This document shows positions 1 through 64,000 of a stretch of DNA of 64,000 nt, one piece after another. Within the stretch, counting starts at the first letter, position 1. Each line of letters opens with the position of its first letter. The stretch lies in NCBI RefSeq assembly GCF_003627095.1, contig NZ_CP032627.1, positions 2,480,001-2,544,000 on the forward strand, read 5' to 3'. This DNA comes from Lactococcus allomyrinae. GTDB lineage: Bacteria; Bacillota; Bacilli; Lactobacillales; Streptococcaceae. A program made the position numbers and the translations under genes. The notes under the pieces are model-generated. The model made no database searches, was not told the origin of the DNA, and was given only the letters and a program-made list of their open reading frames with translations.

Positions 1-305
1 CCTTTAACGGTATATGCTGTTGAACTTCTGACTTGTTTATTATAAAAATCTAGCCACTCTGTGACTAATTCACCAAAAGTGATTGGGGTTAAAGCTCTAG
101 TATCATCTTGCTGAAGTTTTGAAATTTTGGAAAGTAATATTTTTTGGGCTTTTGTCCTAGTTTCTCTAGTATTTTTATCAAACGTGATGGATACTGTCCG
201 CTCTTTTTCGGTTAAGTTGTCAACAAATTTTTCACGAAATAAGTATTTAATAATGATTTTATCCTTATTTTTCTTGTCAATTGTTGATTTTTGTTCAATC
301 CACAT
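1..305 (-). CDS. int: Phage tyrosine integrase, N-terminal part (cut by window edge)
   Basis: Site-specific recombinase that would integrate and excise the prophage. Only about 101 N-terminal residues are present. They begin MWIEQKSTIDKKN, with a basic arm-type DNA-binding segment, followed by the start of a SAM-like core-binding domain (ITFGELVTEWLDFYNKQVRSS). The catalytic R-H-R-Y residues would lie to the left, outside the window. The ATG at 303-305 follows a GAGAGG ribosome site. Position at the prophage end, transcribed outward, fits an integrase. Family assignment rests on the N-terminal pattern only. Confidence 0.8.
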   Translation of the reverse strand, partial: MWIEQKSTIDKKNKDKIIIKYLFREKFVDNLTEKERTVSITFDKNTRETRTKAQKILLSKISKLQQDDTRALTPITFGELVTEWLDFYNKQVRSSTAYTVK

Positions 306-397
306 TTTGATTTTTCCTCTCGATTTTGTTAAAATGAGAGTACATTAAAAGCACTCTCTAATTGGCATTGACGTGTGATTTTTGAGTTTAATGTTTA

Positions 398-434
398 CCG
401 TTGGCTTCCTGCAAGAAGTGAGCGGTTTTTTTTA
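398..434 (+). terminator. Possible rho-independent terminator
   Basis: CCGTT (398-402) can pair with AGCGG (421-425) and CTTC with GAAG inside, followed by eight T. It points rightward although both neighbours are transcribed leftward, so it may block read-through from the left. The stem has an internal mismatch; this is a weak call. Confidence 0.3.
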
Positions 435-437
435 TTC

Positions 438-1138
438 TTATTTTAATTTCATGCTATCACTCCATACGGAATAAGTAGCAAGAGTTGTTCCGTCTTCTGA
501 CTTTATCCAAAGTGATGGCATTGTGACATTATCGTCATAGGTATTGCTCAATAAGATAGTATTATAGTTTTTTTTGAATACAACTAACATACTATCAGCT
601 ACCATCTGTAGTTCCTTTTCATCATAATATTTAACTTCCTGTGGTACGTGAACTTCTATGAGGTCTGCTCCAAATTTTACTGCAACGCATTGTTCTAAAC
701 CAGAGGTAGTTTTAAATGTATTATTCAACATATTGACAAGTTTATCTGCCCTGCATTATCCCAATCTTTTTCAGAAGTAGTTGAAGCTTTAGGCTTATTA
801 CTAGATTTTTTCTTTATAGTGACCTTTTTCGAAACTTTATTTTTACCAATTTTTGAGGTTATCTTAATAACTTTTTCTGCTTTCTTCTTGCTAATTTTAT
901 ATTTTAGAGTAAATTCCCCTTTTTTATTTGCTTTTACAGATTTTCCAAATGTTCCAATCTTCACTTTTGCATTTGGCTTAGTTTTTCCATGTATTGTTGC
1001 TACTCTTTTATTATTAGCATAAACAGAAGTAGGTAGATCTAAGGTTAAATTTTTCTTAGTAGCTGCACTTGCTTGAAAAGAAAAAGTTAAAGCCACTAAA
1101 ATAAGAGTAAGCATTCCAATTATTGATAATTTTTTCAT
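438..1138 (-). pseudogene. Secreted Ig-like prophage protein, frameshifted (two ORF pieces)
   Basis: The upstream piece (725-1138, 137 aa) has a clear signal peptide (MKKLSIIGMLTLILVALTFS, cleavage near ASA-AT) and a Lys-rich bacterial Ig-like domain (DLPTSVYANNKRVATIHGKT). The downstream piece (438-731, 97 aa) begins MLNNTFKTTSGLEQ. Adding one G to the GGG run (CCC on the + strand at 749-751) joins them as DNAGADKLVNMLNNTF, giving about 233 aa. Function is unknown. A secreted protein made from the lysogeny module between int and cI is a typical place for lysogenic-conversion or superinfection-exclusion genes; that role is inference. Confidence 0.65.
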
Positions 1139-1221
1139 AAAAAATTCCCCTTAGCAATTTTAATTTTTCTTCAAATCTCTGCTTGCTATAGCAAAGAATT
1201 TAGAAATTTGTTCAAGCTCTT

Positions 1222-1602
1222 TCATGCCTTGGTTATAGTGAGTGAATAAATTTTTGTTTTTGATGTGATAATTTTGAAATCAAAGGGCTGTTCACCTTTG
1301 AAATAAACCCTAACAATCAACTTGTTGAGATATGTGACTGTTTTTTGTCCTAGCATTGCTCCACCTATACCACCAGCGATCACTCCACCTAAAACAGCAC
1401 CAGGAGTATTTACTTTATGCTGATTATCATATTTATGGATTATTTCATATTCTTCAAACTGATTGATATTAATTTGACGCCATCTATGCAATATCCCTTT
1501 TTTTACAAGTAGTTCTCCTGTGCTATTATTAAATTTTAAGTAACCATTAACGGTATAGTCAGATATAAAGTTTTTTACAAAATCTTTGTCAGGAATAATC
1601 AT
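1222..1602 (-). CDS. Hypothetical glycine-zipper protein of lysogeny module
   Basis: 126 aa, not recognised. It starts MIIPDKDFVKNFISDYTVNG. Mid-protein there is a glycine-rich segment (GAVLGGVIAGGIGGAMLGQK) that could be a glycine-zipper membrane segment, flanked by beta-rich halves that recall small PH-like domains. It lies directly downstream of cI and probably shares its transcript, so it should be expressed in the lysogen. No function can be assigned. Confidence 0.6.
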   Translation of the reverse strand: MIIPDKDFVKNFISDYTVNGYLKFNNSTGELLVKKGILHRWRQININQFEEYEIIHKYDNQHKVNTPGAVLGGVIAGGIGGAMLGQKTVTYLNKLIVRVYFKGEQPFDFKIITSKTKIYSLTITKA

Positions 1603-1616
1603 ATTAACCTCTAAAC

Positions 1617-2363
1617 TTATTTTCTATAGTAATCAACAACAACGCCAAGAGCTTCACACTCTTCATCTTCGTCAAAACAAATATCATCATAATCAGGATT
1701 TAAACTTTCAAGATAACCCTCTCTTAATTTTTTTACGAAGTTACCACGACTGGTGCGAAAAACTCCGATTTCTCCAATCTCAATTTGATGTGTCATTTTA
1801 ATGAAAAGAATATCTCCATTTTGTAGCTTAGGTCGCATAGAATCACCTATAACTGTTCCCAACTCGTCAAAATCTTCAGGAATTTCACTCATTGGAATTG
1901 TAACTTCAATATCTGCGTCATCATCTTGCCACTCTCCACTACCAGCTGAGAACAGTCCTCTAGCAGTACCTGAATAGTATTCAATTTCCTCTTGGACTTC
2001 TTGTAAGGCTATAATGTTATCAGAATTATAATTATTTTCTTCAATTTTCTGTTGTTCTAGTTGGTCAGTCGCAAAGTTTAGAACTTTCTTTTGACGTTGA
2101 CTTTCTAATTTAGATGATGTAGAGGTTATTTTTGAAAGAATATTCGGTTCTATTACTTCTGTACCGTACATTAGAACTTGTCCTGGAACTCCAAGAGCAC
2201 TTTCAATTTTCACTAAATCAAATAATTGTGGGGTATTTTCCCCACTTTCCCAACGAGATACAGCTGACTTTGTTCTTCCAATAATATCAGCTAACCCTTG
2301 CTGAGTTAGCTTTGCATTTTTTCGAGCTTCTTTTAGCCTTTCAGCAAATGTTATTTTATCCAT
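1617..2363 (-). CDS. CI-type phage repressor with S24/LexA autoprotease domain
   Basis: 248 aa. An N-terminal XRE helix-turn-helix (residues about 6-60; LTQQGLADIIGRTKSAVSRWE) binds operators. A C-terminal LexA/S24 fold carries the likely cleavage bond A140-G141 (FSAGSGEW), nucleophile S175 (VIGDSMRP) and general base K211 (GNFVKKL). This fits a repressor that self-cleaves during the SOS response to induce the prophage. The ATG has no ribosome site, and the -10 box lies only about six bases upstream, so the message is probably leaderless. It is divergent from the cro-like gene. Confidence 0.9.
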   Translation of the reverse strand: MDKITFAERLKEARKNAKLTQQGLADIIGRTKSAVSRWESGENTPQLFDLVKIESALGVPGQVLMYGTEVIEPNILSKITSTSSKLESQRQKKVLNFATDQLEQQKIEENNYNSDNIIALQEVQEEIEYYSGTARGLFSAGSGEWQDDDADIEVTIPMSEIPEDFDELGTVIGDSMRPKLQNGDILFIKMTHQIEIGEIGVFRTSRGNFVKKLREGYLESLNPDYDDICFDEDEECEALGVVVDYYRK

Positions 2364-2369
2364 AACTCT

Positions 2370-2398
2370 ATTATATAAATAAAGTTGAAAAATATCAA
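2370..2398 (-). promoter_or_regulatory. cI promoter
   Basis: On the minus strand: -35 TTGATA (2393-2398), 17-bp spacer, -10 TATAAT (2370-2375). Transcription should begin within a base or two of the cI ATG (2361-2363). The -35 box sits inside the leftmost operator, so repressor bound there would be autoregulatory. Confidence 0.75.
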
Positions 2399-2445
2399 CA
2401 AAAAAAGTTGATATTTCGTAACTTTATTTGTTGATATTTCGCAAC
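2384..2445. promoter_or_regulatory. Triple operator of the genetic switch
   Basis: Three 16-bp dyad sites start at 2384 (GTTGAAAAATATCAAC), 2407 (GTTGATATTTCGTAAC) and 2430 (GTTGATATTTCGCAAC). Start-to-start spacing is exactly 23 bp. The first overlaps the cI -35 box and the third overlaps the rightward -35 box. This is the expected binding region for CI and the Cro-like protein. Confidence 0.8.
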
Positions 2446-2459
2446 TTGTGTGATATAAT
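2431..2459 (+). promoter_or_regulatory. Rightward early (cro) promoter
   Basis: -35 TTGATA (2431-2436), 17-bp spacer, -10 TATAAT (2454-2459) with an upstream TGTG. It drives the early lytic operon starting with the Cro-like gene. The -35 box lies within the operator at 2430-2445, so repressor binding would occlude polymerase. Confidence 0.75.
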
Positions 2460-2492
2460 AATTTTATCAAGTCAGAAAGGAGATATAAAGAA

Positions 2493-2738
2493 TTGGCAAA
2501 AACATATAAGCCACTTGATAAGTTACTGAAAAGTACAGGAATGACATTCACTGCTATAGCAGAAAAAGCAGACATGGAAGATTATACTTTGTACCGTTTA
2601 CGCCAACGTCCATCAAAGCTAAATGGTGAAATTATTGCTAAGATTTCTAATGCAACAGGTCTTGATGAAACTAAACTTTTTGAAATCTCATATTTTTTTG
2701 CTCAAAAAGTTGATATTTCGCAACGTAAAGTTTCTTAG
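2493..2738 (+). CDS. Cro-like regulator
   Basis: 81 aa with a small helix-turn-helix (TFTAIAEKADMEDYTLYRLR) like phage Cro and lactococcal lytic regulators. First gene of the rightward early operon, divergent from cI. The start is TTG at 2493, chosen because GAAAGGAGA lies at the right distance upstream and no ATG fits better. Its last codons contain a fourth copy of the operator dyad (2709-2724). Confidence 0.75.
   Translation: MAKTYKPLDKLLKSTGMTFTAIAEKADMEDYTLYRLRQRPSKLNGEIIAKISNATGLDETKLFEISYFFAQKVDISQRKVS
2709..2724. promoter_or_regulatory. Distal operator inside the end of cro
   Basis: GTTGATATTTCGCAAC, identical over all 16 bp to the operator at 2430-2445 and 279 bp downstream of it. 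A distal site would allow repressor looping, comparable to the distal operator known from lactococcal phage TP901-1. Confidence 0.7.
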
Positions 2739-2751
2739 AAAGGAAATCTAT

Positions 2752-3084
2752 ATGGAAGAACAGGAATTTGATTTTCAAAAATCTCTGATTGAGGTACTGA
2801 CAGAGATACAAAAAGACCTGCACATTATCGCAAGTAATATACAGGAAAAAGAAGTCACTGTGAAGCTAGACGTACAAAGCGTAGCTAAAGCACTTGAATA
2901 CCATGTCCAACAGAGCAGAGTATTATCAGGGATTGAGTTAGATAGGTATATCGCTAATCAGAGGAAGCTTCTTGAATCCACTCATGATAAAGCTCAGGAA
3001 CTTACTTCAATTATGCGTGGAGAAACAAACGCAAGTCAAGATGAACGTATTGAAGCAGGTGAAAAATTGTTAAAGAATTACTGA
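2752..3084 (+). CDS. Hypothetical early phage protein
   Basis: 110 aa, not recognised. Begins MEEQEFDFQKSLIEVLTEIQ; predicted mostly helical and charged. The ATG at 2752 was preferred over longer in-frame options because AAAGGAAA lies just upstream, right after the cro stop. Its 3' end overlaps a convergent small ORF by 15 bp. Confidence 0.65.
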   Translation: MEEQEFDFQKSLIEVLTEIQKDLHIIASNIQEKEVTVKLDVQSVAKALEYHVQQSRVLSGIELDRYIANQRKLLESTHDKAQELTSIMRGETNASQDERIEAGEKLLKNY

Positions 3085-3231
3085 TTTAATGAGTTCATCT
3101 CTGAATTTGATCATTAATTGACCTTGTTCAGAATGCTCTTTAATTCCATTTTCTTTTAAGAATTGCTTAGTAAATTTCAATGATTTGATCATGATTTCTA
3201 CCTCTTTATGATCAGCAATTTTATTATCCAT
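3070..3231 (-). CDS. Small convergent hypothetical protein
   Basis: 53 aa on the minus strand within the rightward early operon: MDNKIADHKEVEIMIKSLKF, then TKQFLKENGIKEHSE. Supported by an AAAGGAG ribosome site (about 3241-3247) before the ATG and by protein-like composition. It overlaps the previous gene tail to tail. It could be a minor regulator; function unknown. Confidence 0.5.
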   Translation of the reverse strand: MDNKIADHKEVEIMIKSLKFTKQFLKENGIKEHSEQGQLMIKFRDELIKSVIL

Positions 3232-3296
3232 ATCTGGCTACTCCTTTCATTTAGGATAGCTCAATTATATCAACAACAGAAAGGAAAATCACGTCA

Positions 3297-3410
3297 ATGT
3301 ACAAATTTATTGAGAAAGAAACAGGGGAAATCCTGAATCTTAAAGTGAACAGTAAAACTGTTGCTATTGCAGTAGCAACAGACAAGCTCATTATTTTAGA
3401 AAGGAGTTGA
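3297..3410 (+). CDS. Small hypothetical early protein
   Basis: 37 aa: MYKFIEKETGEILNLKVNSK, then TVAIAVATDKLIILERS. It has an AGAAAGGA ribosome site, and its stop overlaps the ribosome site of the next gene, consistent with translational coupling. Unknown function. Confidence 0.5.
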   Translation: MYKFIEKETGEILNLKVNSKTVAIAVATDKLIILERS

Positions 3411-3412
3411 TT

Positions 3413-3646
3413 ATGGCTCTGAATCTAGCTGATGGGAATTGGCTCAGAAAAGCAGAGTTTAAAAATGAATTTGGTCTTGGTGAATCTACTTATCAATCAA
3501 GAATCAAAAAAATGACTGCTGGCGATTCTGAGTTTAAAAATGGATACGCAAAAGTCAATAATCGTGAAGTTTATATCAACAGAGAAATATATAATGCATG
3601 GCGTAGTGCGGAAGCAGAAAAAAACATCTTCTGGGTTGACTATTAG
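3413..3646 (+). CDS. Hypothetical early protein, possible DNA-binding
   Basis: 77 aa starting MALNLADGNWLRKAEFKNEF. The segment FGLGESTYQSRIKKM resembles a winged-helix or excisionase-like recognition helix, and the NNREVYINREIYNAW pattern is common in small phage DNA-binding proteins. The ATG at 3413 has AAGGAG six bases upstream, so the earlier TTG at 3407 was not used. Role inferred only from shape and context. Confidence 0.6.
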   Translation: MALNLADGNWLRKAEFKNEFGLGESTYQSRIKKMTAGDSEFKNGYAKVNNREVYINREIYNAWRSAEAEKNIFWVDY

Positions 3647-3656
3647 AAAGGAACTG

Positions 3657-3938
3657 ATGAAATTAATTGACAAAATATTTGGTAGGCGTCTTTCTTGGCG
3701 TGAGCAAATGAAACTTGATGATTATGAGAATTTAGCACGTAATTTTCTTGATGAAGCAACAGCAAAAAAAGAAGCAATCCTTGCAAAAGAAATTGCTGAA
3801 AGTAATGCTAATGCACTTATGGCAATGGTTAACAACTATGTAGAAGCTCAAACACAAGCTGAGATTACAGCACATTGGGCTGAAACATGGACAAGATTAC
3901 CAGGGTGGAAAAACAAAAAAACTCACTTTGTAGAGTGA
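3657..3938 (+). CDS. Hypothetical early phage protein
   Basis: 93 aa, begins MKLIDKIFGRRLSWREQMKL. It is helical with an Ala/Glu-rich middle likely to form a coiled coil (DEATAKKEAILAKEIAESNA). The ATG at 3657 has GAAAGGA upstream. Not recognised. Confidence 0.6.
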   Translation: MKLIDKIFGRRLSWREQMKLDDYENLARNFLDEATAKKEAILAKEIAESNANALMAMVNNYVEAQTQAEITAHWAETWTRLPGWKNKKTHFVE

Positions 3939-3940
3939 GC

Positions 3941-3969
3941 GAGTAGAATTTTTCGACAGGATTCTACTC
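3941..3969 (+). other. Perfect 9-bp hairpin in the recT leader
   Basis: GAGTAGAAT (3941-3949) and ATTCTACTC (3961-3969) form a perfect stem with an 11-nt loop. A smaller CTCAC/GTGAG hairpin overlaps the end of the preceding gene. Only a short T-rich stretch follows, so it could be a weak attenuator or a message-stabilising structure before recT. Confidence 0.5.
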
Positions 3970-4001
3970 TTATTATATCACAAATAGGAGATAACAAAAA
4001 C

Positions 4002-5060
4002 ATGAACGAAAATCAAAATCTTACTGTGCTTCAAACACAGGTAGCAAAAGATTCAGCTAAAAACCTCATGGCTCTCAACCGTGCAGGTATCAAATACCCT
4101 GTAGGGTTTGACCCTGACAATGCTCAAAAATCAGCATTATATGAATTATCAAAAGTAGTTGATAAAAATGGTGTAAGCATGGTTGATAAGGCTATGACCA
4201 ATATCAAAACTTACAACAGTATCATCAATGCAGTAAATAATATGCTGATTCAAGGACTGGACGCAGGCAAAAAACAAGCCTATTTTATTGCTTATGGTGA
4301 TGAGGTACAACTTCAACGCTCTTATTTTGGAACTGTAACCATGCTAGAACGTTTACCAGAAGTGAAGCGAGTAAAAGCTTTTGAGTATTATGAGGACAAT
4401 GTACCTACTTTTGGCTTTGACCCAACAACAATGTCACAGACTATTAAAGAGTGGCTACCTCAACATAAATCACAAGAGCTTGCAGGAGCATTTGCAGTTA
4501 TCGAAAAATCAGATGGCGGCTTTGAAATTACTAACATGGATATTGAAGAAATTCATAAATCTTGGAGTCAATCACAGAATTATGGTCAAACAGTCTGGCT
4601 AAATACTCCGGAAGAAGTAAAAAAAGCAAAAGAAGCAGGTCATAATGTCATTACTCGTGGTACAAAAAATTTCTATAAAACAAATGAACCAAATTCTGTT
4701 CAAAGTAAATTTGGCGGGGAAATGGCAAAGCGGACAGTTATCAACCGTGCTGCAAAGCTCTATGTCAATTCGACAAATGCACCTACTCAACTTATTCAAG
4801 CCTACAATGAAACCACTGCTAATGAGTATAAGGAACATGAAAAAGATGAGCCATTGAAAGATGTTACTCCTCCTCGTGATTATGCTAGAGAAATTTCAGA
4901 AATTAGCACAATTCAAGAATTAGATATGTTTTGGAATCATACTTTGCCTGATAATGAGAAGCAAAATCTCATTGAAGATTACAAGGCTAAGAAAGATGAA
5001 CTTTTCAATCAACATATTCAACAATCACAAGAACAACAGGGGGAAGCTAAAAATGCCTAA
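4002..5060 (+). CDS. recT: RecT-family single-strand annealing recombinase
   Basis: 352 aa. The central region (SMVDKAMTNIKTYNSIINAV, QAYFIAYGDEVQLQRSYFG, GGEMAKRTVINRAAK) matches the RecT family, which anneals homologous single strands during phage recombination. The C-terminal tail is polar and Gln-rich. It follows a GGAGATAACAAAAAC leader and overlaps the next gene by 8 bp. No RecE-type exonuclease is obvious nearby; the neighbouring DUF1351 protein is the usual lactococcal and streptococcal phage companion. Confidence 0.85.
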   Translation: MNENQNLTVLQTQVAKDSAKNLMALNRAGIKYPVGFDPDNAQKSALYELSKVVDKNGVSMVDKAMTNIKTYNSIINAVNNMLIQGLDAGKKQAYFIAYGDEVQLQRSYFGTVTMLERLPEVKRVKAFEYYEDNVPTFGFDPTTMSQTIKEWLPQHKSQELAGAFAVIEKSDGGFEITNMDIEEIHKSWSQSQNYGQTVWLNTPEEVKKAKEAGHNVITRGTKNFYKTNEPNSVQSKFGGEMAKRTVINRAAKLYVNSTNAPTQLIQAYNETTANEYKEHEKDEPLKDVTPPRDYAREISEISTIQELDMFWNHTLPDNEKQNLIEDYKAKKDELFNQHIQQSQEQQGEAKNA

Positions 5061-5967
5061 TTTTTTGGAAACAATCAATTTCCCTGAACAAGCTAAGATG
5101 TTGCAAACTGCCAAAGATAAAAAGCAAGCGTTTGAAACTCTCATTTTGGAGAATGAGGACGATAAGAAAAAGGCTAAATCCGATCGTGCAGAAATCAATA
5201 AAACCTTAAAGGAATTCAAAACACAAGCTAAAACAGTACGTGATAAAGTTATCGGTGAATTTGATACAAAGGTCAAGGAAGTTGTGAAAGTTCTTGATGA
5301 AACTCAAAATTTACTTAAAGAAAAAGTTGAAGATTATGATTTAACTTGGAAACACGAACGTGAAAATTGGGTTTTTGAAGCTATAAAATTAAGAATCACA
5401 GATGATATTGATGATTTTATAGACTTTTATGTTCTTGATGATCCGCGTTATGAAAATGTAAGTCTAACGGAAAAGAAAATTGCAGAAGAACTAGATGTAA
5501 AAGTTGCAAAGATTAAGTCAGATTTATTGGTTGCTCAAGCAATCAGTCCACAAGTTGCAGCCATTTATAAAGAATGCCTTGATATTCCAACTGCTATTGC
5601 CAGAGATAAACAGCAACAAGAAGAGCAAGCAAGACGTGAAGCTATTGCTAAAGCAGAAGCAGAACGACAAGAGCGTGAACGTCAAGAAATTCTAGCTCGT
5701 CAAAAAGAATTAGAGCGTCAGGCTATGGTAGAAGCTGAAATTACAGAAGCAAAAGAAAATGGTGAAGTAATCAATGCTGATAAAATTCGTGAAATTAATC
5801 AAAGAGCTGATGATTATGCTGAAAAAGAAGCTCTAAAAATGGCTAGTTTCACAGTTAGATTTGAGTATAAGGAATCTGATTATCCTTTATCTTGGCAAAA
5901 TCCACTTGCTGACTTAGAAAAACGATTACAAGATTTAGAAAATGTTGAGGTAATAAAAAATGACTAA
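5053..5967 (+). CDS. DUF1351 family phage protein
   Basis: 304 aa from ATG 5053 (MPNFLETINFPEQAKMLQTA), preceded by CAGGGGG. The N-terminal two thirds are charged and helical, with a long coiled coil (QQQEEQARREAIAKAEAERQ). The pattern FETLILENEDDKKKAKSDRA fits the DUF1351 family, usually encoded next to recT in phages of Gram-positive hosts and thought to assist recombination or replication. Exact activity is unknown. It overlaps both neighbours by a few bases. Confidence 0.7.
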   Translation: MPNFLETINFPEQAKMLQTAKDKKQAFETLILENEDDKKKAKSDRAEINKTLKEFKTQAKTVRDKVIGEFDTKVKEVVKVLDETQNLLKEKVEDYDLTWKHERENWVFEAIKLRITDDIDDFIDFYVLDDPRYENVSLTEKKIAEELDVKVAKIKSDLLVAQAISPQVAAIYKECLDIPTAIARDKQQQEEQARREAIAKAEAERQERERQEILARQKELERQAMVEAEITEAKENGEVINADKIREINQRADDYAEKEALKMASFTVRFEYKESDYPLSWQNPLADLEKRLQDLENVEVIKND

Positions 5968-6553
5968 TGCGTTTGAAGAAATTTACGCGCCGGCAACAGA
6001 GCCGGTGACAATTGCGAATAATGCAAATCAAGCATTATATAAAAATCACCGTCAATGGCGAGAATACGCACAGGCTTTAAAAGAGCAAAATGACGAGCTG
6101 AAAGCTATTGCTTTGGCGCATGAAGAAGTGTATCAAGAATTGCTTGATAAAAATGAGCAACTGATTGATGACCGATTGAAAATGTTGAAAGAAATCGAAG
6201 TTCTCAGATCTCAATTCAAACAGCAAGCTCTGCCAATAGTTCCGCAGTTCGCGGCGGATTGGATTGAATATCACAAAGCGAATGTAGAAGATGAGGGTGT
6301 CTATGATGCAATGAGCCGAGTATGGCGACGTTCTGATTCGGTATGGAATAAAAAGCATGTACCAGAACAAATGGAAGATTGGCTTGGCGAGAACGAAAAC
6401 GAAAACGAATTCTGTTTGGCTTATGTTTTAGGCTACACCGTCGAAGAACCTAAAGCTCTAGTCAGTCCATGTCCTATTTGTGGCTATGAGGGCGTTGAAT
6501 CTAACTTTTGTTCGATTTGCGGACATAAGAATGAATATGTTGAGGTTGAATAA
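5960..6553 (+). CDS. DUF1642-like protein with zinc ribbon
   Basis: 197 aa. An N-terminal coiled coil (LKEQNDELKAIALAHEEVYQ) is followed by a DUF1642-like part (VPQFAADWIEYHKANVEDEG), a family common in lactococcal phages. It ends in a four-cysteine zinc ribbon (CPICGYEGVESNFCSICGHK). Role unknown. It overlaps both flanking genes, so it is translationally coupled within the early operon. Confidence 0.7.
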   Translation: MTNAFEEIYAPATEPVTIANNANQALYKNHRQWREYAQALKEQNDELKAIALAHEEVYQELLDKNEQLIDDRLKMLKEIEVLRSQFKQQALPIVPQFAADWIEYHKANVEDEGVYDAMSRVWRRSDSVWNKKHVPEQMEDWLGENENENEFCLAYVLGYTVEEPKALVSPCPICGYEGVESNFCSICGHKNEYVEVE

Positions 6554-6720
6554 TGAGATATTACGTGAAGGTAGAGAATAGCGAAGGTACTATATTTGGA
6601 CCGCCATGTGTCTGCGGAACTCTTTCTAAAGCGGAAAAATACAAAAGAAACTTTGAAAAAGAAGGGTTTATAGCAACGATTTATAAAATTGAGCTTGTTC
6701 CTGTGGAAAGTGAGGGATAA
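6553..6720 (+). CDS. Small hypothetical phage protein
   Basis: 55 aa: starts MRYYVKVENSEGTIFGPPCV and ends in KIELVPVESEG. It overlaps the preceding stop (TAATGA) and abuts the following ATG, as expected for a tightly packed early operon. Compact beta-alpha composition; unrecognised. Confidence 0.6.
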   Translation: MRYYVKVENSEGTIFGPPCVCGTLSKAEKYKRNFEKEGFIATIYKIELVPVESEG

Positions 6721-6939
6721 ATGATTAAATATAAAATCTTTGATGATGGAACTTGGCTTGATGAACAAGGTAATATGTTAAATGATTATGCAGGAGCAGA
6801 TGAAAAACTTACCAAATTTGCCGAGACGCACAAAATAGTCAAAACCCACTTTCAAATTGCTAGTAGTTCTGATTGGAATGTTCAATCGGGCGGAACAGCT
6901 TATATTTTGGCTGAGTATGAAAGCGAGGACGGAGAATGA
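6721..6939 (+). CDS. Small hypothetical phage protein
   Basis: 72 aa, begins MIKYKIFDDGTWLDEQGNML. The ATG directly abuts the previous TAA, and GAGGGA serves as ribosome site. Acidic C-terminus (YESEDGE). Ends in a 4-bp overlap with the next gene. No family recognised. Confidence 0.6.
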   Translation: MIKYKIFDDGTWLDEQGNMLNDYAGADEKLTKFAETHKIVKTHFQIASSSDWNVQSGGTAYILAEYESEDGE

Positions 6940-7130
6940 AAAAGTATGAAATACTTGCAAATAATTTGAGTTCAAGCACTTACTCAAGCGAAAGTGAACT
7001 TAAGAGAATACTGGCTAAATTAACAGATTCAGATATAGAAACTTTGACATCCGCTTGTTTCCAAGCTGCTGAAAAATGCAGTCTTGACGTATTTGACTGC
7101 AATATAATAATTGGAGAGGACGGAGAATGA
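6936..7130 (+). CDS. Small hypothetical phage protein
   Basis: 64 aa, begins MKKYEILANNLSSSTYSSES. The ATGA overlap upstream and downstream shows coupled translation. Contains three cysteines (C41, C48, C55) without a clear metal motif. Unrecognised. Confidence 0.6.
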   Translation: MKKYEILANNLSSSTYSSESELKRILAKLTDSDIETLTSACFQAAEKCSLDVFDCNIIIGEDGE

Positions 7131-7290
7131 CAAAACTTCTAGTGGAAGCAACAAACAATGGTAAGAGACGTAGGAAGGGCAAGAGATTTTTGTGGCTGTT
7201 GATGTTGTTGGAGAGACAGTCAGTGTAAATGAAATCAAAGAAACTCTAATCTACGCTTTAAAAGCAACATTAAATGAGGTGGGTAAATGA
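7127..7290 (+). pseudogene. Small hypothetical phage protein, frameshifted
   Basis: The ATG at 7127 (MTKLLVEATNNGKRRRKG) runs out of frame into a stop after 33 codons. The -1 frame carries protein-like sequence (EIFVAVDVVGETVSVNEIKE) that ends at 7290 with an ATGA overlap to the next gene. Adding one G to the GGG run at 7177-7179 restores one reading frame of 54 aa. Either a sequencing undercall or a real null allele. Function unknown. Confidence 0.55.
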
Positions 7291-7802
7291 CTGAAACAGA
7301 AAATAAAGTAAAAATGGAAATTACTCAAAATGAGGCAGGTGCCTTTGATTATCATGGCAATGGTGGAGATATTCTTGACCATTTAGCAATCTTGTCAGGA
7401 ATCTTTGTTCAATTATGTAAAGATAATGAACTTCCTGTTATCCCTTTAATTAAAGCCAATTTTTATGAGCTTTCAGAAAGCACTGACAACTTGAAAGACT
7501 ATCTATCCGTTTACAGCGATGAAGAAATTTCAAAAATCAGAGCTGAAAAAATGCAACTGGTAACCGCAATCGAATTTCAACGTGAAAATTCAGAAAAATT
7601 AGCAGCATTGCGTGAGCTTAAAGAAGTCAAGGAACAGCTTAACACAGCGAAAAAGGCACTGACAGAATTAAAAGCGCTATTACGAGATATGAATAGAGAA
7701 TGCGATGGACTTAGTGAGCCAGAGGAGGCTCTTTATAACATTATTCAGGAAGCCCTCGCAGGCAAAGTCCTAGGCGTGGATTTGGTCGAGGTGGTGGAAT
7801 GA
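7287..7802 (+). CDS. Hypothetical coiled-coil phage protein
   Basis: 171 aa, begins MTETENKVKMEITQNEAGAF. The C-terminal half is a predicted coiled coil (REL KEVKEQLNTAKKALTE). Early-operon protein translated with 4-bp overlaps on both sides. Not recognised. Confidence 0.6.
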   Translation: MTETENKVKMEITQNEAGAFDYHGNGGDILDHLAILSGIFVQLCKDNELPVIPLIKANFYELSESTDNLKDYLSVYSDEEISKIRAEKMQLVTAIEFQRENSEKLAALRELKEVKEQLNTAKKALTELKALLRDMNRECDGLSEPEEALYNIIQEALAGKVLGVDLVEVVE

Positions 7803-8184
7803 TTATCACACATACATTTGTTGTTGGGGAAAAGGCTATAAAACAGGAACAACTACGCAAGGGAAAGAATGGCAAGCCCAAAGTTTCAAGGCAAGCCCTT
7901 TTGAGGAGTATGTGAGTACATTTTTACCGCCATTTGTACATGAGGGTATGACTGTAACTGTATCTGGAACGGTGAAAAAAGAAGTCAAGGGAGAGTACAC
8001 AAATTATAGTATTCAATATCCAGTTATTGACACAGTTTATCAACCTAAAACACCAGAACAGCAAGAAACATCTTCTACTGGAATGTGGACGCCAGGTGGT
8101 GGAGCGTTACCAGATACGTCAGATAATATAGGATATTATGGTAGTTCTCCAACGGAAATAGCAGATAGCGACTTACCATTTTAA
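7799..8184 (+). pseudogene. ssb: Single-stranded DNA-binding protein, frameshifted
   Basis: The C-terminal piece (from 7912) has an OB-fold core (GMTVTVSGTVKKEVKGEYTN) and the diagnostic acidic tip DSDLPF that recruits partner proteins. The same frame continues upstream as KGYKTGTTTQGKEWQAQSFK, and the ATG at 7799 gives MIITHTFVVG in another frame. One extra G in GGGG (7826-7829) joins them as VVGGKGYKTG, giving 128 aa. It would coat single strands for replication and RecT recombination. Intact function depends on whether the G is really missing. Confidence 0.7.
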
Positions 8185-8196
8185 GGGGAGTTTTAC

Positions 8197-8289
8197 ATGG
8201 TTTACTATGACTATATAATCCATAGAATCATGAAAAAATACGACTGTGATTATGATACAGCGGCTGAAATATTCAATGATCTGGATTAG
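8197..8289 (+). CDS. Very small hypothetical phage protein
   Basis: 30 aa: MVYYDYIIHRIMKKYDCDYD followed by TAAEIFNDLD. Supported by a strong AAGGGGAG ribosome site and early-operon context. Too short for family recognition. Confidence 0.4.
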   Translation: MVYYDYIIHRIMKKYDCDYDTAAEIFNDLD

Positions 8290-8302
8290 AAATGAGGTAT
8301 TG

Positions 8303-8527
8303 ATGATGGGTAAAATCAGTCAATCTGACAGAATTTTACAGTTTATTAAAGAGAAAGGTTCAATTACACGTCTACAAGCGGCAAATGAAGTTGGTGCATT
8401 TGAGTTGTCTGCAAGAATTGTAGAACTTGAACGTGAGGGCTACACATTTATTAAAGAGCCGATAAAAGTAAAAAATAGATATGGGGATACTGTGAGAGTT
8501 ATGCAATATAGCCTATTTGGAGAATAA
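8303..8527 (+). CDS. Helix-turn-helix phage protein
   Basis: 74 aa from ATG 8303 (MMGKISQSDRILQFIKEKGS). ITRLQAANEVGAFELSARIV followed by ELEREGYTFI is the pattern of small winged-helix domains (HTH_39 type) found in phage early regions. Probably binds DNA. ATG 8303 or 8306 is preferred over a longer in-frame start because GAGG lies at the proper distance. Confidence 0.65.
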   Translation: MMGKISQSDRILQFIKEKGSITRLQAANEVGAFELSARIVELEREGYTFIKEPIKVKNRYGDTVRVMQYSLFGE

Positions 8528-8528
8528 C

Positions 8529-8672
8529 ATGAAAGAATTGGTTAAAAGAGTTGCTGTTTATGTTAGGGATGATGAAACTGAAAGGGAATTTGTAGATGTT
8601 GTAAAAAACGCTTATGCTTCTGGTCTTGCTAATGGATATAAGGACGCATTGATTGAAGAAATGGAGAAATAA
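8529..8672 (+). CDS. Small hypothetical phage protein
   Basis: 47 aa: MKELVKRVAVYVRDDETERE, then FVDVVKNAYASGLANGYKD. It begins two bases after the preceding stop, whose GGAGAATAAC provides the ribosome site. Unrecognised. Confidence 0.5.
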   Translation: MKELVKRVAVYVRDDETEREFVDVVKNAYASGLANGYKDALIEEMEK

Positions 8673-8675
8673 ATC

Positions 8676-8918
8676 ATGCAAACAGTATTTTGGATTTCAG
8701 CTTTAATTTTTTGGATATTTTCTGGTTATGAAGCTTATCATGCGAGAAAATGGAAAATTCAAGCTCAACGAGCATTAGATAATAATGACGCTCTGGTTAA
8801 ATCTTTTGATGATATGGGAAAAGAATTTAATAAATTAGTTCATTCATACAATATTTTTATAAATTTAGTTAAAACAAACGCAACTAAGGAGATTGGAGAA
8901 AATGAAAAACAAGATTAA
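8676..8918 (+). CDS. Small membrane-anchored phage protein
   Basis: 80 aa with one N-terminal membrane segment (VFWISALIFWIFSGYEAY) and a soluble helical tail. Ribosome site GGAGAAATAAATC. Overlaps the next gene by 17 bp. Function unknown. Confidence 0.55.
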   Translation: MQTVFWISALIFWIFSGYEAYHARKWKIQAQRALDNNDALVKSFDDMGKEFNKLVHSYNIFINLVKTNATKEIGENEKQD

Positions 8919-9318
8919 CTTAAACCTTGATAAATTAGCACAAGGCGGAGTACAAGAGCTATTTGACATGAATGTCAAAAAAATTCTTGAAAATATTCAA
9001 GATTTAAACACAGAGCCAAAACTTAAACGAAAAATGACAATCACTATTGATTTTATTCCAGATGAAACACGCAGTATGATTACGCTTGGCAGTCAGGTTA
9101 AGGTAGGGCTTGCACCAACTAAGGGAGTTGCTACAGTGGTACTAACTGGACGTAATAATGATGGAGAACTTGAAGCTAATGAGCTTCAATCTGGTGTTCC
9201 AGGTCAAACTTATATTGATATGGAAACAGGGGAATTAATGTCAGATATTGGTGAAAAACTTTCTGACGAGCAAGCAAAACCAACGGTCATTGACTTACAA
9301 CAATCAAAGAAAGCATAG
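8902..9318 (+). CDS. Phage 'replication terminator'-type protein
   Basis: 138 aa from ATG 8902 (MKNKINLNLDKLAQGGVQEL). The pattern INLNLDKLAxGGVQE..ENIQDLN..KRKMTITIDF..APTKGVA..GQTYIDMETGEL is that of a family commonly labelled replication terminator protein in lactococcal and streptococcal prophages; the label is historical and untested. It precedes a DUF2303-like gene, the usual pairing. Start chosen on GGAG upstream. Confidence 0.6.
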   Translation: MKNKINLNLDKLAQGGVQELFDMNVKKILENIQDLNTEPKLKRKMTITIDFIPDETRSMITLGSQVKVGLAPTKGVATVVLTGRNNDGELEANELQSGVPGQTYIDMETGELMSDIGEKLSDEQAKPTVIDLQQSKKA

Positions 9319-9328
9319 GTAAAATATT

Positions 9329-10057
9329 ATGACACTGACAAAAGAAGCAATACAACATATTCAAGAAATAGCAATCCAACCAGAAAAAAGATTTGTTGAA
9401 AAAAGAGGACGTCTATTTGAAGTAGATTCAGCAAGTGGAGAAGCAAACGAAATTCGTCGTAGAGAAACAAGCTCTTTTACAACAAATACCCTTTCAAGTA
9501 TTGTGGCTTATATTAAAGCATTAGATTATAAAGCAGATAAACTTTATCTACAAATTAAAAATGAGCGTGAAGTGGTCTTGAAAAGTACACTACAAGATGA
9601 TAATACACGCGACCAATTAATTTATGCTCAAGCTATTGTTCCAGATCAAAATTTTAAACGCTTTTTATCTGCAGAACAATTAAATATTGAACTTCAATCA
9701 AAATTCAAACAAAATGAAGATCGTGATATTTTACTACAAGTTGTGGGGAACATTAAAGATGAAGCAGTTCAAAACACATCTGATGATGGTATTTCTCAAA
9801 GAGTGACAATTAAACAAGGAGTTGCGAGTGTGGCAGCCGTTAAAGTTCCTAATCCTGTTTCTCTGACCCCATTTAGCACGTTCCAAGATGTTGAGCAACC
9901 TGAAAGATTATTTGTATTCAGAATGCGTGAGGGAGCGCAAGGAGCGTTATTTGATACTGATGATAACAGTTGGCAGCTTAAAGCTATTCAAAGTATCAAA
10001 GAGTATTTTGAATGGGAGCTTGCAGACGTTAAGCAAGAAGTAGTTATTTTAGCATGA
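9329..10057 (+). CDS. DUF2303-like phage protein
   Basis: 242 aa. The C-terminal segment VPNPVSLTPFSTFQDVEQPE followed by RLFVFRMREG matches DUF2303-type proteins of siphoviruses. Their role is unknown, but they sit beside recombination and replication genes. The start ATG at 9329 has only a weak ribosome site (ATAGGT). Overlaps the methyltransferase gene by 4 bp. Confidence 0.6.
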   Translation: MTLTKEAIQHIQEIAIQPEKRFVEKRGRLFEVDSASGEANEIRRRETSSFTTNTLSSIVAYIKALDYKADKLYLQIKNEREVVLKSTLQDDNTRDQLIYAQAIVPDQNFKRFLSAEQLNIELQSKFKQNEDRDILLQVVGNIKDEAVQNTSDDGISQRVTIKQGVASVAAVKVPNPVSLTPFSTFQDVEQPERLFVFRMREGAQGALFDTDDNSWQLKAIQSIKEYFEWELADVKQEVVILA

Positions 10058-10521
10058 TGACTAAAATATTAGATATGGCGTGTGGTTCTCGAATGTTTTG
10101 GTTTGATAAAGAGAATCCACACGTTGATTTTATAGATAAACGCAAGCATTTTGAAAAGCTTCCTACTGGCCATATTATAAATGTTAATCCTGATATTGTT
10201 GCAGATTTCAGAGAATTACCATTTGAAGATGAAAGTTATCATCTTGTTGTATTTGATCCACCACACTTATTGAGAGCTGGTGAAAAAAGTTGGTTGGCCA
10301 AAAAATATGGGAAGCTTAATCAAAAAACTTGGAAAGATGATATTTCTAAGGGATTTGATGAAGCATTTAGAGTATTAAAGCCTAACGGAACATTAATTTT
10401 TAAATGGAATGAAGAGCAAATAAAGCTTAGTGAAATAGTTAAATTAATTCCATATTCACCACTTTTTGGAAATAAAAGGGCAAAAACTCATTGGCTTGTA
10501 TTTATGAAAATATGTGATTAG
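10054..10521 (+). CDS. SAM-dependent methyltransferase, DPPH motif
   Basis: 155 aa, class I methyltransferase. The SAM-binding loop is ILDMACGSRMFWFD and the catalytic-type motif is VVFDPPHLL, the DPP(Y/H) signature of N6-adenine or N4-cytosine DNA methylases. A fold-ending strand FRVLKPNGTLIFKW follows. No cognate endonuclease is adjacent, so this is an orphan enzyme that could mark phage DNA against restriction. The substrate is inference. Confidence 0.7.
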   Translation: MMTKILDMACGSRMFWFDKENPHVDFIDKRKHFEKLPTGHIINVNPDIVADFRELPFEDESYHLVVFDPPHLLRAGEKSWLAKKYGKLNQKTWKDDISKGFDEAFRVLKPNGTLIFKWNEEQIKLSEIVKLIPYSPLFGNKRAKTHWLVFMKICD

Positions 10522-10533
10522 AAAGGAGCAAAC

Positions 10534-11490
10534 ATGAATTTTCTTAAGCTGTTTAACGCTTTTGATAATTGGGCAAGATTTAACCCTATGACAGCGAATG
10601 AGCGCAGTTTCTGGTTTGCTTTAATGCAAATCTGGAATGCACAGGGGCGCGTGAACTGGTTATCTATACCCAATTCGTCATTGTTAGCCATTACAGGGAT
10701 AACGAATCTTCGGACGCTCCAAAATACACGGCAATCTTTAGAAAGTAAAGGATTAATTGAGTATGAGAAAGGTAAGCGAAATATCACAGCACCAAGATAT
10801 TCAATTATTCCTAAACATAGCCCATTGTTAGAAAATGTGTTTAATACTTCCAATGAAATGAGTAGTAATACTAATGGTTTGAATGGTGTTGCTGTATATG
10901 AAGCTTCTAATGAATTTTCTAGTGAAAAAAATCAAAAATATGATGAAAAAATTGAAACTTCCAATGAAATAACTAGTGATAGCAATGCTTTAGAGCAAAC
11001 AAGCGGAAATGAAACTTCTAATGTAATTTCCGAAGACACTTCCAATACTACTTCCAATACCTCTTTCAATGAAGCTTCCAATACTACTTCCAAAGACACT
11101 TCCACCTATACAGAGAAGAGTAAAGAAAAGAAAAGTAGAGAAGAGATATTTAGTAATAGTGATAATAATAAAAATAATAAAATAAAAAAACTTGTCAGTT
11201 TTTTTGAAGCAGAATTCGGAACGATTTCACCAATGCAAATTGAAGAACTTCAAGCAATGCTATTTGAAGATAAATATGATTTTGAAATTATAAAACTCGC
11301 ATTAAGAGAAGCAAGTTTGAATAACAAGCGTACTTTCAATTATGTCAAAGGGATTTTGAGAAATTGGCGTCAAGAGGGAATAACATCAGTTCATGCAGTT
11401 GAAAATCGTGAGATTGAACGATTTGAAGCTAAAGAACCAGTAAAAACGGATTTTTATATACCAATGGATGGACCTTGGAATGATAAATAG
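10534..11490 (+). CDS. DnaD-domain replication initiator
   Basis: 318 aa. The N-terminal winged helix (NWLSIPNSSLLAITGITNLR) and C-terminal DnaD domain (ISPMQIEELQAMLFEDKYDF, then NYVKGILRNWRQEG) match phage initiators that melt the origin and load helicase. The linker (residues about 103-190) is Ser/Thr/Asn-rich and its DNA carries repeated CTTCCAAT words, suggesting the origin lies inside the gene. Ribosome site AAAGGAG. No helicase loader is obvious. Confidence 0.75.
   Translation: MNFLKLFNAFDNWARFNPMTANERSFWFALMQIWNAQGRVNWLSIPNSSLLAITGITNLRTLQNTRQSLESKGLIEYEKGKRNITAPRYSIIPKHSPLLENVFNTSNEMSSNTNGLNGVAVYEASNEFSSEKNQKYDEKIETSNEITSDSNALEQTSGNETSNVISEDTSNTTSNTSFNEASNTTSKDTSTYTEKSKEKKSREEIFSNSDNNKNNKIKKLVSFFEAEFGTISPMQIEELQAMLFEDKYDFEIIKLALREASLNNKRTFNYVKGILRNWRQEGITSVHAVENREIERFEAKEPVKTDFYIPMDGPWNDK
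10842..11106 (+). repeat. Iteron-like repeats inside the initiator gene
   Basis: The 8-bp word CTTCCAAT or CTTCTAAT recurs at least eight times, often as ACTTCCAATACT or GAAACTTCCAATGAAAT, most densely at 11037-11106. Repeats inside a phage initiator gene commonly mark the replication origin, as in lambda O. It could equally be low-complexity coding for a Ser/Asn/Thr linker. Confidence 0.5.
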
Positions 11491-11498
11491 GGGGTGAG

Positions 11499-12251
11499 AT
11501 TATCGAGGATAAAAAAATAATAATCTATGCTCTATTTGATGATGGTGTTCAATCGGTATACCACACTTTTGAAAATGATAATCGCTTTGAAGTTTATTCG
11601 TTTGGACTTCAAGAAAAAGAAACGGTTATCAATTGCGACTTGTCAGACTTGACAAGTTTCTTTGCTACTGTCAAAAATCTACCTCAACCAGATTTAATAT
11701 TTGCTAATCCACCTTGTGAAACGTTCTCTGTAGCAACAAGAGGTACTTTCAATTCTGGAAATACTGGAAACTTATATTATTACGAAGATGGAACACCAAT
11801 CACAGATTTTGAAGATTGGAAGTCGTCAACCTCTACAAATATTAGAAATTTGAAGAGAGATAAGGGCTTATATTTTGAGAACATCAAGAAAATTAGAGAT
11901 GGTCATGAAAGATTACACATGAATACTGAAACGATTATTAGATATTTTGGTGTACCCTTTGCTATCGAAAATCCTGCACAGTCAATTTGTTTCAAAAAGT
12001 TTTATCAAAATTCAAGTGAGTTATTAGAACTTCCATATTTTTATGACGCAATGACTTATTATTTGGCTTATGATCCAGATTTTTTGACAAAACCAACAAA
12101 AATTAGGGCAAGTATTCCTTTAGTGTTACGTCCTAAACCAATATATGATTCTAAAAAGCGTTTTGAAAAGATTCATAATTACAATGAAAAATCAGCAATG
12201 CCACATAATTTGATAAAAAGTATTGTTTACCAACTCTTAGGAATTGATTGA
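11499..12251 (+). CDS. C5-cytosine methyltransferase-like protein
   Basis: About 250 aa. Contains PDLIFANPPCETFSVATRGT, a variant of the C5-methylase PPCQxFS catalytic motif, and PFAIENPAQS, like motif VI (ENV). Rather short for a full enzyme and lacking an obvious target-recognition domain. The reading frame opens after 11486 with no ATG or GTG in frame; ATT 11499 follows GGGGTGAG, and TTG 11640 would remove the first strands. A lost base near 11500 is another explanation, since GTG 11494 lies one frame away. Confidence 0.55.
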   Translation: MIEDKKIIIYALFDDGVQSVYHTFENDNRFEVYSFGLQEKETVINCDLSDLTSFFATVKNLPQPDLIFANPPCETFSVATRGTFNSGNTGNLYYYEDGTPITDFEDWKSSTSTNIRNLKRDKGLYFENIKKIRDGHERLHMNTETIIRYFGVPFAIENPAQSICFKKFYQNSSELLELPYFYDAMTYYLAYDPDFLTKPTKIRASIPLVLRPKPIYDSKKRFEKIHNYNEKSAMPHNLIKSIVYQLLGID

Positions 12252-12282
12252 GCTGGACGGGTAAAAGGTTTCCCGATAAAAT
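12252..12282 (+). other. Conserved 31-nt hairpin, copy 1
   Basis: Starts GCTGGACGG and ends CCGATAAAAT. CGGG (12258-12261) pairs with CCCG (12272-12275) around a loop containing AAAAGG. It matches copy 2 at 19154-19184 in length and flanks, with a compensatory base-pair change in the stem. It lies right after a stop codon and before the terminase genes. Confidence 0.6.
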
Positions 12283-12306
12283 TTAAAGAAAGGAAAGGTG
12301 ATAATA

Positions 12307-12738
12307 TTGGGCTTACGTCAGCAACATAAAAATTTTGCACAACGATACCGTGAAACAGGCAATGCTACACAGTCTTACATTGACGCTGGTTATAAAGCAA
12401 GGGGGCATTCTGCTGAATCAGCAGCCCAAAGATTGTTGAGCAATGTTGAGGTGCAAAAGTATCTTCAAACCCTTAATAACAAATCAGAGAAGAAGTCCAT
12501 AGCTACAGCTGATGAGATTATGGACTATCTTAGCTCTGTTATGCGCGGAGAAACCACGGAAACTGTTGTTATGATGGCTCAAAAGACAGGTAGAGTTGTT
12601 TCTATTGATAAAACTCCTGATGAATCAACAAGAATTAGAGCGGCTACAGAGCTTTTGAAACGCTATCCAAGTGTAGTGACAGATTCTGACAATACTGTCA
12701 GAATCATCTTTGATGGGATAAAAGAAAGTGGAGATTAG
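12307..12738 (+). CDS. Terminase small subunit
   Basis: 143 aa from TTG 12307. RQQHKNFAQRYRETGNATQS with YIDAGYKARGHSAESAAQRL is the DNA-binding N-terminus of the Terminase_2 family, which recognises the packaging site. The C-terminus carries the usual ATADEIMDYLSSVMRGE segment. TTG was chosen because AAGGAAAGGTG lies upstream; GTG 12298 would overlap that site. Overlaps the large subunit gene by 11 bp. Confidence 0.85.
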   Translation: MGLRQQHKNFAQRYRETGNATQSYIDAGYKARGHSAESAAQRLLSNVEVQKYLQTLNNKSEKKSIATADEIMDYLSSVMRGETTETVVMMAQKTGRVVSIDKTPDESTRIRAATELLKRYPSVVTDSDNTVRIIFDGIKESGD

Positions 12739-13912
12739 ACTTAAATTTGCAAGTGAAAAACACCAGGCACTCATGCTAGATGATAATGACACAATATTTG
12801 CAAGTGGTTCACGTCGTTCAGGTAAATCAATCATTGTTGGTCAGAAAATAATCACAACGATTATTGAAAATAAAAATGTTAATTGTGTTGTTATTCGTGC
12901 AGACAAAGACCAGAACAAAGATACAACTTATGCAACTCTGACACGTATTATCAAACAAATGGGGCTTTTGTCAAAGTTTATCATTCGTAAAAGTCCACTT
13001 GAAATTGAATATAAGCCAACAGGACAGATGATTGTTTTCCGTGGTACAGATGATCCAGAAAAAGTTAAAGGGATTGACTTTGCAACAGGTGGGCTTCATA
13101 TGATTTGGTTTGATGAAATAACATCTATCTCAAAAGAAGCCTATGAAACTATCACAGGCAGCTTCTCAGGTACTGGTGAGTATAAAGTTATCAATCAAAC
13201 ACTTATCACAACCAACCCAGCAGGGAGTGCAAACTGGGTTAAAGATTATTTTATTGACAGGAATGTTTATAAAGCAAGCATTTATAGCTTTACCATTTTT
13301 GATAATAAATTCTTATCTCAAAAGGATAGAGAACATTTTCTGAGGTTAAAAGATATTGATTATCCACGCTATAGACGTGAAGCGCTCGGAGAGTGGGTCT
13401 ATTCAGAGGGATTGATTTATAAATGGCAAGAGGTTGATAGAATCCCTCAAGCCTTACCATTTGTATTTGCTATTGACTGGGGAAATTCACAAGGAAGTGG
13501 CGACCCAACAGCAGCGGTCAAAGTTTCTTTTTCTGGGGATAATATCTTTGTTGAGCAAATTGCTTACAGTAATAAATTAACACTCAATCTATTGGCTCAG
13601 TATTTACCAAGAAACATAAATATTTTCTGTGATTTGAATGCTCCTCATGCTGTTGACTTTCTCATGAATGCTGGTTTTGATATGCAACCCATGAAAAAGG
13701 CAGTAGCAAAAGGACGTGTGGTTGATGGTGTTCAAATCGTGCAGGGTAAAAATCTCAATGTTTTGAGAAATAGTCGTGATTTGATTGCAGAATTAAATAA
13801 TTATTTGTATGACAAAGATGGAAATATTACAACTCAAAATAAGACACCAGATCATTTACTAGACGCTATGCGTTATGCTGTGATTGGGCATGAAAGGATT
13901 GGTAGCGTGTAG
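12728..13912 (+). CDS. Terminase large subunit
   Basis: 394 aa, GTG start. Walker A GSRRSGKS (27-34) and Walker B MIWFDE (125-130) form the packaging ATPase; the coupling segment is LITTNPAG. The RNase H-like nuclease begins at FAIDWGNSQG and continues through IFCDLNAPH to DHLLDAMRYA. Powers DNA entry through the portal and cuts concatemers. PBSX-type family by arrangement; pac or cos type cannot be read from it. Confidence 0.92.
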   Translation: MEIRLKFASEKHQALMLDDNDTIFASGSRRSGKSIIVGQKIITTIIENKNVNCVVIRADKDQNKDTTYATLTRIIKQMGLLSKFIIRKSPLEIEYKPTGQMIVFRGTDDPEKVKGIDFATGGLHMIWFDEITSISKEAYETITGSFSGTGEYKVINQTLITTNPAGSANWVKDYFIDRNVYKASIYSFTIFDNKFLSQKDREHFLRLKDIDYPRYRREALGEWVYSEGLIYKWQEVDRIPQALPFVFAIDWGNSQGSGDPTAAVKVSFSGDNIFVEQIAYSNKLTLNLLAQYLPRNINIFCDLNAPHAVDFLMNAGFDMQPMKKAVAKGRVVDGVQIVQGKNLNVLRNSRDLIAELNNYLYDKDGNITTQNKTPDHLLDAMRYAVIGHERIGSV

Positions 13913-13913
13913 T

Positions 13914-14060
13914 ATGTGGATTAAAAGTAAAAATTTTTGGAGAGAGGTATTTTGTTTCCATGATTATGTCTATGATGATTTATTTAACAGATTAGATGAT
14001 AGATCAGGATATACTCACTATACCTGTAAAAAGTGTGGAAAGGTTAAATTGAAATTATGA
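13914..14060 (+). CDS. Small zinc-binding phage protein (DUF1660-like)
   Basis: 48 aa: MWIKSKNFWREVFCFHDYVY, then a terminal HYTCKKCGK. The Cys-His plus CxxC arrangement resembles DUF1660 prophage proteins. Lies between the terminase and portal genes. Function unknown. Confidence 0.5.
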   Translation: MWIKSKNFWREVFCFHDYVYDDLFNRLDDRSGYTHYTCKKCGKVKLKL

Positions 14061-14188
14061 TGACTTTTTTTATAAATGCACTCATTGCTTTGGCAATTGT
14101 AATTGTTATTGCATTAGGTGCAATTATCATTGTTTCTGTGTATCAAGTAGTTAAGGATATTTTGAAGAAAGGGAAAAATAGTGATTAA
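14057..14188 (+). CDS. Small single-pass membrane protein
   Basis: 43 aa, almost all one hydrophobic helix (ALIALAIVIVIALGAIIIVS) and a basic tail. Overlaps both neighbours by 4-8 bp. Unknown. Confidence 0.5.
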   Translation: MMTFFINALIALAIVIVIALGAIIIVSVYQVVKDILKKGKNSD

Positions 14189-14366
14189 AGAAATACATAT
14201 TATTTATCACCCAGAAAAAGAGTACCCTTATTCAATAGCTGGTTGGAATGATGACGGAACAAATTTTGAGGGAGCAGCTTCTGAGCTTGGTTTAGCTACC
14301 TTGGAATGTGCAACAGCTATATTCCAAGGACTGTTTCTTGACGCTAAAGAAAGGAAACTTTTATGA
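14181..14366 (+). CDS. Small hypothetical late protein
   Basis: 61 aa, GTG start (MIKEIHIIYHPEKEYPYSIA). Upstream GAAGAAAGGGA serves as ribosome site. Overlaps the portal gene by 4 bp. Not recognised. Confidence 0.55.
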   Translation: MIKEIHIIYHPEKEYPYSIAGWNDDGTNFEGAASELGLATLECATAIFQGLFLDAKERKLL

Positions 14367-15736
14367 TTGGAGATGAAATTATATCAGGGCAAGGTGGTGA
14401 CGCCCCTATCATCAATGATACTGGTGCTGCTGTTGGTGGTGGAATGCTTGATATGGGAAATACAACATTTCAAGCTGGTGCTTGGTATTCAAATCAAAAT
14501 AATGCAACCAAAGACAGAGTAAATAAGCCTGGTCAATCAATCGTTTATGGTTTAAAAAGGCAAGTTATTTTTAAACAAAGTATCAAGTATGATGAAAATG
14601 AAAATATTGATTATAGAGAGCGTGGATTTACTTTTCCAGAACTCGACCATATTTTTTCTACACAACTTCATTATGCTTTTGAAAAAGAAGCAATTGACAG
14701 ATTCTCAGCATTGATTACAAGCAATTATGATAATCAAATACAAGAATCATTAAAACAAGCACTTACTTATGGCTTTTGTGTTGTATCTGATGAGGGAACT
14801 GCTGGAAATCCAAGTTTGCGACTTCTAAAAAATGCTTTTCCATTTTTCAATCCACTTGATGAGGTTGAATATTATAGTTTAGTAGGTCTTAAAATAGCTG
14901 AACACTTTGATGACTGTGTAAATGTTATTGTCACATCTGATGGAACTTTTGGAGTTGATAAGGATAATAAACTTTTAGAGGATTTGACTGCTGCTGATGT
15001 TGGTCTTGAGGAGTTTCCAACGTTTGAACGCTTGCACGTTATTTATACAAATAACTTTGAGCCGATATGGGCTGACGCTTATAGCTCAATCTTACGATAT
15101 GATTTAAACTTAGAACAAGCAGACGGTTCTATCAATCGCTACCAAAATGCAATTCTGCAAATTAGAAATTTAATTCGTGGAATGAATGCAACTAAAAAAC
15201 AAACAGAATCAGAGCTTAGACAATTCTATGATAACGTTCATGTTGTAGCGTATGAAATGAACCGCCAAGCAGAGGGGAATTATCCAACAAGTCCTGAATT
15301 AAGTTATGTTCAACCAAATATTGATGTCAATGCTACTATGCAATTTTTGGAAGAAATCAAATCAAATATTTACAGAATGCTTGGGATTGTCAGGAGTGAA
15401 GATTTAGCAGGAAATCAAGCACTTGATACTGTAGTTATCAGGACACAGGAGATGTTGAATCGTGCTACAGAGTACAGTAAACAACTAAAAGAAAGTTATA
15501 CGACAATAACAGGATTGTCAGATATTGGTTTTGAAATTCGCTCACAAGTTCCAATCTATGGCATTATCAAAGAGTTAAATGGTGTAACCAATATTTCTCA
15601 AGAGATGATGACAGATTTGATTATGACTGGATATTCTAAAAAAGAGAAACAAGCGGAGCTAGACCGTGTGCTTTTAACTCAACGTGATGAACTTGGTATG
15701 GCTGGAGCTTTAAGAGGTGTAATCAATGGCAACTAA
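14363..15736 (+). CDS. Portal protein
   Basis: 457 aa. Position directly after the terminase, its length, and the long helical stretch (QNAILQIRNLIRGMNATKKQ) with the YRMLGIVRSEDLAGNQALDT segment fit siphovirus portals, the dodecameric ring through which DNA enters and to which the neck attaches. The N-terminus is Gly-rich and loose. Assignment rests on synteny plus pattern. Confidence 0.75.
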   Translation: MIGDEIISGQGGDAPIINDTGAAVGGGMLDMGNTTFQAGAWYSNQNNATKDRVNKPGQSIVYGLKRQVIFKQSIKYDENENIDYRERGFTFPELDHIFSTQLHYAFEKEAIDRFSALITSNYDNQIQESLKQALTYGFCVVSDEGTAGNPSLRLLKNAFPFFNPLDEVEYYSLVGLKIAEHFDDCVNVIVTSDGTFGVDKDNKLLEDLTAADVGLEEFPTFERLHVIYTNNFEPIWADAYSSILRYDLNLEQADGSINRYQNAILQIRNLIRGMNATKKQTESELRQFYDNVHVVAYEMNRQAEGNYPTSPELSYVQPNIDVNATMQFLEEIKSNIYRMLGIVRSEDLAGNQALDTVVIRTQEMLNRATEYSKQLKESYTTITGLSDIGFEIRSQVPIYGIIKELNGVTNISQEMMTDLIMTGYSKKEKQAELDRVLLTQRDELGMAGALRGVINGN

Positions 15737-16889
15737 TAATCTTGATGAAATCATTGATTTTATTGAAAATACTCTAGGTTATGTAATTACTCCTGAAAAT
15801 AGAGCTGATTTAATCAAAGAAGCTCAAAGTATTATTCAAGAAAATAAGAATAATCAACAAGTAGCATTTATTGCTGTTATGATAGCGATTGTAAATAATA
15901 AAAATATTGTTCAAGAAAATTTGCATAAAAAAGTTGCTGAACTTCAAAAAGAATTAATAAAGAGAGGTCTTGAAGTTGATACAGCTTTAAAAGGTCAACT
16001 TCGATTGCTTGCTGAATATGACTTATTGAGATATAACCTGTCAGAGAGTTTTATCAATGTTATTACTGGGAAACCACCTGATAAATTTGCAAAAACGATT
16101 GATGAAATATTACTTAATTCAGCAAAAGAATCTAAAAAATATCTTGATTGGGAATTTGACGGAATTGAGAATGGAAAAATAGTTGATTATAACCAAGCTT
16201 TGTCTAGTTATTTTGATTATAAAGCTAGGTTATATGCTTCAAATCGAAAACCATCAATTATTCCAGATTATGATTATTATAAAAAACTCTATGCTGAAAA
16301 AATTGGTAATATCAAAATCAATGATTTTATGTCAGATAGAGATGTTGCTTTAGCTCAAAAAGCAATTAAGCAAGCAGTCAATGCAGCAAATAGATTTAAC
16401 AGATTTGATTTGATGTATAGACAAACCGCTGACAGGTTTGAACCAGGAGAAAAAGGAATCTACGCAGCAAGAGCAGCGGCAGATGAAGATTGCAAAGCTC
16501 ATCAGGGGATAGTAATGACAAGAGAGCAATTTTGGGAAATTACTCCAGTACACCCTAATTGTTTATGCACACTTGAGCCAAGACCTTACACTTATTCTGA
16601 CCAGAAGTGGGAAAATAATATGATGTTAGATGATGGTACGATACCAAAAACTGCTGACATATATAGAAAAGCTGGCACATCTCGTTATCCAACAAAAGAA
16701 TACATAGGAAAAAGTGTTGAAAACAAGTATAAATTCAAGTATGCTTTACCACCCAAATCACATCAAAAAACTTTAATCAAAGGAGAATTAAACTATGAGT
16801 ACACAGAACCAAACAGCTTTAACAGATCAGGTTACTTCAACAGCACAACAAGAGCAGACTACTACAATTCAACAAGGACAACAAACTGA
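15726..16889 (+). CDS. Minor head protein with MuF-like C-terminus
   Basis: 387 aa. The C-terminal region ARAAADEDCKAHQGIVMTRE with PVHPNCLCTLEPRPYT is the signature of SPP1 gp7 / Mu gpF head-morphogenesis proteins. The N-terminal part is helical. It overlaps the portal gene by 11 bp and, unusually, the scaffold gene by 95 bp. The last about 30 residues read through the scaffold start in another frame and may not be conserved. Confidence 0.7.
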   Translation: MATNNLDEIIDFIENTLGYVITPENRADLIKEAQSIIQENKNNQQVAFIAVMIAIVNNKNIVQENLHKKVAELQKELIKRGLEVDTALKGQLRLLAEYDLLRYNLSESFINVITGKPPDKFAKTIDEILLNSAKESKKYLDWEFDGIENGKIVDYNQALSSYFDYKARLYASNRKPSIIPDYDYYKKLYAEKIGNIKINDFMSDRDVALAQKAIKQAVNAANRFNRFDLMYRQTADRFEPGEKGIYAARAAADEDCKAHQGIVMTREQFWEITPVHPNCLCTLEPRPYTYSDQKWENNMMLDDGTIPKTADIYRKAGTSRYPTKEYIGKSVENKYKFKYALPPKSHQKTLIKGELNYEYTEPNSFNRSGYFNSTTRADYYNSTRTTN

Positions 16890-17400
16890 ACAAACTCAAC
16901 AACAGCAAGAATCTGCACAAGCACCTGGTGCAATGACTTTGACACAGGCAGAGCTTGATAAACTTATTTCAAAGGGAATTCAAACGGCTACAGCGAATTT
17001 GACAAGTAAATTTGAGGAAGCTCAGAAGCGTATCAAAGGGCTTGAAGCTCAAAATATGACAGCAGAAGAATTAGCTGCACAGCAACAGAAAGAAGCTCAA
17101 GAAGCAAGTGCTGCACGAATTGCAGAGCTTATAGAAAATAATCAACGTTTGCAAATTAAAGCTAAGATTGCTGAAACTGGATTACCTCTTGACGAAAATC
17201 TTTTTGTTAATACTAGTCTTGAAATTGATGATATTTTTAAAAATATTGATAATATGGCTAAAAAGTACAATGATGATCTTGAAAAAGCTATTGCTTCTAA
17301 ACAGTCAAAAGCTGGTGCAGGTATCGCTTCAAAAGCTGGTAATGGAAATCAAACCACATCTAGTAATCAAGAATATGCTAAGAAAGTACCTTGGGTATAA
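16795..17400 (+). CDS. Capsid scaffold protein
   Basis: 201 aa, strongly charged and helical. Gln/Thr-rich N-terminus, central coiled coil (KFEEAQKRIKGLEAQ), DUF4355-like middle and a short ordered C-terminus (NQEYAKKVPWV). Such proteins template procapsid assembly and are lost on maturation. AAAGGAGAATTAAACT precedes the ATG. No protease gene is seen. Confidence 0.75.
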   Translation: MSTQNQTALTDQVTSTAQQEQTTTIQQGQQTEQTQQQQESAQAPGAMTLTQAELDKLISKGIQTATANLTSKFEEAQKRIKGLEAQNMTAEELAAQQQKEAQEASAARIAELIENNQRLQIKAKIAETGLPLDENLFVNTSLEIDDIFKNIDNMAKKYNDDLEKAIASKQSKAGAGIASKAGNGNQTTSSNQEYAKKVPWV

Positions 17401-17403
17401 ACT

Positions 17404-17889
17404 ATGACAACACCAAATATTAACGAAATCAAAGAAATTTCTTATGACACACTAAAAAAATCACTTTGTGCCTTAACAGGTGTATCAAAAGATAAAGATG
17501 ATTTGTTGCATGAAGCCTATAATATTACTAGTGATTGGATTTCTGGGAGAATTAGAGGGCGAGAAGTTGATGAAAATTCATTTCTTGCAGTAGCTCGTAG
17601 AGTAATTAAAGAGTACACAATTTATAGATTTAATCGTATTTCAGAAGAGGGCTTGACCTCTCGGGAGCAGGACGGCGAAACAGTCACTTGGGATACTAAA
17701 TATCTCAATCAATTTGAAGATGATTTGGAGAGTGTAATTGTAAGTGCTGGTGATGGTTGGTCAGTTACTGTACTTTCTCAACGTGAAAACACAGTATGGA
17801 ATGAGGGACATACTTCTACACCGCTATTTTACAACGGTGCAACATGGGTTTGGTCAGAAAACCATGCTAATTTGAGAGGTGGAAGATGA
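17404..17889 (+). CDS. Head-tail connector protein
   Basis: 161 aa. SYDTLKKSLCALTGVSKDKD, ENSFLAVARRVIKEYTIYRF, then NRISEEGLTSREQDGETVTW is typical of gp6/gp15-type connectors that bind under the portal. Overlaps the next gene by 4 bp. Its place between the scaffold and tail genes supports the role. Confidence 0.65.
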   Translation: MTTPNINEIKEISYDTLKKSLCALTGVSKDKDDLLHEAYNITSDWISGRIRGREVDENSFLAVARRVIKEYTIYRFNRISEEGLTSREQDGETVTWDTKYLNQFEDDLESVIVSAGDGWSVTVLSQRENTVWNEGHTSTPLFYNGATWVWSENHANLRGGR

Positions 17890-18296
17890 CAGAATATATT
17901 GACGGAAATCAAACTGCTCAACGTCTAATCAATCTTGTCACTCGTGCTGTAAATGGTCTTACTGATAATAATGGAAAAATAAAGTATCCTCTTGCTTTTG
18001 CTCCTGAACATCATGACAGCCCTGGCGCTTGGTCATATTATGATATTGGTCAGCAAGGACGCAAAGTTCAGTCAAGACGATTTACTTTTAATGCTGATGA
18101 TATTGATAGTACACTAACATTACATATCTTTGAAAATCCAGAAAAACAAGGCGATTTAATCAATAATATTTCTATCATTGATAGAGCTGTTTACAATGGC
18201 TATTCTGATTTACAAGGATTCGCGCATGACTTGAGCTTTCGAGTTGTTCATGATGAAAGCGGAGATTTACACGCTGTTATTAACTTTAAAAAATAA
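17886..18296 (+). CDS. Putative tail terminator/completion protein
   Basis: 136 aa (MTEYIDGNQTAQRLINLVTR). The order of strands and the LTLHIFENPEKQGDLINNIS segment resemble minor tail terminator proteins that cap the tube. Identification is mainly by size and position. Confidence 0.45.
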   Translation: MTEYIDGNQTAQRLINLVTRAVNGLTDNNGKIKYPLAFAPEHHDSPGAWSYYDIGQQGRKVQSRRFTFNADDIDSTLTLHIFENPEKQGDLINNISIIDRAVYNGYSDLQGFAHDLSFRVVHDESGDLHAVINFKK

Positions 18297-18309
18297 GGAG
18301 AATTAAAAT

Positions 18310-18711
18310 ATGTCATTTCAATTAGTTTTAGGCAAAAAGCCTGTTATTTTCAAATCTGGTGTCCGAATGAATAAAAAGTTGGATAAATTATCAACAATGA
18401 CTTTAATTAGTGAAGATGGCCAAGAAATAAAACACTTTGCTGGTTCAGGTGCTGGTACGGTTAATCAATTTATCACAGTGATTGCTCAACCAGAAGCAAG
18501 CACAGAGGTCATTTTAACTTTGCTCTCATATTTGCTGTTTTCTATGCAAAATGAAGTTGCTCAAGATGAAATTGATGATTATTTAGATTCTATTGATGAT
18601 GAGGAAACTTTAAGCCAAATTGTTCAAAAAGTGTATAACGAGCTTCCAAAAAAATCAAAAAAGTCAGTTTCACAATCAGAGATGAATACAGCGCCTATTG
18701 CATTGCAATAG
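18310..18711 (+). CDS. Tail assembly chaperone, short form (gpG-like)
   Basis: 133 aa (MSFQLVLGKKPVIFKSGVRM). The acidic helical C-terminal half (DEIDDYLDSIDDEETLSQIV) and a slippery A AAA AAG just before the end match siphovirus chaperones such as lambda gpG, which bind the tape measure. A -1 shift continues into the ORF ending at 19148. GGAGAATTAAAAT precedes the ATG. Confidence 0.7.
   Translation: MSFQLVLGKKPVIFKSGVRMNKKLDKLSTMTLISEDGQEIKHFAGSGAGTVNQFITVIAQPEASTEVILTLLSYLLFSMQNEVAQDEIDDYLDSIDDEETLSQIVQKVYNELPKKSKKSVSQSEMNTAPIALQ
18657..18663 (+). other. Programmed -1 frameshift site
   Basis: Heptamer A AAA AAG in the gpG-like frame (TCA AAA AAG). After a -1 slip, translation reads KKVSFTIRDEYSAYCIAIVN without a stop into the downstream ORF. 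This is the same slippery sequence used by dnaX and many tail chaperones. Confidence 0.7.
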
Positions 18712-19148
18712 TAAACGCTATCTCTCCAATGGGCTTAATTGACACAGTTTATACAGAAAATCATGAAATAATTGAGTGGTTACACCTTATGACTGGATAT
18801 TCCTTTGAGCAAATATCACAAGCTGACAAAGAATTTGTAGAACGTTTGAGCGTACATTTATCGTTTAAATATGCTGAAAAGTATGATGAAATAATTGATA
18901 GAGCTACAATCCAAGCAATCATTGACAAAAAGAAAAAAGGGAAAAATAAAACAGGTTTATTCAGTAAATTTGAGATTTTGTCAAAGTTGACAGGGAAAAA
19001 CCAAGGTACGTTAAAACAAACTGCTGATTTTCATAATCAGTATGAACAAACTGATATGGAAATTGGAGATAAAATCAAAAAAGAAGCTGAACGTGCGGAG
19101 CGTGAATTTAAAAAAGCAACGTTTTTACAAAAAATTCGTAAAAAATAA
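18663..19148 (+). CDS. Tail assembly chaperone extension (gpT-like)
   Basis: Open in the -1 frame from the slippery site. Contains SPMGLIDTVYTENHEIIEWL and a basic, charged C-terminus. As a fusion with the upstream gene the product is about 279 aa, like gpGT. An ATG at 18729 would give a free 139-aa protein, but its ribosome site is weak, favouring frameshift expression. Confidence 0.65.
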   Translation, partial: VSFTIRDEYSAYCIAIVNAISPMGLIDTVYTENHEIIEWLHLMTGYSFEQISQADKEFVERLSVHLSFKYAEKYDEIIDRATIQAIIDKKKKGKNKTGLFSKFEILSKLTGKNQGTLKQTADFHNQYEQTDMEIGDKIKKEAERAEREFKKATFLQKIRKK

Positions 19149-19153
19149 ATTTT

Positions 19154-19184
19154 GCTGGACGGAAAAGGCTAAGTCCGATAAAAT
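19154..19184 (+). other. Conserved 31-nt hairpin, copy 2
   Basis: Same flanks as copy 1 (GCTGGACGG ... CCGATAAAAT). CGGA (19160-19163) pairs with TCCG (19174-19177); the loop again contains AAAAGG. The G-C pair of copy 1 is an A-T pair here. Sits between the chaperone stop and the capsid gene. Confidence 0.6.
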
Positions 19185-19210
19185 AGTAAATGAAACGAAT
19201 ACTTTTCGGG

Positions 19211-19293
19211 CAGTTATCTCCTATAACTGAATAAAAAGCGGGCGTGAAATCAATAATCTTTTCAACGAGATTGTGGTTTTGCGCCCGTTTTTC
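19211..19293 (+). terminator. Hairpin and terminator-like structure before capsid gene
   Basis: First a perfect CAGTTAT/ATAACTG stem (19211-19229). Then CGGGCG (19239-19244) pairs with CGCCCG (19282-19287) followed by T-rich sequence, with an inner CAAT..ATTG stem. It probably processes or attenuates the message so that capsid and tail-tube genes are expressed differently from upstream genes. Confidence 0.55.
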
Positions 19294-19334
19294 GTTGGAG
19301 AAAAATATAAATATAAGAAAAGGAAGATAAACAA

Positions 19335-20345
19335 ATGGCTTATCCAGGACAATTTATTACTCCACAGACTACCGCACCATTTACTGAAACAGTGGGTGCT
19401 GAAACATCTGCAATCGTTGATATTATGCAAGATCCAAACCGCCCTGATTATTTCTATACGACTTTGCAAGACCAAGAGATGAATGATTCTATTATTGGTT
19501 CACAGGATGGCTCTAAATTTGCATTGACTAACAAAATTTCAGGTCAAACGGTTTCTCGTCTTGAAATGGGAAATCGCCGTGGCGCTCTTGGTGTACCTCA
19601 TGATGGTCTTTATCCAGTGAATGCTACACCTGCTAAAAAAGGATTACTTCTCATCAATAAAATTGGTGATATTGATGTTATCAATTATGAAACTTCACTT
19701 GCTATGCCAGCACTTGTTCAATCAAATGCTGAACGTTTGCGGCGTGGAGTAGTCCAATCAATTGATGATATGTTCCTATTTGGAAAGAATAAGATTGATT
19801 TCACAGAAATTCAGGGAGTAACAACAGCTCCTAAAACAATTCAAGACAATATTACTACTAATACTGCATTTACTGCTGAACAATTTATTGAACAGCTCCT
19901 TGCAATTAAAGGTAAAGCAGTTGTAGTGGTTGAAAATGAAATGGCAATTCCGCAAATTCTCGCAAGTCTTCAAAGTGCTAATCCAAGTTACTATACAATG
20001 TTGAGTACGCTCCTTGGTGGTGTGACTGTGAAATACTACCATGATTTAACAGAACAGCTGCAATTGTCAGGTATTCCAGTGCCTACAAAAGTACCACCAT
20101 ATCTTATTTATGACCGTAATCAAGCTTCTATGGTTCTTAATCCAAATGTAGAGATTATGGTTTCTCAACACGCAACATTGGAAAATGCACAGTTGAATGG
20201 AGCGGCAGCCCAACAACTTTCACTTTATCAACGTAATAAAACTGCTTTCCGTATTACTTCGTTTGCTGGTTATGAGTGGGAAGCGCTCAATAATCAATCA
20301 GCATTCTCTAATATTGTCATTCCCAGTGAAACCCCAGATGATTAA
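19335..20345 (+). CDS. Major capsid protein
   Basis: 336 aa (MAYPGQFITPQTTAPFTETV). Length, composition, a long segment with SRLEMGNRRGALGVPHDGLY, and a strong AAAAGGAAG ribosome site behind a dedicated leader all suit the shell protein. Context supports it: scaffold and connectors upstream, tail-tube protein next. The family could not be named from sequence alone. Confidence 0.7.
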   Translation: MAYPGQFITPQTTAPFTETVGAETSAIVDIMQDPNRPDYFYTTLQDQEMNDSIIGSQDGSKFALTNKISGQTVSRLEMGNRRGALGVPHDGLYPVNATPAKKGLLLINKIGDIDVINYETSLAMPALVQSNAERLRRGVVQSIDDMFLFGKNKIDFTEIQGVTTAPKTIQDNITTNTAFTAEQFIEQLLAIKGKAVVVVENEMAIPQILASLQSANPSYYTMLSTLLGGVTVKYYHDLTEQLQLSGIPVPTKVPPYLIYDRNQASMVLNPNVEIMVSQHATLENAQLNGAAAQQLSLYQRNKTAFRITSFAGYEWEALNNQSAFSNIVIPSETPDD

Positions 20346-20403
20346 TAAATATGATGTTGGGCGCTATGATAATGCAAAATATATGTGAGAAAGGAAAGTA
20401 AAA

Positions 20404-21096
20404 ATGGCTACTAAAACAACAGACTACAATGAAACTGCTCTTAGTCCAAGTAAATCACTCTTTTATGTTCGTCCATATCGTTTACGTGCAGAAATTCCAG
20501 CATACAAATTTGGTGGAGTAACTGATTTTAGTTACTCAGCAGAATATGGAACGGACACAATCGCAAGTCGTGGTGCTGGTGGTTCAAAAAATGTAACTGT
20601 TCGTAATGGAGATGATAGTTTCTCCGTTGATTTCACTAATGTTGAAGCTCTTTCTGTAGAAGCAGAAGCAATCCTAGAGGACGCTCTCAATAATGATGAG
20701 TATGTTGAAATTTGGGAAGTCTTTTCAGATGTTGCAGCAGATGGTGTAACAATCAAAGATGTTGAGGGGAAGGTTGTTCCTACTGGTTGGATTCGTGATA
20801 CTTATTATGTTGGACGTATTCATAAAATGGATCACTCAAATAATGCTGGTGATTCTAGCATGACTTCACAATGGACTTTGACTTGTGATAATAGACCTGA
20901 TAAATCTTGGATTGAACCTATTGATATTCAAGAAGAATCAGCAACATTTTATCCTAACGCTTCACTCAAAGCTTACACACCAACTGATATTCCTGATAAT
21001 ACAGTACGTGATGTGAATGCTGATGAATTTGTTCCAAGTGAAAACGAAAGTCAAAATGTTCATTATGACACACCCTCAACCACCCCTGGTGAATAA
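20404..21096 (+). CDS. Major tail (tube) protein
   Basis: 230 aa (MATKTTDYNETALSPSKSLF). Acidic, beta-rich, with a VRNGDDSFSVDFTNVEALSV segment and a WTLTCDNRPD strand near the end of the core, typical of tube proteins. Strong AGAAAGGAA ribosome site and a terminator immediately downstream suggest high-level expression. Confidence 0.7.
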   Translation: MATKTTDYNETALSPSKSLFYVRPYRLRAEIPAYKFGGVTDFSYSAEYGTDTIASRGAGGSKNVTVRNGDDSFSVDFTNVEALSVEAEAILEDALNNDEYVEIWEVFSDVAADGVTIKDVEGKVVPTGWIRDTYYVGRIHKMDHSNNAGDSSMTSQWTLTCDNRPDKSWIEPIDIQEESATFYPNASLKAYTPTDIPDNTVRDVNADEFVPSENESQNVHYDTPSTTPGE

Positions 21097-21151
21097 GGGG
21101 GTATATAACAAAACAACGTACAATCATTCAACGTACAACTAAAAAAATATA

Positions 21152-21186
21152 AATGGGCTAGGGCTTTGAGCCTTAGTCCATTTTTA
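21152..21186 (+). terminator. Terminator after tail-tube gene
   Basis: AATGGGCTAGGGCT pairs with AGCCTTAGTCCATT (G-T pairs allowed) over a TTGA loop, followed by five T. Just upstream CAACGTACAA occurs twice. Likely allows surplus capsid and tube message over later genes. Confidence 0.65.
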
Positions 21187-21201
21187 GAAAGGAAATGAGT
21201 T

Positions 21202-22083
21202 ATGGCAGTTAGAACAGATAATCAGTTGCTAGATGGAACTTACGGAACGACTAATCCAATCATACCTAAAAACACTATTACATCTGAACGCCACCGTGAC
21301 ATCATTGATTCAAAGGTAAGTCGCTATTCAATTCAAAATCCTGATGAAACAACGCCAGAGGGAACTTTGATTTTAGCAAATAATCAACATCAAGATGAGC
21401 AAGACCAACGTTTGGATAGTTTAGAAGCTTCTGATGTTGAAATTAATAACCGACTTGATGGATTAGATGGACAAGTTACTAATATTGAAAACAACTATGT
21501 CACTAATCAAACATTTACAGATTATCAGCAAAATCAAGAAAATATTGATGATACGCAAGACCAACGCTTGGATATTTTGGATAATACTGTTGTTAAATCT
21601 GTAAATACTATTAGACCTAGTGAAGACGGTGATGTTACTCTCCAACTTGATGGAGAAAAAAGCATTATTGCTACTGGTGTAGTCATAATCCCCAATGATT
21701 CAGGTGTAGTTATAGCAACAGGTTCAATCAAGGCAGAGTTAAAAATAAAATCAGATACTCAAATAATTTCTGGAGAAATTTTTATCCACGATTTTAAACT
21801 TACTCTTAATTCTTCAGCTCTTGGAAATGAATCACATTTTGTTTTAAATATTACAATTCCCGAGGGATATTCTCTAGCAACTGACCGCGGAACATTTGTT
21901 GCCAATTGTGATTCAGGCGGAACAATTTATTTTGGTTCGTTTGCACATTATAAGGCTAGAACAGGAGTTTTTTCAATATCTAGCGGAGTAATCACTATAC
22001 CTTTTTCGTTCTATGCAAGTACAAACTATCCAGCAACTGCTTCACAATTTACTTACGGAGATATAAGAATCAAATTTATTTAA
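21202..22083 (+). CDS. Fibre-like structural protein, paralogue 1
   Basis: 293 aa. The first about 50 residues (RTDNQLLDGTYGTTNPIIPK, TSERHRDIIDSK) are shared with the next gene, indicating a common virion anchor. A coiled coil follows (DQRLDSLEASDVEINNRLDG), then a beta-rich C-terminal domain like lactococcal phage receptor-binding heads (FHARTG-type strands: AHYKARTGVFSISSGVITIP). Could be a head or neck fibre with an adhesion domain. Confidence 0.55.
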   Translation: MAVRTDNQLLDGTYGTTNPIIPKNTITSERHRDIIDSKVSRYSIQNPDETTPEGTLILANNQHQDEQDQRLDSLEASDVEINNRLDGLDGQVTNIENNYVTNQTFTDYQQNQENIDDTQDQRLDILDNTVVKSVNTIRPSEDGDVTLQLDGEKSIIATGVVIIPNDSGVVIATGSIKAELKIKSDTQIISGEIFIHDFKLTLNSSALGNESHFVLNITIPEGYSLATDRGTFVANCDSGGTIYFGSFAHYKARTGVFSISSGVITIPFSFYASTNYPATASQFTYGDIRIKFI

Positions 22084-22107
22084 TTTTTTTGAGAGGATAC
22101 TATAGAT

Positions 22108-23079
22108 ATGACAATCAGACAAGATAATGAGCTACTTGATGGAACTTATGGAACAACTAGCCCAATCCAACCAGATAATGAAATCACAGCAGAGCGCCAC
22201 CGTGACATTGTAGAAAGCAAAGCTAATCGGTTAAACTTTGGAGAAAATCCTGATGAAACAACAATAGAGGGTGCATTTGTTGCAAATATCAATAATAAAC
22301 TAGGGAATTTATTGACACAAGATAAAATTCATCAAAACTCACAATCAAAACTTGAATTTACCGTTGATGGTAGTGGAGGTATGCATAATCAGGTTTTGAA
22401 TTACAGTGATGAAAAAGGAATCATGCATTCTTTAGAAGATGTAAAAATTACTTTTTATTCTGCTACTAATCCAGCTGGGGCATTAAATGTAAAATTTTCA
22501 CCTAATTTATATACTATTGACATTAGTAATTTTTTGACATTGTTTTATGATGAACTAGATTTGTTAGTGCTTTCTTCTAAAGCGTTACCTCAAAAACTTG
22601 ATAACTATTCAGTAGATTATATTAATAGTGTAATTAGAGCTGATGGTCTTTATGCCAATATTTCAATTTATTTAAATGATATTAATGAAGGTATTTCATC
22701 ATCTATTGGTGGAACTATTCATTATCAAGAAGACGGACAAAGTAATTTTTACGATACTTCTTATACTCTTACAACTTTAGATAGTAACAATCAAATTTTA
22801 AGTTTGAGAGGGTATGCAGAAATTTTTAATGATACATTACCTGAAAATATAATTATTAATCTTAACCCAACAAATGGAGATATTCCAGGCATTTATCCTT
22901 TGAATATTTCAGAATTTCATCAGTTCTTTTATGCCTTGCATAATGGAGAATATAACGATTTGGAACTTTATTTTGATGGAAATGGCTTACGTGTCAATAC
23001 TATTGGCTTTAATTTAACAGCTGGCGACCAAGTAGCAATTTATTATAACTTTACGTTGATTTGTAGTAAAGATGTTTGA
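22108..23079 (+). CDS. Fibre-like structural protein, paralogue 2
   Basis: 323 aa. The N-terminal anchor matches paralogue 1 (R.DN.LLDGTYGTT.PI, then ERHRDI and NPDETT.EG), but the remaining about 250 residues are unrelated and beta-rich. Lies 24 bp after paralogue 1 with a GAGAGGA ribosome site. Two different tips on one anchor suggest alternative surface-binding proteins. Confidence 0.5.
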   Translation: MTIRQDNELLDGTYGTTSPIQPDNEITAERHRDIVESKANRLNFGENPDETTIEGAFVANINNKLGNLLTQDKIHQNSQSKLEFTVDGSGGMHNQVLNYSDEKGIMHSLEDVKITFYSATNPAGALNVKFSPNLYTIDISNFLTLFYDELDLLVLSSKALPQKLDNYSVDYINSVIRADGLYANISIYLNDINEGISSSIGGTIHYQEDGQSNFYDTSYTLTTLDSNNQILSLRGYAEIFNDTLPENIIINLNPTNGDIPGIYPLNISEFHQFFYALHNGEYNDLELYFDGNGLRVNTIGFNLTAGDQVAIYYNFTLICSKDV

Positions 23080-23111
23080 GTTGTTTTATTCAGGTATAAA
23101 AGGGGGATGCC

Positions 23112-23435
23112 ATGCTTTATCGAGAAACACTAAAATTTTATAAATCATCAGTTTATGATGAAAAAACAGGTAATTTTAAACTTGGAGAATCATTCAACAT
23201 TGAAAATCTTGATGTCCGTGTTTATCGAGGAGAAGATACAAACCAATCTGAAAAAGGTGTAGTGAATTCAAAACAAATCATATCTGTAAGGAGTAGAGAG
23301 TCTTTTCCACTTAATCATATTGTTGAATGGAATAGTAAACGTTGGAAAATAAGGACTTCAAATTTCACAAGTTATGAAGATAAAAGACGGCGGCATTGGT
23401 TTAGCGCCCGTTTTATTGAGGTAGGTGATGTGTAA
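23112..23435 (+). CDS. Head closure / head-tail adaptor protein
   Basis: 107 aa. RETLKFYKSSVYDEKTGNFK with KQIISVRSRESFPLNHIVEW and YEDKRRRHWFSARFIEV follows the small beta-barrel pattern of head-tail joining proteins. Stop and next start overlap (TAATG). Unusual place, after the tail-tube gene. Confidence 0.55.
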   Translation: MLYRETLKFYKSSVYDEKTGNFKLGESFNIENLDVRVYRGEDTNQSEKGVVNSKQIISVRSRESFPLNHIVEWNSKRWKIRTSNFTSYEDKRRRHWFSARFIEVGDV

Positions 23436-23755
23436 TGCCATTAAGTTTTTCGCAAGTTGGTCAAGAAGCAGAGAAGTTATTACTTAATCAAATTGGTCAA
23501 TCTGTAAAAAAACAGGTTGATACAGCAGTTAGATTATCGCCAGTATCGACAGAAGCAACGCGACCAGGCGGACCACATGGTGAGCTAAAGTCGAAGTGGA
23601 AATTATCAGGTGGTGGAAAGCATTATACTGTTTCAAATTCTGCAAATCATGCAACTTTCCAAGAAATCGGAACACGTCATCAATCTGGGCGAGAAATGCT
23701 AGGTTTACGTTCTGGAAAAATTGTTAATGACATTATCAATCGTGTCAAAATATAG
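23435..23755 (+). CDS. HK97 gp10-like tail component
   Basis: 106 aa. VDTAVRLSPVSTEATRPGGP, then SNSANHATFQEIGTRHQSGR is the HK97 gp10 family signature (aromatic and G-T-x-H near the C-terminus), a protein that completes the head-tail interface. Confidence 0.7.
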   Translation: MPLSFSQVGQEAEKLLLNQIGQSVKKQVDTAVRLSPVSTEATRPGGPHGELKSKWKLSGGGKHYTVSNSANHATFQEIGTRHQSGREMLGLRSGKIVNDIINRVKI

Positions 23756-23772
23756 CTAGAAAGGGGTAAATT

Positions 23773-26661
23773 ATGGCTTTAAGTGGAACACTACAGCTCA
23801 ATATTGATGTGAATGACAAAGATTTATTAAAAGCACAAAAAGATATGACAGGTCTTGAAAATCAAGGAAAAAGCGCAAGTAGTGGCTTAAAGGCTGCATT
23901 TGGTGGAGCATTTATTGGTTCAGTTGTTGCTTCTGGTATCTCAATGGTTCAAAGTGGGTTGAGGGGTCTTATTGGAGAGCTTGATACAAGCACAGCAGCT
24001 TGGAATAACTTCAACTCTAATATGAAAGGGATAGGGTGGCCGCAAAGTGAGATTGATGCCGCTAAATCAAGTATTCAGAAATTTGCCCAAGATACTGTTT
24101 ATAGTTCATTAGATATATCAAATGCTTTCTCTGCAATGGTTCAGGGCGCTCACTTATCAAGTGGTGCAGCTATGGACGTTGTTCATGGTTTTGGTGCTAT
24201 TGCTTCAAGTGCTAATGATCCGAAACAAGCTCTAGGTAACTTGATTGACCTTTACAATGGATTTAATACTACACTTAACAGAATTGACTTTAGGCAAGTA
24301 AGTACAGCACTTAATGGTAACACTGCACAAATTGAAAAACAACTGAATGCTATAAAAGGTACTAATGCCAAATGGTCAGATTTTGAAAGTGGTTCTGTAA
24401 AAGTTACCAAAGAGGAATTTCAAAAAGCTTTGGCTCTTGCTGGAACTAATAAGGCTTTGATGGAGAATGCCACGCAGTATAAATCAGCTTCTCAAGCTCT
24501 TGATGGTTTGAAAGAAACTGCAACAAATGCACTCACTCCATTATTCAATTCTGTTAGTCAAATTGGGATTAAAGTATTTTCTGATTTAGCTGATAGTCTT
24601 CAAAATATAAAAATTCCAGACTTATCTACAAAAGATATTGACGCTATAGCAAGTTCTATTGAAAAAGTAATACAAGCAGCGGGTCATATCGGAAAAGGTT
24701 TTGGCAATGCTATTTTAGCAATGCTTAAACCATTTTCAGATGGAAAAACTGGTATTGATGGAGTAGCAACAGCAATTGGAAACCTTGCAGATAAAATTTC
24801 AAGCATTCCACCCTCTACTATGCAAGGAATTGCTACAGGAATTATTGGTATAGCAGCAGCTTCTAAGGGAATTCAAGTAGCTAGTGGTATATTTAAAGTT
24901 TTTTCTGCAACAACAAAAGGTGTAGGAACTGCGATAAAAGGCTTGAAAGCAGCAGCCAATGTAGGACAAGCTCTAGTTGGAATAGCAAAAGGAAGTCAAG
25001 CGGCAGGATATGGCTTGCAAATTATGGCTAAAGAAAGCAAACTGGCTTCTGTAGCACTCAAAGGAATAAAAATTACTGATGGTATTTCTGGTGTGGCTGT
25101 TAAAATGGCAGGTGGTTTGAAAACAGCAGCTCTTGCTGTTTATGGATTTGCAACAGGCGAAGCAGTGGCAGCAGCAGCTACTGGCGCTCTTAGTGCTGCG
25201 ATTGCTGTACTCACCTCTCCAATAACTTGGATTATTGCAGCAATTGCTGCTGTGGTAGCTGCTTTAGTGTGGTTCTTTACTCAAACTAAAACAGGACGGC
25301 AAATTGTAGCTACTGTTTGGAAAGCTATTCAAACTGCTATTCAGTCAGTTGTATCTTGGTTTACTGGAACAGCTATACCAGCCTTACAATCTGCTTGGCA
25401 AGAAATACAAAGTGGTTGGAATACACTTGTGAATGTCGCTCAAACGATTTGGAGTGCAATCACTAATGCTATTTCAACCGCAGTCAATTTCATTGGTAAT
25501 ATTATTTCAACTGTTATCAATACGATTAGTTCTATCTGGTCGACTGTTTGGAATACTGTATTATCTGTGGCTGCAACAGTTTGGAATGGGATTATGGCTG
25601 CAATTAGTCCAGTTATTGCATGGTTAAGTGGTACTTTTGTTCCATTGTTTCAAGCAATTGGTAACCTGATTGTAGCGGTATTTAATTTCATCTTGGCAGT
25701 TGGTCAGATGGTTTGGCGTTTACTTATGCAAGCTATATCAATAGCTATTACATTTATAAGTAATATTATAACAACCATACTTTCTGTGATTTCAGCAACA
25801 TGGAACACTGTATGGACGGCAATTTCCACATTTCTTTCTGCAACATGGACAGCAATCACTAATGCGGTTTCCGTGGCAATCAATGCAGTAATGAATGTTA
25901 TCAATACTGTTCTCACAACAATTAGTGCAATTTGGAATACAATTTGGTCAGCTATTTCAGCGTTTCTTGCTCCAATTTGGGCGACAATTCAAAGTGTTGT
26001 ATCAACTGCTATCAATGCAGTAATGAACGTTATTTCACCAGTTTTGGCAGTCATTCAAGGAATTTGGAATACAATTTGGTCAGCTATTTCAGCTTTTATT
26101 GGTCCGATTTGGGATTCGATAAAGAACGTAATTGATACTGCAATTAATGCGGTAAAAGATGTTATTCAAACTGTATTAGACACTATAAAAAACGCATGGG
26201 ACACTACTTGGAATGCTCTGAGTGGAGTAGTTCAAAAAGTAATGGATACAGTAACAAGTATTGTGCAAGGGGCTGCTGATGTCATTAGTAATATCATTGG
26301 TGGAATTACAGATACAATCAATGGTATTTCAAAAGCTGTTAATAAAGCAACAGATTTTGTAAAAAATATTGGGAAATTAGAATTTACAGTTGGTGGAGAT
26401 TTTCAAGATTATCCTAGAGGTGGCGGTGGTCAACTTGCTTATGCAGGATATGGAGAATTCCAAACACCTGATACATTTAACTTTGGCTCTCAAAATGTTA
26501 GCTCGCCTCATTTTGATACAGTAAATACAAATGATAATTCTAATGCTCCACAAGATGAAAGAGAACGTATTATCATTGTTGAGCTTGACGGTAAAACCAT
26601 AGCTAAAGCAACGGTTGATGAAACAACAAGACTTCAAAAGATTAAAGAAAAGAGGAGATAG
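23773..26661 (+). CDS. Tail tape measure protein
   Basis: 962 aa, the largest prophage gene. Begins with a TMP-type DVNDKDLLKAQKDMTGLENQ segment. A hydrophobic centre (AAIAAVVAALVWFFTQTKTG) is followed by at least six Trp-rich repeats of the form IWNTIWSAISAFL..., spaced regularly, which set tail length and may act in DNA entry. The Gly-rich C-terminus contains GGDFQDYPRGGGGQLAYAGY. Preceded by GAAAGGGG. Confidence 0.85.
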   Translation: MALSGTLQLNIDVNDKDLLKAQKDMTGLENQGKSASSGLKAAFGGAFIGSVVASGISMVQSGLRGLIGELDTSTAAWNNFNSNMKGIGWPQSEIDAAKSSIQKFAQDTVYSSLDISNAFSAMVQGAHLSSGAAMDVVHGFGAIASSANDPKQALGNLIDLYNGFNTTLNRIDFRQVSTALNGNTAQIEKQLNAIKGTNAKWSDFESGSVKVTKEEFQKALALAGTNKALMENATQYKSASQALDGLKETATNALTPLFNSVSQIGIKVFSDLADSLQNIKIPDLSTKDIDAIASSIEKVIQAAGHIGKGFGNAILAMLKPFSDGKTGIDGVATAIGNLADKISSIPPSTMQGIATGIIGIAAASKGIQVASGIFKVFSATTKGVGTAIKGLKAAANVGQALVGIAKGSQAAGYGLQIMAKESKLASVALKGIKITDGISGVAVKMAGGLKTAALAVYGFATGEAVAAAATGALSAAIAVLTSPITWIIAAIAAVVAALVWFFTQTKTGRQIVATVWKAIQTAIQSVVSWFTGTAIPALQSAWQEIQSGWNTLVNVAQTIWSAITNAISTAVNFIGNIISTVINTISSIWSTVWNTVLSVAATVWNGIMAAISPVIAWLSGTFVPLFQAIGNLIVAVFNFILAVGQMVWRLLMQAISIAITFISNIITTILSVISATWNTVWTAISTFLSATWTAITNAVSVAINAVMNVINTVLTTISAIWNTIWSAISAFLAPIWATIQSVVSTAINAVMNVISPVLAVIQGIWNTIWSAISAFIGPIWDSIKNVIDTAINAVKDVIQTVLDTIKNAWDTTWNALSGVVQKVMDTVTSIVQGAADVISNIIGGITDTINGISKAVNKATDFVKNIGKLEFTVGGDFQDYPRGGGGQLAYAGYGEFQTPDTFNFGSQNVSSPHFDTVNTNDNSNAPQDERERIIIVELDGKTIAKATVDETTRLQKIKEKRR

Positions 26662-26663
26662 AG

Positions 26664-28169
26664 ATGTCAAACTTGACACAACGTGAAAATTTAGCGTCAG
26701 TAGAGGACTACCAATATTCAGGCTTTTCTTATCTTGAAAATGATATGTTGTTTGTGAAAGATGGTAAGGGGCTTAGCCCCCAACCATTTGATTATAGCAA
26801 TCATAAAAAAGGTATCATCAAGAATAAATGGATTGGCTATCCAAATAAAAATGCTATGTTAGCTACTTTTGCTTATAAGTTTAATCAATTCATACATGAT
26901 AATACAAAATTTAAAGTCAGTAGCAAATTTAATGAAACTAATCCACATGACCCTAAATATCAAGTTTTGGAATTTGCTAGTGTAGAAAGTCGATTGGCTA
27001 GAAATAGTAGTATTGATAGCACTCAAAATAAATATAGTGATACAAGATTTTTTAGCGAAAATGACCGAATTTTAACCTATACATACCGAGTAAATTATAA
27101 AATACTTGCTGAGAAACTTTATGGAATTACTAATAATGATGAGGATTGGGAATTTGGAAAAAATAAAAGCCAAAATGCTGTAAAAAATATCAATCTGATG
27201 ATTATCCAAAAACGTGTCCGTGATATGCTTAACCGATTTCTTGAAATTCAAAGTAAAGATACATTTAACCGATATTTTGGCGATTGTACAGAACAAATTT
27301 TCACAGAGTTCTCTGATTCGTTTAGAAGTTCAGACAGTCTTGGTGTATTATTCTTTACAGAAGTAGAGCAACCAATAGATAAATCCATTGATGAACTGTT
27401 TGAAAAGTATCAAGGTATTTATGACCAAGGTGAATATGATTTGGCTCAATACGATCAAAAAGATGGCATTCCTGATGATTTTGATACTGACCCAATTTCT
27501 GATACAACTACACTCTGGTATGCGCCATTTGAAGTTCAAAGCATTTCAAGTTCCTCAATGCGAGATGATGAATTTGTGGAAATTGAGATTTTAATACCAA
27601 ATGGCGTGAGGTATCAGAATGAAGCTCAAATTGCCTGGTTAGATACAAAATGTAGACCTTATGGCTCAAGGCTATCTCTCTCTGATTGTGAATGTGATGG
27701 TGAGTATCATTTCCCAGCAACGTATCAAATTGATGGAATGATTCAGCGAGGATTACCAAATGGTTTTGCTGCAAGAGTGAATTTTATAACCAAAGATGGC
27801 TATAAACGAGTTGTAAAAGATAAATCCTTAACAATTCTTGGTACAAGTTCAGTAAAGTCATTTTACAAATCTTGTGATAGCACGGTACCAACTGTGATTG
27901 ATACTGAGCTGAAATATCAACAGCCTTTCATTTTCAAAGACGATAAAAGTAATCAGAACTTCATAGCTTGTGACCTACTTAATCGCAAAACACACACTCC
28001 AAATATTGGTTCAAAAAATCGTGTCAGATACCAATTTACTAAGGGAATTACTTTTGAACTTGAGAGGTATGCTTATAAAAATAGTGCTGGTAATGATAAT
28101 GAAAAATTGGATATGTCAACTCAAGACATCAATATTGGGATAATTTGTAGAGAAGTGAGGTATGTCTGA
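26664..28169 (+). CDS. Distal tail/baseplate structural protein
   Basis: 501 aa (MSNLTQRENLASVEDYQYSG), not recognised at family level. Starts 3 bp after the tape measure stop, where distal-tail proteins are encoded. Mixed alpha/beta with a central acidic stretch (YDQKDGIPDDFDTDPISDTT). Probably part of the tail tip. Confidence 0.5.
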   Translation: MSNLTQRENLASVEDYQYSGFSYLENDMLFVKDGKGLSPQPFDYSNHKKGIIKNKWIGYPNKNAMLATFAYKFNQFIHDNTKFKVSSKFNETNPHDPKYQVLEFASVESRLARNSSIDSTQNKYSDTRFFSENDRILTYTYRVNYKILAEKLYGITNNDEDWEFGKNKSQNAVKNINLMIIQKRVRDMLNRFLEIQSKDTFNRYFGDCTEQIFTEFSDSFRSSDSLGVLFFTEVEQPIDKSIDELFEKYQGIYDQGEYDLAQYDQKDGIPDDFDTDPISDTTTLWYAPFEVQSISSSSMRDDEFVEIEILIPNGVRYQNEAQIAWLDTKCRPYGSRLSLSDCECDGEYHFPATYQIDGMIQRGLPNGFAARVNFITKDGYKRVVKDKSLTILGTSSVKSFYKSCDSTVPTVIDTELKYQQPFIFKDDKSNQNFIACDLLNRKTHTPNIGSKNRVRYQFTKGITFELERYAYKNSAGNDNEKLDMSTQDINIGIICREVRYV

Positions 28170-29227
28170 TGTACTTTTCTAATCGACGTGATCATGACCA
28201 AATTCTTGAAGCATTTGACCAAACATCTTGTAAAAGTTTATCTTTTAGCAAAGATGGATTCTCAACAACAATTGATTTAGAAATTCAGAGAGTTTTTCCA
28301 GAATATCGGTATCTTACAGTTGATGATAGGTTATATTTTATTACAGATTATAAACTTTCAGATAATACAACTAGTATTGCAGCAATAGATTTTATCTCTA
28401 AATGGGCTGATACTATTAGTTTGCCTGCTGGCACATGGACACTTGAGAATGTTCTGAAACAAATCAATGGTTATACCGAGGTTACTTTTTCAAATGTAAG
28501 TAGCGCACAAATTACAACCGTTGAAACAACAAAAGCGAGTGATATTATTGAGCAAATTGAAAATGATATGGACGGTGTAATCTTATATGAAACAGTTTTA
28601 GATATTCATGCTAAAACAACAAATAGTGCTTATTATCCTGTAGCTAAGGTTATTAAATTTGATGACCAAAATTTAATGAGCGCTGATATTGTGGTTGCTT
28701 CTGATGAATTTGATGTTGAAACTGACTTTAACCCTCAACTTGATTTAGCTTACTATTTGACATTGAGAATAAAAAATATTGATTCAATTTCTAAACTGAA
28801 AACTTATCAAAGTGTGATGAGTTCGGCAGATTATCAAGCAGTTTTCGATTATATTATGGGTGAAAATGGTTCTCCTGATGCTGACGGAGCTAGTCAAATT
28901 CTTTCAAAATACCTTGTGTTTAGCAAAAAGAATTTTATTAAAACACAGGGGCAAGTCAATATTATCAATAATTTAGGAATCAATGATGAGTTTTCTTATT
29001 CTATTGGTGAGTTTGATTTCGAAAATAAAGCAACACTTGAAATGTATATACTACGTTACTTACTTTCAAGCTACCAAGCTAAGAATATAAGGAATCAAAT
29101 TTGTATTGATATTATGCACCATCAAAATATTGTAGCTGTTGAGGGAGATACCTATTATCTTGCAAAATCATATAAATACGATTATCTACATCATTTGATT
29201 ACAGATATTCGAGTAGAAAGGCAATAA
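28169..29227 (+). CDS. Tail-associated (Tal-like) structural protein
   Basis: 352 aa. The early domain FSKDGFSTTIDLEIQRVFPE followed by LTVDDRLYFITDYKLSDN resembles the gp27-like hub domain of siphovirus tail proteins, including a TWTLENVLKQINGY segment. Lacks a fused lytic domain. Single-base overlap upstream. Confidence 0.55.
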   Translation: MYFSNRRDHDQILEAFDQTSCKSLSFSKDGFSTTIDLEIQRVFPEYRYLTVDDRLYFITDYKLSDNTTSIAAIDFISKWADTISLPAGTWTLENVLKQINGYTEVTFSNVSSAQITTVETTKASDIIEQIENDMDGVILYETVLDIHAKTTNSAYYPVAKVIKFDDQNLMSADIVVASDEFDVETDFNPQLDLAYYLTLRIKNIDSISKLKTYQSVMSSADYQAVFDYIMGENGSPDADGASQILSKYLVFSKKNFIKTQGQVNIINNLGINDEFSYSIGEFDFENKATLEMYILRYLLSSYQAKNIRNQICIDIMHHQNIVAVEGDTYYLAKSYKYDYLHHLITDIRVERQ

Positions 29228-29229
29228 TT

Positions 29230-29568
29230 ATGAATAATTACAAAGAAATCTTGACTTTTTCAGGTAAAAAGCTTCAAACAATTAAGTCTAAACGTTCAGT
29301 TGTTGTAGTTGACACAAATGCTCGTGTAGGATTTGATGAAAACGAGATGGAAGTTGTTATTTATGCTCAATTTTATACAAATCATGATGGGCGTTCAATC
29401 CTTGAATATTTGAAAACTAAAGTTGAAAAAATAGAAGATAGCCCTCTGAATTATTCAAGTATGAGTAAAAAAGAATTACTGGTAGAAGCTGACAAAAAAG
29501 GGCTTGATGTGAAATCACTTTCTCGTAAGAAAAATGCTGAAATTGTGGAGTTATTAAATGAGGATTGA
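29230..29568 (+). CDS. Small protein with C-terminal HeH/LEM-like motif
   Basis: 112 aa. The C-terminus MSKKELLVEADKKGLDVKSL followed by SRKKNAEIVELL matches the helix-extension-helix (SAP/LEM-like) pattern often fused to phage structural proteins. Lies in the tail-tip cluster; overlaps the metallopeptidase-like gene by 11 bp. Confidence 0.55.
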   Translation: MNNYKEILTFSGKKLQTIKSKRSVVVVDTNARVGFDENEMEVVIYAQFYTNHDGRSILEYLKTKVEKIEDSPLNYSSMSKKELLVEADKKGLDVKSLSRKKNAEIVELLNED

Positions 29569-29875
29569 AGAGCGCAAGGCACGTGATTTTTGGGAGAAAC
29601 AAGGTTATGATACTTCAGGTATTATGGTACAGCTAAAAAATACCAAGAATAGGCGTAGAGTTTTAGGGCTTCAAAATGGAAAAATAGTTTCTGTTTGGGA
29701 AAATACAGCAATAAAACTTGGGGTGAGGTTAGAAGTTGTAATTGCTCATGAAATTGGTCACGCATTGGGAATTGCTGCTTGGAGTTCTCAACAACCAATT
29801 ATGCAAGATAAAGCAGAATTACTCTATAATTTGACACTTGAGGAGTTGAAACCACATGATACAAACAAAAATTGA
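29558..29875 (+). CDS. Mini metallopeptidase-like protein (HEIGH)
   Basis: 105 aa. VIAHEIGHALGIAAW contains the zinc-protease HExxH helix with the metzincin-type HEIGHALG extension, then QQPIMQ, which recalls a Met-turn. The usual third histidine is replaced (HEIGHALGIAA). No signal peptide. Its place among tail-tip genes suggests a role in virion maturation or penetration, but activity is unproven. Confidence 0.55.
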   Translation: MRIEERKARDFWEKQGYDTSGIMVQLKNTKNRRRVLGLQNGKIVSVWENTAIKLGVRLEVVIAHEIGHALGIAAWSSQQPIMQDKAELLYNLTLEELKPHDTNKN

Positions 29876-30002
29876 AGCAATTAAAAAAATGAGAGTTGAA
29901 CAACTTCCAACAGGAACGGTCATACAAATTGAAAATGATTTTTATATTGTAGCAAATGCCTGTGGTGGTACTTATATCAGGAATTACAGAAAGGAAGATT
30001 AA
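29856..30002 (+). CDS. Small hypothetical protein
   Basis: 48 aa: MIQTKIEAIKKMRVEQLPTG, then TVIQIENDFYIVANACGG. TTGAGGAG ribosome site; overlaps the preceding gene by 20 bp. Unknown. Confidence 0.5.
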   Translation: MIQTKIEAIKKMRVEQLPTGTVIQIENDFYIVANACGGTYIRNYRKED

Positions 30003-30005
30003 AAA

Positions 30006-30410
30006 ATGGCAACAACAGATCCATGTAACTGTACGCCGCTTGACTTGGCGGACGTCGAAGAACTGAATGATGTAAATGAACAACTTGTTTGTCAAGAAGC
30101 TGTGATTATTGGTGGGACAGCACCATGTGATTTACCAGTTGAGCTTGAGGAAGCTTGGGCTAAATTATGTTGTATGAATAAATCCTATAATAATATTTTG
30201 ATTCAAATGAAGGAAAAAATTGATATTCTTGATAATATCATCAATAATTTAATTGATGGTGGAGCTATGAATCCAGATGGAACATTCCCAGCAGGAAAAC
30301 ATATTGCTTATGGTAATATTAATCTCTTTGGTGGAACTCAAGATGGTAATTCATTTATTCGTACAAATAAAGGTTCAACTGAAAATGATATTACGGCAGG
30401 CATTAATTAG
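30006..30410 (+). CDS. Cysteine-rich tail-region protein
   Basis: 134 aa with seven cysteines in the first about 56 residues (DPCNCTPLDL, VCQEA, PCDLP, LCCMNK), then a helix and a Gly/Asn-rich end (FGGTQDGNSFIRTNKGSTEN). AAAGGAAG ribosome site. Probably a minor structural protein; not recognised. Confidence 0.5.
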   Translation: MATTDPCNCTPLDLADVEELNDVNEQLVCQEAVIIGGTAPCDLPVELEEAWAKLCCMNKSYNNILIQMKEKIDILDNIINNLIDGGAMNPDGTFPAGKHIAYGNINLFGGTQDGNSFIRTNKGSTENDITAGIN

Positions 30411-30424
30411 AAAATAGGTTATTT

Positions 30425-31198
30425 ATGGCTAATTTAAAACTACAATTATCAGACAGTATTACTAATAATTTCGGTAATAAAATTGCGCCTTGGGCTGGTA
30501 ACTATTCACGTGCTAAAACATGGAAATTACCAAGTGATACTGCTACAGGTTGGGGTGGCTCTCTTTATCAAATAGCATTGAATAAGTGGACGATATACGC
30601 ACAATATGGCTCTAATAATCCTGATGGCTATTGGGCTTCTATTCGTATGTATGACATTGATTATACAATATCAAATGAAGTTCAAAATGCTGATGGCTCA
30701 ATTAGTGCAACATTAACAATGAATGGTGGTGTTACTCATTCAGTCCGTACAGATTATTTTGTAGCAGGCTTACAAGTTCAATATACATTTTATATTAACG
30801 GAAATCAAGTTGCTTCATGGAGTGGTGGAACAGGTGATAATTTGAATGTCAATCTTTCACCACATTCGGAAACAGTAACACTTGCACCTAGTACAAGCTC
30901 TGAAATTATGGAGCTTCATATTCATATTCATTATCCAAATGGAGAAGCAGCAGACAGTGATTTATATGTAGGCGGTAAGATTACAAATCCAAATCCACCA
31001 ACGTATATACCTATGTCAATTAGAAAAACTGCTGCTTGGAAAAGCTTGAATCTTAATAATGGATTTATCCACATTAGGCACTCTGGTGTATGGATTGATA
31101 AATCAAAAGAAAACAGTTCTACAATAATGAACACTAATGCTGGTCACAACAGAATTAGAAAAAATGGAAATTGGCAACAACTACCACCCATGAAATGA
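30425..31198 (+). CDS. Putative tail-tip/receptor-binding protein
   Basis: 257 aa, beta-rich with a predicted jelly-roll-like core (TWKLPSDTATGWGGSLYQIA). The C-terminus carries three short repeats of the form IR-(x)-W (MSIRKTAAWKSL, IHIRHSGVWIDK, RIRKNGNWQQLP), a motif seen at the ends of phage tail proteins. Last structural gene before lysis, a usual receptor-binding position; function inferred. Confidence 0.45.
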   Translation: MANLKLQLSDSITNNFGNKIAPWAGNYSRAKTWKLPSDTATGWGGSLYQIALNKWTIYAQYGSNNPDGYWASIRMYDIDYTISNEVQNADGSISATLTMNGGVTHSVRTDYFVAGLQVQYTFYINGNQVASWSGGTGDNLNVNLSPHSETVTLAPSTSSEIMELHIHIHYPNGEAADSDLYVGGKITNPNPPTYIPMSIRKTAAWKSLNLNNGFIHIRHSGVWIDKSKENSSTIMNTNAGHNRIRKNGNWQQLPPMK

Positions 31199-31208
31199 GA
31201 GGAAACAC

Positions 31209-31652
31209 GTGAACATCATAAATGAAATCACAGGTTTAAGTATGACCGTTATCTTGATTCTAGCAGTAACGACAGATTATTTTGTATCTCTTGGCATGAG
31301 AGCTAAATATAAAGTGATTACTAGTAATAAGATGGCACAAGGATTTTTGATTAAGCTATTTTTAGCTTTCTTTCCTGCCATCATGGAATTTATGATTAGA
31401 ACATTAGACTACTATGTTTCAACATTTACACCCCAAGATATGACAGTTAGTCATTGGGGTATGCTTCTTTTTACTATTGTACTTTTGATTCAAGAATTTG
31501 TATCAATCAAAGGTTATCTCAAATTAACTAATCCAGAAGTTATAGACATTTTAGATAGAGGAGCTAAATCATTACTTCCACAAGAAGTTGTAAATAAAGC
31601 TGAAAAACTAGGAATTTTATCAAAAGAAACGGAGAAAAAGAATGAACAATAA
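31209..31652 (+). CDS. Phage holin (holin_4_1 type)
   Basis: 147 aa, GTG start. Three to four membrane segments (MTVILILAVTTDYFVSLG; FLIKLFLAFFPAIMEFMI; MLLFTIVLLIQEFVSI) and a charged tail fit the toxin-secretion/phage-lysis holin family. Forms membrane holes to release the endolysin. Overlaps a second holin gene by 11 bp. Confidence 0.75.
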   Translation: MNIINEITGLSMTVILILAVTTDYFVSLGMRAKYKVITSNKMAQGFLIKLFLAFFPAIMEFMIRTLDYYVSTFTPQDMTVSHWGMLLFTIVLLIQEFVSIKGYLKLTNPEVIDILDRGAKSLLPQEVVNKAEKLGILSKETEKKNEQ

Positions 31653-31851
31653 AACTTACGACATTATCAAATGGATTGTACTGACAGTTTTACCAGCGCT
31701 AAGTGTCTTAGTTGGTGTGCTTGGTAAAGCTTATGGTTGGAATGGTACAGAATTAGCAGTAATTACATTAAATGCTGTGACAGTATTTTTAGGAGCTATC
31801 ACAGGAATTAGTGCGCTAAAATACTCTAATAAAGAGGAGAAAAACCTATGA
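31642..31851 (+). CDS. Second small holin (LL-H/Dp-1 type)
   Basis: 69 aa with two membrane segments (WIVLTVLPALSVLVGVLG and LAVITLNAVTVFLGAITG) and a short basic end. Matches the Dp-1/LL-H small holin pattern. Two holin-like proteins in a row are common in lactococcal and streptococcal phages and may act as holin pair or antiholin. Confidence 0.75.
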   Translation: MNNKTYDIIKWIVLTVLPALSVLVGVLGKAYGWNGTELAVITLNAVTVFLGAITGISALKYSNKEEKNL

Positions 31852-32924
31852 CATTAAAAATTACTGATGTATCATCTTGGCAAGGGAACTATGCTTTAGG
31901 CTCAAATGGAGAAGATGGCATTATTATCAAAGCCACTCAAGGAACTAACTATGTGAACCCAAATTGTGATTTTGTAGCTCAACAAGCAATCAAACAGAAT
32001 AAGCCTTGGGGAATCTATCATTATGCTAGTGGTGGTGACGCAAGTGCAGAAGCTACACATTTTGTAAACAATATTAAAGGTTATCTAAATGAAACAAATA
32101 AACCTATTCTTTGGCTTGATTGGGAATCAGGAGAAAACGCTGCATGGGGTAATGGAAATTGGGCTAAATCCTTTATTGATAAAGTAAAAGCACTTACAGG
32201 CTCTCAAGCTGGAATTTATACAGGTTCTGATGGTGTTGCTCAAACAGCGCAATATTTATCAAATGAAGCAGCTTTGTGGTTTGCTGGCTACCCAACAATG
32301 TCTGATGTAGGGTGGTCACCAATAGCATTTCCTTATTCTACTGGTGCATGGAAAACTCTCACTGGTTGGCAATTTAGCTCAACACCTTTGGATAAATCAC
32401 TGTTTTATCTTGAGCGTGGTGCATGGGATAAAATTGCTGGAAACACTAATAATAATGTTGCACCACCTAAAGCACCAACTCCACAACCACCTAAATATAC
32501 TACTTCTGGGAAAAACCTTGAACAAATGGCAGGTGACACACAAGCTGGAAAAACTGGTAATGGTGCAGAACGTCAAAAATTATTAGGAGCATATTATACT
32601 GGTGTTATGGCTATAGTGAATGAACGATCAAAAGACATAACAGCTACACAATCACATAATATACTTGCTAATGAAACTAAAGCAGGTAGATATGGAAATG
32701 GTGCGAATCGGCAACATTTGCTTGGGAACTATTACAACGTTGTTCAGGGAATTATTAATGGGGCAGCTTCTGTACAATCATCAAGGATTTATACTGTGGT
32801 TTCTGGTGATAGCCTTAGTGGAATTGGTTCAAAACTTGGTACCAATTGGCAAACTTTAGCAGCAAAGAATGGGATAGCTGGTTCAGCTTATACTATATAT
32901 CCAGGTCAAAAACTTAAGTATTAA
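31848..32924 (+). CDS. lys: Endolysin: GH25 muramidase, CW_7 repeats, LysM
   Basis: 358 aa. The GH25 lysozyme domain (about 1-205) has DVSSWQGNYA and the catalytic LWLDWESG. Two CW_7 wall-binding repeats follow (AGKTGNGAERQKLLGAYYTG and AGRYGNGANRQHLLGNYYNV), then a LysM (YTVVSGDSLSGIGSKLGTNW). Cleaves peptidoglycan for lysis. No signal peptide, so export depends on the holins. GAGGAG ribosome site. Confidence 0.9.
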   Translation: MTLKITDVSSWQGNYALGSNGEDGIIIKATQGTNYVNPNCDFVAQQAIKQNKPWGIYHYASGGDASAEATHFVNNIKGYLNETNKPILWLDWESGENAAWGNGNWAKSFIDKVKALTGSQAGIYTGSDGVAQTAQYLSNEAALWFAGYPTMSDVGWSPIAFPYSTGAWKTLTGWQFSSTPLDKSLFYLERGAWDKIAGNTNNNVAPPKAPTPQPPKYTTSGKNLEQMAGDTQAGKTGNGAERQKLLGAYYTGVMAIVNERSKDITATQSHNILANETKAGRYGNGANRQHLLGNYYNVVQGIINGAASVQSSRIYTVVSGDSLSGIGSKLGTNWQTLAAKNGIAGSAYTIYPGQKLKY

Positions 32925-32925
32925 A

Positions 32926-33009
32926 ATAGCTCAATGAAATCACTGAGCTATGTGTTATAATATTAAGAGTGAAAAAAATACCCAGATTGTTCGAGCAATC
33001 TGGGTATTT
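32926..33009 (+). terminator. Two hairpins ending the lysis operon
   Basis: ATAGCTCA/TGAGCTAT (32926-32951), then a strong 14-bp stem AAATACCCAGATTG/CAATCTGGGTATTT (32976-33009) with a TTCGAG loop. The second has A before and T after, suited to termination in both directions at the prophage end. Confidence 0.75.
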
Positions 33010-33078
33010 GTGCGTTATGCACAATCCATTTAGTCATTATAACACATTCGGAAAGTTTGTCAAATTTTGTGGATTTAG

Positions 33079-33096
33079 TGGGCGAAAAATGGGCGA
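33079..33096. other. Possible integrase arm sites near attR
   Basis: TGGGCGA occurs twice (33079-33085 and 33090-33096), 11 bp apart, just beyond the lysis genes. Direct repeats of this kind flank attP core sites of tyrosine integrases. The core itself cannot be defined because the left prophage end is outside the window; attR is probably within about 33,040-33,250. Confidence 0.35.
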
Positions 33097-33250
33097 GTTT
33101 TCAACGAGTTATCAAAAATAAAATGTCTTTAGATAATGATGAATAGTGTCAAAATGCAGTAAGCAAAGAACCTTGATGATATACCGTGGTTATGCGGATA
33201 TAATGTACTACTTTCAGTTTGTGTTTGAATAAAACTAAGTCAATATAAAT

Positions 33251-33285
33251 AAAACTTCTACCTAAATTTAGGTGAAGTTTTTTTG
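33251..33285 (+). terminator. Host terminator before murA
   Basis: AACTTC-T-ACCTAAATTTAGGT-GAAGTT, a near-perfect stem with one bulge, followed by TTTTTTT. Probably ends the host gene or remnant disrupted at the integration site. Confidence 0.65.
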
Positions 33286-33399
33286 TATAAACAAGTCTAT
33301 GAAAAATTTGCAGAAAATGATAAAATAGAGAGCGGTGTTTTGATTGAGTAAGAACTGAATAATCAAACATGAATAAATGAAAAGTGATTTTTAATAAAA

Positions 33400-34665
33400 A
33401 TGAAAAAAATAGTCATCAATGGTGGAAAGCGTATTTCTGGAAAAATTTCAATTTCTGGAGCTAAAAATTCAGTGGTTGCATTGATTCCAGCAACAATCTT
33501 GGCGAATGATATTGTTACTCTTGAGGGAGTACCAGATATTTCTGATGTTACTAGTCTAGTTGAGATTATGGAAATTATGGGTGCAAAAATAGAGCGTAAT
33601 TTACCAGAAGGAAAACTTGTAATTGATACACGTTCTGTTGTTTCACGCCCGCTACCTTATGGTAAGATAAATTCATTGCGTGCATCTTATTACTTTAATG
33701 GTGCGTTGTTGGGACGTTTTGGTAAAGCGACAGTTGGACTTCCTGGAGGGTGTGATCTAGGCCCACGCCCGATTGACCTGCATATTAAAGCTTTTGAAGC
33801 ATTAGGCGCTGAATTTTCATATCTTGAAGATGCGATGCACTTAGAGCAAAAGTCGAATCATCTGCATGGTACGACCATCTATATGGATATGATATCTGTT
33901 GGAGCAACGATAAATACAATGCTTGCCGCAAGCAGAGCAGAAGGAATAACAATTATCGAAAATGCTGCTCGTGAACCAGAGATTATTGATGTGGCTACCT
34001 TACTCAATAATATGGGAGCAAAAGTTCGAGGTGCAGGAACGGATGTTATCCGTATCACCGGTACAGGAGAAATGCATGGAGCTCGTCATACAGTAATCCC
34101 TGACCGTATTGAAGCTGGAACTTACTTGGCGCTTGCAGCGGCAATGGGGGATGGTGTTATCGTTGAAAACGTAATTTATGAACACTTAGAATCTTTCATT
34201 GCGAAACTTGAGGAAATGGGTGTTCATATGACAATTCGTGAGGATAGCATTGAGGTTCATAAATCTGAAAACCTTAAAGCAGTTAATATTAAAACTGTTC
34301 CTTATCCAGGTTTTGCGACAGATTTGCAACAACCTATTACCCCACTTTTGCTTAAAGCAGAGGGACGTGGCTGGATTATGGATACCATTTATGAAAAGCG
34401 GATTAACCATGTTCCAGAACTTGCTCGTATGGGAGCTAACATTTCAATATTAGATGACAGAATTATCTATGAATCTCCTAGTAGCTTGGTAGGGAGTTGC
34501 GTTAAAGCAACAGACCTTCGGGCTGGTGCGGCTCTAGTTCTTGCTGGGATTATTGCAAATGGAAAGACAGAAATCTCAAATATTGAGTTTATTTTGAGAG
34601 GTTATGACCATATTATTGAAAAACTGACTTCTGTCGGTGTTGATATTAAACTTGTCGAAGCGTGA
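33400..34665 (+). CDS. murA: UDP-N-acetylglucosamine 1-carboxyvinyltransferase
   Basis: 421 aa, full length. First committed step of peptidoglycan synthesis: transfer of enolpyruvate from PEP to UDP-GlcNAc in the cytoplasm. Begins [20 protein letters not shown] with the K-N pair near residue 22. The active-site loop [20 protein letters not shown] contains the fosfomycin-target cysteine (GGCDLG). Firmicutes often carry two paralogues; this appears to be one of them (murA2/murZ type). No clear ribosome site. Confidence 0.95.
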
Positions 34666-34708
34666 CTATTTTCCAGATTTTTCGTATAAATAAGAGGAGG
34701 AAAGATAA

Positions 34709-34927
34709 ATGGCAGATAAATTGAAGTTTGAGATTGTTGAAGAGCTGATTGTGTTGTCTGAAAATGCAAAAGGTTGGCGCAAAGAGCTTAATCGTGTCTC
34801 TTGGAATGATGCAGAACCAAAATATGATATTCGCACTTGGTCACCTGACCATGAGAAGATGGGCAAAGGAATTACTTTGTCCGAAGAAGAATTTGGTGTT
34901 CTTTTGAAAGAACTAGGAAATAAATAA
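34709..34927 (+). CDS. ydbC: YdbC, PC4-like single-strand DNA-binding protein
   Basis: 72 aa, a close match to the L. lactis YdbC of known structure, a PC4/p15-type protein that binds single-stranded DNA as a dimer. Segments LKFEIVEELIVLSENAKGWR and YDIRTWSPDHEKMGKGITLS are typical. Follows murA by 43 bp with GAGGAGG ribosome site; terminator downstream. Cellular role unclear, possibly transcription or repair. Confidence 0.85.
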   Translation: MADKLKFEIVEELIVLSENAKGWRKELNRVSWNDAEPKYDIRTWSPDHEKMGKGITLSEEEFGVLLKELGNK

Positions 34928-34934
34928 AAAAAAT

Positions 34935-34956
34935 CCAGCGTATCAGCTGGTTTTTT
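34935..34956 (+). terminator. ydbC terminator
   Basis: CCAGC GTATCA GCTGG followed by TTTTTT; A-rich upstream, so may also serve the convergent gene. Confidence 0.75.
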
Positions 34957-34965
34957 CTATTTATT

Positions 34966-35322
34966 TTAATGGACAAAGACCATCACAACAACACCGATGT
35001 AGATGATAAAAGTAATGAAAAATGTTATACGCCACCAAAGCTTTAAGAAGCGGCGATAACTAAAGTGCTTATAATAGAATAAATCAAGTAAGAGCAAAAC
35101 AAGTGCTAATCCTGAGATGATAAGCAGATAGTAAGGAAGAACGCTGATACTTGTCGCATTTTTTGAGAAAATCTGCATACCTAAAATCAGAAAAATCGTA
35201 AAGATATCTGGAATTTTGAGTTTGCGATTGGTAATATGACGTAATTTGAAAAACTTGAAAATAAACACGAGCGCTATGAATACAATTAAAGGATAAAGCG
35301 CGATAAGGACTTTAGTAAACAT
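34966..35322 (-). CDS. DUF3397 family membrane protein
   Basis: 118 aa with four hydrophobic helices (LYPLIVFIALVFIFKFF; YYLLIISGLALVLLLLDLFY; WWRITFFITFIIYIGVVVM). Matches the DUF3397 family of small lactic acid bacterial membrane proteins. Function unknown. Downstream of bioY in the same direction. Confidence 0.7.
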   Translation of the reverse strand: MFTKVLIALYPLIVFIALVFIFKFFKLRHITNRKLKIPDIFTIFLILGMQIFSKNATSISVLPYYLLIISGLALVLLLLDLFYYKHFSYRRFLKLWWRITFFITFIIYIGVVVMVFVH

Positions 35323-35345
35323 AGGTTAATTGTAGCGGTTTTGAG

Positions 35346-35894
35346 CTAGTTTGTAAAGTATTTATTTACAGGAGAAAGTGCGCGGATAACTGCCAAGCCA
35401 AAAATGGTAACAAGCACTGCTTTAATAATCTCCACGACTAAAAATGGGGTAAAACCTGCTCGCAATGCATTTGCAAATTCAATGTTCATAAATAATTTAA
35501 TCCATAGTGTGCCTACAAGGAGCATGAGGATATGACCAATAATATTAACTGTGAGTGCTGGGAATAGTCGGTACTCTATTTTGTGGAGTGCCCAAGAAAT
35601 CAAAGTACCTATAAACAAAAAGGCAACGAGAAAACCACCTGTTGCTCCAAAAAGAACGGCAATACCAGAAGTTCCTCCTGTGAATACAGGAATACCAATA
35701 AAACCAAGAATTAAATAAATTAAAATAGCAAAAAAAGTTTCACGAGCTTTGAGAACGGTCGCGACAAGACCTACGGCAAGTGTTTGTAAAGTGATAGGGA
35801 CGATTCCTATTGGAATAGCTAATGGTGAAAGCACTGCAATGATTGCGGCACCTATTGCAATCAATGTGAGTGAATAAAGCTTTGTATTTTGCAT
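35346..35894 (-). CDS. bioY: BioY, biotin-specific ECF S component
   Basis: 182 aa integral membrane protein. BioY signatures: PITLQTLAVGLVATVLKARE and GFIGIPVFTGGTSGIAVLFG. It captures biotin and works with the shared ECF energising module. Six membrane helices expected. No biotin operator or riboswitch was seen upstream. Confidence 0.9.
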   Translation of the reverse strand: MQNTKLYSLTLIAIGAAIIAVLSPLAIPIGIVPITLQTLAVGLVATVLKARETFFAILIYLILGFIGIPVFTGGTSGIAVLFGATGGFLVAFLFIGTLISWALHKIEYRLFPALTVNIIGHILMLLVGTLWIKLFMNIEFANALRAGFTPFLVVEIIKAVLVTIFGLAVIRALSPVNKYFTN

Positions 35895-35970
35895 ATAAAA
35901 TCCTTTTAAGCATTAAATTTTGTGTAAAAGTAGAAGATAGATAGTTGTTTTATAGATAAAATAAAATATA

Positions 35971-36008
35971 CTAAAAAATCAAAACTTTTGCAAGCTTTGA
36001 TTTTTTAG
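35971..36008 (-). terminator. ybaK terminator
   Basis: Perfect 13-bp stem: CTAAAAAATCAAA (35971-35983) and TTTGATTTTTTAG (35996-36008). Lies just after the ybaK stop; T-run in both directions. Confidence 0.7.
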
Positions 36009-36014
36009 TATTGG

Positions 36015-36494
36015 TTAAATTTCGCGTATTTCAGCAAATTGAGCATGAACAAAATTTGCTAAAGTTTTTGGTTCAATCTGAATACTACGTCCAAGTTCAC
36101 CTGCCGAACAGATGATAAAGTCTTTATCTTGGGCGATTGTGTCTATAAAAATCGGAAATTTCTTGTTTTGCCAGATTCCGATAGGGTTATTTGCACCGTG
36201 GATATAGCCTGTTGTTTTTTGCAGCTCTTTTTGTGGAATCATAGTGACTTTTTTGTTGCCACTGACTTTTGCGAGCTTTTTCTCTGAGAGGTGTTCGGTC
36301 AAAGGAAGGATACCGATGATTGGACCTGTCCTATCTCCGATGAGGGCAAGGGTTTTATAGATGTCGCTACGCGTGATGTTGTCAGGGAGTGTGTCGCTTT
36401 CAAGTGCGTTGATAGCAAGACCGATATGCTTTATCTTTGCTTTGTCAAGAATTTGCTCAACAAGTGTTTTCTTTAATTTTTGCTTTTTAGCCAT
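36015..36494 (-). CDS. ybaK: Cys-tRNA(Pro)/Cys-tRNA(Cys) deacylase YbaK/EbsC
   Basis: 159 aa. Hydrolyses mischarged Cys-tRNA(Pro). Family marks: LTEHLSEKKLAKVSGNKKVT, HGANNPIGIWQNKKFPIFID with the conserved glycines, and ICSAGELGRSIQIEP near the end. Stand-alone gene between terminators. Confidence 0.9.
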   Translation of the reverse strand: MAKKQKLKKTLVEQILDKAKIKHIGLAINALESDTLPDNITRSDIYKTLALIGDRTGPIIGILPLTEHLSEKKLAKVSGNKKVTMIPQKELQKTTGYIHGANNPIGIWQNKKFPIFIDTIAQDKDFIICSAGELGRSIQIEPKTLANFVHAQFAEIREI

Positions 36495-36609
36495 GATTTC
36501 ATTATAAGGACTTGGAGATAAAACTTCAAGTCCTTTATATGGTATGTATGTAAAAGCTGTTTTTGCTTTAGAATAAATGAGCTACAGTTTAACTTAGTTT
36601 TGGTGAAAA

Positions 36610-37158
36610 TTAGTTTGTTTTGGGAACAAATATCTGAGGGAATTTTTTGATGAAAATGGAGAGGATAACCATTGCTGCTATGGCAGTAAGGATTCCGCTA
36701 ATGCCGTTTACGGCGAGTGAGTAGGCCACGGCTCCCCACCCTTTCCATGCGTACTGACTCCAAAAGATGATACCTGCAATAAAGTGGAAGAAGTATTTAA
36801 CAAGAACAGCTATGAAAATCCCTAATAGAACAGGGGAAAATTTGAGCTGGAGCGTCTTTTGGCGGAAAAGACCAGCAAGACCCAGAGAGAGTGGCGCTAA
36901 GATATATTCTAGAGAGGCTTGGCTGAGTGTGAGGATATAAGCGTGCCCAGTGATAATTGCAAGGATTCCCCAAATGAGCCCGCCAATAACTCCTGCAACA
37001 AATCCACGACGTAAACTTAGTAGCAAGATTGGAATACAGGCTAGTTCAATAATAATCCAGCCATAGACAGTATTAGGAATAAGGCTGATGATGAAAGCGA
37101 GCGCAGCCATGAAGGCTATCTCAGTCAACAAACGGATGTTGAATTTAGAATTAGACAT
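36610..37158 (-). CDS. thiT: ThiT, thiamine-specific ECF S component
   Basis: 182 aa from ATG 37156-37158 ([20 protein letters not shown]), nearly identical in many stretches to the structurally solved L. lactis ThiT, including [20 protein letters not shown] and [20 protein letters not shown], which hold thiamine-binding aromatics. Six membrane helices. Works with the shared ECF module. Controlled by the upstream TPP riboswitch. A longer in-frame start at 37209 would lie in the leader and is rejected. Confidence 0.95.
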
Positions 37159-37165
37159 AAAAAAT

Positions 37166-37191
37166 CTCCTTTTTGATAAGCACAAAAGGAG
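37166..37191 (-). promoter_or_regulatory. Ribosome-site-sequestering hairpin of thiT
   Basis: In the message, CTCCTTTT pairs with AAAAGGAG, the latter being the thiT ribosome site. This is a plausible OFF structure for the riboswitch, implying translational control. Confidence 0.6.
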
Positions 37192-37221
37192 GGTTTTGAG
37201 AGGTGGCATTATTTGCCTTAT

Positions 37222-37300
37222 AACACATTCCTACGCTGGCATTATCCAGATCAGGTCAGATGGTATTTCTCACTCGCTGTTACGAGACCCATTGTGCAAA
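37222..37300 (-). promoter_or_regulatory. TPP riboswitch (THI element)
   Basis: Minus strand contains CTGATCTGGATAATGCCAGC followed by GTAGGAA, the nearly invariant 3' half of the THI box, and GAGAAATACC in the 5' half. CACA/TGTG ends close P1. Located upstream of thiT, it would lower ThiT synthesis when thiamine pyrophosphate is plentiful. Confidence 0.92.
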
Positions 37301-37369
37301 AATATTTTACAGCTTTAAGTTTAGCATAATTTTGGTAGAAAGTCATTTTAGGGGGATTAAAAGTAAAAG

Positions 37370-37395
37370 AAAACGAAGCTTATAAACTTCGTTTT
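37370..37395 (-). terminator. Terminator of LPXTG gene
   Basis: AAAACGAAG/CTTCGTTTT around CTTATAAA, with A before and T after; serves leftward transcription of the surface-protein gene. Confidence 0.7.
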
Positions 37396-37409
37396 TACAA
37401 TCATACAAG

Positions 37410-40400
37410 CTATTTTTTCGTATTCTTTCTATCTTTATTTCGCTTTTTACCTACTAATGTGGTAGCAGCAATTCCTAGAGTGGCAAGACCTGCTAGACCT
37501 AAAGCAGAGGTAGCAGTCCCTGTCTGAGGGAGGTCAACATTTTCGGCGCCTGTGATAAGATCATTGACGTTAGTATCGTTACCACCATTAGCACTACTAT
37601 CGTTATTGTCTTCAGCACCATCATTGATGTTTTCATTTTCATTGTCTTTTCCACTACCATTTTGTTCATTATCTCTGTTCGGTGGAGTGTCGCCATTATT
37701 GTTTTGCCCATTATCGCCATTTGGTGGGGTTCCATTTCCATTATCGCCGTTGCCATTGTCTTCCTCTGGCGGAGGTGGCTCTTGCTCTAACAACTCAAAG
37801 TCGCCTTCCTCGCCAAAAGTTGCACCTTCCATGAATGTCATGGTGGCAAAGCTAATATCATAAACCCACTCATCTAGAACAGCTGTAGAGTAAGACACGA
37901 ATGTAAACAAATCTTCTTCCTGTTGAGTGACACTAACCGTATATTTTTGCCAGATGAAATCTTGTTGCTGATGAGTAGAAGTATTATGATAATTACGGTT
38001 TAATAAACCTGCATTAACCATTGCTGTACGATTTTCGGGAGTATTTCTACGAATAGTCAGGAATAACAAATTGTTCCCCCGACGTAAGGAATATAAAAAT
38101 CATTCGCAGGATTATTACTTGCAAATCCGCTATTATAGTTTGTACGAGGTAAAGCGATAGTTAAAGTATCATTAGCTTCCAGTTTATTAAGTCTATCTTC
38201 CATATTGTATGTGCCTGTTCCTCCCCAAGTGGCTGTTTGATTGCTCAAACTATCCCAGGTTACCGCAACAAGGTCCTCATAATCAACATTTTTATCTACA
38301 AAACGCCATGCACCCGATGAACCTTGACCTGTAGCAATCCATGCTCCAAGACCAATCAGACCCTCAGCTATATTAGTTGATGTCCCACTCATCGAACCAA
38401 ACATTCCTCGACCATATGGTCCACTTACCTTACGCTCGGTTTTCTCGTTCAAGTATATCCCAGCTGTATCAAGTCCAGTGGTCTCACCTTCTCCCAAAAT
38501 AATTTTCTCCCAAAGCGGGGTAAAATGAATATCTTGAGATTTCAAAAATTCGATTGATGCCTCTCCAAATCTAAAATTGGGTAAATAAGAAGAACCATTA
38601 GTTTCGGTAGCAAGCCTAAGCAATTCCTCCCTCAGAGCTTCAACTTCATCATCTCCGAGTTCACCTCCATGTTCAGCAATATAAGCACCTATAATTTGGC
38701 TTGTTGTTAACTGTAAGGGCACTTGACGTGGGACTTGTATTTCCTCACCGTCTGCCATCGTATACCACAGGTTTCCATCCACATCAAGGAAGTAGCCGTT
38801 TGCTATATCTTCATCGGACAACTCTCCTACATCGGCTTTCGTCAGATAAGTTATTGTAACATTGCCCACTTCGTCAACATTAATCGCTGCTGGGTCAATC
38901 ATCATCTTGATATAACGCGTGTAGTGTGCTTCATCGACATTGGTTACTCGTTCTCCTACCATTCCAAATCCCCCATAATATCAAGACTTGGACCTAGGCT
39001 ATACCCAGGACTTCTTAAGTGAGCGTAGTAACGGCGTGCATTATCTCCGAAGATATTAGCAACATCCGCACCATGTGCTTTTTCAATTGCCTCCAATAAA
39101 GTTGAGCGTGATGGTGCATAGAGTGCGTTGTGTTCTTCTTGATACTCAGTATTATGTAGATTTTCTAAACTACCTGATGTGCGAAAACTATGTACAGAGA
39201 CATCTCCTCGATCAATATTACCAATACGCTCCTTGTTTCCAAAACGAAAGCCCTCATAGGCATCCATATAGTCTAACCGTTCATCAAGGTTATCAATTTG
39301 ACTTTGGGTTAGTGCGCCGTTGCGTGCTTCAGGATTATTTTTAAAGGTAATGTTTAATCTCTGCTCAGTGTGATAAAGCGGATGTTCTCCTAGTAAAGTA
39401 GGTGCTCCATCTTCATCATAAATCTGATGGAAAGACCAAGTCGCTCCTGGCCAATTTTCAGGATCCCAGTTATTAGGAACACCATCTATAGGCTCGCCCT
39501 CTGGAGAAAAAATGCCCTCATCATCGAAAGGCGAGTCATTGACATCATAATAAATGATAACGGGAACTTGTGTCATCGCTGTAAAATTAGATTGTTCAGT
39601 AGGACTTAGAGCATTAAATTCTTCAACAGTAAGTCGCTGACGAGTACCATCATCGGATCGCTCATTTGCGACATAGTGGGTGATTTTATCTTCTACTGTA
39701 GCAGGAATACTTCTCATAACAGGTCTTGACTCTCCAGTTTCATCGTCAATTTCTGCATTAATAATAAAGTGAGAAAGCACGAAGTCAACAATAGCTTGTT
39801 CATTATTTGGGTCTGTAGCCCAACTGTTTAGTGCTTCTTCTCTATCTCCGGAGGTTACGTCCAAGTTAGCTTCGGCAGCGATTGTCCCAAACAAATGAAC
39901 GAGTAGCTCGCGGAAATTGCCGTTTTGGCTCAAAGCCTTTGCATCCCAAACCATCTTCCAAGCGTCATTTGAATTTTCATAGTTCCTATCTTCTTCCTCA
40001 TCAAAATAGCCAGGATCTGTCGTCGTACCGTCAAGTCCGAGATTGTCAAGGTCAATGTCATCAGATTGCTCAATATCCCAAACAGTATTCCAAACAGGCG
40101 GTGACCACGACACATTTGATACTGTAGTATAAATCGTCTGAGGATTTGCTAATCCTGCTGTGGGGTTGTCCTCGTCAAATACTGGATTCCAGCCGTGTAC
40201 GTCTCTATCCCAGTCAGGGTTTGCCATCTGAAAAAGTTCTTCAAATTGCCGTGGTGTTTCTGGGGCTTCCCAGCTTGGCGACAAAAGGAGAAACTTCTGA
40301 CTTTCCTCGTCCCGTGCGGCATAAGCCCAAATCAACCTGAGATTAGTTTCGTTTTCATCTTCCTCTGGATCAAAGTCAGGATTGAGCAAAACGAGCCAGC

Positions 40401-40701
40401 GTCCGCCAGTAAGTGTAGGTGGTGCGAGGTCTTCCGTGCCCAGCTGAAAAGGTCCATCAATCCCTAGAGAGACACCAAAGTTTGTATCAAAAAGCTCAAT
40501 ATCCTCCAAAATCTCATGTGCAAACGAGTTCATACCTGCCTCATCTTCGGCGAGGCTTTGCAGGAAATGAATGGCATCTTCCTCATCTTTGCGCCGATAG
40601 GAGCGGTAAGCAGCAAGTGCGGGTTGTCCGCCCATGAGCATCGTCATTGCGATTGTCAAAATTTTTAATGAATTTCTTTTGTAATTTTTATTTTCATTCA
40701 T
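37410..40701 (-). pseudogene. Large LPXTG cell-wall-anchored surface protein, two frameshifts
   Basis: Three overlapping pieces (38956-40701, 38057-38962, 37410-38069) form one gene. The N-terminus has a signal peptide (KILTIAMTMLMGGQPALAA). The C-terminus has an Asn/Asp/Gly-rich wall-spanning linker, LPQTG, a hydrophobic helix and a basic tail for sortase anchoring. Each break is repaired by one extra G in a five-G run (C runs at 38970-38974 and 38076-38080): GGFGMVGERV and VGGNNLLFLT, giving 1097 aa. Large acidic ectodomain of unknown target. Ribosome site AGGAG; (TA)n promoter upstream. Confidence 0.8.
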
Positions 40702-40742
40702 GAATTATTCTCCTGTTTTTTTATTTTTTAGGCCTTAATTCC

Positions 40743-40770
40743 ATTATATATATATATATATATATATCAA
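40743..40770 (-). promoter_or_regulatory. Promoter with (TA)n spacer for the LPXTG gene
   Basis: Minus strand: TTGATA (40765-40770), a 16-bp spacer made entirely of alternating TA, then TATAAT (40743-40748), about 40 bp before the start codon. Changes in TA repeat number would alter -35/-10 spacing. Confidence 0.65.
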
Positions 40771-40969
40771 GTGATTTGAAATTTTCTAATAAAATTCTAA
40801 TTTGGTTAAAAAATAAGAAAGGATAGAGAGGGATTTTTGGCTTGCATAAAATATTTTTAAGTCAACATAAAAAAATGATAAGTTCAGAATGGACAAATGT
40901 TTGTTAGAATGATTTCATAGACAAATTCGGATAGCAAAAAGCGGTCGAGTAAGTAACTATGAAAGTTAG

Positions 40970-41199
40970 CACAGAGAGCTTGTGGTGGTGAGAACAAGCG
41001 TAGCGGAAGTGGTGAAAATGGCTTGATGAGCGTGTGTTAGTGAGTTTTCGAGCTAACAACGGTGTGGTTCTCGTTATTGGACTTGAAAGTTGCTTTTGAT
41101 AGCTTTGGCTCGGTTTGAGTGTGAGGGTATCAGTAGGCTTGAATTAAGAATGGTACCACGATTTAGCTCGTTTCTTTTGTGAAATGGGCTATTTTTTGA
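40970..41199 (+). promoter_or_regulatory. T-box leader of the methionine transporter operon
   Basis: Contains the stem I start pattern AGAGAGCTTGTGGTGGTGAG, a specifier region with GTGAAAATGGC (ATG codon, 41018-41020, methionine), the T-box antiterminator motif TGGTACCACG (41151-41160), and a terminator (TAGCTCGTTTC/GAAATGGGCTA with six T, 41165-41197). Uncharged methionine tRNA would favour read-through into metQ. Confidence 0.85.
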
Positions 41200-41246
41200 T
41201 TATAAGAATTTGTTTGAAATAGATAGAAATTATAGGAGATTTGATA

Positions 41247-42107
41247 ATGAATCCAAGAAACAGAAATATTTTGATTGCGGTTGTTGTCGTAGTCATCATC
41301 GCAATAGCCGCCTTTTTCGGCTTGAATCACAAAGCTGGTGCTTCTAAAACAGCGAATAAAACTGTAAATATTGGGATTATGACGGGAACAAAGCAAGATG
41401 ACTCAATCTGGAAGGCTGTTTCTAAGACAGCAAAAGACAAATATGGTATTACACTAAAATTTACACACTTTACGGACTATACACAGCCAAATACAGCGCT
41501 AAAAAATGGCGATATTGATTTGAATGCTTTCCAACACTATGCTTTTCTTAATGATTGGAATAAAGCGAATAATGGAACTTTAGTTGCGATTGGGGATACA
41601 GTGATTTCTCCGATTGGTGTGTATTCTAAGACGCTTAAAAATCTTAGTGATATTAAAGAGGGTGGAACGATTGCAGTACCAAATGATGCTTCAAATGAAA
41701 GTCGTGCCCTTTATGTTTTGAAGTCTGCAGGGCTTATCAAGCTTGACGTTTCAGGAACTTCTCTGGCTACAGTAAAAGACATCACATCAAATCCTAAGAA
41801 GTTGGTGGTTAAAGAACTTGATGCGTCACAAACTGCTCGTGCTTTGGACTCTGTAGATGCTGCTGTGATTAATAATAACTATGCGGTAACTGCTGGTCTT
41901 AAACAGTCTGATGCGATCTATACTGAGCCAGTTAATAAAGATAGTCAACAATGGATTAATATTATTGTTGCAAACAAGAAAGATAAAAATAACACGCTTT
42001 ATAAAGATGTTGTGAAAGCTTATGAATCTCCTGCAACGAAGAAAGCTATTGAAAAAGCTTATCCAGACAAGAGCACAATTCCTGCTTGGGGCTTGAAGTT
42101 GAAATAG
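41247..42107 (+). CDS. metQ: Methionine ABC transporter binding protein MetQ (PlpA-like)
   Basis: 286 aa. NlpA/MetQ family: VNIGIMTGTKQDDSIWKAVS, DLNAFQHYAFLNDWNK, IAVPNDASNESRALYVLKSA, then the C-terminal EKAYPDKSTIPAW. Captures methionine outside the cell for MetNI. The N-terminal hydrophobic helix (ILIAVVVVVIIAIAAFFGL) lacks a lipobox cysteine, so it is anchored by a membrane helix. ATG 41247 chosen on TAGGAG. First gene after the T-box. Confidence 0.92.
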   Translation: MNPRNRNILIAVVVVVIIAIAAFFGLNHKAGASKTANKTVNIGIMTGTKQDDSIWKAVSKTAKDKYGITLKFTHFTDYTQPNTALKNGDIDLNAFQHYAFLNDWNKANNGTLVAIGDTVISPIGVYSKTLKNLSDIKEGGTIAVPNDASNESRALYVLKSAGLIKLDVSGTSLATVKDITSNPKKLVVKELDASQTARALDSVDAAVINNNYAVTAGLKQSDAIYTEPVNKDSQQWINIIVANKKDKNNTLYKDVVKAYESPATKKAIEKAYPDKSTIPAWGLKLK

Positions 42108-42180
42108 AAATACGGAGGTGCCTACTTGCGCAAGAGTTGCGTATTTAGGGAGAAGGTAGTTTAAAGTTAGGGAGTAAATG

Positions 42181-43050
42181 ATGAATCCAAGAAATAGAAA
42201 TATTATTATTGCTGTTGTCGTTGTTGTGATAATCGCTGTTGCTGCGTTTATTGGTTTAAGTCATAAGTCTAATACGGCGAATGCAAGTAAAAATGGTACT
42301 AAAACGGTCAAAGTCGGTATCATGAGTGGAGATAAGCAAGACCAAGCGGTCTGGAAGTCTGTTGCTAAAACAGCGAAAGATAAGTATAATCTGAACTTGA
42401 AGTTTGTGTATTTTACGGATTATAATCAACCTAATGAAGCTTTGCTTTCGGGAGATATTGATGTAAATGCTTTTCAGTCTTATAACTATGTAGATAACTG
42501 GAATAAGGCGCATCATACTGATATTGTTTCTGTTGGAAATACTTATATCACTCCAATGCATATCTATTCTCAAAAAATTAAAGATATTTCAGATGTGAAA
42601 GATAGAGATTCTGTTGCGATTCCAAATGATGCGGCGAATGAAAGTCGTGCGCTCTTTGTCTTACAAAGTGCTGGGTTGATAAAGTTGAATACGACTGATG
42701 CAACGAAGCTTGTGGGCTTGCCTGATATTACAAGTAATCCGAAAAATCTGCAAATCAAAGAAGTAGATGCGAGTCAAACACCACGTGCACTTAGCTCAGT
42801 TACGATTTCTGTGGTAAACTATAACTATGCGACTGCGGCAAGTCTGCCAAAGAGTGAGTCTATCTACATGGAACCTTTGGACAAAACTTCTGCGCAATAT
42901 ATCAACTTTATTGCTACGACAAAAAAAGAGAAGAACAATAAAGTTTACAAAGAAGTTGCGAAAGCCTATGCTTCAGAGGAAACAAAGAAAGCAATTAAGA
43001 CACAATATCCAGATGGTGGCGAGCTACCAGCTTGGAATTTAAAATTGTAA
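42181..43050 (+). CDS. metQ: Second MetQ-type binding protein (PlpB-like)
   Basis: 289 aa, a tandem paralogue of the preceding gene with the same MNPRNRN start, helix anchor without cysteine, and DVNAFQSYNYVDNWNK, AIPNDAANESRALFVLQSAG. Likely a duplicate with altered ligand preference (methionine derivatives or sulfoxide). GGAG six bases before ATG 42181. Confidence 0.92.
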   Translation: MNPRNRNIIIAVVVVVIIAVAAFIGLSHKSNTANASKNGTKTVKVGIMSGDKQDQAVWKSVAKTAKDKYNLNLKFVYFTDYNQPNEALLSGDIDVNAFQSYNYVDNWNKAHHTDIVSVGNTYITPMHIYSQKIKDISDVKDRDSVAIPNDAANESRALFVLQSAGLIKLNTTDATKLVGLPDITSNPKNLQIKEVDASQTPRALSSVTISVVNYNYATAASLPKSESIYMEPLDKTSAQYINFIATTKKEKNNKVYKEVAKAYASEETKKAIKTQYPDGGELPAWNLKL

Positions 43051-43133
43051 AAAGAGGATTCTTGCTTTGAAAAGCAGAAGTTCTTTGTCAATTCAATGCG
43101 ATGAACAGGATGGCTTGGATTGACGGATAAATA

Positions 43134-43214
43134 AACTGTCAGATGGTGGATGAAGGATGATTTCAGTCTGCTGATTGGGGGCGCTTAGACTGGTCGCACT
43201 CATCTGACAGTTTT
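43134..43214 (+). terminator. Long inverted repeat between metQ and metN
   Basis: AACTGTCAGATG (43134-43145) and CATCTGACAGTT (43201-43212), 12 bp perfect, enclosing 55 nt, then TTGTCGG. It lies in a 373-bp gap within the met operon that also holds TTCAATGCG-type repeat fragments. May attenuate transcription to give more binding protein than ATPase. Confidence 0.5.
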
Positions 43215-43423
43215 GTCGGTCATTTGGCAGGGAATGAAGTCAAGGCTTATTCAGCGCGCTGAATTTAGTCGGACGAAAATCAAAGCTTAGTACTGTTTTG
43301 TCCTCCGTCTAAGAGGTGAAAAGAGGGGTTAGCACGTACTTGCTTTGATAAAAAAATGGAAGGACTAAGTTTGACTACTGATTTGAAGTCAGGGTAACAA
43401 TAGGTCAAACTTATATTTTAATT

Positions 43424-44530
43424 ATGACAGCGATTATTGAGTTAAATAATGTTTCTGTGCAATTTCATCAAAAAGGGCGCTTGATTACGGCGGTAAATGA
43501 GGCAAATTTGCATATTGAAAAAGGTGATATCTATGGTGTGATTGGCTATTCTGGTGCGGGAAAATCAACGCTTGTCCGTACGATTAATTTGTTGCAAAAA
43601 CCTACAGCAGGGCAGATTGTCGTTAATGGTGAGGTGATTTTTGATAGTGAAAACCCAGTAAAATTTACTGGGTTGAAATTACGTGAGTTTCGTCAAAAAG
43701 TCGGAATGATTTTTCAGCATTTTAATCTTCTCTCTGAAAAGACCGTATTTGCAAATGTTTCTTTTGCTCTACAACATACGCAGATTACAGATGAAAAAGG
43801 GAAGAAGCGTTATTTGACAAAAAATGAAAAAGCAGATAAGGTTAATCATCTGCTTGAATTGGTTGATTTGGCGGAGCTTTCTGATAAATATCCTGCGCAG
43901 CTTTCGGGCGGACAAAAACAACGGGTCGCGATTGCGCGTGCGCTTGCGAATGACCCAGAAATCTTGATTTCTGATGAGGGGACTTCAGCACTTGACCCTA
44001 AAACAACGAATCAAATTTTGGATTTGTTGAAAGATTTGCATGACAGGCTCGGTTTAACTATTGTATTGATTACGCATGAGATGGCGGTGGTCAAGGAGAT
44101 TGCAAATAAGGTGGCTGTCATGCAAAATGGTGATATTATCGAGCAAAATAGTTTGATTGATATTTTTGCGAAGCCACAACAGACGCTAACAAAGCAGTTT
44201 ATTGAAACGACAAGTTCGGTTAATCGCTTTATCGCCGGACTTTCTAAGACGGATATTTTGCAAAATATTTCTGCTGATGAAGAATTAATTCATTTGGACT
44301 TTGGTTCTGGAACGGTGGAAGAACCAATTATTTCTTTGATTAATAAGAATTTTGATGTGACGACAAGCATTTTCTATGGTAATGTTGAGTTACTTCAAGG
44401 AAGTTCACTTGGTTCATTAATCATCACGCTAAAAGGGGCTGATGAGGAACGTGAGAAGGTTAAGAAATATTTGGCTGGAACAAGTATTGAGTTCGAAGTA
44501 TTAAGTGCTTCAAATGAAGGAGGAAAATAA
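43424..44530 (+). CDS. metN: Methionine ABC transporter ATPase MetN
   Basis: 368 aa. Walker A GYSGAGKST, signature LSGGQKQRV, Walker B EILISDEGTSALDP, H-loop VLITHEM. The C-terminal NIL domain (ELIHLDFGSGTVEEPIISLI onward) is the regulatory methionine-sensing part of MetN. Powers uptake through MetI. Overlaps metI by one base. Confidence 0.95.
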   Translation: MTAIIELNNVSVQFHQKGRLITAVNEANLHIEKGDIYGVIGYSGAGKSTLVRTINLLQKPTAGQIVVNGEVIFDSENPVKFTGLKLREFRQKVGMIFQHFNLLSEKTVFANVSFALQHTQITDEKGKKRYLTKNEKADKVNHLLELVDLAELSDKYPAQLSGGQKQRVAIARALANDPEILISDEGTSALDPKTTNQILDLLKDLHDRLGLTIVLITHEMAVVKEIANKVAVMQNGDIIEQNSLIDIFAKPQQTLTKQFIETTSSVNRFIAGLSKTDILQNISADEELIHLDFGSGTVEEPIISLINKNFDVTTSIFYGNVELLQGSSLGSLIITLKGADEEREKVKKYLAGTSIEFEVLSASNEGGK

Positions 44531-45225
44531 TGGCAGAATGGTTTGCACACACCTTTCCTAATGTGGTTTACCTTGGATGGACTGGAGAGACTGGGTGGTG
44601 GACATCAATTGTTCAGACTTTGTATATGACTTTTATTTCGGCAATTATTGGTGGTTTGCTTGGTTTGATTTTTGGGATTGGGGTTGTTGTGACGGCAGAA
44701 GATGGGATTACACCGAATCGTCCTCTTTTCTGGATTTTGGATAAGGTTGTGTCAATTGGTCGAGCTTTTCCTTTTATCATCTTACTTGCCGCAATCGCTC
44801 CTTTTACAAAAATTCTAGTGGGAACGCAAATCGGTATGACTGCGGCTTTGGTTCCTTTGGCGCTTGGTGTTGCCCCTTTTTATGCACGGCAGGTGCAGGC
44901 TTCTTTGGAGTCCGTTGATAGAGGTAAAGTCGAGGCGGCACAGACGGTTGGTGCAGATTTTCTTGATATTGTTTTTACAGTTTATCTGCGTGAGGAGTTA
45001 TCTGGATTGATTCGGGTTTCGACTGTTACTCTGATTTCTTTAATTGGTCTTACTGCAATGGCTGGTGCGATTGGTGCTGGTGGGCTGGGTAATACGGCAA
45101 TTTCTTATGGTTATAATCGTTTTGCGAATGATGTGACTTGGTTTGCAACGATTTTGATTTTGATTTTTGTGTTATTGGTGCAGCTGATTGGTGATTTTTT
45201 GGCGAAGAAGGCTTCACACCGCTAG
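44530..45225 (+). CDS. metI: Methionine ABC transporter permease MetI
   Basis: 231 aa with five membrane helices and the coupling motif EAAQTVGADFLDIVFTVYLR. The GLTAMAGAIGAGGLGNTAIS signature is typical of MetI. Pairs with MetN and the two MetQ proteins. Confidence 0.95.
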   Translation: MAEWFAHTFPNVVYLGWTGETGWWTSIVQTLYMTFISAIIGGLLGLIFGIGVVVTAEDGITPNRPLFWILDKVVSIGRAFPFIILLAAIAPFTKILVGTQIGMTAALVPLALGVAPFYARQVQASLESVDRGKVEAAQTVGADFLDIVFTVYLREELSGLIRVSTVTLISLIGLTAMAGAIGAGGLGNTAISYGYNRFANDVTWFATILILIFVLLVQLIGDFLAKKASHR

Positions 45226-45301
45226 AAAGATTTCATAGGAGAGGTGGCTTTTATTTGTGTGATTAAACTTACTTTGATGAAAGATAGAAAAGGGTAGTAA
45301 A

Positions 45302-45850
45302 ATGAAAAATAATTCTGTAAAAATTGTTGTGGCGACTGGTATTGGTGCAGCCCTCTTTGTTATTATTGGTTGGTTGATTAATATTCCTACGCCTGTACCA
45401 AATACGAGTATTCAGTTGCAATATGCGGTTTTGGCTTTGTTCTCTGCTTTGTTTGGACCTTTAGCTGGATTTTTGATTGGATTCATTGGACACGCGCTTA
45501 AAGATTCATTTTTGTATGGTTCTCCTTGGTGGACTTGGGTCTTGGGCTCAGGTTTGTCAGGTTTGTTCTTTGCTTTTGCGGTGAAACGTGACCAATTGGT
45601 ACAAGGGATTTTTGGTGGTAAGGAAATTGTTCGTTTTAACCTTGTGCAGTTGCTGACAAATGTTGTGGTATGGGGCGTGATTGCACCGATTGGTGATATT
45701 TTGGTTTATAATGAGCCTGCGAACAAGGTCTTTACACAAGGTGTTGTGGCTGGTCTTGCAAATGCTGTGACGGTTGCTGTTGCAGGGACTTTGCTTTTGA
45801 AGCTTTATGCTGCGACGCGCACGAAGTCAGGGTCGCTTGACAAGGAATAA
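45302..45850 (+). CDS. ECF transporter S component, UPF0397 family
   Basis: 182 aa, six predicted membrane helices, with [20 protein letters not shown] and [20 protein letters not shown] typical of UPF0397 substrate-capture proteins. The substrate is not established. Linked to a fused double ATPase and a T component downstream, giving a dedicated (group I-like) ECF transporter. AAGGGTAGTAAA precedes the ATG. Confidence 0.8.
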
Positions 45851-45872
45851 ACGAATTGTGATAAAATAAGGA

Positions 45873-45912
45873 GCAGCAAATTTTTGCTGCTTGATTTTGT
45901 TTTTTTATAGTG
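45873..45912 (+). terminator. Terminator between S component and ATPase genes
   Basis: GCAGCAAA TT TTTGCTGC followed by a T-rich tail with a seven-T run about 12 bases later. May be partial, since the downstream gene belongs to the same transporter. Confidence 0.55.
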
Positions 45913-45981
45913 TTTGTTGTAGATATGGCGATGAATGAATCATAGCGTATTGAAATAATTATTAGTTATAAAAAGAAGAAT

Positions 45982-47682
45982 ATGAAACCATTAATTTCTT
46001 TTAAGAATTTTACATTTAAGTATGATTTGCAAAAAAATCCAACATTGAAAAATATTAATTTGGAGATTTTTCCTGGTGAAAAGGTGCTGATTGTGGGGCC
46101 TTCTGGCTCTGGAAAATCAACGATTGGGCAGTGTTTGAATGGAATTTTGCCTCATCTTTATAAAGGAACTTCGACAGGCGAGCTGGCTATTTCTGGCTTG
46201 CCTTTTGGTGCATCTATTGCAGAGTTATCTAGTCAGGTCTCAACGATTTTGCAGGATACGGATGGTCAATTTATTGGATTGACAGTGGCTGAAGATGTGG
46301 CTTTTGCGCTTGAAAATGATGAATGTGAATTATCAGTCATGCGTGAGACGGTGGAGCATTGGTCAGAGGTGACAGAATTGTCAACACTTTTGACGAAGCA
46401 TCCGCAAGATTTATCGGGTGGTCAAAAACAGCGAGTAACACTTGCGGGTGTGTTGGTGGATGAATCACCGATTTTGCTGTTTGATGAGCCACTTGCAAAC
46501 CTTGACCCACAAGCCTGTCGGGATACGATGTCATTGATTAGACGGATACATGAGGAAAATCAGGTGACAACAATCGTGATTGAACATCGGATTGACGAAG
46601 TGTTGCCGCTAGGAATTGATAAGGTGGTTGTGGTAAATGATGGTGAGATTGTGGCAGTTGGGCGTCCAGATGAACTGTTGCGAACGGCAGTTTTTGAGAA
46701 AAACGGTTTGCGTGAACCGCTTTATCTAACAGCTCTAAAGTCTGCTCATGTCTCATCACTACTTCCTGATTTTTCAAAGCTAGAAAATCTTGATAAGGAG
46801 CCTTCAAAAGAGGCTCTGACAACTTTTGTCAGTGAAAATAAGCGTGTTGACAAACTTGTCAGTACTGACAAAATCCTGTCAGTGCGTGATTTGTCTGTTG
46901 CGTTTGATGAGCATGAGGTTTTGCGTGGGATAAACCTTGATGTTTTCGAGGGAGAGCGTATTTCGATTGTTGGGAAAAATGGGGTTGGAAAGTCAACATT
47001 TGCAAATAGCCTGTGCCAATTTGTGCGTTCTTCTGGTGAGGTTTTTTATCGTGGAAAGTCTGTCAGTACTGACACGATTGCTGAGCGTGCTGGGCGGATT
47101 GGCTATATTATGCAGAATCCGAATCTGATGATTTCTCAAAACATTGTGGTGGATGAGGTTGCTTTTGGTTTGCGTTTACGTCAGGTTGATGAGGCTGTCA
47201 TTACTGATAGAGTGGAAAAAATCTTGAAAGTTTGTGGTTTGTTTCCGTTTAGGAATTGGCCGATTAGTTCCCTTTCTTATGGGCAGAAAAAGCGAGTGAC
47301 GATTGCAAGTATTTTGGTGCTTGAGCCAGAGATTTTATTGCTTGATGAGCCAACGGCAGCGCAGGATTTACGTTCATATCGGGAGATTATGGAGTTTCTT
47401 GAGGAGCTTAATCAGCGATTAAATTTGACGATGATTATGATTACGCATGATATGTATCTTATCACTGAATATACTGACAGAACACTGGTATTTGCTGATG
47501 GAAAAATCGTGGCTGACCGAGCACCTTCTGAGGTTTTGGCATCAGAAGAATTGCTTTCGCTTGGAAATCTGACACAGACGAGCCTTTATGAGCTTGCTGA
47601 CAGAGTGGAACTTGACCCAGTAGCGCTGACCGAGGCTTTCATAAGTAGACAAAAAACTGTCAGTGCTGACAAAGAGGTTTAA
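45982..47682 (+). CDS. ECF transporter double ATPase (fused A and A' components)
   Basis: 566 aa with two ABC domains. First: GPSGSGKST, LSGGQKQRV, LLFDEPLANLDP. Second: GKNGVGKST, LSYGQKKRV, LLLDEPTAAQDL. The arrangement is that of ykoD-like energisers that partner UPF0397 S components. The linker and C-terminus carry CTGTCAGTACTGACA-type palindromes in their codons (46857, 47060, 47657). Confidence 0.9.
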   Translation: MKPLISFKNFTFKYDLQKNPTLKNINLEIFPGEKVLIVGPSGSGKSTIGQCLNGILPHLYKGTSTGELAISGLPFGASIAELSSQVSTILQDTDGQFIGLTVAEDVAFALENDECELSVMRETVEHWSEVTELSTLLTKHPQDLSGGQKQRVTLAGVLVDESPILLFDEPLANLDPQACRDTMSLIRRIHEENQVTTIVIEHRIDEVLPLGIDKVVVVNDGEIVAVGRPDELLRTAVFEKNGLREPLYLTALKSAHVSSLLPDFSKLENLDKEPSKEALTTFVSENKRVDKLVSTDKILSVRDLSVAFDEHEVLRGINLDVFEGERISIVGKNGVGKSTFANSLCQFVRSSGEVFYRGKSVSTDTIAERAGRIGYIMQNPNLMISQNIVVDEVAFGLRLRQVDEAVITDRVEKILKVCGLFPFRNWPISSLSYGQKKRVTIASILVLEPEILLLDEPTAAQDLRSYREIMEFLEELNQRLNLTMIMITHDMYLITEYTDRTLVFADGKIVADRAPSEVLASEELLSLGNLTQTSLYELADRVELDPVALTEAFISRQKTVSADKEV

Positions 47683-48062
47683 AATTATAGAAGGGAACTG
47701 AGTTTGCCCACTTTGAAGTCAGTGAAAATATAGTTCGATTGTCTATACCGCGGGTGTCCATTCGCTCCAAAGGAATTACTATCCGTTGCTGCTTCATCCT
47801 ATAAAGGTGTAAGGCGAGACGGCTCTCGCTACGCGGGAAAGGACTGCTAGTCGAAACGATAACTGGTAATACTTATCCTATCAGCTAGGTACATTTTACT
47901 AAGGATAATCTGATGTAGTAAAAATCAGCAATGAATTGGTGCTATGTTCTGACTTTAATTTGACTTTGGTGTTCTGCACTCAACAGTTGTGAGAAGCTAG
48001 AAGTAGTAAAAGAACCATTGACAATTTTCATCACTTCTTAATAGTTGGGTTTATATCTTATC
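47683..48062 (+). other. 380-bp gap inside the ECF operon, structured
   Basis: No ORF. Two perfect small stems: GCGAGA/TCTCGC with loop CGGC (47814-47829), and TTTTACTA/TAGTAAAA about 14 nt apart near 47,895-47,925. No known riboswitch recognised. It separates the ATPase and T-component genes, where an operon would normally be tight. Confidence 0.4.
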
Positions 48063-48884
48063 ATGAATAATCAACTTAAAATTCTTGGCTTTACGGCAGG
48101 CGATGGCTTTGTCTACAGGCTTAATGCAACGAGTAAGCTGCTCTTTTTCATTCTCGTATCTATAAGTTGCATGGTGACTTATGACACGAGATATTTGGCT
48201 TTTGTCGCTATTTTTTCAACTTTACTTTTTCGTTTTTCGAAAATTCCATTTGCTTCAGTGAAACGGGTGGCGCAGTTTGCGGCTTTATTTGCTGTGCTTA
48301 ATATCATTTTTGTTTTTATTTTTGATCCAAACTATGGCGCACGTTTGTATGGGTCACAGACAATGATTTTTGGACCGTTTTCTGCGGAGGAATTATTTTA
48401 TTTGTTCAATCTAGTGTTGAAATATTTTTGTACGATTCCGCTGGCACTTTTGTTCCTTTTGACGACTAATCCTAGCCAATTTGCGAGTAGTTTGAATAAA
48501 ATTGGTCTTCCCTATCGTTCGTCTTACTCGGTGTCGCTTGCGCTTCGTTATATTCCTGATATGCAGGAAAAATTCATCACGATTCGCAATGCTCAGGAGG
48601 CGCGCGGGATGGAATTATCGAAAAAAGGGAACTTTTTTGGGAAAATCAAACTTAATGTCCAACTTCTTTTGCCTCTAATTTTTTCGAGTTTGGAGCAGAT
48701 TGATACGATTTCTACTGCGATGGAGTTGCGGCGTTTTGGGAAGAAGAAAAAAAGAACGTGGTACACTTATCAGAAGTTGAGGGGACAAGATTTTTCGGTC
48801 ATTGCCTTGGCAATTTTGTGCGTTATAACTGTTATTGCACTATTTTTTGTTAATCAAGGTCGATTTTTTAATCCATTTCACTGA
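48063..48884 (+). CDS. ECF transporter T component
   Basis: 273 aa. CbiQ-type membrane protein with the coupling motifs RNAQEARGME and AMELRRFG (Ala-Arg-Gly type signatures) that contact the two ATPase domains. Completes the ECF complex with the genes at 45302 and 45982. ATG 48063 has a weak ribosome site; a TTG 18 bp upstream is the alternative. Terminator overlaps the stop. Confidence 0.88.
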   Translation: MNNQLKILGFTAGDGFVYRLNATSKLLFFILVSISCMVTYDTRYLAFVAIFSTLLFRFSKIPFASVKRVAQFAALFAVLNIIFVFIFDPNYGARLYGSQTMIFGPFSAEELFYLFNLVLKYFCTIPLALLFLLTTNPSQFASSLNKIGLPYRSSYSVSLALRYIPDMQEKFITIRNAQEARGMELSKKGNFFGKIKLNVQLLLPLIFSSLEQIDTISTAMELRRFGKKKKRTWYTYQKLRGQDFSVIALAILCVITVIALFFVNQGRFFNPFH

Positions 48885-48906
48885 CAATTTTCTGTCAGTG
48901 TTTTTT
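48879..48906 (+). terminator. Terminator after T component
   Basis: CACTGACA ATTTTC TGTCAGTG then TTTTTT; built from the CTGACA/TGTCAG words common in this region. Confidence 0.8.
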
Positions 48907-48949
48907 ACTAGTTTGTCAGTAAATTTGGATAAAGATTTTTACAGAAATC

Positions 48950-48978
48950 TTGTAAACGAACAAGTTTTATGGCATAAT
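48950..48978 (+). promoter_or_regulatory. Promoter of the fhu-like operon
   Basis: -35 TTGTAA (48950-48955), 17-bp spacer, -10 CATAAT (48973-48978). CTTGT-AAACGA-ACAAG overlaps the -35 box as a possible operator. It implies a leader of about 480 nt before the first gene. Confidence 0.55.
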
Positions 48979-49026
48979 AGACTTGTAAAATACTTTTGAC
49001 AAACAAATCATTTGCAAAAAATAAAG

Positions 49027-49447
49027 AAGTTTGAAATGAAGCCGTGACTTCATGTGTTGGCTGTAATTAGATCGAGTGACTCTCACATCTTAATCAACCG
49101 AGTTCGGAAGGCTAGAAACTTGTGAAAAAGATGAAATTTTGAACCTACGCTGGCGCAGAACCAAAAATTTCCCTATTTTTCACAGTTTCTGAGCAAACCT
49201 TCCTCACATCTTAAATTGAGTTTGGGGCGCTAAAAGCTAGGCGATTAGATAAAATGGAGCTTGTGTTTCGTACAGAACCACATTTTCCTAAGTCACTGTG
49301 CTTTTGGACGAGTACTCCTTACCTCTTACAATTGAGTTCGGAGCGCTTGAAATTAGTGAAAATAGACAACTTCCAGAACCGTGCTTTCGCACGAACCTGA
49401 AATTTTCTAATTTTCATAATTTCAGGACGAGCGCTCCTCACATCTTA
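49027..49447 (+). repeat. Array of about 114-nt hairpin repeats in the fhu leader
   Basis: Full copies at 49100-49213, 49218-49328 and 49334-49447, plus a degenerate copy ending at 49092. Each starts GAGTTCGG (or GAGTTTGG), ends CTCACATCTTA (or a variant), and folds end to end; the outer stem pairs GGAAGG/CCTTCC or GAGCGCT/AGCGCTC. The apex is a small stem flanked by GAACC on both sides. The last copy ends about 6 nt before the ribosome site of the XRE gene. Same family as 52382-52613. Confidence 0.75.
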
Positions 49448-49465
49448 TTTTGAAAGGAAATAGTA

Positions 49466-49759
49466 ATGGAAAATAAAATACGTGAATTACGTCGTTTGCA
49501 CCATCTTTCACAAGAAGATATTGCGCATATTGCACACGTCTCGCGTCAGACGATTAATGCGATTGAGAATGATAAATACGATCCTGAGTTAATGCTGGCT
49601 TTTAAGCTTGCCGATACGTTGGGAACAACGGTTGATGAGCTTTTCAATTACAAACCAGCTATAGTAAAAAGGAAAGAAAACGATGTATTTTGGTGCGAAA
49701 AATATCAATGTGTGCTATGGAAAAGAGCAGGTGTTGAAAAACATCACGTTGTCGATTGA
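49466..49759 (+). CDS. XRE-family small regulator
   Basis: 97 aa. HTH: IRELRRLHHLSQEDIAHIAH, VSRQTINAIENDKYDPELML, of the YozG-type small repressors. Residues after about 68 read across the start of the ATPase gene in another frame (77-bp overlap), which is unusual. First gene of the iron-transport operon, so a likely local regulator. GAAAGGAAAT ribosome site. Confidence 0.75.
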   Translation: MENKIRELRRLHHLSQEDIAHIAHVSRQTINAIENDKYDPELMLAFKLADTLGTTVDELFNYKPAIVKRKENDVFWCEKYQCVLWKRAGVEKHHVVD

Positions 49760-50462
49760 AAAGGGGAAAACAACGGCGATTATCGGAATCAATGGTTCTG
49801 GAAAATCAACACTTTTAAAAGCTTTAGGACGTTTAATTAAGTCTGACGGAGAAGTTATTTTTAATGACAGACCTCTGTCAGCACTGACAAATCTTGAAAT
49901 TGCGCGAATTTTATCACTTTTACCTCAGTCAGCAATGGCGCCAGCAGATATTACCGTTTATGAGCTGGTCAGTTTGGGACGATTTCCCCATCAAAGACTG
50001 ATGCAACAGCACTTATCAAAAGATGATGAAGCTTTTGTTGAGCAAATTATGCGAGAAACAAATGTATGGGAAATGCGTAATAGTAAGGTGTCAAGCCTAT
50101 CAGGAGGGCAACGTCAGCGGGTATTTATTACGATGATTTTGGTGCAAGACAGTGAAATTATTTTGCTCGATGAACCAACAACTTATCTTGATTTGGTTCA
50201 TCAACTTGATATTTTGCGTTTGCTCAAAGAATTTGCGACAAAGCGAAAAAAAACGGTGGTCTATGTGATTCATGACTTGAACCATGCCGCACGTTTTGCT
50301 GATAATCTAGTGCTTGTTAAAGAAGGAAAAGTCGTTGCCGAGGGGTCTGTTGAAGAACTTTTCACAGAAAGTTCGCTTAAAGATTGTTTTGGTCTGGATG
50401 TGACATTAGGGTGTGATACATTTACTAAAAGTTTGATGATTACAGGGGTGAAAAATGCCTAG
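49683..50462 (+). CDS. fhuC: Iron/siderophore ABC transporter ATPase
   Basis: 259 aa. FecE/FhuC family: Walker A GINGSGKST, LPQSAMAPADITVYELVSLG, signature LSGGQRQRV, Walker B IILLDEPTTYLD, H-loop VIHDLNH. Energises uptake of ferric siderophores or haem through the two permeases that follow. Overlaps both neighbours. The siderophore type cannot be told from the ATPase. Confidence 0.85.
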   Translation: MYFGAKNINVCYGKEQVLKNITLSIEKGKTTAIIGINGSGKSTLLKALGRLIKSDGEVIFNDRPLSALTNLEIARILSLLPQSAMAPADITVYELVSLGRFPHQRLMQQHLSKDDEAFVEQIMRETNVWEMRNSKVSSLSGGQRQRVFITMILVQDSEIILLDEPTTYLDLVHQLDILRLLKEFATKRKKTVVYVIHDLNHAARFADNLVLVKEGKVVAEGSVEELFTESSLKDCFGLDVTLGCDTFTKSLMITGVKNA

Positions 50463-51405
50463 GAGACGCTTTGCAATGCTTTTTTTTACCCTTGTTTTTT
50501 TCTTGCTTATCTTATCTGTACTTTATCTAATGTTAGGTGCAAAAAATTATCCTTTGTCAGCGGTGTTACAAAATAAAATTGTCTTACAGCTCCGTCTGCC
50601 AAGACTTTTGAGCCTCTATCTCGTCGGATTTCTACTCTCCACGAGTGGTTTTCTAGTCCAAATCATGACACGAAACCCGCTTGCTGAAATGTCAACCCTA
50701 GGGATTTCAGGAGGTGCAAGTTTTGCCTTGTCGCTATTGTTGACCTTCGGATTGTCAACGAATGATGGGATTTCAGTTATTATTTCATCTGTTGGTGCTT
50801 TTCTTGCTTTGTCAGTTGTCATGCTGCTGACAGCGAGAACTCATTTTCAGCCTTTAAAAGTCGTTTTAGTTGGGACATCAGTTGGATTATTTGCGACGAG
50901 TTTGGCAAGTTCAATGACCTTCGCAAGCCATAATACGCAAGCCTATTTTTTATGGATTGTAGGTTCTTTTTCTGGCATTACTGACACGAAAGTGATTTTG
51001 ATGACAGTTGTCAGTTGTATTTTTCTTATTGTTCTTTTTCTTTTTTCAAATCGGATCAAGCTCCTCTCTTTTGGAGACGAGATGGCGACCTCTTTGGGCG
51101 TATCGGTCAATCAAGTCCGCTTTGCAATTATGATTTTGGTTGCTCTAGCAGCTGGTGCTACGATTGCATCAGTAGGTGTGATTAGCTTCGTTGGATTGAT
51201 TGCACCGCATATTGTCAAACCTTTTGCACGAACGAATTTTTGGCAAAATGTGATTCTGTCAGTGCTGACAGGAATGATATTATTAGTTTTAGCTGACCTT
51301 GCAGCAAGAAATTTGTTCAAGCCCTATGAATTTCCTGCGGGAAGCTTGACGATGTTGCTTGGTGCACCATTTTTCCTCTGGATTATCGCAAAGGAGGCAA
51401 AATGA
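50455..51405 (+). CDS. fhuB: Iron ABC transporter permease 1 (FecCD family)
   Basis: 316 aa with about nine membrane helices. FecCD signatures: LRLPRLLSLYLVGFLLSTSG, TRNPLAEMSTLGISGGASFA, GVISFVGLIAPHIVK. Overlaps fhuC and fhuG by a few bases. Forms the translocation channel with the next gene product. Confidence 0.87.
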   Translation: MPRRRFAMLFFTLVFFLLILSVLYLMLGAKNYPLSAVLQNKIVLQLRLPRLLSLYLVGFLLSTSGFLVQIMTRNPLAEMSTLGISGGASFALSLLLTFGLSTNDGISVIISSVGAFLALSVVMLLTARTHFQPLKVVLVGTSVGLFATSLASSMTFASHNTQAYFLWIVGSFSGITDTKVILMTVVSCIFLIVLFLFSNRIKLLSFGDEMATSLGVSVNQVRFAIMILVALAAGATIASVGVISFVGLIAPHIVKPFARTNFWQNVILSVLTGMILLVLADLAARNLFKPYEFPAGSLTMLLGAPFFLWIIAKEAK

Positions 51406-52340
51406 AAAAGAAATTTATTCTTTTATTTTCAATCCTTTTTATCATTGCAATCGTTGACCTGACACAGTTTTCCACGAATATGCAAATGCTCTCGATTTTG
51501 ATTCCCAATTTTCGTCTGCCACGCCTGATTATCGTTTTAGCTGCAGGAATGGCACTCTCAATCGCTGGATTTATTATCCAAACTGTTGCTGAAAATCCAC
51601 TTGCAGACAGTGGAACGATAGGGATTACATCAGGTGCAAGTGCGGGTAGCGTCGCATTTTTACTCGTTGCAGACCATTTTAATCTCACGGGTTTTTGGAA
51701 TTTTTCTTATCCTATTTTTGCATTGTTGGGCGCAATCATTGCGTTTGGTCTAATTTACTTTTTTGCACTCAAGAAAAATGTAAGTTCGGTTCGTGTACTA
51801 TTGACAGGGATTGCGATTACAGCATTTTTTCAAGCAATGATTACGCTTGCGCAATTATCTGTTAATAGTTTTGATTTCCAAAAAGTTGCGGTCTGGTTAT
51901 CAGGTGATGTCTGGCAAACAGATACGAGCTATCTCTTAGTTTGTCTAGTTTTACTGGTCATTGCACTTGTTTTTTTACCTTTTTCAATGAATAAACTCGA
52001 AATTATATCGCTTGGCGAAGAAATGGCGACAACTTTGGGAATAGATATTCAAAAGACGAAGACACAACTTTATTTTATTGCGCTTTTATTTGCTGCTGTG
52101 GGTGTCTTACTTGTCGGTGGACTTGCATTTGTTGGTCTAATTGCACCACATATTGCACGTGAAATCGTTGGTTTCAAATCACGTCGCAGGCTTGCTGCAA
52201 CGGCTCTAAGTGGAATGATTATCTTAGTATTTGCTGATATTATTTCGCAACTTGTAATTGCGCCATCAAGTCTTCCTTTGGGCTTCGTTGTTGCCTTCAT
52301 CGGAGCGCCTTACTATATTTATCTCATCCAAAAAGTTTAA
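51402..52340 (+). CDS. fhuG: Iron ABC transporter permease 2 (FecCD family)
   Basis: 312 aa, paralogous to the preceding permease: FRLPRLIIVLAAGMALSIAG, ENPLADSGTIGITSGASAGS, GLAFVGLIAPHIAREI. ATGA overlap upstream. Followed by a small imperfect hairpin (52339-52368) and then two hairpin repeats rather than directly by the binding-protein gene. Confidence 0.87.
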   Translation: MKKKFILLFSILFIIAIVDLTQFSTNMQMLSILIPNFRLPRLIIVLAAGMALSIAGFIIQTVAENPLADSGTIGITSGASAGSVAFLLVADHFNLTGFWNFSYPIFALLGAIIAFGLIYFFALKKNVSSVRVLLTGIAITAFFQAMITLAQLSVNSFDFQKVAVWLSGDVWQTDTSYLLVCLVLLVIALVFLPFSMNKLEIISLGEEMATTLGIDIQKTKTQLYFIALLFAAVGVLLVGGLAFVGLIAPHIAREIVGFKSRRRLAATALSGMIILVFADIISQLVIAPSSLPLGFVVAFIGAPYYIYLIQKV

Positions 52341-52381
52341 GAAATTAATTTGTAAACGCAAATTTCTTATAAAAAATAACT

Positions 52382-52613
52382 GAGTTCGTCCTCCCTGAAA
52401 GGTATGAAAAAAGATAAAGCTGTGAACCTGTCTTCGACAGAACCTCTAGCTTTCCTATTTTTCAACCTTTCAGAGCAGTCGGACTTATATCTTATAACTG
52501 AGTTCGGTGCGCTTAAAATTAGTGAAAATAGATAAATGCCAGAACTGTGTTTCCGCACAAACCTGAAATTTTCTAATTTTCATAATTTCAGGGCGAGCAC
52601 CCCTCACATCTTA
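52382..52613 (+). repeat. Two hairpin repeats in the fhuD leader
   Basis: Copies at 52382-52494 and 52500-52613, same family as 49027-49447. Apical stems differ but still pair (CTGTC/GACAG in the first, TGTG/CGCA in the second), with GAACC or AAACC boxes beside them. The second copy ends 5 nt before the TAGGAGG ribosome site of the binding-protein gene. Confidence 0.75.
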
Positions 52614-52629
52614 TATTTAGGAGGTAATT

Positions 52630-53571
52630 TTGAAGAAATTACTCACAACGATAGTCGCTGCAGGAGCCTTGCTTACTTTGGCTGCTTGCTCAACCAATTC
52701 ATCAGCTAAAAACTCAAAATCGGCTGATAAGACAGTTACTTTTCATGCCTTAAATGGTGATATTAAAGTCCCAGCAAATCCGAAACGTGTTGCTGTTCAA
52801 AATTACCCAGATGAAGTTGCATCTCTTGGAGGGAATGTTGTAGGTACAGACTCTTGGGCTTTTCCAAATCCATATTTGACAAAGAATCAAAAGAAAAATA
52901 TGGTTGATTTAGGTGCTCCAAAGTTCAATCTTGAAAAATTGATTGAGCAAAAACCAGACCTTATCATCACTGTGGATAAAGACCAAGTTGCGGATTATCA
53001 AAAGATTGCACCCACTGTGCTTGTGAATTATCAAAAACTTTCAAGTATGAATGAGTCTTTGGACTATTTTGCTAAATTGCTCAACCGCAAAGATGAAGAA
53101 AAAACTTTCCTCAAAAATTTCAAAAAAGCAGCGGATATACAGAAATCAAAATTGGAAAAAGCAGGCGTTACGCCATCTAAAAATACTATTTCCCTTCTTG
53201 AACTTCAAGGGGATAAAATCTATGCTTTTGGTGATAACTTTGCACGTGGAGGGCAAACCTTGACGACAGGTTTAGGATTTAAGCAGTCAGCCAAAATGGC
53301 AGAACTTTCAAAGGGAATAGGCTATGCTGAGGTCAATGCAGAAAGCTTGAAGGACTTTGATGCAGATTATATCTTTGTTGATTTCGCAGCGGTAGATAAA
53401 GCACAATTTACAGCATTGGAAAATAATCCAAGTTGGAAAAATCTTAAAGCGGTTAAAGAAGGTCACGTTGTGACAATGGATTATAACAAAGTTTATTTCT
53501 TTGCTGGTCCAACAGCGACTAAAAAAGAGCTTCCACTTTATACGGATGCTATCATCAAGGCTACAAAATAA
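52630..53571 (+). CDS. fhuD: Iron-siderophore binding lipoprotein
   Basis: 313 aa, TTG start with TAGGAGG upstream. Lipoprotein signal LLTLAACSTN with Cys20. Class III binding-protein pattern: PKRVAVQNYPDEVASLGGNV, EKLIEQKPDLIITV, FGDNFARGGQTLTTGLGF, and HVVTMDYNKVYFFAGPTA at the end. Delivers iron complexes to FhuBG-like permeases. Separate leader suggests independent expression tuning. Confidence 0.87.
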   Translation: MKKLLTTIVAAGALLTLAACSTNSSAKNSKSADKTVTFHALNGDIKVPANPKRVAVQNYPDEVASLGGNVVGTDSWAFPNPYLTKNQKKNMVDLGAPKFNLEKLIEQKPDLIITVDKDQVADYQKIAPTVLVNYQKLSSMNESLDYFAKLLNRKDEEKTFLKNFKKAADIQKSKLEKAGVTPSKNTISLLELQGDKIYAFGDNFARGGQTLTTGLGFKQSAKMAELSKGIGYAEVNAESLKDFDADYIFVDFAAVDKAQFTALENNPSWKNLKAVKEGHVVTMDYNKVYFFAGPTATKKELPLYTDAIIKATK

Positions 53572-53580
53572 GTTTGGAAA

Positions 53581-53609
53581 AGTGTATAATCATTTTATAC
53601 GCTTTTTTA
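53581..53609 (+). terminator. Terminator after binding-protein gene
   Basis: AGTGTATAA and TTATACGCT pair (one G-T) around a short loop, followed by TTTTTT. Confidence 0.7.
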
Positions 53610-53640
53610 TATGTAATAATTATTTATAGGACTTATTAAG

Positions 53641-54546
53641 ATGAACATTAAACAACTTAGATATGTGGTGGCTATCGCCAATACTGGAACTTTTCGAGAG
53701 GCTTCGGAACAACTTTTTGTAAGCCAACCGTCAATGTCAATTGCCGTCAAGGATTTGGAGCAAGAACTGGGCTTCCAGATTTTTGACCGGACAAATACAG
53801 GTGCGACGCTGACCATTGAGGGTGAGCGCTTTTACGAACAAGCGCAGACGGTTTTGCGCAATTTTGAATCATTTGAGTCAAAATATTCCAAGCCGAAAGA
53901 GTCAGATAAGATTTTTTCTGTGGCAAGTCAGCACTATGATTTTCTGGCACCAGTGGCAGTGGATTTTGCAAAGAAAAATCCTGAAATCAAAAACTTTCGT
54001 GTGTTTGAATCCACGACTTACAATATTTTGCAGGAAGTCGCCCAAGGACACAGCGAGCTGGGTGTAGTGTATCTCAACAAGCACAATCGCTCAGGAATTG
54101 TTCGGATGTTGGACAAATTAGAGTTGGAGTACGAGGAAATTTTCTTATCTCAAACACATATTTATATTCGCAAGGGGCATCCTTTGGCGGGGCGAACATC
54201 CATTAATGCAAATGACTTAAAACCACTAGATAGAGTACGATTCACTCAGGAAAATGAACAATTTCTCTATTATTCAGAAGATTTAGTTGAAACTTTTGAG
54301 AATACATTTATCTATAACGTCACTGACCGTGCAAGTTTAAATGGAATTTTAGAACGGACAGATGCCTACGCAACAGGTCTTGGTTTTATTGATAAAGAGA
54401 GCGTCCATAATGTAACAGTTGTCCCTATGGAGGGAGACAATGGAAATAGTTTGATTTTGGTCAAGCATCGTGGACATTTATTATCAAATGCAGCGACTTC
54501 TTATAAACGTAGCCTTGAGGTTTACTTTGAAAACTATGAATTTTAA
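53641..54546 (+). CDS. LysR-family regulator (CmbR/FhuR/MetR-like)
   Basis: 301 aa. N-terminal HTH MNIKQLRYVVAIANTGTFRE, ASEQLFVSQPSMSIAVKDLE; C-terminal effector domain. The sequence resembles the streptococcal/lactococcal CmbR-MetR group that controls sulfur amino acid genes; a lactococcal member adjacent to fhu genes has been called FhuR. Nearby met and fhu operons make either target plausible. Own terminator at 54562. Confidence 0.8.
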   Translation: MNIKQLRYVVAIANTGTFREASEQLFVSQPSMSIAVKDLEQELGFQIFDRTNTGATLTIEGERFYEQAQTVLRNFESFESKYSKPKESDKIFSVASQHYDFLAPVAVDFAKKNPEIKNFRVFESTTYNILQEVAQGHSELGVVYLNKHNRSGIVRMLDKLELEYEEIFLSQTHIYIRKGHPLAGRTSINANDLKPLDRVRFTQENEQFLYYSEDLVETFENTFIYNVTDRASLNGILERTDAYATGLGFIDKESVHNVTVVPMEGDNGNSLILVKHRGHLLSNAATSYKRSLEVYFENYEF

Positions 54547-54561
54547 ACAATAGCTAAAATA

Positions 54562-54592
54562 AATACTCTCTGAATAATTATCAGAGAGTATT
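54562..54592. terminator. Bidirectional terminator
   Basis: Perfect 12-bp stem AATACTCTCTGA/TCAGAGAGTATT with T after and A before, between the convergent LysR and MFS genes. Confidence 0.85.
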
Positions 54593-54603
54593 TTTATAAC
54601 TTA

Positions 54604-55785
54604 TTATAATTTACTTGCTTGGGCTTTTTGAGCCAAACGAATGAGAAACATTGCAAGGAGCATGATAATGATTCCTCCAAGTGGAGTAAAGACAACACTT
54701 GAGCCCTTAGAAATTTGTCCTCCAACAAATGAACCTAAAGTGATTCCGACATTGAAAGCTGCAATGTTAAAAGCTGAAACTAAAGTAATATCTTTTGGCG
54801 TAAATTTCTCTGCTAGTTGAACAACATATAGTTGTAGACCAGGGACATTCATAAAGGCAAACAAGCCCAAAAGTAAAGTTGCAATTAATCCCAAAGGTTG
54901 CGAAGCTAAACTTGCACTGATAAAAAGAAAAAGTAAACTCAATGCTAAAGCCGCAAACATTTTTTGAAGGGCAGGTAGGATATTTTTATTTGCTAGATGT
55001 CCACCTAGTGAATTACCAATGGCAACCATCACACCATAAGCAACCAGAATAATAACGACTGTACTTGCTGAAAATCTAAAAGTTCCTTCAAGGATTGGCG
55101 TAAGATAAGTATAAGCCGCGAAAGTTCCTCCATAACCAAAAGCGGTAATAAAGAGAGACATCAAAATTGATTTATTAGTAAAAATTCTAGCAAGCCCACT
55201 TAAATTAATTTTTCCGGGGATTGGAAGCCCTTTTGGAACAAGGATACTAGTAGCAATCAGTCCAATTAAGCCAATAACAACAATGAAAATAAATGACATA
55301 TGCCAGTTAGAGTGCTGACCAATGAAAGTCCCTAAAGGAACACCAATGACCGTAGCAACGGTCAGTCCTGTGAACATGAGAGCGATCGCTGAGGCCCTTT
55401 TTTCAGGTCGGACAACATCAGCAGCAATGACTGTGGAAATTGACATGAAAATACCATGAGCAAGTGAGGCAAGAACCCGTCCTACTAAAAGTAAAAGGAA
55501 AGTTGGAGCGAAAGCTGACAGTAAATTACCAAGAATGAAGAGACCCATAATCGAAACCATCAAAGTTTTTCGATTCCAAGTTCCTGTAAGAATGGTTAAT
55601 AAGGGAGCACCAACCGTTACCCCTAAAGCATAGAGAGAAACCGTTAAACCAGCTTGAGATAAACTAATATTAAAGGTGTTGACAATCATTGGCATTAATC
55701 CAACGCTAATGAATTCGGTTGAACCAATAGCAAAAGCATTGATTGCTAAAGCTAGAAGAGTGAGACTGGGGGATATTTTTTTCAT
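54604..55785 (-). CDS. MFS drug/sugar efflux transporter (AraJ/PbuE-like)
   Basis: 393 aa, twelve predicted membrane helices. N-terminal GSTEFISVGLMPMIVNTFNI and LLLVGRVLASLAHGIFMSIS are characteristic of the DHA1 AraJ/YdhP branch of efflux permeases. Substrate unknown. Same direction as the aldo/keto reductase, 12 bp apart, probably one operon. Confidence 0.85.
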   Translation of the reverse strand: MKKISPSLTLLALAINAFAIGSTEFISVGLMPMIVNTFNISLSQAGLTVSLYALGVTVGAPLLTILTGTWNRKTLMVSIMGLFILGNLLSAFAPTFLLLLVGRVLASLAHGIFMSISTVIAADVVRPEKRASAIALMFTGLTVATVIGVPLGTFIGQHSNWHMSFIFIVVIGLIGLIATSILVPKGLPIPGKINLSGLARIFTNKSILMSLFITAFGYGGTFAAYTYLTPILEGTFRFSASTVVIILVAYGVMVAIGNSLGGHLANKNILPALQKMFAALALSLLFLFISASLASQPLGLIATLLLGLFAFMNVPGLQLYVVQLAEKFTPKDITLVSAFNIAAFNVGITLGSFVGGQISKGSSVVFTPLGGIIIMLLAMFLIRLAQKAQASKL

Positions 55786-55797
55786 TATACTTCTTTC

Positions 55798-56616
55798 TTA
55801 AAAATTAAAATGTTCTGGATCTGGACCGACACGAAGTTCTTCGTTGAGTGAGTTGATAGCTTTCATATCTTCAGGGTCAAGTGAAAAATCAAAAATTTGA
55901 CGATTAGCTATCATTCGTTCACTTTTAATAGATTTTACATTTACTAAAATATTTTGCTGAATATCCCAACGAAGAATGATTTGAGCTACAGATTTTCCGT
56001 GTTTATCAGCAATTTTTTTGAGCACTTCATTGTCTAATAATTGACCTTGCATCAAAGGTGACCAAGCTTGAACCTTGATATCATGAAGTTCCAAGAAATT
56101 ACGAAGTTCTTCTTGTGATAATTTTGGATGGAGTTCAATTTGATTTAAAACAGGGGTGATTTCAGCATAGCTAAGAAGTTCTTCTAAATGAGACTTTTGG
56201 AAATTACTGACGCCAATCGCTTTTATTTTGCCTGCTTTATATAAATCTTCCATTGCTTTCCAAGCTTCTTTGTAAGCATAATGTGTGCCGGGCCAGTGGA
56301 TAAGATATAAATCAAGATAATCTAAATCTAATTTTTTCAAACTTTCTTCAAAGTTTTGAATTGTTTCTGCATAAGAATGATCATCTCCCCAAAGTTTTGA
56401 AGTGATGAAAAGATCGTCACGAGAAAGTCCTGTCATAGCCAAACCTTCTTTGATTCCTTGGCCAGTGCCTTCTTCATTTTCATAAATTTTGGCTGTATCA
56501 ATTAAACGGTATCCATTGATAATTGCATTTTTTACAACATCAGCAGTTTCTTCATTTGGAATTTGAAAAACTCCCAAACCAAGTTCTGGAATTTCAATCT
56601 GATTATTAAGTTTCAT
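55798..56616 (-). CDS. Aldo/keto reductase
   Basis: 272 aa from ATG 56614-56616 (GAGGAGC upstream). TIM-barrel NADPH oxidoreductase: GYRLIDTAKIYENEEG has catalytic Asp40 and Tyr45, LFITSKLW the lysine, LYLIHWPG the histidine, and IKSERMIANR the cofactor pocket. Reduces carbonyls; substrate unknown (AKR5-like). Divergent from the HxlR regulator, which likely controls it. Confidence 0.9.
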   Translation of the reverse strand: MKLNNQIEIPELGLGVFQIPNEETADVVKNAIINGYRLIDTAKIYENEEGTGQGIKEGLAMTGLSRDDLFITSKLWGDDHSYAETIQNFEESLKKLDLDYLDLYLIHWPGTHYAYKEAWKAMEDLYKAGKIKAIGVSNFQKSHLEELLSYAEITPVLNQIELHPKLSQEELRNFLELHDIKVQAWSPLMQGQLLDNEVLKKIADKHGKSVAQIILRWDIQQNILVNVKSIKSERMIANRQIFDFSLDPEDMKAINSLNEELRVGPDPEHFNF

Positions 56617-56757
56617 TTTTTGCTCCTCATATATTTTATTTTGGCAGAAAATTAGTATATAATAAATAAAACCTATTGAACAGTACCTACTTTTTTGTGT
56701 CATACATACTAAAAAGTAATAATTGGATAAAATAAGGGATTAGAAAGGAAATTAATT

Positions 56758-57105
56758 TTGAAAAAAATTTATAATATTGGTGTCGAAGCGACAATGGATG
56801 TTATTGGCGGAAAATGGAAACCAATTATTTTGTGTAATTTAAGGCACAATCCAAGTCGTCCAGGAGAATTGAGACGTCAAATTCCAGGAATCAGTCAAAA
56901 AATGCTGACCCAGCAATTAAGAGAATTAGAAATTGATAATATTATCGTTCGTAAGGTTTATCATCAAGTTCCGCCGAAGGTTGAATATTCTCTAAGCCCT
57001 TATGGTGAAACTTTAAATGGTTTATTAGATATTCTTTGCTCATGGGGTGAAGGCCATGTCCAAACTTTAAAAAGTATGGGTGAAGAAGTTCAAATTTTAG
57101 AATAA
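56758..57105 (+). CDS. HxlR-family transcriptional regulator
   Basis: 115 aa, TTG start (AGAAAGGAA upstream). Winged helix: ATMDVIGGKWKPIILCNLRH, RPGELRRQIPGISQKMLTQQ, LRELEIDNIIVRKVYHQVPP, the classic HxlR pattern. HxlR proteins often respond to aldehydes or redox stress, fitting control of the divergent aldo/keto reductase and efflux genes. Confidence 0.9.
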   Translation: MKKIYNIGVEATMDVIGGKWKPIILCNLRHNPSRPGELRRQIPGISQKMLTQQLRELEIDNIIVRKVYHQVPPKVEYSLSPYGETLNGLLDILCSWGEGHVQTLKSMGEEVQILE

Positions 57106-57118
57106 GAGAACGAAGAAG

Positions 57119-57528
57119 ATGAGCCGCAAGATGTACCAACCAGCTTTCAATAAAATTCATCACATCGCTATCATTGCCGCAGATTATAAAAAATCTCGTC
57201 AGTTCTATGTTGATATTTTAGGATTTTCAATCATTCGAGAAAATCATCGTCCAGAAAAAGGAGATATCAAGCTTGATTTAAAGATGAATGAAGAAACGGA
57301 AATTGAATTATTTATCAAATCTGATGCTCCTAAACGCTTAACTTACCCAGAAGCAACGGGTTATCGCCACCTAGCCATTAAAACAACAAATATTGAAGAA
57401 GATAGAAATTATTTGATAAGTAAAGGGGCAAAGTGGAGGAAATCCGTCAAGATGATATTACAGACAAAAAAATGCTCTTTTTTTATGACCCAGATGATTT
57501 ACCAATAGAACTTCATGAGTATTTCTAA
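57119..57528 (+). pseudogene. Glyoxalase/VOC-family protein, frameshifted
   Basis: The start is a clear VOC domain (NKIHHIAIIAADYKKSRQFY, DIKLDLKMNEETEIELFIKS, YRHLAIKTTNIEEDRNYLIS). After GAKW the frame is lost. One more G in GGGG (57425-57428) gives SKGGKVEEIRQDDITDKKML followed by FFYDPDDLPIELHEYF, a normal VOC end, 136 aa. Metal ligands H, E, H, E would be complete only in the repaired form. Downstream of hxlR. Confidence 0.75.
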
Positions 57529-57700
57529 AAAATCTTAAATTAAGAAAAGACTTTTAGACTAGCTAACAGTTTTGTCAGTAAATAAAAGGGCTTACAGAAA
57601 ATCAGGGCTAGAAAAAAAGCAGAATTTGTAGTAAAATTATCTTTGTAAATAAGCGAACAAAAACTCGCTTAAACTCAAATAAAATAAATGGAGAAAAATC

Positions 57701-58402
57701 ATGCCAAAATTAGTATTTGCACGTCATGGTGAATCTGAATGGAATCTTGCTAACCTTTTTACAGGGTGGGCTGACGTTGACCTTTCTGAAAACGGAACAC
57801 AACAAGCAATTGATGCAGGTAAATTGATTAAAGAAGCAGGTATCGAGTTTGATATTGCTTACACTTCAGTATTGAAACGTGCTATCAAAACAACTAACCT
57901 TGCACTTGAATATTCTGATCAACTTTGGGTACCAGTTGTTAAATCATGGCGCTTGAACGAACGTCACTACGGTGGTTTGACAGGTTTGAACAAAGCTGAC
58001 GCTGCTGCAAAACATGGTGATGAACAAGTTCACATCTGGCGTCGTTCATATGATGTTTTGCCACCAGCAATGGATCATGATGATAAATATACAGCTCACG
58101 GAGACCGTCGTTATGCTGGTCTTGAAGATTCATTGATTCCTGATGCTGAAAACCTCAAAGTTACTTTGGAACGTGCCCTTCCATTCTGGGAAGACCAAAT
58201 CGCTCCAGCTTTGAAAGAAGGCAAAAATGTCTTTGTTGGTGCGCATGGTAACTCAATCCGTGCACTCGTTAAACAAATCAAAAAACTTTCAGATGATGAA
58301 ATCATGGATGTTGAAATCCCTAACTTCCCACCACTTGTTTTCGAATTTGATGATAATTTGAATGTTACATCTGAATACTATTTGGCACCAAAACAAGCTT
58401 AA
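57701..58402 (+). CDS. gpmA: 2,3-bisphosphoglycerate-dependent phosphoglycerate mutase
   Basis: 233 aa, complete. Interconverts 3- and 2-phosphoglycerate in glycolysis. Catalytic His9 in [30 protein letters not shown] and [20 protein letters not shown] carry the other active-site residues. Strong GGAGAAAAATC ribosome site and codon usage suggest high expression. Confidence 0.96.
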
Positions 58403-58410
58403 CCGTTTGG

Positions 58411-58572
58411 ATAAAGCCTGTCAAAAGGAGTTGTCAGTTCAACGTGATCGATAACTATCAGCATAGCTCAAAAGTCTGTCAGTTTAATGCAATTAACGTG
58501 AGCATTGAATCTGTGGATAAAAGCTTTGTCAGCAGAGCTGAAAAAGCTGTCAGTATACTGACAGCTTTTTTT
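58411..58572 (+). repeat. Degenerate 71-bp-type repeats and terminator after gpmA
   Basis: About two degenerate copies of the repeat found after ddl (TATCAGCATAGCT, GTGAGCATTGAATC words), then a perfect terminator AAAAAGCTGTCAGTATACTG with ACAGCTTTTTTT (58541-58572). The following about 345 bp up to the PBP gene hold no ORF; a promoter must lie there but none stands out. Confidence 0.6.
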
Positions 58573-58917
58573 GTTGTTTGAATCAGACAATTGACTTTGC
58601 ATTTTAATTGAAAAAAACGATAGACTTGTATAAACTAGGATTATATCAGTGGTATTTGGTAAGAGATTTTTATGATAAAATGACCACAGTGCTGATTTAT
58701 CATTACTTTTTTCAATGGATTATCTATCGTCAAAAATTGTAAGGAAAAGTTTTTATAAATGTGGTAAAATATGTAAGTATAATTTCAAAAAAATTGATAA
58801 GTGATAGAGTTGTTCCAAAGCTTACCTTGCTCTTACTTGAACTATTCTGCGCAAAAAGGTGCAAAAACCTGATAAGAAAGTAGAGATTGGGAACACATCA
58901 AATGTATCGGAGTGCAA

Positions 58918-61074
58918 ATGCCAACGAATAGAAGAAAAAACGACAAGACTGAAAGTGTAAATAAAGAAAAGAAAACGATGAAACATCCAGCAAAATCAAT
59001 TCCTGCTCGGGTGAATATTTTATTTTTTGTGATTTTTATTCTTTTCATGATTTTGATTGCAAAACTTTTTAATATGCAAGTGTTAAATTCACATTTTTAT
59101 GCGGATAAGATTGTTAATTCGGGGTCGAATGTTCAGATTATTGAGGGGGCACCGCGCGGAAATATTTATGATGCGACGGGCAAACCATTAGCGACAACTA
59201 CTCCTGTTCAAGCTGTCGAATTCACTCGTGGACAAAATACGACGGCTGAGGAGATGCGACAAGTTGCTGACCGTTTGGCAACGATTCTTCCAAGTACCAT
59301 TGATGCAGGAAATCTGACTACTCGTGATAAAAAAGACTATTTTCTTGCAGATACAAAAAATCTTGATAAAATCGCAAATAGCTTGACTGAGAAAGAAAAA
59401 ACTGATAAGCAAGGGAATGACTTATCTGGAGCGGAAATCTACGATGTTGAGTTGACCAAAGTTAAAGATAGTGATATTAATTTCACCCCACAACAAACTT
59501 TTGCAGCGAAATTATTCAAAGAGATGAATGGTACAACGACTTTTAATACGACAATGATTGCTGCAGGAGATATTACCCCAGAGCAACAAGCCAATATTGC
59601 CGAACACGAAAGTAGTTTACCAGGGATTAGCATCGGAACTTCCTGGACACGCACTTATGCTCAAAATGCGCTCACTCCTCTAATGGGTGGTGTAACTAGT
59701 GAAAAACAAGGTATTCCAGCGGATGACCTTGATAAATATTTGAAAAAGGGTTATCAACGAAATGACCGAGTGGGTGTCGCTTTTCTAGAAAAAGCTTATG
59801 AAAGTGATTTGCAAGGGACACATAATATCAGTAAAGTCGAAATTGATAAAAATGGTAATGTGTCAGGAACAAAGACAGTTCAGCAAGGAAAACGTGGCGA
59901 TGATTTGAAATTGACGATTAATTTGGATTTCCAAAACAAAGTAAACAATATCGTCAAAACCCAACTTGACCAATTGATACAACAAGGTTTTGGTGAGTAC
60001 AATAAGGGAGCCTACGCCGTAGTATTAAATGTTAAAACTGGTGCAGTGCTTGCCTTGTCAGGTTATCAAAGAGATCCAAGTACAGGTAAGATTACAGAGA
60101 ACACACTTGGAACTTTCCAATCTGTCTTTACCCCAGGGTCTGTCGTGAAGATGGGGACATTGACGGCGGCATGGAACGCAGGTGTAATTTCGGGCAATGC
60201 GACTCAAACAGCACAAGCTATTCAATTCCAAGGTTCGTCTCCTATTCTTGACTGGTGGGGAAGCAACGGAACTGAAAGTCCAATGGCACTCACTGCTGTG
60301 CAAGCATTGCAATATTCATCAAATACTTATATGGTTCAGCTTGCAATGAAAATGCTTGGTGATCCTTATGTCAAATCTGGTCAAACTCTGGATGATACTG
60401 ATCGTGTGAAAGTTTATAATGAGTTACGTAAAGCCTATGCTTCTTACGGCTTGGGAACCTCAACAGGGCTTGATATTCCGGGAGAATCACAGGGATACAT
60501 TCCTGCCTCAGACTCAACAGAAGCAACAGGTTCAAATCTTTTGATGGAAGCATTCGGTCAGTATGACAACTATACTCCACTACAACTCGCCGTTTATGCA
60601 GCAACCCTAGGAAATAATGGGACGCGTCTTGCTCCTCATCTTGTTCAAGGTGTTTATGAAGGCGATACTAGTGGTGGCTTAGGGGGCTTAGTAAAAAATA
60701 TTACACCTAAAATTATGGATAAAGTGAATGTTACACCAGATAATATGGACGTTTTGCACCAAGGAATGTACGAGGTTGTTCATGGTGCACCAGGCTTGAC
60801 TACAGGTACAGGTATGAGTCAGGCAAATGTTTCTATCTCAGCTAAGACAGGGACGTCAGAAACGTCATTCCAACTTCCAAATGGAACATGGACAAATCTG
60901 ACTGCAAATAATGCGGTAGCTTTCGCCCCTACAGATGACCCACAGATTGCGATTGGTGTTGTTATCCCAAATAACACAGAAAATAATGCAAGTAATGGAA
61001 CAAAGGCGAACCAAAATATTGTCACTCAAATCACAAATCTTTACTATTCTAATGCAGCATATCAAAAAGAATAA
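58918..61074 (+). CDS. pbp2B: Class B penicillin-binding protein (PBP2B-like)
   Basis: 718 aa from ATG 58918 (CGGAG upstream). Short cytoplasmic basic tail, one membrane anchor (VNILFFVIFILFMILIAKLF), a dimerisation domain with GAPRGNIYDATGKPLA, and a transpeptidase domain: S408-V-V-K411, S467-S-N469, K643-T-G645. Cross-links septal or peripheral peptidoglycan outside the membrane. Neighbours recR and ddl continue the wall and repair cluster. Confidence 0.92.
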   Translation: MPTNRRKNDKTESVNKEKKTMKHPAKSIPARVNILFFVIFILFMILIAKLFNMQVLNSHFYADKIVNSGSNVQIIEGAPRGNIYDATGKPLATTTPVQAVEFTRGQNTTAEEMRQVADRLATILPSTIDAGNLTTRDKKDYFLADTKNLDKIANSLTEKEKTDKQGNDLSGAEIYDVELTKVKDSDINFTPQQTFAAKLFKEMNGTTTFNTTMIAAGDITPEQQANIAEHESSLPGISIGTSWTRTYAQNALTPLMGGVTSEKQGIPADDLDKYLKKGYQRNDRVGVAFLEKAYESDLQGTHNISKVEIDKNGNVSGTKTVQQGKRGDDLKLTINLDFQNKVNNIVKTQLDQLIQQGFGEYNKGAYAVVLNVKTGAVLALSGYQRDPSTGKITENTLGTFQSVFTPGSVVKMGTLTAAWNAGVISGNATQTAQAIQFQGSSPILDWWGSNGTESPMALTAVQALQYSSNTYMVQLAMKMLGDPYVKSGQTLDDTDRVKVYNELRKAYASYGLGTSTGLDIPGESQGYIPASDSTEATGSNLLMEAFGQYDNYTPLQLAVYAATLGNNGTRLAPHLVQGVYEGDTSGGLGGLVKNITPKIMDKVNVTPDNMDVLHQGMYEVVHGAPGLTTGTGMSQANVSISAKTGTSETSFQLPNGTWTNLTANNAVAFAPTDDPQIAIGVVIPNNTENNASNGTKANQNIVTQITNLYYSNAAYQKE

Positions 61075-61093
61075 AGTCAAATTTATTCTTTTT
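61064..61093 (+). terminator. PBP terminator
   Basis: AAAAGAATAAA / TTTATTCTTTT around GTCAA, followed by eight T; stem overlaps the stop codon. Confidence 0.7.
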
Positions 61094-61185
61094 TTTTTGA
61101 AGAAATGCCTTTGGTATTCTTTTCATTTTTGGGGAAATATAGTAAAATGATGAGAGTTGAAAATGAAATAAAGAATTGAGGGGAA

Positions 61186-61782
61186 ATGTACTATCCAGAA
61201 CCTATAGCAAAGCTGATTGAGTCGTTTTCTAAATTACCCGGAATTGGGCAGAAAACGGCGACAAGGTTGGCTTTTCATACCATTGGCATGGATGACCAAG
61301 ATGTCAATGAATTTGCTAAAAATCTACTATCTGCAAAGCGTGATTTACGTTTTTGCTCAATTTGTGGCAATTTGACTGAAACTGACCCTTGTGGGATTTG
61401 TACGGACACTACTCGTGATAAATCTACTATCTTAGTAGTAGAAGAGTCTAAAGATGTACTAGCAATGGAAAAAATTAGAGAATATCGTGGTCTATACCAC
61501 GTGTTGCATGGGACGATTTCGCCAATGAATGGAATTAGTCCTGATGAGATTAATGTAAAGTCGCTCATTATAAGATTGATGGATAGTAGTGTTTCAGAAG
61601 TTATTATTGCGACAAATGCAACCTCTGATGGTGAGGCAACAGCCATGTATTTAGCGAGAATGATTAAGCCAGCAGGGATAAAAGTGACACGGTTGGCGCG
61701 TGGCTTAGCAGTTGGCTCTGATATTGAGTATGCCGATGAGGTAACGCTTTCCAAAGCTGTCGAAAATCGTATGGAAATCTGA
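61186..61782 (+). CDS. recR: Recombination mediator RecR
   Basis: 198 aa, complete. HhH motif ([17 protein letters not shown]), four-Cys zinc finger ([16 protein letters not shown]), Toprim domain ([20 protein letters not shown]) and C-terminal Walker-like [18 protein letters not shown]. Acts with RecO to load RecA on gaps. GAGGGGAA ribosome site. Confidence 0.96.
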
Positions 61783-61987
61783 TTTTTAAATAAAATACAC
61801 ATTTTATTGCTGAAAAAACAGACGGTCAGTGATAAAATAAACAAGGACAATGAATTTTTATCGCTAGCCATTTTTTGTCAGCTTGGCAGAATAATAGACA
61901 ATTAGACGAAAGTTAAGGGGTGCCATTCTAGTTGCCCAGAGGTCAAGCGAGGTTGGACACATAAGCCATAATAGCGAAAGATGTGTT

Positions 61988-62004
61988 TGTCAGTATACTG
62001 ACAG
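61988..62004. repeat. TGTCAGTATACTGACAG palindrome
   Basis: Intergenic copy of the dispersed palindrome, inside the 246-bp gap between recR and ddl. No T-run follows directly, so it is not an obvious terminator. Otherwise nothing is seen in that gap. Confidence 0.5.
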
Positions 62005-62028
62005 AAATGATTACAGGAGTTAAGAGAG

Positions 62029-63081
62029 ATGATGTCAAAAGAAACTTTAATTTTACTTTATGGTGGTCGAAGTGCAGAGCGTGAGGTTTCTGTTTTGTCG
62101 GCTGAAAGCGTGATGCGTGCGGTAAATTATGACCGTTTTAATGTCAAAACATACTTCATCACAAAGTCTGGTGATTTCATCAAAACGCAAGAATTCATAA
62201 CGCTACCTGCTACTGACGAAAAATTGATGACCAATGACAGTGTTGTGTGGAATGACAAGATTGCGCCGTCAGCGATTTATGAAACAGATGCTGTCGTTTT
62301 TCCTGTGCTACATGGACCAATGGGAGAAGATGGCTCTATTCAGGGCTTTTTAGAGATTTTAAAATTAGCTTATGTTGGACCAAATATTTTGTCAGCAAGT
62401 AGTACAATGGATAAATTATTGGCAAAACACGTCTTTGAATCTGTCGGAGTTCCTCAAGTTCCTTATGTCGCTGCATTTGCAGATGAAAATCAAGCTGAGA
62501 TTGCTGAAGAAGTTGTCGAAAAGCTTCAATTTCCAGTCTTTGTAAAACCAGCAAATATGGGCTCAAGTGTCGGAATCAGTAAAGTTGAAGATTTAACAGA
62601 ACTAGCACGTGCGCTGACAGAAGCTTATAAATATGATAATCGCGTTGTCATTGAACAAGGTGTGGATGCTCGCGAAATTGAGTGTGCTGTCCTTGGCAAT
62701 GGTGGCGAAATTTCAGCGACACTGCCAGGTGAAGTCGTGAAAGATGTCGCATTTTATGACTATAATTCTAAATATATTGATAATAAAATTCAGATGGATA
62801 TTCCAGCGCACATTGCGCCAAAGCTTGCTGAACAAATTCAAACTTATGCAATTAAAGCGTATAAAGCGGTCAATGGCGCGGGCTTATCACGTTGTGATTT
62901 TTTTGTAACAACAGATGGAAGATTGTATCTCAACGAAATTAACGCTATTCCAGGGTTTACGCAATGGTCAATGTATCCACTACTCTGGGAAAATATGGGT
63001 TTGAGCTATTCAGCTTTGATTGAAAAATTGGTTGATTTGGCAAAATCTGCCTTTGAAATTCGAGAAAAACACCTTTTGTAA
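62029..63081 (+). CDS. ddl: D-alanine--D-alanine ligase
   Basis: 350 aa, complete ATP-grasp enzyme making the D-Ala-D-Ala dipeptide of peptidoglycan. [20 protein letters not shown] at the N-terminus, [40 protein letters not shown] (ATP loop), [20 protein letters not shown] (Mg ligands). Phe versus Tyr at the active-site position (vancomycin-related) was not resolved. Starts at either of two adjacent Met codons. Confidence 0.95.
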
Positions 63082-63102
63082 GAATTAAAAATCTATCATA
63101 AA

Positions 63103-63315
63103 AAGTCTATCAGTTCAATGCGATTACCATGAGCATTGAATCAGCGAATGGAGGACTTATCAGCATAGCTGAGAAGTCTGTCAGTTCAATGCGATTATCG
63201 TGAGCATTGAATCAGCGAATAGAGGACTTATCAGCATAGCTGAGAAGTCTGTCAGTTCAATGCGATTATCGTGAGCATTGAATCAGCGAATAGAGGACTT
63301 ATCAGCATAGCTGAG
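63103..63315 (+). repeat. Three 71-bp tandem repeats after ddl
   Basis: Units begin at 63103, 63174 and 63245 with AAGTCTRTCAGTTCAATGCG. Each has TTCAATGC/GCATTGAA as an inner stem and AAGTC/GACTT as outer arms. Units 2 and 3 are nearly identical, unit 1 differs at a few positions. They run straight into the terminator. Confidence 0.85.
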
Positions 63316-63345
63316 AAGTCTGTCAGTATCCTGACAGACTTTTTT
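63316..63345 (+). terminator. ddl terminator
   Basis: AAGTCTGTCAG TATC CTGACAGACTT then a run of T. The 5' arm is the start of a fourth repeat unit. Confidence 0.8.
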
Positions 63346-63441
63346 TTATTAAAAAATTCACGAAAATCGCACTAGTGTACACTAGTGAAGGAGTTCTTGA
63401 CAGAACTCCTTCATCAATTAATTGAATAGAGGATTTAAAGC

Positions 63442-64000
63442 GTGCAAAGTGAATTGGAGAATATTTATCATTCAAAGATAAACAATCTGAATTTTTTGTT
63501 AGTGGATATTGCTTATCGTAAACCCCATTTGCACTTTGATATGGAAGTATCATTTGTTCTTGAAGGAAAAGGAAAAATTAGAACTCAAGAACAAGAATTT
63601 ACCATCCAAGCAGGGCAAGGTATTATTTTTAATAGTTGCCAGATTCATGAGTTCATCTCAGAGCAAGCCATGAAAGTCTTGGTCGTGCAGTTTAGTACAA
63701 CGATTCTTGAGATTGTTTTTCCACAGTTGGATCGGACCAACTTTGAGAGCCAACCTTTTGACTTGGAGAATAATCCTGAAGTCCTTTATTTTATTCTTCA
63801 AGCAGCTTTGAGCTATTTTGAAGAAGGGACACATTCTCCGCTGCGCGTGCATGGTTATACCTCGTTGGTTCTGGATGGGCTGATGGAAATCTGCAATTAT
63901 GACATTTTGAGTGCGGCTCAACAAAATAAATTAATGGACTTACAAGAGCGTATCCAACGGATTTCTTCGTACATCCATGAACACTACACCAGCAAGATTT
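63442..64000 (+). CDS. AraC-family regulator (3' end outside window)
   Basis: At least 186 aa, GTG start with AGAGGATTT upstream. N-terminal cupin (HLHFDMEVSFVLEGKGKIRT, AGQGIIFNSCQIHEFI) and the beginning of a C-terminal AraC DNA-binding domain (LQERIQRISSYIHEHYTSKI). Probably a sugar- or metabolite-responsive activator; target genes lie beyond the window. Confidence 0.8.
   Translation, partial: MQSELENIYHSKINNLNFLLVDIAYRKPHLHFDMEVSFVLEGKGKIRTQEQEFTIQAGQGIIFNSCQIHEFISEQAMKVLVVQFSTTILEIVFPQLDRTNFESQPFDLENNPEVLYFILQAALSYFEEGTHSPLRVHGYTSLVLDGLMEICNYDILSAAQQNKLMDLQERIQRISSYIHEHYTSKI

Follow-up and report, generated by a model that had tools for sequence, protein, structure and literature searches.

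A self-folding interspersed repeat of Lactobacillales adjoins expression signals and forms two arrays in an iron-type operon of Lactococcus allomyrinae

Introduction

REP palindromes are 20-40 bp long, and in phage T4 genes 38 and 25 hairpins in single phage mRNAs bring the Shine-Dalgarno sequence (SD) and the AUG together. The repeat family described here resembles the REP/TnpA-REP systems as a many-copy extragenic palindrome, but with units roughly three to five times the REP length; it resembles the T4 cases in that a fold placed between SD and start codon reduces their effective distance, but those are single short hairpins, whereas here a dispersed element of ~100-300 nt stands before many chromosomal genes.

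BOX of Streptococcus pneumoniae and RepSU1 of S. suis are short, tightly folding interspersed repeats whose neighbours form no clear functional class (PMC3049150), and in these respects the present family is like both. BOX has two ~50-nt outer modules with optional inserts, a plan that the ~105-nt units and ~160-nt long copies found here may parallel, but BOX is reported to be over-represented between convergent genes whereas the present family is mostly sense and adjoins an SD or a -10 box; RUP, SPRITE, and MITEs in general are alike in length, hairpin form, and scatter (PMC3049150), but the present family differs in its strong strand and position bias and in pairing kept in place, with no target duplication seen. 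RepSU1 is described as the A1C1 size class in S. suis and was found with boxC models (PMC3049150); the core pattern of our family also occurs in S. suis, so RepSU1 may be a member (compared by description only), but its discovery with boxC models speaks somewhat against this. Pneumococcal BOX was rejected as an identity: our family model (R1), run unfiltered on three loci of genome G098 located by an approximate BOX primer sequence, gave nothing above 11.8 bits (E 0.24), and that primer was present in only 1 of the 97 genomes of the family.

A literature search of partial coverage yielded no description of the repeat family, and nothing relevant under effR, a name for an enterococcal repeat. 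No Rfam family reached its curated gathering score on any unit in the window or in 14 related loci, the only match in the window being a TPP riboswitch elsewhere than the units. A known riboswitch was rejected accordingly, in agreement with an earlier sequence-only reading that recognized no named riboswitch of such shape; a terminator was rejected because the units, as read, have no T-run at the 3′ end.

Two hairpin arrays in an iron-type operon

The window, a 64,000-nt stretch of the L. allomyrinae genome, contains five folding units arranged in two arrays of three and two (Table 1). They are 111-114 nt long, as had been proposed, and a covariance model built from the five copies recovered them, ending A2 at 49328. 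The sequence-only reading had also counted a degenerate sixth copy, but this is a 3′ remnant only, and the 76 nt around it (49020-49095) fold no better than shuffles (z +0.3). Both arrays end 5 nt before an SD, where 5-6 nt had been claimed; the pair of GAACC boxes described as nearly constant is intact only in A1, A3, and B1 (3 of 5 units), A2 having GAGCT/GAACC and B2 GAACT/AAACC. A relative, genome G005, keeps both fhu array positions, with 4 and 1 units versus 3 and 2.

Table 1. Repeat units and neighbouring features in the window
Feature	Position	Strand	Remarks
3′ remnant, degenerate unit	49073..49092	+	last ~20 nt match the repeat
Unit A1	49100..49213	+	105.8 bits, covariance model; training sequence
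Unit A2	49218..49329 (model match ends 49328)	+	95.1 bits; training sequence
Unit A3	49334..49447	+	123.1 bits; training sequence; 3′ end 5 nt before SD AAAGGA
SD AAAGGA, XRE-type regulator gene	49453..49458	+	sequence reading
XRE-type regulator ORF	49466..49759	+	helix-turn-helix antitoxin/repressor models, all below curated cut-offs
Iron-siderophore-type ABC ATPase (FecE/FhuC-like)	49683..50462	+	profile match below curated cut-offs
Iron-siderophore-type permease (FhuB-like)	50455..51405	+	profile match below curated cut-offs
Second iron-siderophore-type permease (FhuG position)	51402..52340	+	profile match below curated cut-offs
Unit B1	52382..52494	+	106.6 bits; training sequence
Unit B2	52500..52613	+	121.9 bits; training sequence; 3′ end 5 nt before SD AGGAGG
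SD AGGAGG, binding-protein gene	52619..52624	+	sequence reading
Iron-type substrate-binding protein (FhuD position), TTG start	52630..53571	+	profile match below curated cut-offs

Dispersal across genomes

The window hairpins are one instance of a dispersed repeat family in lactococci, streptococci, and enterococci. The same model finds 99 matches in the L. allomyrinae genome at E<=0.1, 98 of them located within the 64 genome stretches examined, and distant copies are 94, 93, and 92% identical to unit A3. Counting this genome, 10 of 18 genomes in the genus and 49 of 97 in the family carry matches, with 0 to 85 per genus genome at E<=1e-4 (60 stretches from relatives were examined, better scores first, 20 from G005 and 40 from eight other genomes). 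The core pattern is also present in named Enterococcus, Streptococcus, Alkalibacterium, and Atopococcus records, for which 80 of 120 stretches were searched for arrays. Genes behind the copies are mixed, and include nusA, tyrS, proS, ruvB, rpiA, tsaE, mvaD, dinB, and cas1 (from a scan of 20 proteins, 5 encoded in the window). Scatter without regard to gene context had been named beforehand as the mark of a passive repeat; gene function is indeed ignored, but position and strand relative to start signals are strongly biased, as follows.

Position and strand relative to expression signals

Among 73 array ends in the L. allomyrinae genome, 24 lie just before an SD and 23 just before a TATAAT box, compared with means of 4.07 (maximum 11) and 0.29 (maximum 3) for random sites in the same loci over 500 runs; the remaining 26 adjoin neither signal by the rules used. 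Using a crude ORF caller, we find 81 of 98 units in the same orientation as the next downstream ORF, 14 in the opposite one, and 3 with no such ORF; this count omits a reverse-strand twin (352357-352468) among the 99 matches. Some copies are antisense. In the named genomes, of 84 arrays, 33 are followed within 60 nt by an SD and start, 9 occupy the SD-ATG interval, a single one precedes an SD in antisense, and 41 adjoin neither signal by the rules used.

Copies adjoining a -10 box carry TTGACG-, TTGACA-, or TTGCAA-like hexamers, resembling a -35 box, ~18 nt upstream inside the 3′ arm (by eye), and SD-adjacent copies have no -10 box. Element-free orthologues from five loci have TGnTATAAT 6-7 nt before the ATG in 8 of 8 sequences, which argues that the -10 promoter is native at those loci.

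Fold and selected pairing

The pairing of the repeat units is under selection, as the sequence-only reading had proposed, and several comparisons bear on this: i) all five window units fold better than the shuffle mean (z -4.1, -1.7, -5.7, -6.4, and -3.9 in order), in keeping with the earlier description of folding along the whole length, but A2 does so weakly, 10 of 200 shuffles folding equally well; ii) RNAalifold on the five copies gives 34 paired columns, 15 with a kept double change; iii) in 64 genome copies aligned without structure (from 96 matches, excluding truncated, long, low-scoring, and identical ones), 33 of 39 pairs show double changes, with a covariation score of 0.355 versus 0.144 in shuffles (0 of 500 as high) and at most 0.151 when slid; and iv) 21 orthologous unit pairs from two species (44 locus pairs yielded these, and the test was run on the 15 loci supplying them) contain 20 pair-keeping double changes versus 5.1 expected (0 of 500 as many) and 61 pair-breaking single changes versus 90.0 expected (0 of 500 as few). 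The 14 orthologous pairs of at least 85% identity have 3 double changes versus 0.8 expected (12 of 500 as many) and 25 breaking singles versus 35.5 (0 of 500 as few), and the small set of 9 with at least 90% identity has 1 versus 0.5 and 17 versus 20.3 (22 of 500 as few). Since the compensation signal weakens among close pairs, part of it may be older subfamily exchange.

An apical stem that changes yet stays paired had been singled out earlier; family-wide, however, pairing is poorest in the apical helix (56% of cells), in a gappy part of the alignment. Nearly constant are an internal loop, AGATAAA opposite TTTCCTA, and the tail, which in lactococcal copies is ACATCTTA or ACATCTTG; the arms vary but stay paired. 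Terminal inverted repeats are present in that the unit ends pair, GAGT with ACATC. Long copies (156-185 nt) have extra apical sequence, and other sequence is nested in some of them.

Copies between Shine-Dalgarno and start codon

At cas1, metS, dnaJ, parC, alaS, and prfA the hairpin sits between SD and start codon. With the hairpin omitted, the SD-AUG spacing is 5-13 nt (median 8) in 21 cases, one of them (L168) doubtful but retained; 201 of 251 SD-ATG pairs of ordinary genes are spaced 5-9 nt. In the L. allomyrinae genome five copies are placed between SD and ATG (L047, L050, L057, L080, and L081), with L037 and L088 excluded. The median is less surprising than it looks, because the search admitted only sums of 2-15. 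Orthologous genes do have a covarying structure in front of them at a conserved position. By eye, the dnaJ slot is filled in 13 and the parC slot in 11 of 15 Streptococcus genomes, by several different hairpin sequences; in G096 a small unrelated hairpin occupies the same SD-AUG slot of dnaJ, and slots of equal kind occur in several genera.

The count of unpaired exterior nucleotides was no better than in shuffles (in 28 of 37 rows, after removal of one artefact, L001, and of 8 in which the SD-like string chosen lay within the element). Folding is therefore not in itself proof of bridging, and we rejected this count as such. Nor does trpD support a native SD into which the element was dropped ahead of the ATG: in G007 and G016 both the element and AGAAAGGAATT are absent, and the trpD SD may be carried by the element or be of later origin. 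The L. allomyrinae trpD frame behind a copy is only 97 aa, so the gene may be broken.

Array turnover and probable mobility

Orthologous sites differ by unit gain or loss, or by presence or absence (L041/L162, L037/L164, and L058/L179), and by eye the purA site is filled in G016, empty in G012, and internally deleted in G007. Neither a clean target duplication nor a fresh insertion at strain level was found, and filled and empty sites compared reveal no consistent target-site duplication. For the -10 type, a target duplication of TTGnTATAAT was abandoned, as the two sides often disagree in the variable base; in most G011 arrays they agree. Scatter together with presence and absence suggests that the element is mobile, probably by transposition.

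Discussion

We consider it probable that the family is not an iron sensor but a mobile repeat that folds on itself, spares expression signals, and forms a closed hairpin that ribosomes can bridge. Mostly sense hairpin repeats of ~105-115 nt would spread among intergenic sites of Lactobacillales genomes, besides expanding and shrinking as tandem arrays, each copy folding as one long closed hairpin whose RNA form may be what is selected. Copies would be retained where their ends spare expression signals, that is, 5′ of an SD, 5′ of an extended -10, or in the SD-start gap; in that gap folding would leave SD and AUG a normal distance apart, and a ribosome would bridge the hairpin. The fhu operon copies would then be general leader hairpins with no part in iron sensing.

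Iron was the function first suggested for these hairpins, and two arrays within one iron-type ABC operon, both positions kept in G005, could suit an iron- or haem-responsive leader RNA. That is very improbable: the same element precedes functionally unrelated genes, the mix of downstream genes by itself leading us to reject the link, unit number varies between species, and no Rfam riboswitch matches. Passive MITE-like debris, inserting anywhere, surviving where genes are spared, and folding for transposition only, would account for the 0 to 85 matches per genus genome at E<=1e-4 (99 here at E<=0.1), and for scatter, tandem arrays, antisense copies, and nested sequence in long copies; we regard it as unlikely, given the pairing kept in orthologous copies, the occupancy of the Streptococcus dnaJ and parC slots, and the like slots in several genera.

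Somewhat less likely again are leader hairpins controlling mRNA stability or processing, for example as a site for a double-strand RNase, with SD adjacency a consequence. Long stable hairpins placed in leaders 5′ of SDs would fit, but this leaves unexplained the copies lying immediately 5′ of -10 boxes, since the promoter beside them would not transcribe them. Those same copies could instead make the repeat a DNA-level promoter element, supplying an extended -10 TG and a TTGACA-like -35, with all others as by-products; 23 of 73 array ends run into TATAAT, and there are the -35-like hexamers described above, but the TGnTATAAT already present in element-free orthologues and the SD-adjacent copies lacking a box make this improbable.

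To the preferred reading of a signal-sparing, bridgeable repeat we would add, tentatively and at slightly less than an even chance, that the family makes discontinuous ribosome-binding sites across Lactobacillales, with SD and AUG ~100-300 nt apart and joined in space by a removable, replaceable hairpin. Bridging ribosomes would then start dnaJ, parC, alaS, prfA, and metS, folding could tune translation, and the element may spread by entering an SD-AUG, -10, or pre-SD slot without killing expression.

Should ribosomes routinely bridge a long SD-AUG hairpin in streptococcal and lactococcal housekeeping genes, a class of sites is overlooked by start-site prediction, by leader design, and by the usual rule for SD-AUG spacing, and pairs of filled and empty orthologues offer a natural test. 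The family would then also be unusual among repeats in favouring, as its slots, the very signals of expression.

Hairpin units and their dispersal

Two arrays of the hairpin repeat lie within the iron-type ABC operon of the window, three full units 5′ of the XRE-type gene and two 5′ of the binding-protein gene, each unit 111–114 nt long and folding as a single long hairpin, although the fold of the second is weak. The sequence-only reading had counted five full copies and one degenerate copy; the five stand, and the sixth is a 3′ remnant only. Both arrays end near a ribosome site as described, the Shine-Dalgarno (SD) sequence beginning 5 nt past the final unit, and the view that the unit resembles no named riboswitch is borne out by Rfam, which gave no family match for the window units or 14 related loci.

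The covariance-model search proposed in that reading, run with a model built from the five window units (R1), found the unit dispersed in its own genome, genus, and family. Specifically, i) the own genome has 99 matches at E ≤ 0.1, the five training copies counted, and blastn with a single unit already gives 46; ii) 10 of 18 genomes of the genus have matches, own counted; iii) by rough E-values, so do 49 of 97 family genomes in 8 of 10 genera, own counted, and two genomes of one other genus have 46 and 50 matches; and iv) at least 120 stretches from named genomes match a core pattern, those listed coming from Enterococcus, Streptococcus, Lactococcus, Alkalibacterium, Atopococcus, and unclassified Bacillota records, and R1 makes 116 matches in 80 of these stretches. 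The core pattern also occurs in two stretches from one viral contig. Two- and three-unit arrays, repeating every 116–120 nt or so, are frequent in the own-genome stretches; a six-unit R1 array in Enterococcus ureasiticus (locus L333), with several near-identical units and a 122-nt period, suggests recent tandem amplification.

The proposed link to iron uptake is unsupported, since the repeat occurs genome-wide ahead of functionally mixed genes. We scanned 20 downstream or operon proteins, 5 from the window and 15 from elsewhere. Among the latter, curated cut-offs were exceeded by methionyl aminopeptidase, NusA, the tRNA ligases for proline and tyrosine, and RuvB, and further by RpiA, diphosphomevalonate decarboxylase, TsaE, DNA polymerase IV, and Cas1; proteins resembling amidase, P-type ATPase, mannosylglycerate hydrolase, dioxygenase, and TrpD fell short of them.

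Located features
Feature	Position	Remark
TPP riboswitch	window 37211-37302 (-)	sole Rfam match in the window at gathering score
trpD-like frame behind a copy between SD and ATG	L047:2169-2459 (own genome)	97 aa only; gene may be broken in own genome
Exact TGnTATAAT-N6-ATG site	G000:C1:2568395-2568412 (own genome)	example of 59

Placement at expression signals

Placement is the most telling trait of the family. Among units of the own genome, 81 of 98 run in the direction of the next ORF; in flanks from 64 stretches around own-genome matches, an SD-like string follows within 16 nt of 24 of 73 array ends (4.07 at random sites in the same loci) and TATAAT directly follows 23 of 73 (0.29 at random sites). 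Three slots recur. In slot A, the type of both window arrays, the tail ACATCTTA is followed by the SD and start codon. In slot B, the tail CACATCTTG is followed by nTATAAT (TATACT in one), and in 10 own loci ATG lies 13–14 nt past the unit, so that a transcript from the adjoining box would be leaderless. Element-free orthologues of five slot B loci, in which R1 finds no match, keep the same TGnTATAAT-N6/7-ATG in 8 of 8 sequences; the slot B element therefore lies directly 5′ of a native promoter. The exact N6 pattern occurs at 59 sites genome-wide (0 for a reversed control pattern), 7 of them straight after a repeat unit; with gene starts examined at some sites, many are candidate leaderless genes.

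In slot A′, an SD (mostly GAAAGGAATT) is followed by the unit, a few nucleotides, and ATG. The five own loci are trpD-like, cas1, mannosylglycerate-hydrolase-like, dioxygenase-like, and amidase; by alignment all are also filled in a compared genome, G005 (the trpD-like one seen in part), four of them confirmed by R1 (L157, L161, L169, L182). More cases occur in G005, G008, and streptococci, for which metS and the streptococcal gene names are presumptive, from N-terminal sequence. In R1, GAGT pairs with ACATC, leaving therefore only TTA or TTG free on the 3′ side. Without the hairpin, SD-to-ATG distances in 21 automatically found cases are 5–13 nt (median 8), the search admitting sums of 2–15 only; for uninterrupted SD-ATG pairs of those sequences the peak is at 5–9 nt (201/251). 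In 15 Streptococcus genomes inspected by eye, SD-hairpin-ATG is found at 13 dnaJ and 11 parC starts (one parC case a short remnant), with several distinct hairpin sequences; the dnaJ slot of G096 holds a small unrelated hairpin, and no hairpin was seen in the slot at G046 dnaJ or in four parC regions. Good folding is seen in 28 clean A′ intervals (z -2.2 to -7.4), but their count of unpaired exterior nucleotides is not below shuffles. The simplest reading, a comparative one, is that a closed hairpin, whichever its sequence, would be tolerated, or put to use, in the SD-AUG interval.

Selection, gain, and loss

The compensatory change claimed for the unit is upheld by two tests. In a MAFFT alignment of 64 own-genome copies made blind to structure, the fold taken from the five window copies leaves 80.8% of cells paired vs 66.5% in shuffles, with both-sided changes at 33 of 39 pairs; its covariation score is 0.355 vs 0.144 in shuffles (0/500), a control that can be inflated by relatedness of copies, and slid versions reach no more than 0.151. 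RNAalifold unaided gives 16 pairs only, 13 with kept double changes. In orthologous units compared between two species (own genome and G005; 21 pairs), pair-keeping double changes number 20 vs 5.1 expected and pair-breaking single changes 61 vs 90.0. The structure is under selection, and the signal is firm overall but thin among the closest pairs: at ≥85% identity (14 pairs) doubles are 3 vs 0.8 and singles 25 vs 35.5, and at ≥90% (9 pairs) 1 vs 0.5 and 17 vs 20.3.

Whole units are gained or lost between sister species (L041/L162, L037/L164), and the purA site is filled, empty, internally deleted, or holding another hairpin, depending on species. In two purA leaders (L209 in G001, L210 in G010), a small unrelated hairpin, GGATAGT..ACTATCC, precedes the SD where a relative has the repeat. 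Six antisense copies lie ahead of the opposite gene's SD (G013 has four, G008 and G017 one apiece); at eight streptococcal loci (L233, L248, L260, L267, L268, L274, L279, L283) an antisense copy lies directly 3′ of the stop codon of what we take, from C-terminal residues, to be rpsG. A clean target duplication was sought at repeat copies and not found. Long units (L055, L060, L088, L166, L167, L170) carry extra apical sequence in which stretches like CTACGCTGTC and GCACTAAAGTGC recur (by eye), giving the appearance of a second interspersed family nested within this one.

Relation to known repeats

The family behaves as a small interspersed repeat of the BOX type, but R1 fails to recognise pneumococcal BOX, and BOX placement, as reported (PMC3049150), differs from the sense, signal-abutting placement here. 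RepSU1 of S. suis, compared by description alone, could be a member. Relative to known interspersed repeats, the SD-bridging reading is the novel part. Read as an iron leader, the element would lose its interest; as a family whose fold is selected, whose slots at expression signals are fixed, and whose copies repeatedly interrupt SD-AUG spacers, it is surprising and open to direct testing.
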